Assembly (NCBI GenBank): GCA_007922305.1
Contig: ML677386.1
Span: 12,629,830 to 12,693,829, forward strand
Source of the DNA: Dermatemys mawii
Taxonomy: Eukaryota > Chordata > Testudines > Dermatemydidae
DNA: 64,000 nt
Direction of reading: 5' to 3'
Shown here one piece after another: positions 1 through 64,000 of this stretch. Position 1 is the first letter of the stretch; each line of letters begins with the position of its first letter. Below the pieces are notes generated by a model. That model had not been told where the DNA came from. It saw nothing but the letters and a program-made list of their open reading frames with translations, and did not search any database. Position numbers and translations under genes: made by a program.

Positions 1-805
1 TAAAATAGTGAGTGTGGTGTGTAGGAGTCAATGTGTGTAAGAAGATACCTTAATTGGATATTGCTTGCTTTTTTAGGGGTTAGTATTGGCAAGTGTTTCC
101 TTAAGCAACCTTAACTGTTTTATATCTGCTTTTTCCTTGTAGGAATTTACATATAGTATGTGTGCGGAATATGAAACAAATCTATTATGACTCGAGTTTG
201 CAATCAACACTTTTAAATTAAGATTGCCCTTTCTGCCACAGAGGCATTTGCCATTCTGAGATCACATGTAGCTTTCTACAGAGGAGATTTACATGGAGAG
301 GTTTCAGTACTGAAGACCTTACTTTTGTTCTTTTTTATTCTCTATATTAAATAAAATTTGAAAATACTTGCCTGATTTTTGCATTTGGGAAAACCACAGC
401 AATATGAAAAATGTCTTACATTTAGTGCTTCTGATCTATGGCAAAAATTCTTTTTCCATTTCTGTATAGCAAATCCCATCTAATGTTTTTCTCCGTCTAT
501 GCATGGGACTTAATGGCATCTTTAAACATTTAGTTGGTCACTAAAATATTAAATAGATTAACTGCCACGATAGTAGCTCACTGTATAAATTGTAAAAGTA
601 TTGAAGGGTTGCATTTCTTAAATTTTGGGAATGTAATGGTGCTATACTTTTATAGACAGATATTTTCTTTTCTTTTGCTAGAAGTGCTAATCTCTCGCTT
701 TGAGTAAAATTTTCAAAATCTCCTCAGACTCTTAGATGCTTCTGAAAACTTTCCTCTTTGTCTCCAAAGCTGTATAGTTCTAGTTATTGAATTAATGTTA
801 GTTTG
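1..805. other. Unrecognised AT-rich non-coding sequence
   Basis: No coding frame, RNA gene or repeat family was recognised here. The stretch is AT-rich with short homopolymer runs only. Confidence 0.5.
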
Positions 806-885
806 CTTATGTCTACATGAACTGCAGTCATACCTCCTATTGCAGTGTAGACCCATAGATATCTGCTATCTAATATCAGATATCT
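806..885. repeat. MITE-like inverted fragment
   Basis: A GTCTACA motif on the left faces GTGTAGAC on the right, the same end motif seen in the longer MITEs near 11.6 and 59.8 kb. Next to it, AGATATCTG (857-865) and CAGATATCT (877-885) form perfect 9-bp arms around an 11-nt loop. This may be a decayed remnant of the same MITE group; the assignment is weak. Confidence 0.3.
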
Positions 886-1544
886 GCTGCAAATTCTGTG
901 AGGATCTGTTCTACTACCACCCCCAAAATTCCGCAGAACTCTGACCCCATGGATTGCCAGCAGAAGGGATTTTGCCAGGTTATGGCAAGGCATGAGGAAT
1001 GCTGACACTGAAGTAAAACTTCTCTTCCACTTTTGCAGCCCCAGCAAGCTCTACATGAGTGGCTTCCCCTACTTTCAAGGAAACAGAAGGGAATGAGTTA
1101 AGCTCAAAGTTTTATAGGGAGGCTTTCATGCTGAAGTAATCTTGCTACAAGAAAATACCATTATAGAAAGTCATTTCCTCAGAGCAGTCATTGGTTCTAT
1201 TCTTTTTTGCTACTCTGTCAGATGTTCAAGTTTTTTATTAACTTTCTCCTTCACAGCCCAGCTGCCTCTGCTGCAAGATCCTTAAATCAAAATCATCATT
1301 TTGCATGTGTGAAATCATGGGCTGGTACAACTGTGAATATGACATGATCAGTTCAGCTTTATGATTAGAGCAGGAGTTGTTTTATTTTATTTTTTTCCTC
1401 ATATAGTGGACCACAAGTTAATGAACAGAATGTTTCATGGACATGTCTCATCCAATTGACTCTCTAATGAGTAGAGTCTCTCACATTTATGTTCTGTGAT
1501 ACAGCATGGCCAGAGGGCAACAGGAGAGTGTTAGAGAGAAGCAA
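886..1544. other. Unrecognised non-coding sequence
   Basis: I see no recognised repeat or gene. An 87-residue minus-strand frame spans part of it but resembles no known protein and has no codon-use support. Confidence 0.4.
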
Positions 1545-2050
1545 GTTTGCTAGAAGTTGGTTGGAGCACCTGAAGTCAGTTAAGGCACCTGAAGCCAGTT
1601 ACATGATAAAACCTCTTGCTACAATGAGACAGGGAAAGGAGTTGGAGCAGAGAGCAGTTTGGAGGAGTGGGAGCAGAGTGTTTGGTGTTGGAGAAGAGAG
1701 CAGTTTGGAGGAAAGCAGAGGACAGTTTGGAGAAGTGCTGCAGTGAACTAAGAAGATCCAGACCCTAGGTAGAGGGACATCTGCCTTGTGCAGAGAGAAG
1801 GCAGGAAGCCCCACAAGCTGAAGGGTAGGAGAGAGAAGTAGCCCAGGGGAAGGAATAGCTAGTTCAAGTGGTTTACTCCTATCCTCAGGGCCCCTGGGCT
1901 TGGATCCAGAGTAGAGGGAGGGCCCAGATCCCTCCCTCTTCACTCCCCCTCCTCTAGGATACTAGTGGGACAATTAATACCGTGTTCAGGGGCAAGAAAT
2001 GGCACCCTGAACCCCCCACAAGAAGAGAAAGTGCGAGACCCATCATAATA
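1545..2050 (+). mobile_element. Degenerate LTR-like interspersed repeat
   Basis: Purine-rich reiterated units (GGAGCAGAGAGCAGTTTGGA and variants, about 1640-1735) are followed by a GC-richer tail with blocks such as CAGGGCCCCTGGGCT and a late GAGACCCATC motif. This layout resembles turtle LTR-retrotransposon terminal repeats that I know only from general familiarity. No primer-binding site, flanking duplication or internal coding region was seen, so it would be a solo or truncated copy. Strand follows the remembered family orientation. Confidence 0.4.
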
Positions 2051-2839
2051 GTACCAGCAATTTGCCACAGTTCACATAACATTCCTATGAAGCTGCACCA
2101 ATTGCTTCCAGGGAAGATTAATAACATTTAAATACAGATATAAATTTAATAAAATATAATGCTTTTGGGAAATCCTTAGATGTGATTTAGCAGCTGGACA
2201 TTGAGAAGTCAGCTTGCTAGGGACCACCAGCAAGTGCTCCTGCAGACCTACTGCATTTGAGTGCTGTGAAATTCAGTGGTCTATTGAAAAGGGAACTCAA
2301 TAAGGGCAGGAATTTGTTCACCACAGTTTTTGGAGCACTGACCATGCTCGTTTTTAAACTTGGAGCTACCAGTAAGGTGAAGTGTCACCACACCAGTGTA
2401 GCAACCTGTAGTGAGGTCACTTGGAGCTTTTAATGGGAATTGAACCTGGGCAAGATTCATCTATTTGCTCTGGCTTTCAAATAATCATGGAATCCTGGTA
2501 ACTCAGCAGACTGGCCATGTCTTTCTTTAAAGCTGTGACCTGCAGGGGAGTGTGGTATGTCTACACTTTTTACTTGGAAAAATGTGAAATGACACCGCCT
2601 TAAGCCATGTAATGTGTGAGTGGATAGAAGGTGATATCTGCCCTATCAATGTGTGCCACAAAGATAGCCTTAATGCATAACTGAAAGCATTTTATCTGGT
2701 TTTCTACAATCAACAAAAAACTATAGGGTTTAGCAGTACCTCTGCCACAATCTTTTTGTAAAGATTTGGTGAATATTTTGATGTTCTATAGTTTATTGCT
2801 ATTAATTATTATGATTTATATTTATATTGTGATTAGATA
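2051..2839. other. Unrecognised non-coding sequence
   Basis: No gene or clear repeat is visible. AT-rich tracts lie at 2120-2165 and 2770-2830. Confidence 0.4.
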
Positions 2840-2950
2840 CCCAGTCATGGAGCAGGATCCCATTTTGGTAGGCTGTGGCACTTTACAAATGCAGAACAGA
2901 AAGGATGGTCCCTGCCCCAAAGGTCTTCCAATATTGCCTTCATAAGTCAG
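2840..2950 (-). repeat. 3' tail of a MIR-type SINE, reverse orientation
   Basis: The order CAGTCATGGAGCAGGATCCC, CATTTTGGTAGGCTGTGGCA and GGTCCCTGCCCCAAAGGTCT matches a tail that recurs here in other copies (14335-14415, 28230-28325, and attached to a MIR body at 42355-42725). The link to a MIR-type SINE rests on the 42.4-kb copy, where tail and body are contiguous. Confidence 0.5.
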
Positions 2951-3454
2951 TAGCATTTTGAGAGAGGTCAGTTGCTGTTACAGAAGTAGGATTGCATTTA
3001 ATAACATTCCTTTTGATAGATTTAAGATAATCTTCCCCGAGTTTCTCATAAACACTCAATTGTATGTATATCATTATTACTTAAAAAATAAATCTGAGTG
3101 GAAAAAACCTCATTCCTGTCTGGAGTTTAGTTTATGTGCCTCAAAAATGCGTGGAGATTAATGCACTTGGGTCTATTTCATCTTACTTTATACAAGATCA
3201 TGATAGGGGGTTATATTCATGAACTGAAATGATAAATGGCTGGGCAAAAGTTGATGGTAAAGGGTCTCACGTCAACAAAGTGGGATTATTATTGTAAGTG
3301 GTTATTTCAACATTTCTGAGATTGATTCCTTCAAATTTAAGGCAACAAAGGTTTGTAGTGAATCTACCACTTCCAGCAAGCAAAATGTATCTGTAGACAC
3401 TAGGTACTTTGGGTAAGAAGGCACTTTTCATCTCTCCCATACTTAGTTCTTACA
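2951..3454. other. Unrecognised non-coding sequence
   Basis: No recognised element. A 67-residue plus-strand frame at 2958-3161 has no family features. Confidence 0.4.
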
Positions 3455-3568
3455 TAGCATTGTTTTGTCAGTACATCTCTAAGCACTTTACACAGGAGGT
3501 TGCTATCTTTATTCCCATTTTACAGGTGGAGAAATTAAGTCACAGGAAGTAGGAGTGATTGGTTCAAT
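3455..3568 (-). repeat. MIR SINE, 3' part, interrupted copy
   Basis: CCCATTTTACAGGTGGAGAA followed by a degenerate AAGTCACAGG is the reverse complement of the MIR core (the segment reading roughly CTGTAAAATGGG in sense). The upstream CTAAGCACTTTACA fits the MIR tail. The copy breaks at 3568, where the tRNA/CR1 SINE begins, and appears to resume after 3763. Confidence 0.65.
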
Positions 3569-3763
3569 GAATCATAGAATATCATGGTTAGAAGGGATCT
3601 CAGGAGATAATCTAGTCCAACTCCCTGCTCAAAGCAGGACCAATCCCCAATTAAATCGTTCAACAGATTTTCGTCCTGTATTCCTAAATGGCCACCTCAA
3701 GGATTGAGCTCCCAACCCTGGGTTTAACAGGCCAATGTGCAAACCACTGAGCTATCCCTCCCA
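3569..3763 (-). mobile_element. tRNA-headed SINE with CR1-like tail (tortoise Pol III SINE type)
   Basis: Read on the minus strand the element begins GGGAGGGATAGCTCAGTGG, carrying an A box (TAGCTCAGTGG, 3744-3754). A B-box-like segment (GGAGCTCAATCC, 3701-3712) follows. It ends in a CR1-type 3' terminus, seen on the plus strand as AATCATAGAATATCATGG. A tRNA-derived head joined to a CR1-like tail is the known architecture of the SINE found in cryptodiran turtles, so this is the strongest clue to the organism. Length is about 195 bp, near full size. No clear target duplication is visible, as expected for CR1-mobilised elements. Confidence 0.85.
3701..3754 (-). promoter_or_regulatory. Internal Pol III A and B boxes of the SINE
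   Basis: The A box TAGCTCAGTGG (3744-3754) is intact. The B-box region (3701-3712) keeps the CAATCC end but departs from the GGTTCGANTCC consensus in the middle. The spacing of about 30 bp is tRNA-like. Transcription competence is doubtful because of the decayed B box. Confidence 0.6.
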
Positions 3764-3870
3764 ACACAACATCCCTTCTATGTCCACTGTCATTCTGCAA
3801 ACTGGTAACAGACTTGGACTAGAACCCAGGTGCTCTAAAGCTCAGGCCAGTGTGATGTACTACCTCTTAG
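3764..3870 (-). repeat. MIR SINE, 5' part, interrupted copy
   Basis: GGACTAGAACCCAGGTGCTC with the following AGCTCAGGCCAGTGTG corresponds to the tRNA-related head of MIR in reverse complement. It continues the MIR fragment ending at 3568, so the SINE between them inserted into an older MIR. Confidence 0.55.
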
Positions 3871-3889
3871 TGGTTTTTAGAGGTAAGTA

Positions 3890-4042
3890 GAGATATCCCC
3901 ATTTCTTCAGATCGGGACACTGAGGACAGAGGTGTTGAATGAAATGGTCACACAGTGCTTCAGTGGCAGATTTAGGAACATGACCTAGTTTAGTTGTAGG
4001 GTAGGGTCCAATCCACTGGACTATGCTGCATTCCACCCATGG
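3890..4042 (-). repeat. MIR SINE, reverse orientation
   Basis: The order is CCCCATTTCTTCAGATCGGG, GACACTGAGGACAGAG, GGTCACACAGTGCTTCAGTG and then TCCAATCCACTGGACTATGC. This is the MIR core and head in reverse complement, and it lies directly beside the split MIR. The 61-residue minus-strand frame here is incidental. Confidence 0.7.
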
Positions 4043-4807
4043 CAAGTTCCTCCTACCTGCTGATGTTTGTTCACCAGGTGGGAGTGGCAGGTGGAAGGAG
4101 TGGCCCTGTAAGGGCAGCCGCTGGAAAATATTAAAATAATAAAGCTTGTTAGATAAGCTCCTATTTGTGATGTCTTCCTCTTGGAACAGGAAGAGTTAAA
4201 AGCAGCTCAGATCTGCTTAACTCAATATCAAAGAGACTTAACTGATGAGGACAACAGATGCTTGAAAGATTAATGGGCCATTAGCAGCCAACACTTCAGC
4301 TCTTGTGTTTAAAAGTGAGGGTAATTTGTCTTAAATTCAGTGGTGTTTTGTTTAATGTTGGAGAACAATCCTAGACAGGGAGAATGATACACTTACCCTA
4401 CTCACAGAGCTTTGGGCCACCAGCTCCAGTGGCCTGGATTAAGAACTAGCAAAATACACCATGCTCTCTCGCTATTGAAAAAAGGGCCAAACACATACCT
4501 ATGGGTCAAAATATCCTAACCTAAGAGATGCTGCACGCTGATATCTTCCACCTACAAAATCCCCTTGTGTATTCATGGTTATACCAGAAATTGAAAGTAT
4601 CAGCTTTCCAGCACTATAAAGATCTGTGGAGACATAAATATGTGCACAGGCAGAGAACCAGATTCCACCCCCACTAGGCGGAATAAGCATATATTTGGAG
4701 ACAACACATCTTGCCACAACAGCCCACTGAAATAAAGGCACTGAACTTTCACCGCTTTGTCATGGTGGGTGGCATGAAACTACCATGTAAGTGGAAAAGT
4801 CTTGTTG
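4043..4807. other. Unrecognised non-coding sequence
   Basis: No gene or familiar repeat was identified between the MIR copies and the Harbinger-like element. An 80-residue minus-strand frame (4499-4741) shows no known domain. Confidence 0.4.
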
Positions 4808-5499
4808 CTTGGCTACACTTGCACTTTATATCGCAATAAAGCCTCCCAGAGCACTCTAACTTACTTCCCGTCCACACTGGAAAGGCATGTAGAGTGCTGT
4901 GACTCCCTGGCTGGAGCACTCCTGGTACTCCACCTCCCCAAGAGGATTAATAGCTGTTGCGTATTGAGTGAGATTTTTCAGAGTCTGTGTGGACAAGGAG
5001 TTAAATTACTGCACTCTGACCTCCGGAAATGCCCCATAATTCCCTTAAGTTAAGTGGTCACTCTTCCCTTTGTTGTGAAACTGCTGCAGGAATGCCAAAG
5101 TGCCTTTTCAAAGCTCCGTTTCAGACAGTGGCTGTTTATCTGCTACAAGGCAAAGCAAACATTTACTGAGTGAGTAAGAGGTATGGGGGCTTTGGAGAAT
5201 GAACTTACAAGACAGTATGTTGACATGCTCTCAGCACTCCAAAAACCCACTCTCTCTCTCTCCCTCCACATACACACTCCACTCTACCCCCCCCCCATTT
5301 GAAAAGCACGTTGCAGCCACTTGAACTCTGGGATAGCTGCCCATAATGCACCGCTCCCAATGCCACTGAAAATGCAGCAAATGTGGCCACACCAGTGCGC
5401 TTGCAGCTTTCAGTCAGGACAGACTGGAGCGCTTTCTTTAGTGCTCTCTCTGAAGGCTGGTTTAACCCAAAGCGTTCTGCAGCTGCAAATGTAGCCAAG
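4808..5499. mobile_element. Harbinger-like non-autonomous DNA transposon, 692 bp
   Basis: The ends CTTGGCTACA (4808-4817) and TGTAGCCAAG (5490-5499) are perfect inverted repeats. The interior shares a distinctive order with the element at 59998-60673: a CCACTCTCTCTCTCTCCCTC-type tract, CATACACAC, a C run, GAAAAGCACGTTGCA, then GGGATAGCTGCCC and ATGTGGCCA near the end. The two are clearly one family. No transposase frame is present, and no clean 3-bp target duplication can be read at this copy. The frames at 4802-5053 and 5205-5498 are passengers of the repeat. Confidence 0.75.
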
Positions 5500-6330
5500 C
5501 CTTTGGTCTGTAATGGAAAAGCAAGAGCAGACCTCCTAGGTTGATGAACCTTTAGCTCAGCAAAAGACAGCAGTGTGACTGACCATATAATATTGAATTT
5601 AGAGCCTGATTCTCAAATGAGACTGAGCTCCACTTGCTAGGAGGGCAAGGTGGTTTTTTCAGTAGCTAGGGATAACGAGACTACAGTTTCTCTTTCTGTG
5701 AACCTTACATATTCAGCTCTCCAAACAAACATTACACGTAGACTGGAATGCCAACAACAGTTGCTGTTGAGCAAAAAGGCGTCTATTCTCCCATCCCACT
5801 CAACATACAGGAAAATAATATTTAACTCCTGGTGCCATTATCCAAAACAGCAAATTCTGCCTTTACTTCAAAAATTAAATCCAAATGAAAACATCATTTC
5901 CTTATCTTGGCAACACTAATCTTCAGACAAGCAGAACAAACTGCTTAAGCTACTATGCCCATATATAAAATCTCATATATGAAAGGCAATAGGAGAAATA
6001 AATCAAAACCAGCAACACGCTAGACTGTAAGAAACTGAGACATGACCAGACTATTTCATGCTGATGAACTGCACAAAGCTAAAGCAGATTCTTCTTCTTC
6101 ACAGATTCTATGCTTGATAAAAAACTGGGGGATTGTCTAAAAGGGGGTCTCAGAAAAGTTCAGCTAAATTAATTAAAGGTGTGAATGTAAAGTGTATTGG
6201 TTAAGCCACATTAAATCCCTGTGTGGCTGCTTTTATTCAGAATTAAAGTGGCCTTAATTTGTTTTGTCTCAATTCACTTTGGAAATGAATCAAAGTAAAA
6301 TGAATAAAGGCCAGTTTAATTGTGAGTAAG
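5500..6330. other. Unrecognised non-coding sequence
   Basis: No gene or repeat was recognised. An 89-residue plus-strand frame (5650-5919) has no known domain. Confidence 0.4.
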
Positions 6331-6920
6331 ATCATGGCTACACTCGGTTGACACACATTGTCACCACAGTCTGTGTATTATTCATGCACATGCATCCTTG
6401 GCTCCTTATGCTGATGCTGAGTATACTCACCAGAAGTGCTTGTGTTGATGCACAGTGCAATGCACCAGAGACAAGTATCCCAGTGTGCAGCTTGCCATGG
6501 TCTGACATGCTGTCTTTCGGGAAATTGTGATAATGCATGATGGGCCAGAAACTAATTGCACAGGGGGTGATTTGGAGCCAGGGAAGAGTTCCCATTATGC
6601 AACTTTCACCATCCCATGATGTTATCTGCATTCCATTATTTTGTGCTTTAAAAAAAAAAAAATCTTCTACACCGCGCCACATTTCTTGATGCCTGCCTTC
6701 TCTGACAGAAACATGGAGCCTTCATGGCCTTACACGACTGTCAAGAGCATTGCAAACACTGGATGAACAATTTGCTGGTGGCTGCAGAGCTGCAAGAAGA
6801 ACTGTAGCAGCAACAGGGGCCTTGATGCGTTGGTGGAGGAAAGATTCCTGTGAAAACCAATTCAAGAGTTTTGGTGGCATTCGTGCTGGGCCAATGGATT
6901 CTTCCTAAAAGTGGGGCAGC
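6331..6920. mobile_element. Possible decayed DNA-transposon segment
   Basis: The stretch begins GATCATGGCTACACT, resembling the end motif of the Harbinger-like copies. It continues through blocks such as GTGATAATGCATGATGGGCC, CATCCCATGATGTTATCTGC and AACCAATTCAAGAG, which I associate with turtle DNA-transposon flanks. No terminal repeat at the right end, target duplication or transposase motif was confirmed. A poly(A) run lies at 6649-6661. Confidence 0.35.
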
Positions 6921-8519
6921 TAAGCGACTCCATCCCCCTCAGGCAAGCAAGACGCTAGCCTGAGCACCTCCATGGGATTGAGGGCACCCCAGAGCATCAC
7001 CAGCCCGTGTCCTCGGGTGCAAAAGTCCCTCTGGGGCTCTGGGTTGCAGGGTCAACTTCTTTTCTGTTGTCTTTTACTCTTTCTTCTATTCCACAATTTC
7101 TAAATTCCCCTCCCCTGCACACATCTCTGAGGTTTGTGTTATCTGATCTGGAGTGGGGAACTCAGATGTCAAGCAAGAGGTCTCTGCAGAAGTGACAAAA
7201 TATTCAGTTTTTAAAATGTGATTCTTCAACAACTTCAACAAGCTTGGTCCATCTGTGTTTTGGGAACTAACTCAAAGGCTTGATCATTCTCTAATTTACA
7301 TCTGTGAAAATGTAGAGTAGCTCTACCGCAGTTAGTGATATCACGCTGGTGTAAAATCAGAATTAGATATGAACGACAGATTAAAATGTTGTCATCAAGC
7401 CTGACTTAGTTGGTGATCAAGCAACTTTTTGCCCCATTGTATCATTGACAGATCATCAGGACTCTGCTAATACCCTTCTGCTGGCCTCTGATGGCTTAAG
7501 AATATTAAGTACATTTTGTAATATTTAACCACAGGAAGCCTCAACCTTTATAGCTATTTCTAGGGTTGTGTGTGCAGGTTTTTTTAATCAAATATCTGTC
7601 AGGTATAAATCTCTGCTCAGTCTATCTAAGTCAATATCTTGACGCCTTTTAGGATGTTTCTGCACCAGCTTGATAACAAAACCTCTCACCTAGAAGAAAT
7701 CTGATAAAAATAAATTAACTAGCCAGAGCTTCATTTAGTGCCATCAGAGTCTTTAGGAAGACATGATGGTTGCAACTTGGCAGCCTTTATACTAGACTCT
7801 TTTAGATGTAACTGCTTGGGCTTGATTGGTTTATTTGGCATAGCTATTGCCTCATACAGTTAGAGCCACTCTTAATTAGTGTAATCCATCCTCAACCTAT
7901 CTCTTTCTCATTCTTATAAGCACAGTCAGATTGCAGTGGACATCCTCATTAGACAGCAATGGCACCACATGTGGAGCTTAATCAAGTAGTTTCCAGGTAT
8001 GTCACTCCTCGTCTGGAACTTCCAAATAGCACAATCTTGAAATCTGATTGGACAAATTGTCTTTTTCACCCCTCCCTTCTTCTCTTTTTATTTTCACCTC
8101 ATCCTCATCTTAAAAGATTGGAGTAATGTGTTCTTCTGGCTCAGGAGGTCTAGATGTGGCATCTTCTGAAGCCCTAAAATGTTGCTCTTGAGTCTCTCTC
8201 CTAGGGGCTCATTGTGTTGAGGATATTAAAGAATGCAAAAGTGAGTTAGTAAAATATTAAACGTCATTAAATTCCAATTCACTGGCCTACACTGAAACTG
8301 CATAAGCAAACTAGAGTGGTAGAGTTTCACTTCTGTCTGCTTTCCATCAGGAGAGCAGTCAAGCAAGATTTGTTTGCTGCTGTTTGTGAAATGAATTTTT
8401 TGAGAGTATTGGAAAAAATGGTGTTTAATTACTTGGAGATTTAATTACTTGGAGATTTTAAAAATGTGTTTTTAAATATGCATTTCAATATGGCTAATGC
8501 AAGTTTGTACATCTAGGAA
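6921..8519. other. Largely unrecognised non-coding sequence
   Basis: No gene was identified. A small exact direct duplication of TTAATTACTTGGAGAT (8425-8440 and 8441-8456) is the only local structure noted. Confidence 0.4.
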
Positions 8520-8850
8520 TCGAGAATGCAGGTCATACTTTTAGGATACTGGGAAGCTGTGACTCTGAAAAAAAGACTTGAAAGTCATGGTGAATAACCT
8601 GTGTGACTTTGTGGCCAAAAGGACGAAGCAATCCTTGGATGTATAAGCAGTGGATTATTTGAGTAGGGAAGTCATATTACCTCTGTGTTTTTGTACTGGT
8701 ACAACTGCTACTTGACTACTGTGTCCAGTTCTGTGTCCACAACTCAACTAGTGAGAGTTCAGAGCCTTTGTTATGTAGGAGATTACATGAAAGATTAAAC
8801 CATCAAAATCATCCCTTTGGGCCTTAAAAACTATGAATCTGTGAATGAAA
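8520..8850 (+). mobile_element. CR1 LINE 3' fragment, truncated and internally deleted
   Basis: The plus strand follows the CR1 reverse-transcriptase tail: GACTTGAAAGTCATGGTGAA, then TGTGGCCAAAAGG, AATCCTTGGATGTATAAGCA, and CTACTTGACTACTGTGTCCA (the protein segment around LEYCVQFW). It ends in CCCTTTGGGCCTTAAAAACT and ATGAATCTGTGAATG, a CR1-like 3' terminus. Most of the coding region is missing and the frame is broken. Confidence 0.75.
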
Positions 8851-10054
8851 AATAGTTGTCTCCAGGAAACTTAAACTATATAAATTTGTCTAGTGAGATT
8901 TTATTATATCTACCTGGAGCAGAGGATATGTTTTATTTTATAGTGTCATTAACTGGACCTAACTGTATCTTTTTTGGAGAGATGGATGCTGATCAGTGCA
9001 TGGGCCAGAACCCTGGGTTTGGGTGAGCTGCACCTGGTGCAGGTTCTAGGATGGGGAGGGAAAGGTGTTTTAAGTTGTTTTTTCCATATCCTTGATCCTT
9101 GGGCCAATGAGGGGGCTGAATTGAATCCCAAGAATAATTTAGAGCAGCCTAAGGGCTGCTCTAATTATATTATCTAAAGTTTTCCCTTAGGGACTCTTCT
9201 ACGGGCTGGGAATAGGCATAGGGGTGTATGCTCTGGCTCTACCCCTGCTACTACGCCCCAGCCTGCCTCAGACTGGGTCACACAGAGCTGGCTAAGTCAG
9301 TTTTATGCCATTTGGGGATTCTGTTTGCATGATATATGTTAGTGGAGCTCTCCAAAAGGGGACGGAACCAGGACCTGATCTCATATCCCTTCCTTTACCC
9401 ACTTAAAGTAAAGCAAAGCCCTTTTCTTTCAAAAAAACTACCTGAACTGTTCCATCAAGTCTGGAGGTTGAAAGAGGCACAGCAGGGATGCTCCTATGGG
9501 AAGCAAGAACCTGCCAACTTCAAAACATGTTTAGAGTAGGTACAGCAGTAGCTGAATGAGGCTAAAAGAAAAATCCATTGCTAGCCTCTGAAAGACACTG
9601 AGCTGTGCTGGCTCACTGTGCTCCTTTCAGCAAAGCTTAGAGTCAGGTTTTAAGACAAAATAAAAGAAATGAATCTTTTCTGTAGTGCTGCAGTGAGGCT
9701 GACACAGTGCTCAAAATATGATGAATGAAGTCGCTGTCCTTTAAGTGGTCTCTCTTGGAAATGTTGGCACCTCTCATTGCTATTTTCTAGTTATCCAGGG
9801 GACAAAAAGGAATATTTACAGATTAAATTCAGCACTTCCATCTGAGGATGAAATCAGTCAGGGAGGGCCGGATCCTACAAGGTGCCCTTGAAGTTTGTGG
9901 TACTTGGCACAGAAGGAGACTTTGGCAACCCAGCACCAAAAGAGCACTTCTGAATTATCTATTTATTCTTGGAAATTCTTTATGGATTTCAATTTAATTA
10001 ACCCCCTGCTGAATGTTTGAGGTTTAGACCTCGAATCCAAGCCCTCCTTCTTGA
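8851..10054. other. Mostly unrecognised sequence with one short hairpin
   Basis: TTAGAGCAGCC (9139-9149) and GGCTGCTCTAA (9154-9164) form perfect 11-bp arms around a 4-nt loop. No T run follows, and it may be part of an old repeat. Otherwise no gene or repeat was recognised. Confidence 0.4.
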
Positions 10055-10112
10055 AGTATGGATACTAGAACTGGACACAGTATTCCAGTAGATGTCACAC
10101 TAATACAATATT
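10055..10112 (-). mobile_element. Short CR1-like fragment
   Basis: AGAACTGGACACAGTATTCC matches the reverse complement of a CR1 coding segment. The fragment is only about 55 bp and flanking similarity fades quickly. Confidence 0.45.
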
Positions 10113-10990
10113 CAGAGTTTGGAGGGCATGTTAGATGAGGAAAATGCAGGATTTCCCAAAAGAAGGATGCCCAGATATCTTTATTCTCATTTGAGTGCAA
10201 GGACTGAACACGTGTGGAGAATGCATGACTGTCTCACCAGCCAAGATATCAAAAGCCAAAAAGGTGAAATCGCATAAGGTCAAAATATTTTGTTTTGACT
10301 ACATTATTTTGACCTCTCTGTTATGTTATAATTTATAAGGCAGAAGGGTTGTTGGCAGTTACTGGGTGGGGATGGTTTGTGGATGCCGGTTGGAGTGACA
10401 AAGGGGACAAGGTGCTGTCAGTTGAAGGAGTGCTGTGTAGAGAGGGATGGAGAGAGTGGTTACTGCCAAGTGAGAGGATGGAAGGGGTCTTAGAGTGATG
10501 AATTACAGCTGGATATATGTTACATGTGGGGTGGCGCCTCAAGGTGGTGGGAGGGAGGGGTGAAGCACCCCTGGGGAAAACTAGAAGTTGGTGCCTGTGT
10601 ATCTGCTCCTCATTTCCAGCACCCAGGGACACTGACATTTCCTGTACTTTAAACTATTTTGTGGCCGCCTGATGCTGTGGGCAGCTAGTCCAGGCTGCCA
10701 GCTTCATATGGTTTTGAAGTATCATCTGCCTCAGTTGTGCATGGTGGGGCAGTGAGGAGAGAGAAGCTGCTGGCAACCTGGTAGGACGTGTGTGTAAACT
10801 AATTGTGGGTCAAATATCTACTATAAAATGAAGTGTCCCAATTTAACAGTCCTGAATGGGATTTCCACTGAGCCCTATTTACCTCAGCCACACTCCTGCT
10901 GTGGATACATATACTGATCATTGTTATATTACAATATACAATTACAAACAGGACAGGCAATGAGGTGATCTGAAGTTTGTTCCTGCCTTT
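10113..10990. other. Unrecognised non-coding sequence
   Basis: No gene was recognised. The 101-residue minus-strand frame at 10333-10638 is Pro/Ser/His-rich and low in complexity, and I judge it non-coding. The facing GTCAAAATATTTTG and ATTATTTTGAC motifs (10279-10312) may belong to the GAAACATTTTG-type repeat seen further on. Confidence 0.4.
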
Positions 10991-11150
10991 TTCAGAGTGC
11001 CCTATAGCCCTGGGCAAGTCAGCAAAACTCCATGCCTCAGTTTTCCTTTCTGTACAAGGGAGAGATACACCCTACCTCAAAGCAGTGTGACAAATATGTT
11101 TGAAAAATGCATAGATACTACAGTGATGAGTGCCATAGACATAGCTAGAA
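10991..11150 (+). repeat. MIR SINE
   Basis: CCCTGGGCAAGTCAGCAAAA, then CATGCCTCAGTTTTCC, TCTGTACAAGGGAGAGATAC and ACCCTACCTCAAAG give the MIR core and tail in sense order. The tRNA-like head is missing or too decayed to see. Confidence 0.75.
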
Positions 11151-11619
11151 ATAAAACAGTCTGGTGTCTCACTGTCGGTGAAACAGACTCCAACTGGCCA
11201 AATGTTCCTACTGTCAAAAAGTGCTCCTAGCTCATAAATGCTTCATATTAGTATTCATTACTCATTTGTTATTCATTGCAAAAAACTTGGTTGTATTCAA
11301 ATATCAAAAAATTATTTTAATCACAGTCTTAGTCTACCTCTAAACTAAATATCATGTGCACAGTACAGATTAAAATTTCTACAACAGGATTTAGGAAAAT
11401 TTCTGGACTATAACATCAACAAACATACTAAGCTATTTATTTTCTGAAAAAAAAGTAAGAGCTGGAAAAGTCTTCCTCAATATATAAAAATGGCAATAGA
11501 CCTGAAACAGGGCTGAGAAGGGCATCAGGATTTCCTAGTAACCTGGAGTTTCACTGTCCACGCATGACGCTTCCCAATCACCTCATCAAATAAGAAGAAA
11601 ACCGACCAGGGACACCCTT
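11151..11619. other. Unrecognised AT-rich sequence
   Basis: No gene or repeat was identified. Confidence 0.4.
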
Positions 11620-11858
11620 GCGTATGTCTACACTGCAGTAAAACACTTGAGGCCTGTGTCAGCTGACTCAGGCCTGTGGGGCTCTGGCTGCAGTGTAGAT
11701 GCTGGAGCCTGGGCTCTGGGCCTATCCCCACTCATGGTTTCCCAGATCCTGGGTTCCAGTCTGAGCCTTGATATCTAAACTGCAAGTTCATTGTCCCATG
11801 AGCCTGAATCCTTGACATGGTTTAGCCAGGAGTGTTTTACTGAAGTGTAGACATACTC
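11620..11858. mobile_element. Palindromic MITE, GTATGTCTACACTGCA family
   Basis: The left end (GTATGTCTACACTGCAGT) mirrors the right end (GAAGTGTAGACATAC), and the interior GGCCTGTGTCAGCTGACTCA is itself near-palindromic. The flanks read TTG on the left and TTA on the right, a near match to the 3-bp duplication of PIF/Harbinger elements. The MITE at 59808-60718 is a second copy. The element has no coding capacity. Confidence 0.75.
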
Positions 11859-11929
11859 TTAGTTATTTAGGGAGACTCTCAACAGATCCCAGCTCTCTCT
11901 CCAACAAATCTCCTTTCCCTTGACAGGCC

Positions 11930-12117
11930 AATTCAGTGTAGCTGTACCAGTATACTATACTGGCAAAGCTTATACTGGCAAAAGCTCAGTTTTGTCAGTA
12001 TAAATGCTTGTCTATAAGGGGTTTTTGCTGGCACAGCTACGTCAGCCAAGAATCACACCTCATCCCATCCCTGACCAAAACAAATATGCTAGCAAAAGTT
12101 TGTGGTGTAGACCTGGC
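11930..12117. mobile_element. MITE, GTGTAGACCTGGCC family, left end decayed
   Basis: The right end GGTGTAGACCTGGCC and the interior TTTTGTCAGTATAAATGCTT plus GGGGTTTTTGCTGGCACAGC repeat the family seen at 46376-46659. The left terminal repeat cannot be located with confidence. Confidence 0.6.
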
Positions 12118-12555
12118 CACAGACATTCCATGAAGCCACCCTCATTCCCTGGGCTTAATGTTGTTCTCTTGGAGGCTACGACTGATGGTCTTCTGTCCTT
12201 TCAAGGTATCGTTGGTGGATGGCAGGCCCATCTCTTGGGTTCATTTGGAGCACATTGCTGGGTGGGAGCAAGGAGTGGAAATCTTTCTGAGGACATGGAG
12301 TGTGTTCCGCCAGTCAGGATTGCTCAAGATATTTCCTCTATCTGAGGAAATCCAACCAATGCCCAGTTTGCAACTCAAAAATACACCACTTAAAAGCTGT
12401 TTGCCTTTTTTGTGATATCCAGCTAATGAGAACAAATTTAGGTCCCAATCCTGCAACCGCATCATCTCCATGAGTTGAACCCAGTTGCAGGATTATGGTC
12501 TTAGCGCTAGACCCACAATTAAACTCGGTATTGCAATGCCTACCTCTTAGGTGTC
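12118..12555. other. Unrecognised sequence with spurious frames
   Basis: Four overlapping frames of 74-113 residues on both strands lie in 12004-12562. None resembles a known protein and they compete for the same DNA, so none is called. A GGTCCCAATCCTGCAACC block near 12442 resembles a widely dispersed amniote repeat but is too short to assign. Confidence 0.4.
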
Positions 12556-12831
12556 CTGCCAATTAGGGGAATCCACAGCCCCAAGTAGGTGCTCAGGCTC
12601 CCTATATAGTGCCGGGAGAGACATAGGCACCTAAAAATGGGATTCAGAGATGCCACCATGCTGAGCAGAAAGCAGTAGGTAATGCTCAGGAGATGAGTGG
12701 GGCTTAAGCCTCACTGTTTTTGGGATTCACAGCTGTGAACTTACTCCTGGAGTTAGAAGCCTAAGCCAGGTCAGCTCTTTCTCACCAAAAAAGAGGAAGA
12801 GACTGTGAAGCTGGGGGAAAACCCCTTATAT
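12556..12831. repeat. Dispersed repeat with GCACCTAAAA-type dyads
   Basis: TAGGCACCTAAAAATGGGAT and GGAGTTAGAAGCCTAAGC face each other, and related blocks occur near 29600, 44470-44550 and 62865-62950. This resembles an interspersed repeat common in turtles and birds whose class I cannot name. Confidence 0.4.
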
Positions 12832-12961
12832 CCTATAGCTTAGTGGTTACAACACTCATGTCAGATGTCAAAGGCCTGGGTTCAGCTCTCTGATCCAAAT
12901 CAGATGGAGTAGGGATTTGAATCAGGGTGTCCCGTGAGGGTCCTACAAACTGGGCTATTAT
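12832..12961. repeat. tRNA-like foldback (two head-to-head arms)
   Basis: The left arm reads CTATAGCTTAGTGGTTACAA, then GGCCTGGGTTCAGCTC, resembling tRNA A and B boxes. The right arm, reverse complemented, reads AATAGCCCAGTTTGTAGGAC, then CCCTGATTCAAATCCC, a diverged second tRNA-like sequence. The two arms of about 60 nt can pair, so the DNA is a hairpin built from two inverted tRNA-derived units. Neither arm folds into a credible tRNA gene. Confidence 0.6.
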
Positions 12962-13869
12962 GTAGGAGGGCCAAAGGAAAGCATCCTCCACCTTCCTTTG
13001 TAAAAACTCGATGCATTTTGAGGCAGTTTGCTGGACAAAGCCCGTTAGACAAGATAGGATGGAAATGTTCTTGTAAAGGAAAGGAGTGATATTTTGAAAT
13101 GTTTTAAATAAATTCAGCTTGACCTTTAGTTCAATACCCAGAGGATGAACATGCTTACAGTATCAAGAAGGCGAGGTGAGTCGAATCAGTGAATGTACAG
13201 AACACTTAAATTAACTCATTTCTACGTTACGTGAATAAACTGTGAATGCATTGTACAAAAAGACCTCTAGCCTTGGTTACCAAACAGTTTTGGCTTCTCA
13301 TTGTGTGTAATGCATTCATTTGGAAAAAGAGAAATTATGGTTGGGGTAACAGGTTCTGTCTGTAAAGCTTCTCTTCCATTTTTCTATGCAAGGTTCTTTA
13401 TTGAATCAACATGTACAGTGACCTTCAGAAAGCTTTAACTGAAGGTAAGCACTGAACCTGAACAGAACCTCTTATTTGGAGTAGGTCTTGGTTATTATTT
13501 GAATATAGCTCAAATAGAAAATACTGTCTAGCATTAATCATGACCCTATAAAGATACACTAGCTATTTCTAATATTTTTATGATTTCTCTCAGAGAGTTT
13601 TTAATTTAGTTTGTTGAACGGCAGCTTTGAATTTCAGTCTTCAAATGTTTTTTATGACAAGTGTGTTAGCATTTCTTCTGAGACACTATCTGGTGCTAAT
13701 GCAACAAAACCTATTTTAGACCAATAATACGTTTTGGAAGAAGGTTGACTATAAACCTCACAAGAAACCTGTAGAATTTCTTATCTGTGGCATACCAATC
13801 ATGCTGGGCTAGACTGCTGTACTGGTAATTTGCTTAGGTAAAATATAGCCATCTTGGGGGCACCAGTGG
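12962..13869. other. Unrecognised non-coding sequence
   Basis: No recognised gene or repeat. Confidence 0.4.
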
Positions 13870-14060
13870 AGAAGCGGGGTGAATGGGCTTGTGGTTCAGG
13901 TGCTGGCCTGGTCTGGCCTGGGCTGGGCACAGAAGATCTGAGTTCACCATTAAGCTCTTGCACAGATTTCCCATGTGATATTGTGAAAGTAACTTTGGCC
14001 CACATTCTCAAAAGAAACCAGTGGCATTAGGTGCCCAAATACCTCAGAGGATACAACCTT
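13870..14060 (+). repeat. Degenerate MIR-type SINE
   Basis: GGGCTTGTGGTTCAGGTGCT, AGATCTGAGTTCACC and ACAGATTTCCCATGTGATAT follow MIR head and core order. A CCCACATTCTCAAAAG and TTAGGTGCCCAAATACCTCA tail of the GCACCTAAAA type comes after. The match is weak but consistent in order. Confidence 0.45.
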
Positions 14061-14334
14061 AGGCTTCAATTCTCATGTACTCTAAATGTCACTTTGCACC
14101 ATTCAGGCAGTGGAAAGAAGTTTTGAAGTGGGTGTAAAGGTAATATACTCTCCCATAAGCCACTTTCCATTTCCAGGATGGTGGAAAAGAAGGACCTTGG
14201 GATCCATGATAATCTGGGCCTATGTCTCACTGATAAACTCCATTCTGTAAATTTGGGAAAATAATTCTCCCTTTTCTTCTACCCTTTGTCTTTTCTAGAG
14301 TGGAGTTTTTTTGGCGGGAGGGGGCGCAATGCAC

Positions 14335-14415
14335 TGTCTCTTATTGTGAGTATGTAGAGTGCCTAGAACAAGGGGGAATCATCTCAGATGGAGTCTCTGG
14401 ATGCTACTGTAAAAC
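14335..14415 (+). repeat. 3' tail of a MIR-type SINE, sense orientation
   Basis: TCTCTTATTGTGAGTATGTA, GAGTGCCTAGAACAAGGGGG and TGGAGTCTCTGGATGCTACT are the sense version of the tail at 2840-2950 and 42355-42425. Confidence 0.5.
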
Positions 14416-16660
14416 AAACACAAAATGTCAATGAGTAAACAACATTAAAGTTCAGCTACTGATTTTTAGAATAATCCAGAAAGATATAAAAGTGTATGAC
14501 AATTAAAGCTATTGATTTCATAGGGTTATGCAATTTATTTCACAGTGCTGTGGACAGAAAATCCTCTGATGACCTATAATTGTCATGTAATAGTTTAAAA
14601 AAAATAGTGCATGCTAGTTATACACACAAAGGACAAACAACTTTTGAGGGGTGCATATAACTTTCTGTGCACAACCTTATGGATGAGAAAAATATTTGAT
14701 TACAGAATATATCTTTCAACTCAGCTCTAATACAGCCCTTCCTTTTGTTTTCTTATCACTTTTGCATTCTTCAGTTAAGTCTAATTACAAAATAAATTCA
14801 TGGACAAAGAATGCTTAACAACAAATTACCTTTCTCTCTCTGTCTCTTTCTCTTTCACCTTAATAATCTCTCTCCTCATGCAGAAGCATTACTATTAGTG
14901 ACGCCTATAGCAAACAAAATCAGGGAAGCTGTGAAGATCTGTTTGAGGGGAAAAAAGAATAATAGCAGATTCTGGGGATCCTCAACTGGCAACTTTTGAA
15001 ATTCCAAGTGCATGTGTTTGTGTTTTTTAGGAACCTTAGACCAAAATATTATGAAAAAATCAAAAATAAAACCAGGAATTTTACTAGCTACTTATCTGTA
15101 ATATTTAATCTGAGTTGCCATTGCTTTATTATGTTCTGTTAAAGGGATAATGCCAACTCTGTAATCACATGGTGGTATTTAGAATGCTCTAAATTCTGTT
15201 GTTGCTAGTAGCACCTCAGTTTATTATACCTGAAAAATGTTAGGAGTGTGATGAACTGGAGAATCTGTCTATACAATTTGTGAATTCTGTATGAGATTAT
15301 GAACTCTGTATATATCTTTACCAAGCTGCATACTCTATTTTGAAAGTGCAGTCTTCTGTTTTCTTTTCACCTCCATGTTGGACTAAAATTGCAATTGTGT
15401 TAGTGGCAAAGGCCTAACAATAGAGGTTTATTAAATCATGAAAGTCCTCTATTCAAGAAGGAAGCACCTTAAACAAAAGGCTAGCTTCTACCCAGAGGAA
15501 CTGGTTTTTCATTGGAGAGGTTACTTAGCAATGAAGATACCTTGTAGAACTCTGTGGTCTCCTGTTGAGGCTAACAAAAGATAAACCTGACTGAGTGATT
15601 GAAAAGGGCAGAAACTTCTCTGTTTTCACCTTTGGACATTTTCTACAATGTCAAGATGAGGTAAGATGATACAGGAGCTGGACGAACCATGCTGGAGGCA
15701 GGGGACAATCCTACCTACCCAAACACAGATGGTTCCCCAAGGACTCCCAAGGGATGAGTGAGCTACAGTGAAGGGAAATGCACCTAGGGTTTATTATTTG
15801 TTGTATGGATCTGTGTAATTTTCCTGTGATTAAGTAACAAGCAAAGAAAATGTTAGACTCTGCAAAATGTGTCTCTGTGTGTTATATGCTAAAACTCCCG
15901 TGTGTCCCTCGAAAGAGTTGAACTGAATCCAGAAGGCATTACGTCCCTCAGTGCCACTCTTTAAATATATGACACTGCAGGGAGCAGTCTGGGATTCCTT
16001 CTCTGGAGGAGCGATGGAGTTTGGGTAAGCACAGAGCCATGGCTGATACGGAATCCTGTGCCCTCTGGTTAGGTTTCCTGCTCCATGGAAAGCTGAGGCA
16101 GGACAGAGCTGTGGTCAGGCTCCATGCCCACAGAGAAAATGAGTAAGGATTTGGACCAATCACTGTAAGAAGGTTGGTTGGAAAATCATATCCACACCTT
16201 AAAATATATAGAATTCAAGCCATAGCACCTTTTTGAGGTTGAAAATAGCTCGATCCAATCAAAATCATGTGGAAAGAGAAATGTTAATAGCTAAACTGCA
16301 TAGATCTTTGTCCAAATCCTTGAGATGTCTACATTAAGCTCAGTGTTTCCTGTCTCTGTCCTGCTACCTTAACCTACTGGGCTATGTCTACTGCCCTTGG
16401 TGAAGAAGCTTTTGCCCTATTTTCATGTATGTCTCCGTCACAAGAATCAATTTTATCCATGAAGTAGCTTTTCTGTTCACTTCACCATTCCACAGCAATC
16501 TTAAAGTAGTGATGAACTCACTTGAACTAAAAAATCAGAAGTGCTCATCTTCCTGTTCTAGCAATACACTGAGTGGCCATATCATCCTCCCTAAGAAAGA
16601 ATTCTTGATAACCTGATTAAGATAAAAGTCAAGGACTGATAAGACAATGAAGAGTTTCAA
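14416..16660. other. Unrecognised sequence, possibly including an old repeat at about 15.2-16.2 kb
   Basis: No coding exon was recognised. The block near 15240-16170 has a composition unlike its AT-rich flanks. It includes a 71-residue minus-strand frame (15948-16163), and I suspect but cannot show an old LTR-type repeat. The remainder is AT-rich and featureless. Confidence 0.35.
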
Positions 16661-16670
16661 TCTTCTGATA

Positions 16671-16856
16671 GTCTTCCCTTCTAAGCATGAAAGAAACCAA
16701 AGGAACTGGAACCTTTAGTTCTAGTGATAATGATATCTAGTGATAGTCCAGTGATAGTCTAGTGATATCTATCACTAGATATCTAGTGATAGTTTAGTGA
16801 TAGTCTTCCCTTCTAAGCATGAAAGAAACCAAAGGAACTGGAACCAATAGTTCTAG
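16671..16856. repeat. 54-bp direct duplication flanking a perfect palindrome
   Basis: The block 16671-16724 (starting GTCTTCCCTTCTAAGCATGA) recurs at 16803-16856 with only a short mismatch near its end (CCTTTAG against CCAATAG). Between the copies lie several AGTGATAGT-type units and a 22-bp perfect palindrome at 16770-16791, centred on AGATATCT. The high identity suggests a recent duplication event. Confidence 0.9.
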
Positions 16857-18054
16857 AATACATCAGATTAAGGGAGACCAGTCTGAGTTTGAAAAATGTG
16901 GTTCTTTGAGAGCTATCAGAGCCAGTAGGTTCAAAGTCACTGGAATTACAATGGCAATATCAATGCAGTAATGTGTTTTTTTTACAGGTTTAGCAACAAA
17001 GCATATAAAACCAACTGCTGATTATTATTTTATAAAGAAAGCAATAGCAGCTGTTGAGACTAAAATCAGTTCCAGGCTACAAGAGAAGAATCCAGGCTTG
17101 AATCCTTCAAAATGTAGGGGTGTGTGAACCTCGGGTTTCATTTAGCATATTTTAGAGAGAGAATCTAGCTGCAAAATTCAGATCTGGATCCAGGTTTGGA
17201 CTCCAAATACCCCCAAAGTTTGGGGATATTCAGATTTTGGTTTGTACCCAGCTCTAGCTATGTGTAAAGGAACAGTCCATCACAACCAACATATGGTTGG
17301 TTGTTGCAATAAACATCAGTAACTGTTTACAATGTACTAAAAAGGATATGTAGAAGATGCCATAGTGTACAATACATTCTAAAGCAGAACGATAATTTTC
17401 TTCTTTGTTGTCATGATACATTTACTGTTGGAAAGTATGTATTCTGATGAAAAGGACTTCACTGGAGAGACCAGTTTTTGATTACTTTGCAATGGGTACA
17501 GTTGCTCTTCGGGCAATGTGATGCCCCATCTTCACAAGGCTTTCAAGGGAGACCAGTTTATGCAGTTTAAATTTTGTTTTGGCTAAATCAGTTTATAACA
17601 CAATTTGGCTGGCCAGATTGAAAGGGATTAAAGCTTTCTAGGACACATTTTCAGTCTGCACTAGAGATGTTGGGTATTAAAAACCACTATTGCAATTCCA
17701 TGGTATGCCTGTAACACACCATGTATAAACTCATGAAACTGCCACCAAAAGTCTGATTTTACCCTGTGTTTGCCATAAGAAATAAAATGACACAAAGCCA
17801 TTGTACTAGAGCGGTAATGGCTAAGTGTACTGTTTTGAAACCCTGTGCTAGCAGGTTATGGAAATGTTTTGAGACTTCTGTCTCAGAGATTTGCCTGAAT
17901 CAAAATTCCCGATTTGAATATTTCAAAAGCATGACATTTTTGAAATTCACATCTATATTTTGCAGGCTTGAGTCCCTCTGTACACTTTGCAGTTTAATCT
18001 ATTGACCTCTGTATCTTCTGTACAATTTAATACGAGACTTTAAAGAAATCCTCA
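16857..18054. other. Unrecognised non-coding sequence
   Basis: No gene or clear repeat was seen. AACCAAC and GTTGGTT form a small inverted pair near 17285-17303. Confidence 0.4.
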
Positions 18055-18138
18055 GGAAGTCATTAAATCGTTGATCAAATTCCTACTGAAGTCAATGGCA
18101 ATCTTCCCATTTAATTCATTGAGCACTGGATCAGGACT
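18055..18138. repeat. Short dispersed repeat, CAATGG/ACTGGATCAGG type
   Basis: TACTGAAGTCAATGGCAATC followed by GAGCACTGGATCAGGA matches a short phrase widespread in sauropsid repeats. The class is unknown. Confidence 0.35.
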
Positions 18139-20084
18139 TAAAAGAATTAAATGATGTGAAACAGAATGCACACACACAGTTAACTTTCTTCTTTGCTTAG
18201 ATGCCCTTTTATGCCATATAATAGATTGTTCATTGTTGAAGAGGGTAACATAATGGATGAAGGGTTTTTCTAATTGATTGGGATTTTATTTGAAAAAGAT
18301 ATGGACTCTTAAATATACATTTGTATCTGATTTGGTGACCTGAATTTGCTACTATACTATTTGCTGAATTGTAAAATAAGAGAATACACACAAAGAGACG
18401 ACCAAAATATGTTTATAACCAAAGGGTACTCAGTGAGCTCTGAAATTACCATGGTTTCCTCTTGTTATTGATTGAAGAGGAAATACCCTTTTTTCCTCCA
18501 AGAGCAAGTTTGATGTACTTTTTTGTGCATAGCATTTCATTTTTAAAGAATGGTAATACAGTTGGGTGAGTGAGCAGAAAAATCTTAATAATGCTTCTGT
18601 ATTTAAGATTTCTGCCACTGTATTATTTCAGTACCCCTAGATCCGCATTCCTTCATTCAAACAAAAATTTTAGTGCTAAGACAGATAAGATCCCAAATGT
18701 TTTTTTGATTCAAGTTGTGCTAAAAATGTAAGTTGTCAGAAAAACCTGTGGGAAAGATAAACCTTTTCTTTCTTTTATCTTAAAGTTCTGTGATAGTATT
18801 AGTAAATGCAGCTCAACAGAAAGAAGACAGGCAGAGGAAATGTATTAAAATAGGAACTGAAATTAAGAGTTTTCTTGGTGAGTTATTGTAAGAAATTGTA
18901 TTAAATGTACACCTAGGAGGCTAGGTAAAGTATTTCTTTTTGTACTAAATTGTTCATTGTGAGTGATAAAAAAAGAATATAAATGTAAATAATATAAAAT
19001 AGTCAATGTATCCCAAAGATGAAGTGAACCCAGAAACTGGACACATACTGACATATATTTGCCAATTTAGTTTGAAGGCAAGATTTGTGGAATATGGGTT
19101 GGATTACATTTCTTAGACAGATGACATATAGCAGATATTACCTAGTATCCATCTTCCTCTGACTCCTTGATTAAGGGATTAAGAACTAGCTTTGTGTTTT
19201 GAATTATTTACTATGGCAAAAGCCAGGTTGATATGCAGAGTTTTACTATGGAGACATGAGTTTGACTTTATATTTGTTTCTGTGTGGGCTGCTCTTGTCC
19301 TTATCTGTTTCTCTAATACAATCTGTAACATGGTTTTATTTATATTAACTCTGCCATCTTGCATAAATGAGAATAATGGATGGGATAACAACAGTACAGT
19401 TGCAAGTGTAACATAATATAATGACTGTAATTATGCTAAAATCACACTGAGCTTATTGGACCATATATTCTGTCAGTGTAAATTGATTTATTGTCTTAAA
19501 TGGAACTTTACTAGTTTAGATCTGTAGAGAGTTTGGTCCATTAAATAAAACCTGTATATTGATTTTTTTTGCTTCCGGATACGGTACTAAGCACACATGC
19601 CAAACAGTGTAATTTCCAAGTAATTATAATGTTATATATTAATTAGGATTCCAAACTAAGTTATTCAGTTATATAGTTAATCTCCTGCCAATATGAATTA
19701 GTGGCAATTACAAATATCCCAAAGCATAACACCTGTATAATTATGTCATAATAGTAGTGTGTCAGAAGTTACAGTGTGATTGCAATCAGAACCATCATTG
19801 TAAGTCTAAAAGTCAAAATGGGGAAAAAAAGATTATATAAAGAAATAGCAGTATTAGGAGCATAGACTGTGGCAAAGGCTATTCTTTCACCCCATATTGG
19901 GAATTGGAACAGGATTTGTTTCTGCTCAGAGAATCATTTTTGTTTTCTCAAGTGTGAAATGGAAGAAACTTTACTGACAAGAAAGGCAGCATCTCCTAGA
20001 AGGAAGTTCAACATCTTGCGGGGGGAAACATGCACAATACAGTCTTTAGTTCATGTAACTCCATTTATTTTATTGAACACCTCA
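18139..20084. other. Unrecognised AT-rich sequence
   Basis: No gene, RNA or repeat was recognised. Short frames on both strands (for example 19179-19416) overlap each other and show no conserved domain. Confidence 0.4.
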
Positions 20085-20420
20085 GTGTTGCCAGTTCTGG
20101 ATGATTTATTGAGAGTCTTGTGATATTGGATGCTTTATTTACAGCCCCAGCTCCTGGAATCATGTGATTAGATGAGAATCTCATATTTGAGGAGACTGAA
20201 AATACTCCTTGATGAAACATATGACCCAAATGCACTCTAAAGGCTCAGCAGACAAATCAAAATAACTCAACATTTATTACTTTTTGAAAATCACATGATT
20301 TTTAGTCCATTCCCCTGGGTTTTGTGGGACTCTTGATTTTTGAACATCTAGTGTGGGTGATACTGACACTTACTCCCACTGACTTCTATGAGGCTGCTTG
20401 CATGAGTAAATATCACAAAT
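20085..20420. repeat. Unclassified interspersed repeat
   Basis: The order is AGTCTTGTGATATTGGATGC, CAGCCCCAGCTCCTGGAATC, ATCACATGATTTTTAG and GGACTCTTGATTTTTGAACA. This matches a repeat I recall as common in turtle DNA, ending near a GATACTGAC block. No terminal repeats or coding capacity were found. Confidence 0.4.
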
Positions 20421-21028
20421 TGAGTAAAAGGGACACATTCTAGCTCCAAATATTTCAAGGAAAGTACATATTTTTGTTTTTGTTTTAAGATTTGGATCTG
20501 AAATCAAAAACTACTTCAAAGAGGTTATCTATTTGAGTATTTCCCTGCGCATGTGCTGTCTAGAAAAGGGAGTAGGATCAGCTTTATCTGGTGAATAAAG
20601 CTGAATAGAATAATACACTGAATTTTACTCCCTTTAAGGAAAACCCCCTGAAGGAGCTAATATTTTCATGACATTCACTGTTTATGTGAGAGCAATGCAG
20701 AGGCACTGTGCTCAGGCTGAGGGGGAGGGGAACATTTCATCACTCAACAGTGGCTTCTCTGCCTGTTTTGGCACCATTATCAAATTTAGGCCTGCCTGTG
20801 AGATGCCCTCAGATGTCCCAAAATGCACTGTAAGTGGCCATGTTTATATATTTATATAAAAACCTCAATCATCCTATAATGACGGGTCTCCTTGATTTAC
20901 TGGAAAAAACTTTCTCATCACTGTCCACACTGGCCCTAGCTCTCCAAACACTTTGTATCAAGAGATCACTCAAAGCAATCCTAATGCCAGCAGAAATGGT
21001 CATTTGAAGCTTCCTTTGGTCTAAAGGC
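20421..21028. other. Unrecognised non-coding sequence
   Basis: No recognised gene or repeat lies between the unclassified repeat and the hAT element. Confidence 0.4.
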
Positions 21029-21742
21029 CAGTGGTTCCCAAACTTTAACAACCTGTGAACCCCTTTCACTAAAATGTCAAGTCTCGCAAACCCCATCCAA
21101 AAAATGAATGTTTCCAGGGATCTTCTCCTTTACCTGAGTATAAATGATAAAAGCAGTGCTCTTGGAAATATAAAATTTGTGTGTATGAGATCTTATTACA
21201 TGCTATTTATTATTAATTACTATTGATTATTACATTATGAAAAAGACAACACACTTCCAAGCTCTCATTTTTGTAGCTTGTATCACATTGAATAAGCCTG
21301 TTATAAAACAAGGTTCCTATGTTTCATCAAGGAGTATCAGATGTGAAACAACATGAAGGTATTTAAAAAGCCACCTCAAAGAGTTTCTCCTGCACAAACG
21401 TTCAGGTCTTGACCAGTCCAGGCAAACAATGCACATTACAACAAAGCTTCAACTTGTTCATCGTCATAATTTTAAAAACAACACTAGCTGCCTATTTAAT
21501 TTTAAAAACAGCAAAAAATATCCACCTCCTTTTCCATTTCTTTTGAGGAGTCTTGAAGTTTAAATCTCCTCAATGTGATAGATATGTTTGCTTTGATCTG
21601 CTTAGCTCTTGGAGGTCTAGGGGCTCTGGACTGTTGGCTTCATGCTGCCAGGTGTCTCTAGGGACAGCTCTGTCCGCCATTAGGGACTTTTTTCCTGAGA
21701 ACCCTCTGTAACATTTCACGAACCCCAGTTTGGGAACCACTG
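21029..21742. mobile_element. hAT non-autonomous DNA transposon, 714 bp
   Basis: The left end CAGTGGTTCCCAAACTTTAA and the right end AGTTTGGGAACCACTG are 16-bp terminal inverted repeats of the hAT (Charlie-like) type. The 8-bp flanks are CTAAAGGC and GTGTAGGT. They share T at position 2 and AGG at positions 5-7, consistent with a decayed 8-bp target duplication. The interior is AT-rich with no transposase frame. The 107- and 99-residue frames around 21570-22029 are incidental. Confidence 0.85.
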
Positions 21743-23847
21743 GTGTAGGTGAATCTGCCAATGGCATGGAATTAAAATACCCCAAGGAAACTCTGGGAGG
21801 GATTCTGACTCCTTTTGCCCTCTTTTTCCCCTGCACATTAAGCATAGATGTAATCTGGCCTATTATGAAAATCAGTCTCTTGTGGGTATTCACATGCTGT
21901 TGTTATCATGAATTAATCTATGAAGAAGGACACCTCCTTATTCTACAGATCTTCTCCCCGTTTGTAGTCCAGGTGACATCTGTTCACTCTACTGACAAAA
22001 ACAAATTTGTATTACTTCTGCAGCCCTGAAGAGTCAGTACAGCAATAGGAGAGTGAGCTGGATTGCATCCAATCTCTTGCATAGTCAAAGGAATTCTGAA
22101 CTAATCCCCATAGTGCAGAACTATTATTTTTGGTGCCTGTGTACCAGCCAAAAATGACAATGCTTGACTTTCATATGCCCGAATTTGACTTCACAGGGCT
22201 GACAGTTACAAAAATCATAATTTTATTCAGACCTGAAGAAAGCAGATGTGGAAGCTGCTGAGAGAAATTATTTATGCAACTGCACATTATGGCTATATTC
22301 TGAAGAATGACTGTAATATGTCACTTGAAATGGATGGTGCAGTTGTACTCAGTGCATGGTAGGTCTTAGACAAGTCTTTGAGTTGTATTCAATTTGGAGA
22401 TGTACACTGACATTTTGCATTGATTTTCGTGAGGCTATACTGGTGCAGAGAACTGTATTCAATTTGTGTTCGTTAATTCTTTATGGTTTAATATGTGTTG
22501 GTTTTAACTTAATTGAACAGTAAATCAGACAAGGTTTCTACCCATTCTGAAATGTTATCTTAAGCACTATGGTGACATGGTGATGTCACAATTCAGAATC
22601 ACAACAAGGTGTTTCTCCATATTTACATCAAAGTGCTCTAATATCATGCTCTGATACTATGTCATGACATGAAGACCCAATTATGGCAACATTATTTGTC
22701 TTGAAAATCCCAAAGACTAAACTCATACGAGACCTCTGAACTCTTAAAGGAAGTGTTAGATTTAAACCATGCCATAGTAATGTGTTAGAAAGAAGCAGGG
22801 GAGGGTCCTAGGAAAGACTTTGTGACTTAAGGAGGACAAGGATGTTTGTTCCCCCCAATCGTGAAAGTTTAAAATGAGGTGGTTATACAGATCAGAAAGT
22901 AAAAGCTATAGGGATAGACTGAGAATTTGTGGGAATACATTGACTGGGATGACAGATAATTAAGAATTTAATACTGATACTCCCTCCAGAGTGAGAGAGC
23001 CTGTTTCAAGTTGTAAATGTCTGAATATGGAAGCTAATGAGCTACCCACATCCTGAAATGTACTGAAATTCAAAATCCCTGAACAATTTATAAGTGTTAA
23101 GAAATAGCTCTCCAATCCGTTCGGATCGTCAGAGGAATTTGTAAAAGATGATGAAAAACTTCACATAGAAGGAAAAGATTATGCAAGTGTTCAGACTGAA
23201 CTGAAATAAAACTCCTAGATATGACACAATACAGAGAGGATAAAGGATTGCAAGGGCAGTTTTCCAAGTGAGAAGAAAACTTTAGGCCCTGATCCTTACC
23301 AGCAGCTTTATACCATATTTGTACTACCGCAGTCTGGACTGGCTGTGCACTGCACAATTTCTCCTGAAGTGTTTAAAGCAGCCAGTTCGTCCCATCACCA
23401 GCAGAAGATTGTGGATCAGCAAGAGGAAAGAACACATCCGGATGTGGAGAAATAAGCCAAAATCTAACATGACAATAGAGTAGTTTGGTTTGGTTTAGTT
23501 TAGTTTCTCTTCTCTTCTCACTTCTCTTTTCTTGTTAAAATAGGAAAACAAGCATAATGACATCTAGGTTTCATATATAAACAATCTGGTTAGTGAAGCT
23601 TGTGCATCCCTGAACGTATGGAATGCAATGTCAGAATGGTAATTCAGAGATTTCACGATGTGATGCTGTTTTAGATTGATCTTTTCAGGTCATCCTAATA
23701 GCCTTGACATGACTAATAGAAAACTTAATACCTCACATGGAAAGTAGATACCAATTTGTGATTTATATAGGGGTAAATCATTTAAAACTCTTCTAGTCAT
23801 AAAACTTGCCCCTAATATAGCTAATCTTTATTACAAGGGTTTGACTA
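21743..23847. other. Unrecognised sequence with a short pyrimidine-rich microsatellite
   Basis: A degenerate simple repeat at 23484-23535 runs from TTTGG/TTTAG units into TCTTC units. No gene was recognised elsewhere in the stretch. Confidence 0.4.
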
Positions 23848-23850
23848 TTA

Positions 23851-24116
23851 GACCAGATCTACATTACAGAATTACTCTGCTATAACTGCATCACTGAGGG
23901 GTGTGAAAAATCCATATCCTTGTGTGATGTAGTTATACCAACCTAAGCACCGGTGTAGATAGCAGTATATCCGAGGGAGAACTCCTCCCACCAACATAGC
24001 TACTGCTTGTCATGGAGGTGGATTAACTGCACTGATGGAAGAGCCCGTCTTCATTACAGTACTACAGTGGCACAGCACAGCTGCATCAATGAAGCATTTC
24101 AAGTGTACATCTGCCC
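23851..24116. mobile_element. PIF/Harbinger-like MITE with TTA target duplication, 266 bp
   Basis: The element runs from GACCAGATCTACATTACA to AAGTGTACATCTGCCC and is flanked on both sides by TTA (23848-23850 and 24117-24119). The ends are imperfect inverted repeats. Interior motifs such as GAGGGGTGTGAAAAATCCA and CATAGCTACTGC are typical of a turtle MITE. The 3-bp TTA duplication supports the PIF/Harbinger superfamily. Confidence 0.8.
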
Positions 24117-24119
24117 TTA

Positions 24120-25218
24120 GGCTCTGTTTCCATTCCCTTGACTAGCAGGGGCTGGTATGTTACTGCTCATTTGTGCTGTTCCAGCAGTACAAAACAGCTG
24201 TAAACCAAGTTTAACTCCCAGTAAAGCTGGGTTTAAAGCTGTTTCACATTGTTGCAGTAGAACAAAGCAATTGACTTGTCCCAGAAAATCTGGCCCAGCG
24301 GGGGTTAAACTGATATAAAATCAGCATAGGTGGGATCAGAATCATGCTCAAACTATTTAATTTACAACAGGGGTAGCTCAGAAGACAGAACAAAAAAAAA
24401 ATTGTTCTGTAGGCCTATATTGTAACCTGCGATAATCGCTTCTAACTACTGGAGAATGGAAAAGGCACACAGAAGATCAGCTATGTTTTTATGTTTAAAC
24501 AAACAGTCTTCAAGCTTAACAAATGTTATATCAAATGAACACAAACTGCTGCTGGCAAAAATAGACCCATCTGTATTATAGCCTAAAAGCATTTAGAAAT
24601 TATTGATATTAGAGTAGTATTTGTATCAAGAAAAAAAGGCTTTTCAATAAAGACATGAAAAATTGTCAGTACCTTGCTCAGGCATACTCAGAGGATTCTG
24701 TCTTGTATACAATTCAAAGTGATCAAGAGAAAACTATAAATATTCCACCTAAATAAGTTATGCAACGTACATCAATAAGAGGTCTTTATTATTTTGCACT
24801 GGAAATCATCATTACACAAACACAACTGAAAAAAAAAGGCCTTGGGGAGGTTTGAGAATAATTAGGCAGTTTCCTAAATGGAATTATATAGTCCTCTTTT
24901 TTAATTAGAGCCTTTCACAATAACTTTTCTTTGAGATGAGATTTTAACTAGGGTACATAAAATAATGTCAAAACATAGTGCTGAGCACTTGTTTTTTGTC
25001 TCTTGTGTGAATTCCCACCAAATAAGCAAATTAATAAAGTTGGTTATTCAGCTTTTTCTGGTGTCAGTCGTAAAATCTCTGTGCCAATAAATAAATTAAA
25101 TTAAATTAATCTATTTGGCTACATTAACTTACTGAGCTTCAGACAATGCTGCTTCCAATCATCTTTTGTTTTGAAATTAAACTACGTTCAGTACTACCAG
25201 ATTAAAGGACCCAAGCCA
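24120..25218. other. Unrecognised AT-rich sequence
   Basis: No recognised gene or repeat. A short AAATT-type run lies at 25087-25110. Confidence 0.4.
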
Positions 25219-25241
25219 CAGTGTGTGTGTGTGTGTGTGTG
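25219..25241. repeat. (GT)n microsatellite
   Basis: A short uninterrupted GT dinucleotide run is followed by GCATATGCATAC. Confidence 0.9.
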
Positions 25242-26569
25242 CATATGCATACATGTTCACAAATGGTGAAATTAAATAATTTTGTCTAACTTGCCTTTCA
25301 GTGTTTTAATGTTAACTTGTACATGGACTGAAAATTTAGATTGAAGCTGTGAAAGGGGTGAAACCAAAGTGCAGACAATGTGTGACTTGGATACTGTGGG
25401 ACAGATTCTCAGTCTTTTAGTCTTCTGAATTTTATATTGTACCAGTCACTTTTTTCCCCCAGATGAATGTAATATAGTTGCAGCAAAATATCTGGTTATG
25501 AACAAAAAATAGCAGACATAACATAATACTTGAGTGTTTATATTGTTCCAGCATTTTTTTCTTAAAAAAATAGGTCTAATCTAGTTTTTTCCAGGTTACC
25601 AATATTAATAATGCTCCAGTATTACATTTCTGCACTTTTCCATGTCTTGGCCACAACTCACTCACAGTTATCTGAAGATCATTCAGCAATCCAACTAGAG
25701 CCTTAATTATGATACAACAGAAGTCAGCTTAGCATCTATTTATCCTGCACTGAAATGAACATCAAATATGCTACCAGTTAACAAGCCTCTTATCTTTTGT
25801 TAAACAACCTCTTCGGGGTTAAAAATGATGACTGTTGGATGGCCCTAAATGCTAAGAAATTCTCAGAGTGCAGAGTAATAAATGGTGAAGAAGCACAGGA
25901 CCTAGAGAAGCAGATGCTATGTCCCATCACCTACCCTTTGCCACAAAAGGAGGGGTGTGTGTGTGCCTGTTAATCATCTCCCAGAAGACCTGCTATGCAA
26001 AGGGAGGATTGGGATGGATGACACCCCCACAAACCAACAATTTTCCAAGTGAGGCAGGTCAGGAAGCACATCACTCTACTCTCTAGACAGAACCTGTTGT
26101 TGGAGTGGCAGATCTTCAGGGGAAGGAGTAGGGAGATTGTAGAAGGGAGGATGTGTGGAAGTTGGCAACTTGGGCCCAGTTGGGAGACTTTGAATGTGCC
26201 TAATAATTTGGGCCAACTTTGGAAAAGCATCTGTGCTTTTGGATGTTTATCTATACTGAACCTCTAAGCTGTGCGACGTTCACCCATCACTACTCTGATT
26301 CATTTTCTCTTTACCTCTCACCATAGTTAGAAATGTCAGAGATCTGGGACACACTTACAGAATTATTTCTGGACTTCTGAAATTTTCAACTAGTGAGGAG
26401 TGCTGGTAAACATGAATTAACCAGTGTGGGCATCTTAATTCACTTTAAGTTTGCCAGGTATCTGTGGGGTGGGATGATAGTTGTGTGGAAGAGCAGGGAA
26501 GTAAATTAATAACATATCATTGTCTACGACTGGGTGAATGGACTGTATGTTGCTTCACTTCTGAAGAAT
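25242..26569. other. Unrecognised non-coding sequence
   Basis: No recognised gene or repeat. Opposed frames at 25970-26267 overlap on the two strands and are not called. Confidence 0.4.
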
Positions 26570-27213
26570 GGGGGTTAAAAGCAGCCCTGGAGAGGGCTGA
26601 GGCTGTGAAAGGCTGATTGGGGAAGCAGCCATAGTTGGGGCCATGCTCTAATCAGGCCACAGCTGGCCCTATAAAAGTTCTGTGAGGCAGGAGCTGAAGG
26701 AGTCTCTCTTTAGCAGTGCAGAGAGAAGGACCTAGGTTCTGAGAGCAATGTACCTTAAGCAGAGCAGTGCTGGGGAAAAGAGCAAAGGGAGCCAAGGAGC
26801 TCCAGCCTGGAAAACGCCCAGGCTGCAGGCCTCGTTTAAGGCCGAAAGGTACTGGAGCTGCAAAGGGGCAGCCTGAGGATAGACAAGGGCAGCAGCTCCT
26901 CCCCCTTGCCAGTGATGAGTGGCCATAACAGGCTGCAGTCTGCCCCAGTGAGCGGGGGCTAGATGACGACTGGCAGTAGCCACTGAGGCAAGGTGGGTTT
27001 AGAGGGCTGGGGGTTCACTTGGGAGGGGAGACCTAGCGTGTGAGGGAACTGTTGGGGCAGAACTCCAGGGCAAAGGGGCACTGGGGTCTGGGAGGGAAAC
27101 GGGAGTTGGGCTGGTGAGACACCGGCCACCAGGAGGCGCTCTGAGGGCTGGAGAGCTAATTCCCTGGATGAGCAGCAGGAGGCACTGCACCGGTGAGGCA
27201 TCACATCACTACA
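26570..27213 (+). mobile_element. LTR-like repeat with TATA promoter, probable solo LTR
   Basis: A GGCCCTATAAAAG core promoter (TATA at 26670-26677) follows a GC-rich upstream part. Downstream blocks include TCCAGCCTGGAAAACGCCCA, GCCAGTGATGAGTGGCC, CAGTCTGCCCCAGTGAGCGG and GACACCGGCCACCAGGAGG. The sequence ends CATCACTACA and returns at once to unrelated DNA. This order matches a high-copy turtle terminal repeat that I know only from general familiarity. No internal retroelement region is attached, and no target duplication could be read. The frames of 83, 107 and 63 residues on the minus strand are by-products of its high GC content. Confidence 0.65.
26670..26677 (+). promoter_or_regulatory. 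TATA box of the LTR-like repeat
   Basis: TATAAAAG sits in CCCTATAAAAGTTCTGTG. A start site would be expected about 30 bp downstream, near AGTCTCTCTTTAGC. Confidence 0.6.
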
Positions 27214-28229
27214 GTTAGAAGTGGGAAAAGATAGATATCTAGAGATCTGGGTAAGCATCTGTACTTTGGGGGACTTATCCATACCGAATCTCCTATCCTT
27301 TTCAACATTAAGTCCTCATTCCTTGTGTTTCGGTTGCTATACAGAAATATTTTTATCATGCATAAGAATTCTGTTGGCTGAGAAAGAGCAAATGCAGTGT
27401 TCTCAATTAGAGGTTCATCTTTTGGTTGTTTCCTTTTTTATATTTCTTAGTAGAGTATGTTTGTACTGGCTCCATAGATTAAGCTATCTCAAATTTGACC
27501 TTTGTTTCTTTTCCCTTTTCTATATTTTAAAGTTATTTCATTTCCTGCAGCAAAAACCTTTTCTTTGAACTGACTTCTCTTTAATCACAGGACTCTATAA
27601 TCAGGAAACATTCCAAGGTGGAAGGTTTTATGATGCTTTTATTTTTCTCCAAATCCATCTACCAAAAGAAAATATCAGAGCTCTTATTATGAAAAATAAC
27701 AAGCACTCCCACATTTCGTATTCCTTCACACCACTTTAAATAACGTTTTAGGACTCCTATCCTAAAAATCTAGGAGCTGGAGTCCTTTGAAATATTATTT
27801 GTGTACTGTAATAAGCAGTTATTTGAAATAATTTGCTTTTTATGAGTTCTAGATCTAATTGTAAATTACATCTGCTAGAGTCAAACAGCATAGGATTCAG
27901 AACTGTCATATCAGGCAATTCACATATCGAATGAATAATAAATCATAGGACTCGCTGGTGGAAAAGTCCTACATCAAGTCCATCCCACTTCCGAAGCAGG
28001 TTTGTTTCCTGCAGTATAATTTCTAGTATTTTTCCTAATAAAATATAGTGTGTAAACCACTTTGTGATAATATGTAACCCTAGTTCCTGACTCTCTGATC
28101 CGCAAAGCTCCTATAACACAACACTTGTAGCAACTGTAGGGGAGGTGCATCTATATATCATGCCTCGAGCACTGCACATTTGAACATTTCATAATGAAGG
28201 GAGCGTGGCTTTACAAGTGGGAAGTATTA
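27214..28229. other. Unrecognised AT-rich sequence
   Basis: No gene was identified. A 115-residue plus-strand frame (27221-27568) is Phe/Leu/Cys-rich and matches no family I know. Confidence 0.4.
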
Positions 28230-28325
28230 TGTATTTGTTATTGTTTGTACTGCAGTAATACCAAAAATCTTCATTCAAGGTTGGGGACCCAACGTGCTAG
28301 GTGCTGGACAAACACTGCTGAGCCA
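28230..28325 (-). repeat. 3' tail of a MIR-type SINE, reverse orientation
   Basis: GTTTGTACTGCAGTAATACC, GGTTGGGGACCCAACGTGCT and AGGTGCTGGACAAACA repeat the tail order of 2840-2950. Confidence 0.45.
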
Positions 28326-30072
28326 CCTAACTCTTGCATCTGTTTTTTTCTGTATTGTTTCTTTAGACCTCCAAGGACTTTCCAGACAGGAAGCCTGTTT
28401 TTATTTAGCTGCAGATTGTCTCAGAGGAGGCAGGCATTGTACATGCTCTTCTATGTTTCTCCTTTCATACTTTGCGTGTCTCGTCATTCTGCCTAAAAGA
28501 ATTGCTGTGCTCTTTAAATGTGGAGCATTCTGGCCTCCATCCAATGGCACATTTATGCACCTGCTTAATTTTCAGAATGCAAACTGTCCATTGGGGGATG
28601 ACTCACATGGTTAAACACTCACATGTTTTTAAGTGTTTTGCTGGATTGGATCACAGGGCTCAGCACCTTGCCGGTTAAAAAGCTTTGTGAGCCCCAAAAA
28701 TATGAGAAAATTAAAATAGTCCAGTTAGCTTTGAAAAACTCTCTAGAACATGTCTAAAGGAGTTGATCTTTTCAACACATCTTATGTACAGAATACATGA
28801 TTGGGCAGTGGGGTATGACATTTCTATTAGCACTTGTTTGTGAAGCCTTGCATTACTCATTGCATCACTCAGTGGATTCCCCACTGGGCACGAATGGCAC
28901 AAATCCAAATTTATGCTGACAAAACCTTTATACCACACCACATAATTATATATTTCATATATTATGTAGTGCGGATGTATATGTATGCACACGTGTATAA
29001 AATATATGGCTGATGTACAGTATGTACAATAAGTAAAGTATGTCAAACTGTTAGGAGCTGTTTGCCTGAAATATGCAACATAAATGCTAGATCACTACTT
29101 TCATCGCTAGTTTACAGTATTACATAATTCTCCAATTTATGCTCATATCTACGGTTTAAGAGCCCAAGTTATTTTCACAGCAAACATATAATGTAACTGC
29201 TTTCTCATAAAGTAAGCTTTTGTAAATAACCTTTGTTTCCTTCCACTCACATCTGAACCATTTTTCATGCTACTTTTACAGTTTGAAAAAATACTCCTTT
29301 TATGTTCCAAGCAATATCCATGTGTTCTTTCACATGTCTTCTTAGAACTCAGTGCTTTTGTTTAGCTATTCCTTACTGATCTCCTCCTCATCACACTCCA
29401 ATTTAATTGCTGTGTCTGATCAATGACATTGTATTTGGCCCTGTGTGAATAAGGGAAGCGAAAACTGCCCTATCGTGAAGACTGATTAACAAACTAGAGA
29501 TTTTCAGACCATATGTAAATAAATGAAAATCTGTGGTTTAATAAGTTTAATGTTTCTAAAGCATCTAGGAGACATAAGAGTTACATTGAAAATCAAGTTA
29601 GGCTCCTAAGTCACTCAGATGCTTTAGATAATCTTACCTATACACACTAAAAATTATGCAGCCTTCTTTTCTATTCAAGGACTGATCTTTCTGAAGGTCA
29701 GCATAATGAGGCAGTTTCATGCTGAGAAAGCAGGTGTAACACAAAATTACCAAAGATAATAGAACAAATATCTATCTGGGATCTTATATTGGTGCCCGTC
29801 TCTGTGTTCTCTAGGCACTTTCCAAATATTTTTAAAAAGACAACAATAACACCCCGTCCTTCCTTCCCACAGCGAGGAGTAAATACTTGATTAGAATTAA
29901 AGTTCTGTTGCTTTTTTGGAGTGTGCATGTGACAGAGAGAGAAAATAGTCAGGGCTCAAATTTTCATAGACTGTTTCCTGGAGCCCCAGGACTTGTGCCT
30001 TCAGTCCCACGGAGGCTGGGCTGAAGCACTTCACATTTAAAAATATTTACTAGAGCTCTGCTCCAGAAAGTG
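28326..30072. other. Largely unrecognised sequence
   Basis: No gene was identified. A GTTAGGCTCCTAAGTCACTC block at 29598-29617 belongs to the short dispersed family also seen near 44480. Frames at 28194-28678 and 28711-29046 show no known domain. Confidence 0.4.
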
Positions 30073-30565
30073 TCAGCTTAATTTAAGCCCTGAAAGTAGT
30101 ATTGTGAGAGGTAGTGACATATTACCAGTTCTTCTGGAGTGGGGAATACCTCTCAAGAAGGTAACAGTTTCCAAAGCAGATGGAACTTTTAAGATGCAAC
30201 TTCTGTAGATGAGCTGCTGCATTTTGTACCAGCTGGTGTGGGCCATCATTCCTAGGTATACTAAGTTGCAGTAATCAAGTCTTGATGCCATAAATTGCAT
30301 GGCTCTCCATGGTCAGGTCTGTGTCTAACCAGAGAAAGTGCCATCATTTGGCAAATCAAAGATGTCTGCAGGCATTTTTTTGTTGCTATTTTGGGGCATT
30401 TAGTAACACTGAGGAGTCTAAGAGGAGCTCAAGACTGCAGACTGACATGCTGAGGGCAGATGGGCATTTAAGAGAGGAAGTGGAGTCTTCAAAGCATGGC
30501 CCTCTTCCCACCAATATTACCTCAATCTTTCCTGGATCCAGCTTTAGCCAGCTGCTCTTCATCCA
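30073..30565 (-). pseudogene. L2-like LINE reverse-transcriptase remnant
   Basis: On the minus strand, decayed frames read WMKSSWLKLDPGKIEVILVG followed by LELLLDSSVLLNA, then SRLDYCNLVYLGM and WYKMQQL. These match the L2/Rex-group reverse-transcriptase C-terminal order (W..ANKLKLNPDKTE, GVLLDSSL, SRLDYCNALY, LQ.VQN). Several frameshifts and stops separate the segments. No upstream YADD region or 3' end was recognised. A perfect hairpin (30568-30610) lies at its 5' edge. The plus-strand frame 30309-30674 is antisense to it and is not a gene. Confidence 0.7.
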
Positions 30566-30567
30566 TG

Positions 30568-30610
30568 TGCTGATCTATACTAGGCACCAGAAACCTAGTA
30601 TAGATCAGCA
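30568..30610. repeat. Perfect 17-bp inverted repeat, 9-nt loop
   Basis: TGCTGATCTATACTAGG (30568-30584) and CCTAGTATAGATCAGCA (30594-30610) are exact reverse complements around CACCAGAAA. There is no T run after it, so it is not a Pol III terminator. It lies at the edge of the L2-like remnant. Confidence 0.95.
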
Positions 30611-31284
30611 CATTCTACATGCAACACAAAAGAGACATAAAACTGGGTGTCATCCAGGAACGACTGGCACTTGAGTCTGTTATTTCCCCACAAGCTTTCC
30701 CAATGGCTTAATAAAGATCTTGAATACAGAGATTGGTGGGATTCTGTGAGGCCTGGCTTTGTTTACTTTTAGAAATTGTAAGATGCTCAGGTAGGATGGT
30801 GAAGAGCTTGGTATAAATGTCTAGATAGATTCCCTTCAAGGCAGCCAACTTCTAGCGGTTACTTCAAAGTTTTCTTTATCCATGTTAGAATCCTTTCCTG
30901 AAACTCAATTCACATCATGTCATCAGGAGCCCGGGGATTCTCACTGATTTATTCAGTGCTGCTCTACTTACAGGAGCCTTCAGGCTAAATTTCAGATGAT
31001 TTTTGGCAAGAAACTTTTCCCCAGAGAATACAGCAGGATCTCTGTCATTATTTTAACCTAAAGTGGCCATGTCAGGAACTATCTCTTGGACTGACTGCTT
31101 ACAGAAGAAACAACAGCGCATATGTCAGGCACACCGGGGTGTAGCATTAATTTTAAAAATGATTTAAATGGCATGTTCTGATCTTGCACTGTGACAGCCT
31201 GTGTAAATGAAGCATATACTCTCCCATCAGCTTTTACCTCCTCTTCAAAATATCCATTGATTTCTTCCAGATTCCTCAAGCTGT
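30611..31284. other. Unrecognised sequence between retroelement remnants
   Basis: No family was recognised with confidence; it may be further upstream sequence of the L2-like remnant, but no reverse-transcriptase motif could be read. A 66-residue minus-strand frame at 31079-31279 is not supported. Confidence 0.35.
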
Positions 31285-31640
31285 CCTCTGGGCCATTTCC
31301 CAGTCTGTGCTACTTCCTCACCTCAGTAGCTAGCCACAGAATCTGTGCCCACCCACTATGTGTTCCAGCCCAGGGACCTTATCATCAGCAACCAAGGTCT
31401 ACACAGTGTCAACCATTCACTACTCTTTCCCTGGGCTTCTTCTTACTCTGCCTTCCAGAGGCTTTCTTCACTGCAGTGCCTCTGGGCAAACTCCTTCCAT
31501 CAGGGACTGGTTCCCAGGCATTTTCTCCCCCTGGGTTTCCTCCTACCCACCTCTCTGTACCCAGAGAGCAACTGCAGCCCCTTTCTTTTTTCCTTTTTTC
31601 TCATTTTTATGGCAAAGCAGATTTGACTGAATAGTTGATA
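31285..31640. mobile_element. LTR-like pyrimidine-rich repeat
   Basis: The order is GCCATTTCCCAGTCTGTGCT, ACTCTGCCTTCCAGAGGC, TGCCTCTGGGCAAACTCC, CCACCTCTCTGTACCCAGAG and CCCCTTTC. It resembles a C/T-rich turtle terminal repeat in reverse orientation, but no ends or target duplication were found. Three overlapping plus-strand frames (90-147 residues) arise from its pyrimidine-rich composition and are not called as genes. Confidence 0.4.
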
Positions 31641-31699
31641 GCCTCCACCAACTTCAATAATTAGCAGTTTATATCCTCTCACTCTGCCCTGTATCTTTC

Positions 31700-31950
31700 A
31701 GGTAATGTAACAACCCCCTTTTAATAATATCTCATTTCCCCAATGTTTTTTACTGAATAACACAATGTAATTTTTTTTACCTTAAGACATTTGAATTCCC
31801 TAGAAAGCTTTTCCCTTTCCTTATCAAAGCCCTCACATACCTATAAAAAGTGACCAATTGTTTCTTCCACATTACATGGTGTACATAGTCTAGCTTTGTG
31901 TCTATTTATTAGAAAATGATTTTTTTAAGCTACAGTGGGAAGTTACTTCT
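31700..31950 (-). pseudogene. LINE ORF2 C-terminal segment with Cys/His box
   Basis: The minus-strand reading RLCTPCNVEETIGHFL, with a further Cys shortly after, keeps the C-x2-C ... H ... C spacing found after the RNase H domain in I/jockey-type ORF2 proteins. It is separated from the rest of ORF2 by the inserted block at 31955-33235, and a stop lies directly after GHFL. Confidence 0.65.
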
Positions 31951-31954
31951 GTTA

Positions 31955-32461
31955 GGATTGCCTCCCCACTCTGAACTTTAGGGTACAGATGTGGGGACCC
32001 GCATGAAAAAAGAAATAACCCCCCCAAGCTTATTTTACCAGCTTGGGTTAAAATGTTTTTTTCCAGAACACAACTTTTTTTGTATTTGGACCTGGTATGC
32101 TGCCACCACCAAACTAGGTCTAGGGTAGTTTAGGACCCTTTTTTTCCTTTTCACTAACTCTCCAAACTTTTTTTTTCCCTGGAAAGCTTGAGAGAATAAA
32201 AAAAACCAAACCTTGCCTGATTTTGCGAGCCGTGCCCGATCCAAAACCAGGACCTTACACAATGGAAAACAAGCAGTCAGCTTCTTAAAAGAAAGATTTT
32301 AATAAAAGAAAAAAAGAAAGGAATAAATCCCTTATAACCATTAATAGAACAGCATCTACCATAATTAACAAAAGGATTTAGAAACCAAACCTCTCCCCCG
32401 AGGCAACTTTTTTCCACTGTTGATATTTTTGCTGAAGCTTACAATATTAAGAAGCACCCAG
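31955..32461. repeat. Tandem unit A (about 507 bp)
   Basis: This is the first copy of the duplicated unit, from GGATTGCCTCCCCACTCTGA to GAAGCACCCAG. It aligns end to end with unit B, with a few short indels. At nearly all sites where the two copies differ by G and A, this copy has the G. Confidence 0.9.
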
Positions 32462-32954
32462 GACTGCCTCCCCACTCTGAACTTTAGGGTACAGATGTGG
32501 GGACCCGTATAAAGAAAAATAACCCCCCCGCAGCTTATTTTACTAGCTTGGGTTAAAATGTTTTTTTCCAAAACACAACTTTTTTTGTATTTGGACCTGG
32601 TATGCTGCCACCACCAAACTAGGTTTAGGGTAGTTTGGGACCCTTTTTTTCCTTTTCACTAACCCCCCAAACTTTTTTTTTCCCTAAAAAGCTTAAGAGA
32701 ATAAAAAACCCAAACCTTGCCTAATTTTGCAAGACGTGCCCAATCCAAAACCAAGATCTTACACAATAAAAAACAAGCAGTAAGCTTCTTAAAAAAAAAA
32801 TTAATAAAAAAGAAAAAGAAAGAAAGAAATCCCTTATAACCATTAATAGAACAGCAATTAACAAAAAAATTTAAAAACCAAACCTCTCCCCCAAGGCAAC
32901 TTTTTTCCACTGTTAATATTTTTGCTGAAGCTTACAATATTAAAAAGCACCCAG
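32462..32954. repeat. Tandem unit B (about 493 bp), G-to-A enriched
   Basis: This is the second copy, from GACTGCCTCCCCACTCTGAA to AAAAGCACCCAG. Compared with unit A it shows about 17-20 G-to-A differences and one in the other direction. There are also about four C-to-T and three T-to-C differences. The affected G is followed by A, or is the first G of a GG pair. Examples are CCTGGAAAG to CCTAAAAAG, CCCGATCC to CCCAATCC and AAAGGATTTAG to AAAAAATTTAA. Confidence 0.9.
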
Positions 32955-33239
32955 CCAACCCTCACCACTAAAAACCCTTTAAGTGATAAAAAGAAGGTAA
33001 ACTTACTGACTACAGTACTTAATAGAATTTATAGTTACAGTAAAAAACATAGCTGTGTTCATCCCATAGCCGAGGTAAACAGAGAAAGACCCCCAAAAAA
33101 CCTAAAACTTAAAATCCTTTGTTTCCTGAGAAATTTTTGATTGGTCACTTGTCCACCTGTTAGGTTACCTTTAGCTTAACCCCTTACAGGTAAACACTAA
33201 TTTTAGGCTACTTCACACTTATAACAACTTCTTTAAACC

Positions 33240-34300
33240 AAAGCATTTCCTCCTTCCTAGCCAGACTCTGAAGTATGTCATTATCCTCAATGGTGGGGCT
33301 TATTTGAAAACATTTTCTCTCTTCTTTCATTAATCCTAATTTTTTGTCAGTCCACTTTTACATTTTTCTGTACTTGGCTTTTGAATTCCTGTTTACTCAA
33401 GGGTATTTCTGCAAAAACCCTTCCATTTATTATAATATTTTAGCTCCTTTGTCCACCATTTCATTCCTTATTATCCCAATATTCTCTGTGATAAGGTAAT
33501 GCTACACGTCTCTATTAGTACTAACTCTGTTATTAGAAATATTTCATTGAGTAAGTAACTTCTTCATACTGAGACACCCTTTTTTATTGCTATCCGGCCT
33601 GAGATTGAATCTTAAAAAATGACCCATGCTGCTATGTGTATATCCCAGATCCAATTTCATATACTAATTCCCAGTTTGGATATACAATATGTCATCACTA
33701 TCTCTTCTATTTTTTATTTTTTTTGTCCATTCGTATATATTTGTTTGGTCCTTTCATCATTGTAGTTCCCAGAAAGTAAGGTTCAGTGATTTAATTTGTA
33801 GTGTAACTGGCATTTCACTAGTAGCTATTTGCAGAACACATAGGTGTTATAATAAATACACCATATGCAATTTGTAGTGCCTGTGCTTGTATTAAATCTG
33901 ATTTTGATGATGACCCAAAGGCTTGGCATCCATAGTCAATAACTGGTTTGATTAAGGCTCTGTATACTATCAGCAGTTTTTAATTATCTGCCCCTCAGCC
34001 CCATTAGTCTCAGCAAGGCTTTTATGCAGGTTAATCCTTCCTGAACATTTATCTTTAATATCATTTATATGATCTTTCCAAAGTAATTTAGTATCAGATA
34101 TTACTCCTAAGAATTTAAACCCTTTATCCATATCTATTTGTTCTCTGGATAGATACAATTTGCATTTCTTTGTAACTCCTCTTTTTGTAAATATCTGTCC
34201 TTTGGACTTAACGCTGGAGAGCTTGAAACCCCATGCATTTCCCCAGTCAGAGGTCTCTCCTAACACTTTGTTGATTTTCCTTTCTGCCACTCAATAGTCC
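33240..34300 (-). pseudogene. LINE reverse-transcriptase 3' part and downstream region
   Basis: The minus-strand frame at 33970-34290 reads WGFKLSSVKSKGQIFTKRG, KLYLSREQI, FKFLGVISDTKLLWKDHI and INDIKDKC, the conserved block after the catalytic core of I/Nimb-type reverse transcriptase. Further on, near 33880-33970, VYRALIKPVIDYGCQAFGSS can be read in a shifted frame. The upstream position expected to hold the FADD catalytic box (about 34330) reads through a stop and lacks the aspartate pair, so the enzyme is dead. Confidence 0.8.
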
Positions 34301-34673
34301 TATTCTGAACCCACAGATTACAATCACCAGGGAATTAGAGTGACACCTCACTGATTTGTTTTGGGACATCATTTACCATAATATTGGATGAGGTCAGGAG
34401 GGTAGCACTTCACTGTGGTCTACCATTTTTAATATTATATATATTCAGTATAACTTTCCCAACTCTCGCTTGCATGTTCTTTTGCCCCAAAATTCTCTAA
34501 TCCATCCATACATTCTTCTCCTTTCCCTAGTCCACTTACTTTGTACAACAAGTCTTCCCTCCGGAGCATATCATATGCCTTTTCAATATCTAGAATGTTA
34601 GTTACCATGAAACCTTTGTGCCTCCTACTTTTTTGCATTTCTGTCTAATTTAATATTGTGATCAATGGTGTAT
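34301..34673 (-). pseudogene. LINE reverse-transcriptase central segment
   Basis: The frame at 34435-34638 includes NILDIEKAYDMLRREDLLYK, the RT motif around the first catalytic Asp of this group. The following NG-PQ motif survives as NGRPQ and is then broken by a stop. The upstream segment STIDHNIKLDRNAKK ends where the LTR-like insert begins. Confidence 0.8.
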
Positions 34674-35255
34674 TGTGAACGGACAAACCGTCCCCCTGGT
34701 ATGGAGAATCAAACGATCTCCTCTCAGCCTGTTCTAAGCTAATGAGGTACACCTGCAAGGCTTGTTCAGCCTGGAGGTGGAGGAGATTAAAGGGGGGAAT
34801 TTATCAAAGGAAGGGGTAAGGAACAGGAAGACGCTTACTCTGCCCAGGGACTGCTGTTAACATAGGGAGTCCTGCCAAGGAGGAGACTGCCATGAGATGT
34901 ACCGCTCCCGAAACTGCCCTGACTGACAGTAAAGCAATATGCCCCAGGAAGAGGGGCTGAAGGTAAACCCCACAAAGGGGGCAATAGACTCAGAGACTGA
35001 ACCCTGAGAGCTCACTCTCTAGGGGCTCTCTGAGAGACTGGTCCTTGTTCCAGCCAGACCATCTCCTCTTGCAAAGGGGGTTGGGGGCAGGGAAAGAAGA
35101 GGAGCTGACTCCTGATTTGTGGTGGGTAGCCCACAAACATTTTCCCTGAGGGTTGCCAGCTGGGGGAGAAAAGAGGGTAAATGATGGACTTTGGGAGCCC
35201 TGTTTCACCCCACCCACCTCCATTGCATCTTCCTCTCCTAAAGCCGCTCTATAGT
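34674..35255 (+). mobile_element. LTR-like element inserted in the LINE reverse-transcriptase gene
   Basis: LINE protein reading stops at LENNG (about 35256) and resumes at STIDHNIKLD (about 34670), so the intervening 580 bp is an insertion. It begins TGTGAACGGACAAACCGTCC and contains AATGAGGTACACCTGCAAGG, CCTGGAGGTGGAGGAGATTA, GGGGCTGAAGGTAAACCCCA and CTCACTCTCTAGGGGC. I recall this order as a turtle LTR. The TG start fits an LTR; the right end and any target duplication could not be fixed. Strand follows the TG start and the remembered family. Confidence 0.6.
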
Positions 35256-35420
35256 GCCATTGTTTTCCAAATAGGCAACCAATCTTTCGTTCACCATTCT
35301 CTCTGTAATTTTACCCAGACAGGATGTAAAAACAATTGGTCTATAGGCATCCACTATGGTGGATAGTTTGCCTGATTTTCTTAATGGAGTTACTACTCCA
35401 TGTTTCCTTTTTCCTATATA
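35256..35420 (-). pseudogene. LINE reverse-transcriptase N-terminal segment
   Basis: On the minus strand GVVTPLRKSGKLSTIVDA leads to YRPIVFTSCLGKITERMVNE and RLVAYLENNG. This is the RT block preceding the catalytic motifs and is well preserved over more than 30 residues. It ends at the LTR-like insertion. Confidence 0.8.
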
Positions 35421-35749
35421 GTGTTATATAATTCCAAGAGAACCCTCAAACTGCTTTCAGGGAGATATTTTAATAGGATGTTGCATGTATTGTTTTTACC
35501 TGCAGATATATTCTTGTTGATGTCAATAGATTTCTCAAGTTTTCACATACAAAATCATTCATTCAAGAGAGTTTTTTTTAATTATGGGGAACTTCAACAT
35601 TTTAAGTATCGCTACAGTAGCTGTTAATCCTATTATTACATTATCACCAAAATTTTCCATATCATCACATGGTTATTCACAAATTCAGCACGTTAACTTG
35701 TAAATAGCTCCCAGGTGGCTTCTTTAAAATTCCAGGTGGGTAATTTTCC

Positions 35750-36420
35750 ATTACCTTATTGCCCTTGAAAAGTAATAAGTATAGAGAAATGATCACACCC
35801 CATTCCTTCTTCCTTATATATGTTCCAGCTGCATTTACTTGCAATTGTTATCATTGCTGTTATAATTCCCAGGTCTAAGCAGGAAAAAAAATCTGCTGCA
35901 GTACATCTAGTTGGAGTGCCATCATTTAATACCACTACATTTGTTTTGTAAGCATGTGCCATTTTAATCAGCTGTCTGTCTTCATCACAATTTATTCTGT
36001 TTTGGTCATCACATATAATATATGGTATTTTAGCACTCTCTACTATTTCTTGTAGCTCTGAGTTTTCTCAGTTTCACATGGATTATAGATATTTATAAAT
36101 TCTTAAAGAAATATTTCTCTTCATTAGGAACTCAACAGCTTTGTATCCTTGGCTTATGTCTTTGTGTTCTACTGCTATGGAGTTTAATCTTACCTTTAGG
36201 AAAGTACCCTTACTCTTACCTTTCTCGCCTACCTAATTGTCAGTCTTGCCTAAAAGCAATATCTCCTGGAATTTTAAAAGCAAGCTTTTCAACCAACCAT
36301 GTTTTCTGGGTACATATGACATCTGATTTTAGGTTTCATTTCTAAGATATTTTCTTTAAGTTCTTGACCATATTCTTTCTGTGCACTGTGCACATTCCAG
36401 CAAAAGATTTTGATTCCCAT
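35750..36420 (-). pseudogene. LINE ORF2 endonuclease domain
   Basis: The start MGIKIFCWNVHSAQKEYGQ (ATG at 36418-36420) fits the first strand of an AP-type endonuclease, with the W-N-V-x-S-A form used by this LINE group. The C-terminal part (35756-35962) reads LNDGTPTRCTAADFFSCLDL, then MGCDHFSI, keeping the terminal D-H pair in GCDHFSI. Stops and frameshifts separate the two ends. The enzyme would have nicked target DNA for priming; it cannot be functional now. Confidence 0.8.
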
Positions 36421-36759
36421 CTTAGACATATTTCACCATTAACCTCATTAAAAATTGCATGAATACAGTTCCTTGAAAAATTACTAACATGCAAGTATTT
36501 TTTTCACTGCTCTTGATATAATTTATTTTTTCCCATTTGTGATGTACAATTTATCACTGCTCTCATAAATGCAATAAACCTTTTTCCACCACTAATATAT
36601 TATTGCCTATTCCTTCCACAGTGTTTATCATAATCTTTACAGAATGAGAATCTGTCTGCAGTTCCACTTTTTTCTGTGCTTATTTTCTCACCCTTCTCTG
36701 ACTGATACTTTGAGAGTCGCCTTACAGCTTCCTCATAATATCTGTTAACAATGTTTGTC

Positions 36760-37000
36760 TTTTATATCTCTTTAGCTTGTTTTTCTGCACTACATTCTGT
36801 ATGCTGGACTATGATTACCATCACAGTTACTACATTTGACCTCTGTCCCTTCTGGACAATTTTCATAGGGACACTCTTCCTCACATTGTTTTTCCTTTGC
36901 AAGCAGTAGCTATATGCCCATACAATTGGCACTTGTAACACCTTATAGGAGGAGGGCCGTATGATGTAGTTCTGAACATCGGACACCCAAGTGTCCCTTT
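36760..37000 (-). pseudogene. LINE ORF1 zinc-knuckle remnant
   Basis: The minus strand at 36899-36940 reads CYKCQLYGHIATAC, an intact C-x2-C-x4-H-x4-C knuckle preceded by PPIR. This is the nucleic-acid-binding motif of the gag-like ORF1 protein of I-type LINEs. Reading fails soon after (stop following GKTM). ORF1 sequence further toward 37.5 kb is too decayed to read. Confidence 0.8.
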
Positions 37001-37635
37001 CTCAGGTAGATTCCCTCCCTTAAATGTAATCAGCACTGGTGCTGATGGCTTGCTTTCTCCTCCTCACTTAGTTAGTCACTTACCTGCTAACACTTTATTT
37101 TCCTCCTATGCTTTTGGTTATTTCAACATTGTTCTGTTCTAACTGCACTCCAAAGACTTCCATCTTCATTTCCCTGGGGTAGCTGGCAACTTAATTTTAT
37201 TTGTCCTAGTGTTTTAGTTTTTTAGCAGTTTATCAGCCTGCTCTTTGTTTTTACATTCAACTATAGGATTTCCATCTCGCAATTTCATGGCTCTTACTAT
37301 ATCCCCTATGCTTTTTTAACCCAGTCTGCTATTTTCATAGGGTTAACGTCACTTAATTGTGTTACTTTGACTAGTGATCTTTCAATTATAACATTTTGGT
37401 TTATTTCCCTCTTCAGCTTTGCTTTTTTTGCTGATATCATTGTGTGAAGGTCAGAAAATCCTCCATTTTCACTCCAGCCTACCTAACCTAGCCTTTTCTG
37501 GACACTTATTGGCTTTATACCTCAGCTTCTTGCCCAGCATCAATTACGGGTTAGCAGTAATGCCTATAAGCCTAATTGACCCCTTCTGAACCACCTTAAC
37601 TCCTTCAAGGCTGGTTTCTGGTGAACACCCCATCA

Positions 37636-37893
37636 TAGATGTTGCGAAGGCCAAAAAGTGTAAGTCAGTTCAGAAGAGAATCTGATAAGTCCATCAGAGA
37701 GTTCCATCAATGGCTATTTGGCAAGATGGTCAGGGATCCAACTCCATGCTCTGGGTGTCCCTAAACTCTGATAGGCAGGGAATGGATCACTCAAAATTGC
37801 TTTCTGTTCATTCCCTCTGAAGCATCTGGCATGGCCCCATCAAAGGCAGGATACTGGGCAAGATGGTCTGACCCAGTTGGCCATGCTTAGAAC
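37636..37893 (+). mobile_element. CR1 LINE 3'-UTR fragment
   Basis: GTTGCGAAGGCCAAAAAGTG, TTCCATCAATGGCTATTTGG, GATGGTCAGGGATCCAACTC, CATTCCCTCTGAAGCATCTG, then GGATACTGGGCAAGATGG and GACCCAGTTGGCCATGCTTA give the CR1 3' end in sense order. It is the opposite strand of the copy at 40796-41790. Confidence 0.85.
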
Positions 37894-39009
37894 ATAAGAT
37901 AATACGTGGGCTTAGAAAGAGACTATGAGCAGTTCCAAGTTACTCATTTATATCCAACCTGCAATGGTAGTGACTAAAATTTATTACCATATGATTACCA
38001 TTTTGGTGACTTACATGGAATGAGTTGGGGACTCAGTGCTGTTCATTTGAGTAGTTATCCCCATCACAGAATTACAGCTATGGCTGGCACAATGCACCAC
38101 TATTGTCACACATAACTGAGAGGAATTATTCTTCTAACCCTGCAGATTGGGCCTTTTGGGTCCAGGATGAAAGCTACTGGCAGATCATTTGAGGGAGACT
38201 TGTTTTGCTGCTACCCATGCTATATAGATTCTGTAGATAATTTCCATGTCTATCAATCTGGGAATTTTTAAACCAATCTTAGGAATTTTCTTTTAAAAAT
38301 TGCTCATCAAAACATTTGGGTGGTACATGAAATCTATGTAAAATAACAAGATCCTTAGATGAGACTTCTTGATACTGTGTGTGGTGAGACAGATCACTTC
38401 TGGCAGAGAATACTGACAGCCGGTTAGGTCAATTTTCCTGTGTGAATCATACTGTAGGGTGAATAATTTTTGTACCACTTAAATCCCCCAGGAAGCATTT
38501 TGATAGATTTGTATGTTTTGACATCTTGCAGTGTAGCCTCAAGAAAGAAAATGCTAAGAACACATTTGACACTCTGTACTGTACATTCAGAAAGAGCATT
38601 TGTGATTCCCGTTGACCACTGCAAACTTTATTTCTGAAAGCTTGGCACAAGTGTGTGCTTCATGTCACAAACAGCAGAGGCAGCCCTATGACGTGACAAC
38701 CATCTGGAGCTTGCTGGATTTTGCAAAGTTACTGCCTTGATGCCTTCTTCCTTGAGAATTTCAGTCAGTCGTCTTTTCTTGTTGTTAATTAAGCTGAGTA
38801 ACAACAGTAGCAGTCTGTTTTCCTTCCGCTTCTCCCCCGCCCCCAGTATTTTTGAATTTCACTGAAAGTTGCTGTGTCCCTACATGCTTCTGATGCCAAC
38901 CTGTGTCATAAATACAGTATGTAGTGCCCAAGAGCCAGCTTATTTTTTTTTCTTTTTGAAATTAACCAGCAGAGCCTAAATTACTACATAAGCACAACCG
39001 ATTGCAAAG
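37894..39009. other. Unrecognised non-coding sequence
   Basis: No recognised gene or repeat. Overlapping 61-67-residue minus-strand frames at 38293-38650 have no known domain. Confidence 0.4.
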
Positions 39010-39085
39010 TTATAGGGCCAGGTTCCCCATGGCCTTGCAACAGCCATTGTTTACATCTGTGTAAAGTGGGTATAAAATGCTACTA
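39010..39085. repeat. Short dispersed repeat, GTGTAAAGTGGGTATAAA type
   Basis: GGGCCAGGTTCCCCATGGCC followed by TCTGTGTAAAGTGGGTATAA resembles the element at 57465-57615. The family is unnamed. Confidence 0.35.
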
Positions 39086-39524
39086 AATCACAATGGCAGT
39101 GTATTATACATGCTTTGAAAATGGATAAGAGAACTCACAAGGTGCAAGGCGGTTAGTAATCAGATCTTTACGTCATATCTATGGCACAGCTCCTTTGATA
39201 TACCACAAATAGATTCTGCTTTACCCATCTGACCAACCTAATTTAGTAGCATACAATTCTCTGTGTGGTTTCACGTTGTTAACATGAAAGTAGAACATTT
39301 ATTGGCCTTATAGACACTTCTCAGTACATACATGCTTACATCTATTATTGGAGGAGATTTGATCTGGATATCAGTATTCTGCCATGCCCATATTTTTGGC
39401 ATCCATGACTCACAAACAACATTCACAACTCCGGTATGACATAAGACACATTTTTATGGTTTGTTAGAAACAGGGGTTTCAAAAATTTCATTGAAATGTT
39501 TGTATGATGTTTTTAAAAATGTCA

Positions 39525-39667
39525 GAAGAATGGCCATATTGGATCATACCAAAGGTCCATCCAGCCCAGTATCCTGACTACCAACAGTGGCCAGTGCCAG
39601 GTGCCCTGGAGTGAGTGAATCTAACAGGTAATTATCAAGTGAGTGAATCTAACAGGTAATTATCACG
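39525..39667 (-). mobile_element. CR1 LINE 3' fragment with 28-bp tandem duplication
   Basis: AGAATGGCCATATTGGATCA, ACCAAAGGTCCATCCAGCCC and AGTATCCTGACTACCAACAG are the CR1 3' end in reverse complement. A 28-bp segment (GTGAGTGAATCTAACAGGTA and onward) is repeated at 39611-39638 and 39639-39666 with one mismatch at its end. Confidence 0.85.
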
Positions 39668-40014
39668 TCAATGCAATGCAAATATGTATTCTTTACATGG
39701 AGTCTGAAACATTCATCTGTGGCTCCAAGGTGCTTGTGTGAGTGCTTGAGAACTGGAAAGGGAGGAACCAAAGGGGGAGAAGGAGAGAGTTCATTAGCAA
39801 GGCTTAAAGGGTGTAACTTGGAGTACTGAAATGAAATGTACAAAAGCAAAGTTTAGGCTAACTATTCCTGATGGTGGGATCTGTTAGGCTATGAATAGTC
39901 TTTGAGGCGAGTACCATTGCTGGAGTCATTACAACTAGACTACCCAAATATAGGCTCAGATGGCTCCTGTTAAGTGCATACACTAGCAAGATCTCCTAGA
40001 GCTCTGGGAGCTAT
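39668..40014. other. Unrecognised non-coding sequence
   Basis: No recognised gene or repeat. Confidence 0.4.
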
Positions 40015-40200
40015 TCAGTGGAGATCCAGTGCAGGAGCTGAAGAACCAAGCTGATATATTTGTAGAAGCTTGATGCTTACCAGTTGGGTTAATACATTTT
40101 TAAATAAATGGGAACTTTTCATTACCGGATAGTGTGCATTGCAGGAGTGAAGCCTGAAGGTGACAAATGCATGGACCACCATGGCTAGATCCTTATCCAT
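40015..40200 (-). pseudogene. Possible L2-like LINE reverse-transcriptase C-terminal scrap
   Basis: The minus-strand frame begins MDKDLAMVVHAFVTFRLHSC NAHY, which resembles the L2-group block DLATVVHA.VTSRLDYCNALY. Similarity fades after about 25 residues. The opposite-strand frames at 40167-40490 are not supported as genes. Confidence 0.45.
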
Positions 40201-40795
40201 CAGGTGAGTTTATAGCCTCCTGTCTTGCCATATGGAAGAAGGCATTTATAGCAGCTGTAGACTTCTTGGGTACAGTATCTGTGAAGGATCTAGAAGGGCC
40301 TATAGATGTGCTCAGTTTTGATCGTGGGTGGGCATATCCCCTCAGTATAATGCCTCCTGCAGTGCAGAGTAAAAGGGGCTGCGTGCATTCACTTTTTGAA
40401 AGAGTAGGATGTGGGGGAAGCTGTACTTTCCTCACCCAGTCCTCCCCATCAGCTACTGTTGTTGTGGGTGCTAGATTTGGACACTACTAGAATACAAGGA
40501 ATGCAATTGTACCTGCCTTTATGCAGCAGCAGAGTCTAGGGCAAGGAAGCTACTTTTGTCTTTTTTGCTACATGCTAGCGCATAGTGTGGAGAATCTTTG
40601 GACTACAGGGCACTCAAGATCAGTGGTCCTCAGAATTTGCCACATAGGCTGTGATCAGTTGGCCTGAGCGTGGTTATTGTTAAAGTCTGTATTACGGTCT
40701 CTTTACATTTCCAGAACAGTATAAAGGAAGCTTAATGCAAATGGAAATCAGGCTCGTTAGTCTTTTTTTAAATTGGCTCATGAAATCAAACATGG
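40201..40795. other. Unrecognised non-coding sequence
   Basis: No recognised gene or repeat; it could be further decayed LINE sequence upstream of the L2-like scrap. Confidence 0.35.
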
Positions 40796-41790
40796 GAACA
40801 TAAGAATGGCCATACTGGGTCAAACCAAAGGTCCATCAAGCCCAATATCCTGTCCTCTGACAGTGATCAATGGCAGGTGTCTCAAAAGGAATGAACAGAC
40901 AGGTTATCATCAAGTGATTCATGCCCTTTCACCCAATCTCAGCTTCTGGCAAACAGAGGCTAGGGACGCCATTCCTCCCCATCCTCGCTAATAGGTCCAT
41001 CAATGGCTATTTTCCATGAAACTATCTAGCTCCCTTTTGAATCCCTTTACAGTATTGGCTTTCACAACACCCTATGGCAAGGAGTTCCGGAGATTGACAG
41101 TGTGTTACGTAAAAAAATACTTTCTTGTATTTATTTTAAACCTGTTACCTAGTAATTTCAATGGTGGCCCCTTGTTCTTGTATTATGAGAAGGACACTTC
41201 TTTATTTACTTTCTCTTTACCACTCATGATTTTATAGACCTCTTTCATATCTGCCCCCCCACCCCGCCAGTCGCCTCTTTTTCCAAGCTGAAAAGTCCCA
41301 GTCTTATTATTCTCTCCTCATATGGAAGCCGTTCTATACCCCTAATACTTTTTGTTGCCCTTTTCTGAACCTTTTCCAAGGCCAACATATCTTTTTTAAG
41401 ATGGGGTGACCACATCTGTAAGCAGTATTCAAGGTGTGGGTGTACCATGGATTTATATAGAAGCAATATGATATTTTCTGTCTTGATTCCCAACATTGTT
41501 TGCTTTCTTGATTGCCGCTGCACATTGAGTGAATTATTTCAGAGAACTATCCACCATGATTCCAAGATCTTTCTTGAGTGGTAATAGCTAATTTTGACCC
41601 CATCATTGTATATGTATAGTTAAGATTATGTTTTCCAAGGTGCATCACTTTGCATTTATCAATATTAAATGTCATCTGCCATTTTGTTGGCCAGTCACCC
41701 AGTTTTGTGGGATCCTTTTGTAGCTCTTCGCAGTCTGCCTGAGACTTAACTATCTTGAGTAGTTTTGTATCAACCTTGCACAGTGACACA
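40796..41790 (-). mobile_element. CR1 LINE, 5'-truncated, 3' kilobase
   Basis: The plus strand begins ACATAAGAATGGCCATACTG, the reverse complement of the CR1 3' end. The minus strand carries the end of the reverse transcriptase: DDTKLLKIVKSQADCEELQK, DKCKVMHLGKHNLNYTY, LEYCLQMWSPHLKKDMLALE and KVQKRATKSIRGIERLPYEE. Stops between segments show it is dead. It is cut at 41790, just inside the FADD motif, as expected for a 5'-truncated CR1 insertion. Confidence 0.95.
41245..41790 (-). pseudogene. CR1 reverse-transcriptase C-terminal remnant
   Basis: Two frames (41547-41789 and 41245-41523) together cover about 170 residues from just after the catalytic FADD motif to the end of ORF2, ending RIIRLGLFSLEK. 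A stop or frameshift lies between them. The catalytic core itself is missing because of 5' truncation. Confidence 0.9.
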
Positions 41791-42354
41791 AGAAGATATT
41801 CATGTGAAGTCTTGAAATCATGTTTAATTCAAATAGCTACAATACTTGTAAGTAGCCTACACTAATGAAAATTACAAAGGTGGTATTTGACTTCAAGGAG
41901 GGAAGAACTGGACTGATGCTGAGTCCTGTTTAAAATCTTACCCTAGATTTTTATAACTATTAGTAATACAGGAAATGAACTCTTATCTGTCAGTCTTTCT
42001 GTCCATCCATCCAAAATACATGACTTTCATAATGGTAGTGCACCATTACATTTCTCAAATTGGAACAGGGCACAACCATTAAATGATTGCAAATTTAGTA
42101 GATTGAAAAACAAATGCACACTCTGTCTTTGGCAAAGAGTAAATGATATGCAAGAGGGATACCTGAGCTCCTTCAATGGGGAGGTCTTGCAGCTGCCTCA
42201 AAGGCATAATTCACTTATTCACTTAGTATAATTTAACTGAACAAAACCCACCATTTCATGATTTGGAATTTTTGTCATTCATGCCTTTACAAAGATTGAA
42301 TATTGAAAAATGACTGTCATGCCCATATTTGGGATAGCAGTCAACTATCAACTG
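41791..42354. other. Unrecognised non-coding sequence
   Basis: No recognised gene or repeat. Confidence 0.4.
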
Positions 42355-42725
42355 TAACCATTATTATTACTACCTTGAGGTCCCAAACTTGATCAGAACC
42401 CCACGGTATGGAAAATGTACAACTCTAGGAACACATAATAAGAGCAGTCCCTGCCATGAAAAGCTTTAAATGTAAATAGACTAGACAGAAAGGGTTGGAG
42501 AAAGAGAAGATTATCATCCCCATTTTACAGATGGGTAATAAAAGCACAGAAAAACTAATCCACTGATGTTCAAAGGTGTATGTACTCAAAACTCCAGTTA
42601 AATTCACTGGGAGGTGTGAAAATCAGGTCCTAAGTGACTTGCCAAAAGTCATATGGGGAGTTTGTGGCAGAGCTGAGAATTGCGTCCAAGCATTGTGTGT
42701 TAAACCACAAACTCATCCTCCATTC
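42355..42725 (-). repeat. Long MIR-type SINE with body and tail
   Basis: In reverse complement this copy carries the tail (TAACCATTATTATTACTACC, TTGAGGTCCCAAACTTGATC, AGAGCAGTCCCTGCCATGAA), then the MIR core (CCCCATTTTACAGATGGG, CTAAGTGACTTGCCAAAAGT, GTGGCAGAGCTGAGAATTGC) and a head fragment. About 70 bp of foreign sequence separates parts of the core (about 42556-42628). It is the reference copy showing that the tail fragments elsewhere in the window belong to a MIR-type SINE. Confidence 0.7.
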
Positions 42726-42777
42726 CTCTCCAGCATTTTTATCTTGGCCTCAAAATTACCATGATGCATAAGTAATA

Positions 42778-42965
42778 CCAGCCCCATTTTACAGTGAAAG
42801 AAACTGGCCATGGGAAGTATAAGGGCCTGATTTCCCACTGCTCCATTTAAAATCAATTTGATACAATTAAAATCAGGCCATAAGCAATCGACCCACAGTT
42901 ACAAAGCAATTCAGTGACAAAAGTGGAGACCGATTCAGTTCTCCTGATTCCTATTCTATGGTTCT
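42778..42965 (-). repeat. MIR SINE, reverse orientation, diverged
   Basis: AGCCCCATTTTACAGTGAAA, GAAACTGGCCATGGGAAG and CAGTTACAAAGCAATTCAGT plus a final TTCAGTTCTCCTGATTCC follow reversed MIR order. An AAATCAATTTG...AAAATCAGGCC insert lies inside. Confidence 0.55.
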
Positions 42966-43198
42966 CCTTCCAGGCACCACTCTTATTCCCCCCATCACTT
43001 CTTTAAAGAGGAAAAAAGAACATGGGGAAAAATCTACTTTGTCATTTTTTAACATTTCCCTACTGGAAAGTGCAGGTGAGATGGAAGGTGGAAGGGGAGA
43101 AGTGTGTTTCTCCAAATTCTCTCAACTTTTGCAACCTTTTCCAGTGTGAGGGTGCACAAGACATTGTGACGGTGGAATGCTAAGGGCGCTCTCATCCT

Positions 43199-43328
43199 CG
43201 ACTCCAGGAAAGGAAGGGGTGCTCCGCCCCCCACTCCGGGGTGTGTGTGTGCTCATTTTCCCCCGCACTCCTGGGAAGGAAAGGGTGCTTATTTTCCCGC
43301 CCACTCCTGGGAAGGAAAGGGTACTTTT
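43199..43328. repeat. Four tandem 33-36-bp units in a putative U3
   Basis: The units start at 43199, 43232, 43266 and 43302. The last two share CACTCCTGGGAAGGAAAGGG exactly, and the first two are more diverged (CACTCCGGGG). Each is followed by TGCT and a TTTTCCC-type motif, with the last truncated. Confidence 0.85.
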
Positions 43329-43614
43329 GGCCACTGTTATCAGTCTTTGCCCTGTTATCGCGTATTTCCCATGCCGGACTTGGCTTTCACGGTTTGCTTG
43401 CCTTGAAATGAAACACCTGCATACTAACAAGACAGAAACAAGGTATTAGTTATTCATGAGGTATGCATGAGATGCAAATGTTCCAGTTATTTCTTTGCCT
43501 GTGTGCCCACATGCAGTGGGCTTCTTCCCCAGGCATTGCTCCAATGCGTCGGGTCCCCGTTAAGTGGCAGCAGTGAGAAGGGAGCCCCCACTGCGGGTGT
43601 GTCACTTTGCCTTC

Positions 43615-43620
43615 AATAAA
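43615..43620 (+). terminator. Poly(A) signal of the LTR
   Basis: AATAAA in CCTTCAATAAACTCACAACC is followed about 25 bp later by a GT-rich downstream element. Confidence 0.6.
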
Positions 43621-43667
43621 CTCACAACCTCTATTCAACAGCTGTTTGTGTGCCTCATTACGGGACA

Positions 43668-44464
43668 GAAAAGTACCCTGCAACACAGTGAAAAGGGGAG
43701 TAAGAGAGGGTTTGTTTCCCCCACAAAAAGTCCTGAGAATTTTCATTTGAAATTTCAAATGAAAAAAATAAAATCACTAAAAAGTGTGGTGTTTCTAAAA
43801 CCTCACTTTTGGATGAAAATCCTACTTTGTGCCCCTTCCCACCTTCTTCCCACCCCCAACAAAAAATGTATTACCAGCTCTAGTTGCAAGCTCTCATATC
43901 TGTGAAAGTTCATTGTTCTCTTCCCTAATTCCCGCCCCCTTCCACTGATAGAACCTGTAGTGCCAATCATAAGAGGATTTGCAAAAAAAACAGGCTCACA
44001 AAACACTTTTGAGTAAATACCAATCTTCCTGCTCAGACCCATAATCTCACAGACTGCTCATACCTCAGCTAAGGCATGATGTCTGGGACATGATCAAGCA
44101 TAGTCTAAAGGCTGCCTACTGCAGTCATGCCTGCATGGGAGAAAAGGAGTGTGACTGCCGTAACTAATTTAAGTTTTTCCTTTAGTTCAAGTAATTGAGC
44201 TGCTACTTTTTGCATATGGCGTCTCAGTTCAAGTCTCAGTATAAACACATGCTTTACAATTGATAAAGCACATAGTCTGGTTTAAAAATTTCCCCTCGCC
44301 CATTCTGTATCTCCTCCTACAATATGAAAATTTCTTGTTTGATATTTTTGTGGTTTGTAACCATGGCCATAGACATTTCAGAGGTATGGGTTTTTTACAC
44401 ATTTCTTTAAGTGGGCTTAGGATAAAATTTTGTAAATTCCCTATATGAAGTCAATGGGACTCCG
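43668..44464. other. Unrecognised non-coding sequence
   Basis: No recognised gene or repeat. Frames at 43564-43905 and 43803-44042 lie on opposite strands and are not called. Confidence 0.4.
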
Positions 44465-44550
44465 ATCTTAATTATCCAAGTCACTTTTAAATATGGGACT
44501 TAGACTCCTATGTCATTTAGGCACTTTGGAAAATGTCACCTTTTGCCAAT
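44465..44550. repeat. Short dispersed repeat, GGGACTTAGACTCCTA type
   Basis: ATATGGGACTTAGACTCCTA, GTCATTTAGGCACTTTGG and AAAATGTCACC resemble the tail seen at 62865-62950 in the other orientation. Confidence 0.4.
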
Positions 44551-44664
44551 TAGCAAATATTTCTGGGTGAGCTTTCTTATTAGGAAATGTATTTATCCAG
44601 GATAATCAGCTAAGAATGGAGAATGGTGATTCCAGGGAGGTTCTTCCTTTCTTTTAGTCAGATT

Positions 44665-44790
44665 TTACCGCTAATTGAGGCATAAGGTGAATAAGGGATT
44701 CGCCCAAGTGATGCAATGAGTCAGTAACTCAATTCAAGTTAGACTTTCAACCTGTATCTTCCTACCCAATATTTCCTTTAATTTACCAAG
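44665..44790 (-). repeat. MIR SINE, reverse orientation
   Basis: CTAATTGAGGCATAAGGTGA, GGATTCGCCCAAGTGATGCA and ATGAGTCAGTAACTC correspond to the MIR core in reverse complement. Divergence is high. Confidence 0.55.
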
Positions 44791-45427
44791 TAGCATGGCT
44801 CACAGTAACTCCACAAGTGTCAGAGGCCATCCTGGCTGTGACATGTTTCACAAACTCTGCCTGATTAAAGAGGCTTAAGAATATTCAAAGCACTCCTGGT
44901 CAAGGTTGGTTAAAATTGAAACAAAATAAAAATCCATGTTGCATTTTTCAGAGACATTTCCACTGGCACTTGATGGCAAAGTCCTGAAGCATGGAATCTA
45001 TGAAACTCTGGCTCAGAGTGCAGAGAAGATGAGAGAGAAGCATTTCTTCCACTGTTAACTCTTTAATTTAAAAATAATCATACTAACACAAAAAAGAGAA
45101 CTCAGTTATTGAGGCAATCACTGAAAAGTGCAGAGTCAATTCATGCAGGTCCCTTGAGTCCTGTGCGGGGGGGAGCTTCCTGCTGGGCAAAGTAATGTAG
45201 TGAAATAAAAATTCCCTCCAGATCACTGAGGAACCAGGGAACTTGAAAATGGACTTTGTCCTTTTCAGTGCTGTCATATTTCATTAATTTATCAGAAGTC
45301 TCATGATATTTGGTGTTTTGGTTAAGGACCCCACTCCTGGATCCATGTATTAAATGATGAGAGTTTTGCAGAGTCTTCTTTTTTCTTTTGTTTTCTTTTT
45401 TTAAGTAAGTATCTAGCCCTCTTAGCT
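44791..45427. other. Unrecognised non-coding sequence
   Basis: No recognised gene or repeat. The 102-residue minus-strand frame at 45141-45449 shows no known domain. Confidence 0.4.
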
Positions 45428-45560
45428 GCAGAGATGTGACGGTGCACAAACCTCGTTGTGGTAAGGAAGGAATTAAGCAGCGGCTCTAAGCCCAAGTGGC
45501 CCTTCTTTGATCACACCTGCAAAGCCTGGAGGAGGAGCTAGAAAGGAGATCAGGCCAGCA
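45428..45560 (+). mobile_element. LTR-like fragment
   Basis: TGTGACGGTGCACAAACCTC, AAGGAATTAAGCAGCGGCTC and CACACCTGCAAAGCCTGGAG resemble the upstream part of a turtle LTR. Its first 15 bases nearly match those of the LTR at 43145. Only the 5' part is recognisable. Confidence 0.4.
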
Positions 45561-45792
45561 CAATAGAGGAGTAGATGGTGGGGCTGAACTGACCTATATG
45601 CTGACCTCCTGGAAGGAGCACTTCAGGAAGTCCTGCTGCCTGAGGCTCTGGTTGAAGACACCTTGCCAAACCTTTAGGGGAGAAACTCATAACAGTCAGG
45701 TCTGAGACTTTATCTTTGATTTTAGTTATTAAGTCATCACTTTGCCTGTTGGGAAAGAGGGGACTGGAGGCAAAGTGATCCAGGGGTTGCAT

Positions 45793-45880
45793 ATGGGGTT
45801 GCCAAGTTTGGTTGGACGTTTTCCTGGAGAGTTCATCACATGGCATAATCTTTGAAGATTAATCTTTAATTCCTGGAGAC
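45793..45880. repeat. GTTGCCAAGTTTGG-type repeat fragment
   Basis: GTTGCCAAGTTTGGTTGGAC, CCTGGAGAGTTCATCACATG, GAAGATTAATCTTTAATTCC and TGGAGACTG match a short turtle interspersed repeat. The right-hand partner end (GGCAACCC) is absent, so this is one end only. Confidence 0.5.
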
Positions 45881-46084
45881 TGTATAACACTTTTGGGCAC
45901 AGGCCTTAGCTCTGTGCCACTGGGCCCTGAATTGGAACTTGGTGGAGAGGGCAGGCCTGGAGGTTTGTGCTAACCCCCAGGGAATGCAGAAAGCATAAAC
46001 CCCACCCTTAATGGGAGACTCTGGGCGAGGGAAGACACTGATGGCTCATCACTTAACCAACAGGCCTACCCTATTATGGAACTA

Positions 46085-46205
46085 GGGTGACCAGACAGCA
46101 AATGTGAAAAACTAGGACAGGGGGTGAGAGGTAACAGGAGCCTATATAAGAAAAAGACCCCAAAATTGGGACTGTCTCTATAAATCAGGACATCTGATCA
46201 CTTTC
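46085..46205. mobile_element. Mariner-like MITE with TA target duplication, 121 bp
   Basis: The element runs from GGGTGACCAGACAGCAAATG to GGACATCTGATCACTTTC, bounded by TA at 46083-46084 and 46206-46207. The ends are imperfect inverted repeats (CCAGA and TCTGATCAC). The interior GGAGCCTATATAAGAAAAAG is typical of a very common turtle element. The TA flanks suggest the Tc1/mariner superfamily; this is inferred. Confidence 0.8.
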
Positions 46206-46324
46206 TATGGAACTTGCTATATTACTGAAAGTGGTGGACAGAAAGGCATGATTTAACCAGAGGATTGGGCCTCAAGGAGGCAAATCACTACAGGATCATG
46301 GCAGCTGCCACCAGTGGAGGTGCC

Positions 46325-46371
46325 AGAATTGCATCCAAGCACTGTGTGTTAAACCACAAACTCACCCTCCA
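46325..46371 (-). repeat. 47-bp near copy of the MIR segment at 42676-42722
   Basis: AGAATTGCATCCAAGCACTG and onward matches 42676-42722 with three differences in 47 bases. The similarity stops abruptly on both sides. It abuts the MITE starting at 46376. Confidence 0.8.
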
Positions 46372-46375
46372 CGAA

Positions 46376-46659
46376 GGCCAGGTCTGCACCCACTCAAACT
46401 TTTGCTGGTATAATAATGTTGACGTGTGACTTTGTTTGGGGTCAGATTCTTTTGTGACAGTTCTATACTAGCAAACACACAAGTGTCGGCACAGTTATAA
46501 TGACATACAAGTGTTTTTGCCAGCATAGCTTATTTTGCTCACTGGATTGGTATAAGCTACACTGGCCAAAACACTTTTTTGCCCTTTGAAGCTGCATCTG
46601 CACGAGGAGAGAGTGTTGATATAGCTAATCTGGCAAATCTTTTTAGTGTAGACCTGGCC
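46376..46659. mobile_element. MITE, GGCCAGGTCTGCAC family, 284 bp
   Basis: The left end GGCCAGGTCTGCACCCA faces the right end TTAGTGTAGACCTGGCC as terminal inverted repeats. The flanks GAA and AAA are not a clean duplication. Interior CTTTTGCTGGTATAATAATG and TTTTTGCCAGCATAGCTTAT relate it to 11930-12117. Confidence 0.75.
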
Positions 46660-48430
46660 AAATTTATGATCTTTTGTGACAGAAGCAAAAGCTAGTGCTG
46701 TAGCTGCTAGGACTGTCAGGAGTGGAAGAAAGAGAGCTACAAATACATTTGCATTCTAGTACCTTATCTAAGCATTTTTGTGGAATCTTCCACTGTTGCA
46801 ATATAACCAATGCAGTTTGCTTCACCCATGGTAGCAATGGTGGAAGGGCTAATGTGGACAGAGCACAGTCATATTCAGTACCCTAGACCTGTGTAGATGC
46901 AGTCTGTATTGGGGGGCCTATTGTTATGCGCTTGCACCTAAATTGTCTTGTTCTGTTTTATATTAAAATTTAATTGTTGATTTCTAGAATAGTGCTCATC
47001 ATAATTCCATTCTTAAAGCATCTTGATGTAGTACAGTGTCCTGTTGTTGGGACTGTGGATCATTATATAATCTTGCATATGGACAGATTTTTTTAAAGCA
47101 GTATAGATTAGTGCAAAATATGAAATACAACAGCATTCACATCTTGCCCCCCCAATCTATGGACTAGCATAAGTAATCATTTTTAGGGGCAAATTTTGGA
47201 ATTTTTTTATAACAATGTGGAAGAAAACGTTGGAAGTAAAATCACTTTTAAAAATGAACCTCCTTTCAAGTGAGGATTGCTTCATAGTTGGGGTGAAGGG
47301 GTGGGTGTTTAACAGTCAGGGTGAGGAAATTAAGGGTAATGTAGAACGATGGTGCAAAATTTCCCAAGAAATAAAAATGTTGCCTCTCATACATTTTTAC
47401 AGTAGGAGGATTGAGAGAAACATGAATGTACCAGTTTGTGAGTTTTTGTCACAGTCTGTATTATTTTGAGAGGGTTTTTTATGGTAATGTAAAACCAATT
47501 CAGTCATTTAAATCCTAGTAGGAAAAATTGCTCCCATTACAATTTCGAATGACCCTGATAGTGATTGTGTATCTTCCTTTGATTTGATTGTGGTTCTTCA
47601 ATTTCACTGGAAGTGTATTGGTTTCTACTATTACACATGGGTGACTGACATTATAAATAGTACCTGCTACATTCTATCACATCAGTGCCTATTATAGGAG
47701 TGTTTAATCCATAGCTTTTAGACACTATGCTATAATATCTTGGATTAAGCCTTTAGGATGTATCCTGACAATGCCTACTTGGGGAGTCCTTAGACTGCAG
47801 CATGCTACATCATAATGGTTCCTTGGTGCAGTTAGCATGTATTATGGTAATGTGAACCTGGGGATTCTTTAATCGACTGATCCAGGGGAGCAGTTTCTTG
47901 GCATATTAAGATACAATTGTTGATTATGCCTGCATCTTATGCACATCTCCATGATTCACAATGAAATTAAGCCAAAGAGTTCAACCTTTCCCAATCTAAT
48001 GTCCTCAAAGTACTCCCTTGAGCTGAGTTGCTGGGTCACTATGCTACTTAAACAGTGTATTTGTTTTCTGGGTTCACCTCCTTTCTTTCTTTTTTTTTCC
48101 TGTCTCTTCTTCCTCCCTCTCTCTTTTCTCTTCTCTTGGGGACCACTCCAGACAAATATGTGATTTCCTCCCCTTCTCTCCCTTTGCTGGCTACCATTCC
48201 ATATCCATGATCCATCCACTCCTCTGTCTTCCTTACCCTAATAGAATTTGTCAGACCTTCCTGATCCTTGGTGCGTCCTAATACCTTCTTTTTCTATTAT
48301 TCCTGCTAGCTGCTTTTCCAGGCCCTCAGGGGATCAGACCCTCTTCCATCCTTTCTCTCACTAGTCACTGACTTCCCAATGCCTGGTGGGTTGCAGTCTT
48401 TCTAACTGGTAGCGCCGGCCCTGGTTTTCA
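46660..48430. other. Unrecognised sequence with polypyrimidine tract
   Basis: A CT-rich simple repeat lies at 48080-48140 (CTTTCTTTC into TCTCTTTTCTCTTCTCTTGG). It creates the low-complexity frames at 47939-48219. No gene was recognised. Confidence 0.4.
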
Positions 48431-48515
48431 GTCTGGATAAACCAGCAGAGCTCCGTTGGCTTCAAAAGAGCTAACCCAATTTACACCAGCTAAGGCTATA
48501 GCCTCAGAATGTGCA
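48431..48515. repeat. Short dispersed repeat, TTTACACCAGCTAAGG type
   Basis: CCAATTTACACCAGCTAAGG with an upstream CTCCGTTGGCTTC is one half of the palindromic family seen whole at 50305-50372. Confidence 0.4.
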
Positions 48516-49134
48516 CAGTGCTATGAAAACACTGACATGCATAGACAGGGCAACACTCTGCACCTTATATTTAAGTTTCACTCTGGACTGTCAAAGATAC
48601 ACTACAATAATCGGAGTTGGCAGCTGACCTTGAAGAAAATTGCCCTATGACCCATGAAAGCAAAGCCATTTAAATGTACTTATAACATTCTGTTAGCCAG
48701 AGAAAGCCATGGTCATTAAGGGCGTATTTCATGCCATAAGGAATGTATGAAGTGGCTTCCTTTGGATTTGAGGAGGATCGGCCACTTTTACCCTTTTATT
48801 GAAGTTTTTGTACGTTCAGTCCTTTCACAGCTTTATCATTTAGCTGACTTTACAAACACTGAGCATTTTGTTCTGTCTGTCAAACCTTTTCTAAACTCAG
48901 GTCCCATTCTAACTCCAGTTTCTGTAAAAGTTCATTCTATCCTCTGGGCTGGGCTTCTTGGCTGTACCACATTTCCCATGACACACCATGGTTTCCTCAC
49001 TGTCCAAGTTGAGGTCAAGTGACTGGTGTGTCATGGAAAAGATAGTCCAGCCAAGGATTTGTGACTGAAAGGAAGAATGAAAGCAAGAAGCACCTGAACC
49101 AAAACTCCCATAAGGCACTACAGCTCCATAAGCG
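48516..49134. other. Unrecognised sequence with small inverted motif
   Basis: ATGACACACCA (48979-48989) faces TGGTGTGTCAT (49024-49034) as an exact 11-bp inverted repeat around a 34-nt spacer. It may be the remnant of a MITE. No gene was recognised. Confidence 0.4.
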
Positions 49135-49395
49135 GATGCAATTTAATCATGAAGTGACCTGAAACAAAATATTTAGATTCAGTTCAACAACACAAAATTA
49201 AAGGTTTTCATTCAAGTGTTGAAACATTTTGCTTTGCTTAAGCAGAATGTTTTGACATTTCTGAATCAAAATTATTTGAAACTTTTTGTTCTGTGAAAAT
49301 TGATATTTTGACTTTTCATAACTGTTCTGAATGAAAACAAATGTTGAAATATCAGACCTTTTCCTGGGATTAAAATTTTGACTTTTGCTCAGCTT
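49135..49395. repeat. GAAACATTTTG-type AT-rich interspersed repeat
   Basis: GTTGAAACATTTTGCTTTGC, AATGTTTTGACATTTCTGAA and GAAACTTTTTGTTCTGTGAA are repeated themes also found at 52490-52930 and 59215-59600. It is a recurrent AT-rich repeat of unknown class in this window. Confidence 0.45.
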
Positions 49396-50304
49396 TAGCC
49401 GGACTTCCTGCCTCCCAGTCTGCTTTTCTTTCCAAGAGTATATTCCCCCTTCTCGTACCTCGGCTTCACATCAAGTCTCTCATGGGTGATGTACTGTTTC
49501 CAATCCCTCAAATCCCCAGGCTAACTGAAATCAAAGCACCTTAGGTAGCATATTTTATCCATTTGCAGCCAAATATTCTAATAATATCTTATTACCTCAC
49601 TTGATTATTCTGTGTGTGATTCTGGCGCCATATGGAGGTTTATGATAAAATTGGGGTATATAAATGTAAGCACTTTGTTGTGCAACAGGAGATGGGGAAA
49701 ACCCCCCAGAGAAGACTCAAAAAGCAAAGGAAACTGATCAACCAGCTGTACAGGGAATAAAGCAAAGCTAGTACATAGCACTATCAATTTCACAAAGACG
49801 ACAAATAGATAAATAAAATATTTTCTTCTAATAGTAAATTTAGCTGTCACTTGTAACAATAGTATGTAAAAAGTCATCAGTCAGAGGTGTATTTTTTTGA
49901 AGTTGTGTCCCTTTAATAAGTAGTATCAAATTGTTACCAAGAAGCTGACTGACTGGTTTTTAAGCGGGTTCAGGGTCAACTGTAGCTGTCACAGGTTTCC
50001 CTTACCTCTGCAGATGGGGAGTGGGGAAATGAGTACCACAGTAATGTCTCAGAAGGATCTTGTGACAAAAACCAGGCCTACTGGAAGACATAAGCCATAC
50101 TCCCTTCCATCTCTTCACTGAAGCACTTTTGGCTCTATCCAGTATCTGACCCGAGGTTATGGCATTTTGAGAAATTATTATTGCAAATATCAACGAATCC
50201 AGGCTGATCAATAGACTAAGAAGCATAAAACAATATAGCTGTTATGGTTCCCTGATACAAAGAACTTTCTTAAAAAAATAAATCTCCATTTAAAAATAAA
50301 ATAG
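49396..50304. other. Unrecognised non-coding sequence
   Basis: No recognised gene or repeat. The 90- and 74-residue minus-strand frames have no known domain. Confidence 0.4.
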
Positions 50305-50372
50305 AGCCTCAGCTGGTGTAAAGCAATGGTATAAGCTATAGCATTACATCAGCTGAGACTCTGACCCCAAGT
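50305..50372. repeat. Short palindromic repeat, CAGCTGGTGTAAA family
   Basis: CCTCAGCTGGTGTAAAGC faces GCATTACATCAGCTGAGACT, forming an imperfect hairpin of about 68 bp. Related halves occur at 48431-48515 and 58620-58720. Confidence 0.5.
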
Positions 50373-51219
50373 CTATATGTATTAAAGCATAAATTAAAAA
50401 TAGAAGGGTGACCTGATTGGTCTGGTAATCAGCTTTAATGCATGCCAGAAGACGTGCGTAAATACAGAGAACTTAAGAGTCACACCAGTCATAATGCCTA
50501 AATTAAAATCTAGTAAGAAAAGGGCTTATTTTTATCATATCTAGTTTTATGTCTGAGAGTGCTAAATCTTTTCACTAGTAATATTAGTGAAAACTAGTAA
50601 TAGTAATACAGTGACAGAAAAGTAAAGGCCCCATTCACTTGCTCACTCCAGTTTCTTTTGCCCCTCCAGAGATGCATGCAACCATAAGCTTATTTAAATA
50701 CTTACGCTGGTTAAATGTGGCACAAAGCAGACAGAATGTAATTGTGAATCAGGCCCTATATTTTAGTTTGCAATAACTATGAATTTGCTTGTGTCCTTGA
50801 AAGCAGTTCAAGTCACTGGAAAAAACAACTACTACTAAACTTTACTTAACTGGGAACATTCTGTGCTTTAATCTGTTCTATGGATCTTTTCTGGCTTTTC
50901 TAGTATACTTTCTGTTCTCTAGCTCACTGTGCAATTCCTATTGACATTGATACACAGAATGCTGGGGGGAAGGTGCAGAACATGCACTAGTTATGTGCAT
51001 GAATCTGAAAGGAAAACTTTTCCCAAAAATTGTAATACAGAACCAGATGTTACAGCGAAGGCGTCAAATTAGCTCTTCTAATAAATGAGCAAACTCTTAA
51101 TGGGACCAGGTGTGTAAGGCTAGAATATGGCCCACTGATGTTTTGTAAGAAAGAATTAATCAAATATATGTTTTTAATTCTTAAAATTCAATACACTAAT
51201 CTATAAAGAGTTCAGAAGT
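50373..51219. other. Unrecognised AT-rich sequence
   Basis: No recognised gene or repeat. TTTTCACTAGTAATATTAGT and GAAAACTAGTAATAG near 50569-50605 make a small inverted pair. Confidence 0.4.
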
Positions 51220-51400
51220 GAGTATGAGAGGCAGAGCACCCTCCATTGAATAGGGCAGTAGTCTGGAAGATGCTGTGTGACTTGGGCAGGTCACTTCCTC
51301 TCCCACCCATTGTCTGGCATGTCTATTAAACTGCAAAATTTTCGGTGCAGGGACTATCCTTCAGTGATTTTTTTGAAGAGTGCCAAGTGACGATAGGGCT
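51220..51400 (+). repeat. MIR-type SINE with tail, diverged
   Basis: GCTGTGTGACTTGGGCAGGT, CACTTCCTCTCCCACCCATT and TCTATTAAACTGCAAAATTT plus TTCGGTGCAGGGACTATCC follow MIR core and tail in sense order. The head is missing. Confidence 0.6.
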
Positions 51401-51512
51401 GTGGCATGACAGGGCTTCTCCCCATGCCTAGTCTCCTTTTAACTGGATTTATTGTCCACCTATAAGCACATAACAGACAAAATACAGTTCCTTAGCTCAC
51501 CCTTTGTCCTAA

Positions 51513-52129
51513 GGCTTGTCTACAATACAAAATTAGGTTGACTTAAGTCGACATAAAGCCACCGCAGTCTTGAAATCGGTGGTTCACATCCACACTTGCT
51601 CCTTTTGTTAGTGGTGTGTGTCCTCATGAAGAGCACTTCCACTGACTGAAGTGGAGCATTGTGAGACACTAACAGCTGGAGCTGACCGCCTCAGCCCCAC
51701 CTGGGGCTCACAGCTGACTTCCCTAATGCTGATAGCTACTCCAGTGCTGACAGATGGAGCTGTCTGACAGACACAATTTCACAGTGGACTCCCCACACCG
51801 CTCCCCGGCTCTGACATCAGGCACTGAGTGTGCACGACACCCTGCTGACATCTCGGGCTCTCAGTGCTGGGGTGGGGAAGGAGGGAGGAAGACGTCAGCT
51901 GTCAGCCATATTCAGCCAACAGCCACTGTAAATAATGCAGTGTCTACACAGACACTGTGTCACCCTAACTACATCGACATCAGTGCTACACCTCTCATAG
52001 CGATGGAGTTATGATGTCAGTGCAGCGGGCCATTTACTTTGGCAGAATCAGCATTGATGTGCAGACAATGAAACAATTAAGTAAACATAAGCTGCCTTAC
52101 ATCGACCTAACTGCCATGTAGACCAAGCC
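51513..52129. mobile_element. Harbinger-like MITE, GGCTTGTCTACA family, 617 bp
   Basis: The left end GGCTTGTCTACAATACAA faces CATGTAGACCAAGCC. TAA precedes the element and CTA follows it. Interior AGGTTGACTTAAGTCGACAT and TACATCGACCTAACTGCC repeat the same GTCGAC-type motif in opposite orientations, and CAGTGTCTACACAGACACTG is an internal palindrome. The 86-residue frame at 51754-52014 lies inside and is not a gene. Confidence 0.75.
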
Positions 52130-52139
52130 CTAGAGTTTC

Positions 52140-52410
52140 ACAGCCTCCTCTCCCAGGGATCTCTAGTAATCCTGTTTCTTGTAGTTTCCCTTCTCAGCCA
52201 GCTTCTTTCTGTTATCTAGTGCTGTTCCACTTCTGGGACACCAGCCCCAGGGCTACCTCCCTGAGCACATAGTTGCTTGTTCCAGGAACCCACCACCAGA
52301 ATTAACTCCACTCCCCTGTGGTTCTTCTCCCCAGACATAGCCTGCCTCTGACAGACCTGTATAACCTTAATTCAGCCGCCTTCTGCCTATGCATTATGAC
52401 AGTCTTGAAT
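52140..52410. mobile_element. Possible LTR-like fragment
   Basis: CACAGCCTCCTCTCCCAGGG, TTCTGGGACACCAGCCCCAG, GGCTACCTCCCTGAGCACAT and ACAGACCTGTATAACCTTAA resemble a turtle LTR in reverse orientation. No ends were found, and the call rests on remembered layout. Confidence 0.35.
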
Positions 52411-52489
52411 TACATGATCTCATGCAATTTTTTTCCTCGGGGCCCCTCTCTTAGTAAGTGAAAGGCTAGTTATTAAAACTCATTGGAAA

Positions 52490-52930
52490 TTTTCCATCAG
52501 AAAAAGTTGGAAAATGCTGATTTGTTGAGATTGAAGTGTTGCATAGGAGTGGGTTGATTTTGACAAATGTACAATGTAACTCTGGTTCCCTGCCAGTTTG
52601 CCTGGCTGGCTACTCAGCAGCCCAGACTTCCAGGCTCTTGGCTCCCTGAGAGCCTGGACATCCAGGGTTTTTGACTCCAGAGCAGCTTGCCAAGCAAACT
52701 ACGTAGGAGCCAGGGCTCTTAGGACCTCCATGGTCCGTGGCTCCCAAGTGTCACAAGCTGCCCAGCTCCCTGTCTGGTGGGCTGTCAAGGCTTTGAGCAA
52801 CTTGGGGAGCTCTGGAAACATTTTGAAATAGTTGAAACATAATGTTCTTTTGACTTTTTCTAAAGAAAATTTCTGAATTTGGGGGTCCATAGGAAATTTT
52901 GAAATGTCAATGTTTGTTCTGGTTTGTATT
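52490..52930. repeat. Interspersed repeat, GAAACATTTTG family with GC-rich centre
   Basis: AT-rich ends (AAAAAGTTGGAAAATGCTGA; GGAAATTTTGAAATGTCAAT) flank a GC-rich centre with repeated CAGCAGCCC, GGCTCC and CAAGCTGCCC motifs. The two opposite frames (52598-52831 and 52699-52890) come from this centre. It belongs with 49135-49395 and 59215-59600. Confidence 0.5.
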
Positions 52931-53024
52931 TGTGAACCTTCAGCACTTCTGCAAATTTAACCCCAGTTGTGTCACAATAATCAGAAAATAAGGAACATGC
53001 AATTAGTGGCCCACTGAACATTTT

Positions 53025-53140
53025 GACTTATGTGACTTACCTGTTATCACTCAACAGCTTTGTGGCCCAGGCAGGGATAAAATTCCAGGGTCACATTTAA
53101 CTTCTTTCACTGCAAGACTATCCTCTCTCTTCCTTCAGTT
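53025..53140 (-). repeat. MIR SINE, reverse orientation
   Basis: TGTGACTTACCTGTTATCAC, CAGCTTTGTGGCCCAGGCAG and GGGATAAAATTCCAGGGTCA correspond to the reversed MIR core and head. Confidence 0.55.
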
Positions 53141-53544
53141 CCCTGCCACATTTGCTACATACATCCCAACTTCTGGAACTAATGAGACGGGGGCCTATTG
53201 ACAGCAGTCTCCTTCACTACACAACCTGATTCATCCCAGGGGTGGTTCATCCTGTGCACTAAATGAGGCAGGGGTCCTGCAGAAAAAATGTGTGAGCGTG
53301 TAATAAAAAGCTGTATGCTAATGCCCAGGAACTTTAATTCTGGCGTTTCCTAACTTTTGGGTGCTTGACTTTACAACCATAAAAGTCTTTTAGCATAGCT
53401 TTTGGATGTAATTTCATATTTTAAAAAAGTAAGCTGAAAAACAGAAATTAGGAACCATATTGATTGCCATCTTGGTTCATCAGATGGATTCAGAACTTTA
53501 GATCCATGGCACAGATCTCTACCGTTTTAGCTAACCGAGTAAGT
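53141..53544. other. Unrecognised non-coding sequence
   Basis: No recognised gene or repeat. Confidence 0.4.
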
Positions 53545-53700
53545 GGTAGCAGTAGTTGAGTGTTATCCTTTATCTAGACCAGCTGGTAGAGGGGGATGAG
53601 ACTCTCACTTTGTGGGTTTCATAGCTATTAGCTGACAACAGCGGGATATTGAGACTCAAGGCTTCTGGGTTCAATTCCAGGTTTGGGAGGGGAGTGTGCT
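53545..53700 (+). repeat. tRNA-related dispersed repeat
   Basis: AAGTGGTAGCAGTAGTTGAG, GGCTTCTGGGTTCAATTCCA and GGTTTGGGAGGGGAGTGTG combine an AGTGGTTA-like A-box remnant with a GGTTCAATTCC B box (53670-53680). It resembles a tRNA-derived turtle repeat built of such units. Confidence 0.5.
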
Positions 53701-54937
53701 TTTGTGGAATAGACCATTCTACTTCTGTGCCCTAATGCCTTTTGTTCTTACCTACCCCCACTATTTTCTGGCTTTACCCCCCTATTCTCCATCACCCCCA
53801 CATATATCACCCCAGTGCATATCCATTCAATTTATCACCCTTTTGTATTAAAATTAGATGCTTCCTCCTTCTCCTTGCTGCTTGGATGCCAGCCAGGATG
53901 AGCACTGAGAGGACTCAGTATTCTCAGTTCCGGTGCCCAGAGACCCAGTGGAGCCCTGCAGCTGGGAGGAATTATTGTAGGGAAAGCCTGGCTTAGTTCC
54001 TGCAGGCTTAGCATGACGCATGCACAGTTCAGTTGCTATGTATGGATGTCAGGTCTGCAGATAGGAGCTGTGAAGGAGTGGAGAATTTCCATTGCAGACA
54101 ATATTCAGAGAATTTACCTGCCAAATTCTATCAAGTCTTTACCAAGCATGTACAAACTGAAATTGTTCTGAGACTTATAACTTTGTGAAATATGGATGAA
54201 TTTCCACAGGGAACACAATGGCAACCCTGTGCCAAACTTCAGAACCTTGCTCCAAAGCTGGGAGGCACTGGAGTTGCTCAGTGAAACAGTTGGAAGGTTT
54301 TTAGATGAGAGGTAAACAACATATTTTCGCTATCCTCATTCTCAGAAATGGTTGAACTATGTTATATGAAACTTTCCACAGAAAAATCAGCCTTGGGCAG
54401 TCTGCCCAGCATGCGAAGTTTCAGTCCAAATAGCTAAAATGTGGCAGTTATAAGCACTGAAAACAGGGTCTTTTAATGAAGCATCAGGAAACCTTAACTA
54501 TAAGTAATGTTACCAGCTATGCCTATAATAAATAATCTCTGAATCCATGATTGCAGTAAAGAAAAAATACCTGGCAAAATGGTAATGATGCTCATAAAAA
54601 CAGCTGAGCTGTTGCTAAACTTGTTCTCATCTTATTTAGGAGAATTTTGTATTCTGGCATCTACGTAATATTGGGCAGATTATTAATTATAATGAAACAG
54701 ATATTTTCAAGTAGACTAGTCCCAAAATGTAGATGTTGGGGATTAATTGTTGCTGTGTTTCAAGCTGTATCAAATTTATTAGAAATGTTTAAATGTGATA
54801 AATTTGATTTTTTAGCTATGAGCAATCCCAGGAGTGCTTGCAACATCTCCCCACTGATGAGTACCAAGAGGCAAGATAGACTAAAAAAGGGATTGTAGGA
54901 AAACCTCATGTACTAGTTTGGTTTCATTGTTCTAGTG
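53701..54937. other. Unrecognised non-coding sequence
   Basis: No gene was recognised. A C/T-rich stretch at 53750-53870 gives an 84-residue frame of low complexity. Confidence 0.4.
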
Positions 54938-55871
54938 CAGGGGTGGGCAAACTGCGGCCCGTGGGCCACGTGTGGCCCACCGGCCATTTTTATCCGGCCT
55001 GCGGGGGCGCAGTGCTGGTGATCCTGCTCTCCACAGCCAGGACGCTGGGTGCCATGGGGCCCTGTGTTCCCGGGCTGGCCGAGCATGGGGAGCTGCGGAG
55101 CCCTGTGCTCCGGGGCCAGGGGCGGGCCGAGCGGAGTGCGGCTCCCCAGCGGGGCCCAGAGCCGCTCGCTGCGGAGAACCGGCACCCCCAGGCCAGGAGG
55201 CTGGGCGGAGAGCCGCTCACTGTGGGGACCCCGGGCCAGGGCGCCGTGAGCTGCGGGATCCCGCAACCCTGGGCTGGGGCACCGGGTGGAGCGCCGCTAG
55301 CCACAGGGCCTCTAGGGCAGAGCGCCTCCAGGCGCAGAACCCCCAGGAGCGCCGAGCCCTGGGGCCCCGTGCCCCCAGGCTGGGGTTCCGGGTGGAGCGT
55401 GACCAGCTGCAGCCCCACACCTGGCTGGAGCGCCGGCTGAACAAGGTAAGCAATGGTGGGGGGGCTTAGGTGGTGCGGTTGGGGGGTGGTGGTGGTTAGG
55501 GTTGGGGGTCTAAGAAGGGGTCGGTCATGGAACAAAGAGTGGGGGGACTTAGAGGGTGGGTTAGGCATGATCGTAGTTAGTGTGTGGGGGTCTCAGGAGG
55601 GCGCAGTCAGGGAAGAAAGAGCAGGGGGGCCTGGGTAGGTTCCTGGGGGGCAGAGTAGTGGGGGTCTCTGGAAGGGGCGATCAAGGGACAAGGAGGAGGG
55701 GTTGGATGGGTTGGGTTTCTGAGGGGGACAGTCAGGGGGCGGGAAGTGAGTGGGGGTTGGATAGGGGGCGCGACCAGGCTGTTTCGGGAGGCACAGACTT
55801 CCCTATCCAGCCCTCCGCACAATTGTGAGCCCCCCATGTGGCCCTCGGGCCAAAACGTTTGCCCACCTCTG
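54938..55871 (-). mobile_element. hAT non-autonomous element, 934 bp, GC-rich interior
   Basis: The ends CAGGGGTGGGCAAACTGC and ACGTTTGCCCACCTCTG are hAT-type inverted repeats. The 8-bp flanks TTCTAGTG (54930-54937) and GGCTAGCA (55872-55879) share the CTAG core of the hAT target preference. The right ~220 bp is the reverse complement of the left part of the copy at 56122-56413, which sets its relative strand. The interior is very GC-rich with degenerate tandem units (about 55155-55440) and then G-rich (55450-55790). Open frames of 165, 165 and 192 residues on three frames reflect the composition; none is a transposase. Confidence 0.85.
55155..55440. repeat. Degenerate GC-rich tandem units inside the hAT element
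   Basis: Units begin near GAGCCGCTCGCTGCGG (55160), GAGCCGCTCACTGTGG (55210), GGAGCGCCGCTAGCCAC (55287) and GGAGCGTGACCAGCTGC (55395). Each is followed by CCCCAGG or CCGGGCC and GGCTGGGG blocks. Spacing is irregular, at roughly 50-110 bp. Confidence 0.6.
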
Positions 55872-56121
55872 GGCTAGCATAATTGTCAAGATTAGGAATT
55901 GCTCACTTTCATTCACCATTACTTTCTATATGGCATCCTAAAAAGGCGAGATGGGTCAGGAAATAGCAACTGGTAATGACATGTTTTTTGATAAACAGTT
56001 TGACTAGTGCATCCTGTGGAGTCACTAGGAGATTCTCTTTGAGGGAGGTATTTATACTCCCAGGTTGCGTTGAGTTTCTTCACGGTTGCTTTTACAAGCC
56101 ATTCAGGGTAAGGATCTAGCT
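55872..56121. other. Unique spacer between two inverted hAT copies
   Basis: About 250 bp without a recognised repeat. The 101-residue minus-strand frame (55919-56224) has no known domain and runs into the second hAT. Confidence 0.5.
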
Positions 56122-56413
56122 CTGGAGTGGGCAAACTTTTTGGCCCAATGGCCACTTGGGGGCTCAAAATTGTGTGGAAGGCCGGGTAGGGAAGATCATG
56201 CCACCCCAAACAGCCTGGCCCCATCCCCTATTCAACCCCCACCCACTTCCCCCTGATTGCCCCCCTCAGAAACCCAACCCATCCAACCCCCGCTCCTTGT
56301 CCCTTGATCCCCGGCTTGGGAGAGCAGGACCACCAACACCATGCTCCCGCGGGCCAGATAAAAATGGCCTGTGGGCCACATGTGGCCCGCAGGCTGCAGT
56401 TTGCCCAGCCCTG
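56122..56413 (+). mobile_element. hAT element, internally deleted, with perfect 8-bp target duplication
   Basis: The element runs from CTGGAGTGGGCAAACTTTTT to GCAGTTTGCCCAGCCCTG. It is flanked by identical octamers ATCTAGCT (56114-56121 and 56414-56421), which fit the hAT target consensus nTCTAGAn. It is 292 bp against 934 bp for its inverted relative. The C-rich interior (CCACCCACTTCCCCCTGATT) pairs with the G-rich part of that copy. Confidence 0.95.
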
Positions 56414-56421
56414 ATCTAGCT

Positions 56422-57124
56422 TGAATGGGATAACAGTGAAATGCCCAATTATGGCTTGTGTCTGCCTGTCTGGGCCAAGTGCTGATGAATTATAATTATT
56501 TTTCAAAGGTCAGCATGTGACTGGGGACACAGAATGAACCAGGACTGGTGAAGTTATTTCAGATGTTGTTAATCTTTCCAGTAGTAAAATACAATGATAG
56601 CTCTTCACAGCAGGATTCACTTAGATCTGAGGTGGATCTAATATTGAAAGGAATATTTGGAGACTGTCCTTTTCTTTTGCTGTTTTCATTCCTTTGCATC
56701 AGATTTTCTGTAAAATTTGAGGCCCCACCCTATTCTGTTAATGAAACTGTAGGACTCAGTAAGATTGGGGAAAACCACAATGTGTGAATGGGGCCTTTTT
56801 CACCTAGATATGTAAAAGTAAGTTGGTACATCATTCATAAATAGATATGACGCAGGGACTCCATTTGCAAAGGCTAAAGTAAACCAAGTCTCAGGACATA
56901 AGGTGACTGAAAAGTTGGTACGTGGCTTGTAGAAAGGATAAGACAGCTGCGCTGTTTCTGATTCCTAGCTCTCAACACACAGGCTTGTGGAGCCTGCCAA
57001 GATATTAAATGCTGCTACAGAAAGAATTTCTCTCTTTCACAAATTGAAATCCAAGTTCTCTGATAGCCACCTGCATCCTCTGTGTAGCTTGGGAATTTGA
57101 CCCAGCTCTATAAACTTATATTTA
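56422..57124. other. Unrecognised non-coding sequence
   Basis: No recognised gene or repeat. The 79-residue frame at 56548-56787 has no known domain. Confidence 0.4.
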
Positions 57125-57210
57125 GGGACAAATTCTGCATTCAACTGGAGAGGTTATATTGGCGTTCTTCCCAGTTACGACGTCATAAATGAGAGCAGAA
57201 TTTGTGATTG
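57125..57210. repeat. Short dispersed dyad repeat, AGCAGAATTTG type
   Basis: GGGACAAATTCTGCATTCAA faces AATGAGAGCAGAATTTG, an inverted pair around 50 bp. The neighbour at 57365-57445 has the same layout. Confidence 0.4.
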
Positions 57211-57364
57211 CCTTTCTATTGGACATAGTGTCAATATCTTTTTGCAGTCTCCAAATAACCAACCAAACAAAAGCTTTATAAATAATAATAGTATGACAAA
57301 AAATGAACTCAGTGCATGGCGATCACCTAGCTTGAAGTTATCTGATTTTAAACCAGCTTGGCTA

Positions 57365-57445
57365 CATTCTGCTTTCAGTTGTACTGGTGTAAACTGGGAA
57401 TTACTCCTGATTTAGTCCAATATAAATGAAAGCAGAACTTGGCCC
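57365..57445. repeat. Short dispersed dyad repeat
   Basis: ATTCTGCTTTCAGTTGTACT and GGTGTAAACTGGGAATTACT face AATGAAAGCAGAACTTGG. The left TTCTGCTTTCA and right TGAAAGCAGAA are exact inverted matches. Confidence 0.5.
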
Positions 57446-57464
57446 ACTGGAATCCTGGCATTTG

Positions 57465-57615
57465 ATTTGCCATTGCCCTGCACCTTGTGTAGTCATTTAT
57501 ACATGTGCAAAGTGTATATAAAGGCCTACTCAGTCAGAATGAAAGCATTTAATACCCCTTCACTTTTGCTCTGGTGTAGATGCCTGTGTAAGTTGCAAGG
57601 CAAGGAGTTTCAGGG
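57465..57615. repeat. Palindromic dispersed repeat, CTGCACCTTGTGTAG type
   Basis: GCCCTGCACCTTGTGTAGTC with CATGTGCAAAGTGTATATAA faces TCACTTTTGCTCTGGTGTAG and TTGCAAGGCAAGG in inverted sense. The arms are diverged. Confidence 0.35.
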
Positions 57616-58324
57616 CTGATTTTAGCTCTCCTCTTTCATGCTGAATAATACCTCATTCCACATGTAGGGCCATTGAAATCATTGAGACTGCTTGGAGTTT
57701 TAAGTACTACTCAGTGTAAGGGTGATAGAATCATTCCCTAAAGCATCATCTCAAAATTCTTCACATAGAATAGATGTAACTTCTTATCTACCTCACACAG
57801 AAAGTTAAAGGTTGGCAAAGTAAAATCTTTCGCATTGTGTCTTAAAGCACTGGATAAATGGGCAGCACTTAACAAATAATGATGCCTGTCCATTTAAAAA
57901 AGCTTCAAGTGTTGGGACCCAGAACTGAATGGTGGCTACAATATTATGAGTTCAAAAAAGGAAGGCAGGGTAGCAAAGAAGGCAAAGTCGGGGAGAGGAA
58001 GAGAGCAAAAACAGATCAGATGAGTGGCAAAGAAGAAAGAGAGACAGCAGTTCATGGGTAATAGTGCAGATTAGGATAACAGTGCACAGACTATAAGAGA
58101 CTGCAACTGATCTTGGGGGAATAATTGATTGATTGATATAAAAAAAATCCATCAGAGATACAGATTACCCTCCAGAGACCGTGTTAGGACTTTGACTCTA
58201 CCATCCATCTAATCAAGAAAAGTGTACATCTCTGCCTTGTTTCTCAAGTCTGACAAGAATAGCCTTCTACACTTGAAAAATCCAAGGGCCTCAGTGCTCA
58301 AAAGTGGAAATGAATCTTCAGAAA
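57616..58324. other. Unrecognised non-coding sequence
   Basis: No recognised gene or repeat. Lys/Glu-rich and opposite-strand Leu/Ser-rich frames at 57879-58152 reflect a purine-rich tract. Confidence 0.4.
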
Positions 58325-58395
58325 TCCATGAGCTAAATTCGACCCTGATGAAAATCCACTGGAGTCAATACTGTTACACCAGGGAAAAATGTAGC
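58325..58395. repeat. Short dispersed repeat, CACTGGAGTCAATAC type
   Basis: GACCCTGATGAAAATCCACT, GGAGTCAATACTGTTACACC and AGGG belong to the same loose family as the 58620-58720 element. Confidence 0.35.
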
Positions 58396-58619
58396 CCCTC
58401 AGAGAGATGTGTCTATTAGTAATCGCAGCATCCTACCGTATAATTATTCAAATTATAACAATAATAAAAATCAATACTACTGTGTGCACTATGAACTGCT
58501 TAGGGAACTGTCTCAGGTTTAGTTTAAATCTGAAGAATTTTGAGAAAATCCACAAAGGCAAGCAGTACAGACTTGAGAAACCCTTACTAAATAGATGTAC
58601 TGTACTATTGTTGCCTTCT

Positions 58620-58720
58620 CTCAGGGCCAGTTCCTGATCTCAGTTACACCAGTGTAACTTCTGCAATTGACTTAAATAGAATTACTCTGGAAGTACCCAG
58701 GTGTAGTTGAGATTGAAACT
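58620..58720. repeat. Short palindromic repeat, CAGTTACACCAGTGTAACT family
   Basis: TCCTGATCTCAGTTACACCA faces CCAGGTGTAGTTGAGATTGA as imperfect inverted arms around AATTGACTTAAATAGAATTA. It is the same type as 50305-50372. Confidence 0.5.
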
Positions 58721-59214
58721 CGGCATTTAATCTGTACTGTAATTTCCATTGGGCTTCAGGAGAAACTCGGGCTTTCTTGACACTTGCAGAGTTTGACAGA
58801 GGCTTGAGAAGAAGGTTCCATTAAAAATTTTGACATGAAGTAAAACTGGTCATCTCTGACTTTGGGCTGTTTGTGAAAGGAAGGAAGATAATCCCTTTTA
58901 TCAGTTTGGGTTTATTGACCTGCTTTAATCCTAGCTAGTTTTCTGCTAGAGATATTAAAAGAGGTTTTGCTTGAAAAAACTTAATCAGCCTTCAGGTTTG
59001 TGGTTTGTAATACTTAAGACCAATCACTGAACTATTAACATCTTTGTATCCAAACTTCCATCACTTTGAAGTCAGCAGGAGGTGGGGTGATAAAAGACAG
59101 AAAAGGCTCGTGTTTTGCATTATGTCTAGCTTCTGCTAAGCAAACTGAAATCTATATACTACAGCTAGTTGAGAGCCAGAATGTCTGTTCTGTGGGATAT
59201 TCTGACATTTTAAA
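58721..59214. other. Unrecognised non-coding sequence
   Basis: No recognised gene or repeat. Confidence 0.4.
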
Positions 59215-59600
59215 AAGTCATTCTGAATTGGAATAAAAAGTAAAAATTTCAAAATGTTCTGCAAAATGAAAATTCCCCCCAAAATTCCATTTGATACCAT
59301 CAAGTTGGCTTCTTTACATAGTGTCAAAAATGTTTCATTTTAACTCTGTTTCAATTCATTTTTTCAATGTTTGCATTGTATAAAAATAATACAATTTACA
59401 CAGTATTACATATAACATCCTATAAAAATCAAAATGAAATTAATTAAAAAAGAAATTAAACACAGACTTTTTCCTGTTGAAATTTTGTTTGAATCTACAT
59501 ATTTCTATAAAACATTATGATTACAACCAAATTGCATTTTTTCTGGAGAACTGTTCTGTCTGTTTTTGTTCAGTCGGCTCTACTGTATACATCATAGCTG
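59215..59600. repeat. AT-rich interspersed repeat, GAAACATTTTG family
   Basis: AAAAATTTCAAAATGTTCTG, GTCAAAAATGTTTCATTTTA and CTGTTTCAATTCATTTTTTC repeat the motif set of 49135-49395 in the other orientation. Confidence 0.4.
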
Positions 59601-59807
59601 AAATGGGAATGTATGTATAATTATGATTTTAAGTAGGGAGAATTTATTTCAGTTTCTAGTTGGGGTGACAATAATGTCTTCTTTCTCTTTTCCTGCTTTC
59701 AGGCTTGTTTGGAGGAGATGGGGTGAGGGTGGAGAAATTAAATCAGCTTCATAGACAGAAGTGGAGGTTGAAGTAATACCACGAGCACTTCCTCCTCTCA
59801 GTGCTGA

Positions 59808-60718
59808 GGGTATGTCTACATTGCAATTCTAGTTGATGAGCTCGTCGGGCTTGGGCTGTGGGACTGTTTAATTGCAGTGTAGACTTCTTGGCTCAGGCTG
59901 GAGCCTGGGCTGTAGGACCATGCTAGATGGGACAGTCTGAACTCGGAAATCTACACTGCAATTAAAGAGCCCTGCAGTCTAAACCCTGCAAGTCTAAGGC
60001 CATGGTTACACTGGCACTTTATAGCGCTATAAAGCCCCCACGAGCGCTATAACCTCCTCCCCGTCTACACTGGCAAGGCACGTAGAGCGCTATAACTGCT
60101 GAGTTATAGCGCTATTATTAATCCACCTCCGCATGGGGAATAAGGGCTGTAGCGCAGCTGCTGTAGCGCTACAGCAAGGATGTGGACACCCACTGCGCTA
60201 CAAGTAATCTCTGGAGATGCCTAGAGCCATTTAAGGCAATTGACGTCTCTTCCCTTTGTTTTGAACTCGGCTGGAGGAATGCGGAAGTACCTCTTTAGAG
60301 TTTCTTTCTTAACTCGGCAGATAAGCAATGCAAATGTTTAAGGAGGGAGCCTGTGTGAAAACAAAGCCTTCTGTGAATGGAGGCTCACTGACAGGCTTTC
60401 AGAAAAACGGAAAAACCACTGTCTCTCTCCCTCCGCATACACACAACGCGTTCCCCCTCACCCCCCTCGTTTAAAAAGCACGTTGCACCCAGCTGAATGC
60501 TGGGATACCTGCCCTAATGCGCTGCTCTTAATGCCGCATTAAGTGCCCCAAATATGGCCATGCTATACCGCAGGAGCATCTGAGTGTGGACATACAATAG
60601 TGCTATACATATTCCTGTATAAGAGGACCGCTATAACCTATAGCGCTATAATCTTGTAAGTGTAACCATACCCTAAGTCAGCTGGCACAGGTCAGCTGAA
60701 TCCACGGGTGTCAAATTG
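59808..60718. mobile_element. Palindromic MITE (GTATGTCTACA family) split by a second transposon
   Basis: The left part (59808-59997) starts GGTATGTCTACATTGCAATT and runs to CCTGCAAGTCTAA. The right part (60674-60718) resumes TAAGTCAGCTGGCACAGGTC and breaks off at TCAAATTGC before its terminal repeat. The interior pair TTAATTGCAGTGTAGACTTC and TCTACACTGCAATTAAAG is a strong inverted repeat. The 11620-11858 element is related. The gap is filled by the Harbinger-like element 59998-60673. Confidence 0.85.
59998..60673. mobile_element. Harbinger-like element, 676 bp, nested, with TAA duplication
   Basis: The ends GGCCATGGTTACACTGGCAC and AAGTGTAACCATACCC are inverted repeats. TAA lies on both sides (59995-59997 and 60674-60676), the 3-bp duplication of PIF/Harbinger elements. 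TATAGCGCTATA occurs near the left end, and TATAGCGCTATAA near the right end, with further GCGCTATA copies inside. It is the same family as 4808-5499 and carries no transposase. Confidence 0.9.
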
Positions 60719-62774
60719 CTTAGCCAATGAGGGTTCTGGTTGGGAATGAGCAGTCATGCAATGATCTACTACCTACAATACCTAGTCTTTGCTATTCATG
60801 ACCCAGATTAATGCTGCTCTCCATAACATTAGATTCCTCAAAACTCCTCTTTTGGACTTTCAGATTTTTCAAGTCCTTTTTTTGCCAGAAGCCTGTCCAA
60901 TGTTTTTCATCCTAGATTCTGTTGTCTATGGTTTAGTAGTATAGAAAAATCAGAGGTAGAATGTAGCAGCACCTACTGAAGAGGGAATGTTTGTGAAATT
61001 AATGTTACGGAGAGAGAAATCCATGGGGACAGCATAGCAAGAAGTCAGATGACAGCAGATTCTATGAGGAGAAGTTAAACCGCAGGAAAATGAGGGCGTA
61101 TTCTTCCTACTCCTTATAGCCAATAATAATGAAAAATGATTTGAGGAAAATATGGTATTATTAAACTATTTGCAGATCATGTGGGCAAGTTAATTTAGTC
61201 TGATTAACAGTAAAGCTGTAACACAATAATGTTTCATTTAGATATGATAAGGCCTCATTATATGTTAATTACATATTCACTGAATGAGAGAAAACTCACT
61301 GAATTTTAATTACATTCAAGAAATCCATTTGCCAGTTGCTACGTTGTTAACTTAAAATTCCAGAAACACTAAACACAACAAATAATTACATACTTCATTC
61401 TATGCTAGACACTTCATATGGAATAGAGACAGTTCCAGTCATCTAGGACCACTAGTAGTAAATTGGATGGCAACTTCTCAAACTCCTAATTAACAATCAA
61501 AATCTATGTTAATGTCTTCCTGTGCTAGCTGTCTCTTTATGTAGCAATTAATGGTATTTAAAAGTTTGCTTTTGGTAGATCAAGAATGAATATACATATA
61601 AGAAACTATGAAGACTTGTACCAAATGTTAAAAATTTTTTTACATAGGATTGGCCCTACCACATAAGAACACTAGTCTTTGGATCTTCTCTTGTGCCTGA
61701 AGCAGTGGGCTAAACCTAATGGTTCAGATGAAGGTAAAACTTTTCCCATAGTGCACTAAACATGGCTGTATTGGGTTTTTGGTTTGTCAGTAAAGTGAAC
61801 TTTTGTTATTTAGGAAGGCCTGGGAAGCATCAGCTGAATTTTGGTCTTTTCTTACTTGCCTGGCTTCAGGCAAATAACTCCATCTTCTGCTGATGAGCAA
61901 GGACAGCACATAGAATGCCAATTCTGATTCATTTTGCATAACAAAAGGGTGTTGTGTTTGGAGGATGGGTCTGTTATCTCTCTTCTCCTCCAGAGACCTG
62001 GACCCTCTTCCCAGTGCAAGAGTGCCAGGCTAGGATCTTCATCCATCCTTGGTCCTTGAATCTGCAGAAGAAATCAAGCTATTCTTTAACCCCAAATACT
62101 GCAATACTCCTAAACTCCTGTGTATTACCATATACACTGAGAAAGAGGATACTAACATCTATGTGTTATGTAAAGAAGTCACCAATGGTGAAAAAAATCC
62201 AGCTATTTTATCATCTTCCAAATATATCTGCAGCAGCACAGTTAGTCCTATTTCTATACTCTACATTACCTATAATGATTTGAATTAATTTGTGATCTAG
62301 TCCTACTGAATAGGAGTACCTTCCCAATGATTAGCACATTTCCAAACCTATCAATCCACATGCAAATGAGAAAAGGGACTCAGCAAGGAACAAAACATTT
62401 AAAGTGCTTAGAAAACCCTCAGTACACCAGATGTGTGTGTGTGTGTGATGTTGTTATACATGGTTACCATTCCCATGAAGCTATTAAGTTATATCTGTCA
62501 ACCTAATGGAGCCCTATTGGAAATAGCTCATCTCCAGGGCATCATGATGTAAAATACTTCATGCAAAAGGAACAGCTCTGATAAAATAGTGCACTCTGTA
62601 TATTTTTTTTCTCTTGTAGATGAAGACTGTGGTGGTTTTGGAAGCTTTAGCGAAGAATAGTTGTATGTATAGGTTATCATAGCACTGTAGTGAAGGCATG
62701 CTGCACATTCAGATCTGGCTATGGAAGGTTAGGGAAGAAGTGGAGCAAGGTTGATCTAGAAGGTTGGGTCCTTA
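60719..62774. other. Unrecognised AT-rich sequence with a short GT microsatellite
   Basis: No gene or known repeat. A (GT)n run lies at 62431-62447. The overlapping frames at 61852-62288 are not supported. Confidence 0.4.
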
Positions 62775-62960
62775 CCTGCAACTCTGGAGATCTAATTTCA
62801 ATTACCAACTGCCACAGACTTCTTAGGTGACCTTCATAAGTCACTATGGGCTACATTTTAAAAGGTATTTAGGTACCTAAAGAGGTAGATAGGCACCTAG
62901 TGGGATTTTCAGTAATTCCTAGGAGCCTAACTTCCTTGTGAAGTACTGGATTCTCCATCT
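62775..62960 (+). repeat. MIR-type SINE with GCACCTA tail
   Basis: ACTCTGGAGATCTAATTTCA, ACTGCCACAGACTTCTTAGG and GACCTTCATAAGTCACTATG follow the MIR head-core order. ATTTAGGTACCTAAAGAGGT and GATAGGCACCTAGTGGGATT follow as a tail with dyads. The same tail type appears at 12556-12831 and 44465-44550. Confidence 0.55.
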
Positions 62961-63494
62961 CTCAATGTCATCGATTAAACCGTCCATTAATATAGAATGT
63001 TTTATTATTTACCATCTGAAGTCATTGCAGCTTGATTTACACCAAGAATGAATTCCTTTTGTATAAATAGCTTCTCTTAATTCAGGGTGCTATATCCCAA
63101 AAGCCAAAGATTTCTCTGGACTTTTTGCAGATAGTTGACAAAATACACAATTACACAGCTTTATTTTGATTAACTAGACATCCCGATGTTTCTGCTTCCA
63201 AGTGCCTTTGGTAGAACTAGATCTTTCAGCTAGAAGGTTTGTTTTGATATGCAGTGCTTTTTAAGCACCCTTACTAAATTATTATGTTCCATGTCACCCA
63301 CTTCCTGTGAACTTGTAGCTTATTAATTCATGCTATGTCATGGCTTATTGCAACATTAGGTAAATTTAGCAGCTTTTAACTCTAGAGTAATTCATTCTGA
63401 TTTTAGTTTGATACACATTTTGAAGGCTTTGTATAAACATATGCATACTGTATCTGGGATGGTTTGTGACTGTAAATTCCTATTCTGCATCATC
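62961..63494. other. Unrecognised AT-rich sequence
   Basis: No recognised gene or repeat. Confidence 0.4.
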
Positions 63495-63930
63495 TTCTTC
63501 TAGACTTGGCCCCATCTGTATAGGGTCGTCTCTTTGAGTTTTTCTCCAATCTCCAATTACAATCTGTCTTGAAGCTGTTTTTCAGAAACTTTGCAGCTTG
63601 TCATATCCTTTTGTATGACATCCACCCATCTATCCAATCTGGGGTCTTCAAACCCTTCTCTTATACTCCCCTCCAAGTTTAGCATCCTGTGTTCCATATG
63701 TTCTTCTGATCTTCTCTTTGCATGCCCAAACCATCTAAGCCTGGATTCCCTCAGCTTGTCTATATTTGGTAGCACCTTCACACCTTCCCTAATTTGTTCA
63801 CTCCAAACATGATCTATCCCTGTAACTCCAAGCATCCATCTTAAATTGTTCATTTTCCCTGTATTCAAGATCTCCTCCTGTCTCTTCCTAAGTGCGCAAT
63901 ATTTGAAGCCATACAAAAGTTCTTTTTAGT
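63495..63930 (-). pseudogene. RTE-type LINE ORF2 C-terminal remnant
   Basis: A single minus-strand frame of 119 residues (63557-63916) reads MYGFKYCALRKRQEEILNTG, MNNLRWMLGVTGIDHVWSEQ, RLRWFGHAKRRSEEHMEHR and DRWVDVIQKDM. This is the conserved C-terminus of RTE/BovB-like LINE polyproteins (YG.E.WALRK, RMLRWM.G.T..D, RLRWFGHV.RR, RWMDV...D). The enzyme core lies outside it and is not preserved. The open frame is remarkably uninterrupted for such a remnant. The opposite frame (63591-63812) is its shadow. Confidence 0.85.
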
Positions 63931-64000
63931 ACTGTTCTTTTTAATTTTTAATTTTGTAAAATGAATTGGCAACATTAAATTATATTCATATTTATAACCA

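What the first reader, a model, noticed from the sequence alone, without database searches (positions are those of the whole stretch)
31955..32954. Strand-biased G-to-A hypermutation (GA/GG context) between two tandem retroelement units
Aligning unit A (31955-32461) with unit B (32462-32954) by eye gives about 17-20 sites with G in A and A in B, and one in the reverse direction. C-to-T (about four) and T-to-C (about three) are few and roughly even. The affected G is followed by A or is the first of a GG pair; I see none before C or T. Examples are CTGGAAAG/CTAAAAAG, CCCGATCC/CCCAATCC, AATGGAAA/AATAAAAA and CCCGAGG/CCCAAGG. On the opposite strand this is deamination of C in TC or CC, the known APOBEC signature on minus-strand retroelement cDNA. 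Spontaneous CpG decay predicts a different context and no strand bias. DNA editing of reptile retroelements has been proposed, but a single locus where an unedited twin sits directly beside the edited copy would be an unusually clean case.
Basis: partly seen in the sequence, partly recalled or inferred. Interest (0 to 1): 0.87.

Follow-up and report, generated by a model that had tools for sequence, protein, structure and literature searches.

The report
Two LTRs, one edited afterwards
Two neighbouring repeat copies turn out to be the two ends of a single jumping gene, and the mutations that separate them look like the work of a DNA-editing enzyme on a strand that such enzymes are usually thought to spare.

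Summary
In detail: units A and B differ by 22 G-to-A against 3 A-to-G, all before A or G, and at all 22 sites most relatives carry G. The interpretation needs three corrections. (1) A and B are the 3' and 5' LTR of one Ty3/gypsy (Gmr1-like) insertion on the minus strand, flanked by one 5-bp target duplication; the interior is deleted. (2) On the element's own strand the changes are C-to-T in TC/CC: plus-strand DNA was edited, not minus-strand cDNA. (3) A is not unedited: minus-strand edits (sense GA-to-AA) are in both LTRs, 19 of 20 shared. Among copies examined, heavy TC-to-T editing (8 or more of ~50 sites) occurs in 11 of 18 5' LTRs and 0 of 19 3' LTRs. In five proviruses it stops at the LTR: 109/248 TC sites in the 5' LTR, 5/330 in 1.5 kb inside. 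[quoted passage not shown] One of six edited pairs is only weakly asymmetric. Candidate editors are a cluster of APOBEC1-like genes; the enzyme is inferred.

The parts
31945..31949 (.). target-site duplication ACTTC (sense GAAGT), sense 3' side
   Evidence: identical 5 bases on both sides
31950..32461 (-). 3' LTR lacking about its first 272 nt (unit A); carries minus-strand edits (GA>A 19/31) but hardly any plus-strand edits (TC>T 1/29)
32461..32462 (-). junction of 5' LTR and 3' LTR, 2-bp CT overlap; PBS and interior deleted. Of 40 scored genome matches to the junction only the window's covers it in full
32462..32954 (-). unit B: sense-3' part of the 5' LTR (lacks its last 4-6 nt); 22 plus-strand edits relative to A
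32955..33226 (-). sense-5' part (U3) of the same 5' LTR; against the family majority 12 window G>A, 7 C>T and 7 other changes. The whole 5' LTR is 32462-33226: TC>T 29/50, GA>A 26/46
33227..33231 (.). target-site duplication ACTTC, sense 5' side

Best explanation
The locus is one insertion of a Gmr1-like Ty3/gypsy LTR retrotransposon on the minus strand, reduced to its 5' LTR fused to a truncated 3' LTR. During reverse transcription a TC-preferring DNA cytosine deaminase edited the minus-strand cDNA; those edits were copied into both LTRs. [quoted passage not shown] Those edits appear as sense C-to-T in the 5' LTR only, densest towards the U3 start, and stop at the LTR/interior border. The interior was lost by a deletion with a 2-bp overlap, probably after integration. 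Shown: structure, strand, context, polarity, 5'-LTR restriction, near absence in the interior next to the PBS. Inferred: the intermediate, the order of events and the enzyme (an APOBEC1-like protein is likeliest).
For: Same TSD on both sides. Sense strand: seven copies share interior sequence that starts TGG right after the LTR's sense 3' end; three 3' LTRs follow a G-rich tract, one of them with RNase H just before. A/B at shared columns: TC 17 vs 1 of 29, p 7e-6; GA 20 vs 19 of 29, 19 shared. Prediction noted before any 3' LTR was compared: 5' but not 3' LTRs of complete proviruses carry sense C>T. Result, C(3')>T(5') against T(3')>C(5'): 14:0, 25:4, 29:0, 23:13, and 36:3 in a second fused locus; an unedited pair 3:3. 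Groups: 8 or more of ~50 TC sites edited in 11 of 18 5' and 0 of 19 3' LTRs, p 4e-5; in the subset reached through interior sequence 6 of 11 and 0 of 18, p 0.001 (cut-off chosen after seeing the loads). GA load does not differ, p 0.64. Interior of five proviruses: TC>T 5/330, GA>A 127/525. Gradient U3 to U5 .71 to .36 in 12 edited 5' LTRs.
Against: One pair (L088/L089) is only weakly asymmetric (23:13, p 0.13). 7 of 18 5' LTRs are not plus-strand edited, and a rank test of TC load, 5' against 3', gives only p 0.027. L051's 5' LTR also has 14 GA/GG-context G>A that its 3' LTR lacks, which copying from one minus strand does not predict. One element family only. The interior was read for 1.5 kb next to the PBS only, and the site rule drops sites where four or five of the five copies have T. 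No enzyme was tested.
Confidence: 0.86

Rival explanations
1. Editing after integration: the non-template strand of the transcribed 5' LTR was deaminated in R-loops in the germ line.
For: Would also hit the sense strand and favour the 5' LTR, which is the promoter. No call tests it directly.
Against: Edits are densest in the sense-5' half of the LTR (U3), fall towards U5, and are nearly absent in the interior that would be transcribed (5/330, all five within 300 columns of the PBS). Context is TC, not the WRC of AID (recalled): 6/466 at C after A or G.
Confidence: 0.06
2. Internal tandem duplication within a solo LTR, with a burst of clustered deamination (kataegis) during its repair.
For: The A/B contrast changes at or near the duplication junction; TC context suits APOBEC kataegis (recalled).
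Against: The same contrast exists between 5' and 3' LTRs of proviruses about 6 kb apart that have no duplication. The edits continue through 32955-33226, outside the duplicated unit.
Confidence: 0.04
3. One reading: minus-strand cDNA of unit B was edited (APOBEC hypermutation) beside an unedited copy A.
For: G>A excess and GA/GG context on the window strand.
Against: Sense strand is the window minus strand; A carries minus-strand edits too (19 of 31 GA sites).
Confidence: 0.02
4. Ordinary decay (CpG loss) or two subfamilies that differ by inherited sites.
For: Some edited sites are polymorphic in many copies.
Against: CpG sites were left out of the load counts; C after A or G is 0/43 and G before C or T 1/75 in the window's 5' LTR. 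A and B sit in one insertion and share 18 derived sites.
Confidence: 0.01

Closest known systems
APOBEC3-type retroviral hypermutation (HIV-1 and others)
   Same: Clustered deamination of single-stranded reverse-transcription DNA in a dinucleotide context; the edits shared by A and B are of this kind.
   Different: The A/B difference lies on the plus strand and in the 5' LTR only. [quoted passage not shown] I recall, unread, that Yu et al. 2004 reported some plus-strand C-to-T in HIV where the plus strand is transiently single-stranded.
Two-strand editing of mouse retroviruses by AID or APOBEC1 (MMTV, F-MLV)
   Same: C-to-T as well as G-to-A in proviruses; mouse APOBEC1 prefers TC (review PMC7760323, passages).
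   Different: The passages I saw do not describe a restriction to the 5' LTR.
APOBEC editing of retroelements outside mammals (lizard LINEs; songbird LTR elements)
   Same: Non-mammalian hosts; APOBEC1 proposed for the lizard (PMC3880073, passages; PMC6523648, passages).
   Different: The lizard screen used C-to-T clusters as negative control and found no significant signal in lizard LTR elements; here the C-to-T signal is real and marks the 5' LTR.
HIV-1 proviruses with asymmetric LTRs
   Same: Intact 5' LTR and a 3' LTR with a deletion that begins upstream and most often ends in U3 (24 of 88; PMC9278108, passages).
   Different: Here the deletion starts inside the last nt of the 5' LTR and takes the PBS, so the published route by plus-strand transfer does not apply as it stands; a deletion after integration is simpler.
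Gmr1-like Ty3/gypsy retrotransposons
   Same: Gag with SCAN domain in a relative; literature ties the SCAN domain to Gmr1-like elements (PMC3424704, PMC4131045, passages).
   Different: The window copy has no coding region left.

Membership tests
DNA cytosine-deaminase (AID/APOBEC) editing | C-to-T in a fixed dinucleotide context, non-CpG | tested here: met
   TC 29/49, CC 3/26, [AG]C 0/42 in the window's 5' LTR; 275/535, 11/282, 6/466 in 11 other edited 5' LTRs
DNA cytosine-deaminase (AID/APOBEC) editing | strand coordination within a copy | tested here: met
   17 vs 1 of 29 TC sites between B and A while GA sites are shared; some copies edited on one strand only, e.g. L046 TC 30/49 GA 2/47, L042 TC 2/50 GA 34/47
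DNA cytosine-deaminase (AID/APOBEC) editing | a competent enzyme in the host | tested here: inconclusive
   13 genome matches to APOBEC_N; 9 of 10 fetched exon stretches hold the H[AV]E...PCxxC motif; activity not testable
minus-strand cDNA hypermutation (APOBEC3 type) | sense G-to-A | tested here: not met
   for the A/B difference: 22 sense C>T, 4 sense G>A. The edits shared by A and B do meet it
AID-type editing | WRC context (recalled) | tested here: not met
   C after A or G: 0/42 window, 6/466 others
Gmr1-like Ty3/gypsy element | LTR TG...CA, short TSD | tested here: met
   5-bp TSD in the window
Gmr1-like Ty3/gypsy element | SCAN domain in gag | tested here: met
   PF02023 E 1.7e-8, above cut-off, in one relative, L040; not in the window, whose interior is gone
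Gmr1-like Ty3/gypsy element | integrase before reverse transcriptase (recalled) | not tested
   only RNase H next to the 3' LTR was seen in L059, which is compatible
solo LTR | single LTR between TSDs | tested here: not met
   1277 bp holding one and two thirds of an LTR of about 786 bp

The most novel reading that the evidence does not exclude
In this host, plus-strand strong-stop DNA is a target in its own right, sometimes nearly the only one (L046 TC 30/49 with GA 2/47; L072 25/47 with 2/42), so a deaminase acts late, after second-strand transfer, perhaps in the nucleus. Because it makes the two LTRs of one provirus diverge at birth, it hinders LTR-LTR recombination. Edited proviruses then resolve more often by short-overlap fusions like this one and L002 (both seen are heavily edited), and their LTR divergence overstates age about two- to threefold.
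Probability: 0.35. Interest if true: 0.82.

Novelty: new variant of a known kind. Interest (0 to 1): 0.7.

Why it matters
The 5' LTR acts as a fossil record of a reverse-transcription intermediate: shared edits are early minus-strand events, 5'-only edits are late plus-strand events, in one molecule. A genome screen for DNA editing used C-to-T clusters as its negative control (PMC3880073, passages); for LTRs of this family that control is itself edited. LTR-LTR divergence, the usual clock for insertions, is inflated here: 8.1% in the window against 3.2% without TC-context C/T and GA/GG-context G/A differences, 7.4% against 2.2% in L051/L063, 2.8% against 0.9% in L036/L059 (the lower figures also drop any ordinary mutations in those contexts). 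It also shows heavy two-strand editing of a Ty3/gypsy element in a genome with a cluster of APOBEC1-like genes.

Tried and rejected
Rejected: CpG decay, AID context, subfamily difference, tandem duplication with kataegis, R-loop editing (see rivals). Considered: that A/B is a transposing variant with a doubled LTR. Of 40 scored genome matches to the junction (181 bases) only the window's covers all of it; two run from 1 to 103, past the junction at 82/83. The same overrun appears in 13 matches to ordinary LTR sequence already fetched and comes from a stretch of imperfect similarity beside the junction. Led nowhere: 3' LTRs were looked for about 6 kb from L058, L046, L042, L016, L031, L041 and from ten further 5' ends; none of these sixteen gave a usable 3' LTR (L064 held 52 bp at its edge, L071 a rearranged piece). 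LTRs dropped before the group counts: L068 (inverted piece), L090 (half), L094 (mostly deleted), L096 (no match, holds N), L071. So three further 5'/3' pairs (L070/L071, L090/L091, L094/L095) were not compared. The 37 copies exclude partial and identical copies and come from searches with A and B, so they favour copies like them; the subset reached through interior sequence was used to check this (its 3' group includes L059, L062 and L063, first fetched by position). The cut-off of 8 TC sites was chosen after seeing the loads. Papers: nothing on 5'-LTR-only plus-strand editing in the titles and abstract starts listed, in a library of openly licensed papers only; Knisbacher and Levanon 2016 is not held.

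Full report
OBSERVATION. Units A (31955-32461) and B (32462-32954) align over 493 columns with 40 mismatches: 22 G in A/A in B, 3 the reverse, 4 C>T, 3 T>C, 8 others. All 22 G stand before A (18) or G (4). The excess is not chance (binomial 1.6e-4; Fisher against C>T 1.9e-6). The held genome (1.81 Gb) supplied relatives. At 22 of 22 sites the majority of 28 other copies has G, likewise of 37 full-length copies. B changed, not A.

STRUCTURE. Most other copies fetched have a single unit plus a 272-bp right part, an LTR of about 786 bp. The window holds 1277 bp from TGTTAGG to TTATAACA, flanked by ACTTC on both sides. Seven relatives share interior sequence to the left of the LTR, which on the minus strand begins TGG directly after the LTR's ...TGACA end, as a primer-binding site does. 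In three copies a second LTR was found 6.0-6.3 kb away, after a G-rich tract and, in L059, after RNase H. Hence the element's sense strand is the window minus strand. Reading that strand: TSD, 5' LTR (33226-32462, lacking its last 4-6 nt), 3' LTR lacking about 272 nt of its start (32461-31950), TSD. The junction has a 2-bp CT overlap inside a stretch of imperfect similarity; of 40 scored genome matches only the window's covers it in full. A gag piece of relative L040 carries a SCAN domain above the Pfam cut-off, which links the family to Gmr1-like Ty3/gypsy elements (PMC3424704 and PMC4131045, passages).

TWO SETS OF EDITS. On the sense strand the A/B differences are C-to-T in TC (18) or CC (4). 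The 18 derived sites shared by A and B are all sense G-to-A, the mark of minus-strand cDNA editing. Counting all sites of each class: 5' LTR TC>T 29/50, CC>T 3/26, C after A or G 0/43, GA>A 26/46, GG>A 5/68, G before C or T 1/75. 3' LTR part: TC>T 1/29, GA>A 19/31. At columns present in both: TC 17 vs 1 of 29 (p 7e-6), GA 20 vs 19 of 29 with 19 shared.

TEST. From this I predicted that complete proviruses carry sense C-to-T in the 5' LTR only. Seven pairs were compared, counting C(3')>T(5') against T(3')>C(5'): window 22:3, L002 36:3, L036/L059 14:0, L040/L062 25:4, L051/L063 29:0, L088/L089 23:13 (p 0.13), L092/L093 3:3 (no editing). Three other candidate pairs were too damaged to compare. 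L002 is a second LTR-LTR fusion with TSD ATACT on both sides. TSDs also match for L036 (4 of 5), L040, L051 and L092/L093; for L088/L089 the 3' flank was not in the fetched stretch. As groups: at least 8 of about 50 TC sites edited in 11 of 18 5' LTRs (up to 40/49) and 0 of 19 3' LTRs (at most 5/50), Fisher 4e-5; the cut-off was chosen after seeing the loads, and the rank test gives p 0.027 because 7 of 18 5' LTRs are unedited or nearly so. Some of the 18 came from a search with B and are biased to edited copies; in the subset reached through interior sequence it is 6 of 11 against 0 of 18, p 0.001. GA-to-AA load does not differ between the groups (p 0.64).

WHERE IT STOPS. In the 1.5 kb inside five proviruses TC>T is 0, 1, 1, 2, 1 of 66, while their 5' LTRs have 40/49, 25/50, 27/50, 2/50, 15/49: pooled 109/248 against 5/330. 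All five interior cases lie in the first 300 columns from the PBS (5/60 there, 0/270 beyond). GA>A in the same interiors is 49, 14, 37, 25, 2 of 105. Within 12 edited 5' LTRs TC>T falls from .71 in the first 130 bp to .36 in the last 140. Nine edited copies not assigned to 5' or 3' have most edits in the sense-5' half; in six of nine the other half has at most 1 of 22 (one site polymorphic in little-edited copies, at 470, left out), against one of eleven 5' LTRs (p 0.017). Four of the nine are solo LTRs by identical TSD and one by 4 of 5; two have unlike flanks and two could not be judged. That is expected if a solo LTR joins the start of an edited 5' LTR to the end of a clean 3' LTR, or if editing itself stops part-way, as in 5' LTR L084.

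MECHANISM. In LTR-element reverse transcription (established knowledge) plus-strand strong-stop DNA copies U3-R-U5, is transferred to the other end, and becomes the plus strand of the 5' LTR; the 3' LTR's plus strand is made later on the minus strand. Minus-strand edits made before that are copied to both LTRs; edits on the strong-stop strand stay in the 5' LTR and cannot enter the interior. U3 is copied last, so it should stay single-stranded longest. These expectations are met above. An exception: L051's 5' LTR has 14 GA/GG-context G-to-A that its 3' LTR lacks.

ENZYME. The context speaks against AID as main editor (6/466 at C after A or G). Genome matches to APOBEC_N (13) include a three-exon gene at C28:35,897,680-35,898,644, five deaminase exons within the next 67 kb, two more on C231, and single exons on C98 and C30. 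Of ten stretches fetched nine hold an H[AV]E...PCxxC motif, not the one on C30. Pfam was run on three: L108 is best matched by APOBEC1; L111 by SNAD4, with APOBEC1 fourth but far above cut-off; the C28 three-exon gene (L113) by NAD1. I call L113 AID-like, the cluster APOBEC1-like, C98 APOBEC2-like and C30 APOBEC4-like partly from recall; Pfam's own AID model did not list L113. [quoted passage not shown] The assignment is inference.

VERDICT. A correct observation with a reversed strand and a misread structure; the true picture is more informative than the claim.

Noticed in passing
L002 607-2011 (G000:C19:10863655-10867160): Second LTR-LTR fusion without interior: 5' LTR lacking its last ~131 nt joined to a 3' LTR lacking its first 38 nt, TSD ATACT; 36 C(3')>T(5'), 33 in TC.
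   Followed up: yes
G000:C28:35897680-35965498 and G000:C231:2964-17290: AID-like gene (label partly recalled) followed by five APOBEC1-like deaminase exons, two more on a small contig: a local expansion.
   Followed up: partly
L051 against L063: 5' LTR has 15 G>A that the 3' LTR lacks, 14 in GA/GG: minus-strand edits made after the LTRs separated, or a recombinant template.
   Followed up: no
L031, L037/L008, L041/L024, L016: Inverted LTR pieces of this family lie next to an LTR.
   Followed up: no
L046, L072, L036: Heavy or moderate plus-strand editing with few minus-strand edits (TC 30/49, 25/47, 15/49; GA 2/47, 2/42, 9/47; L036 interior GA 2/105).
   Followed up: partly
window 55676-56312 and 39523-40917: Inverted repeat arms (202 bp, 83%) and a direct 120-bp repeat (77%), outside this element.
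   Followed up: no
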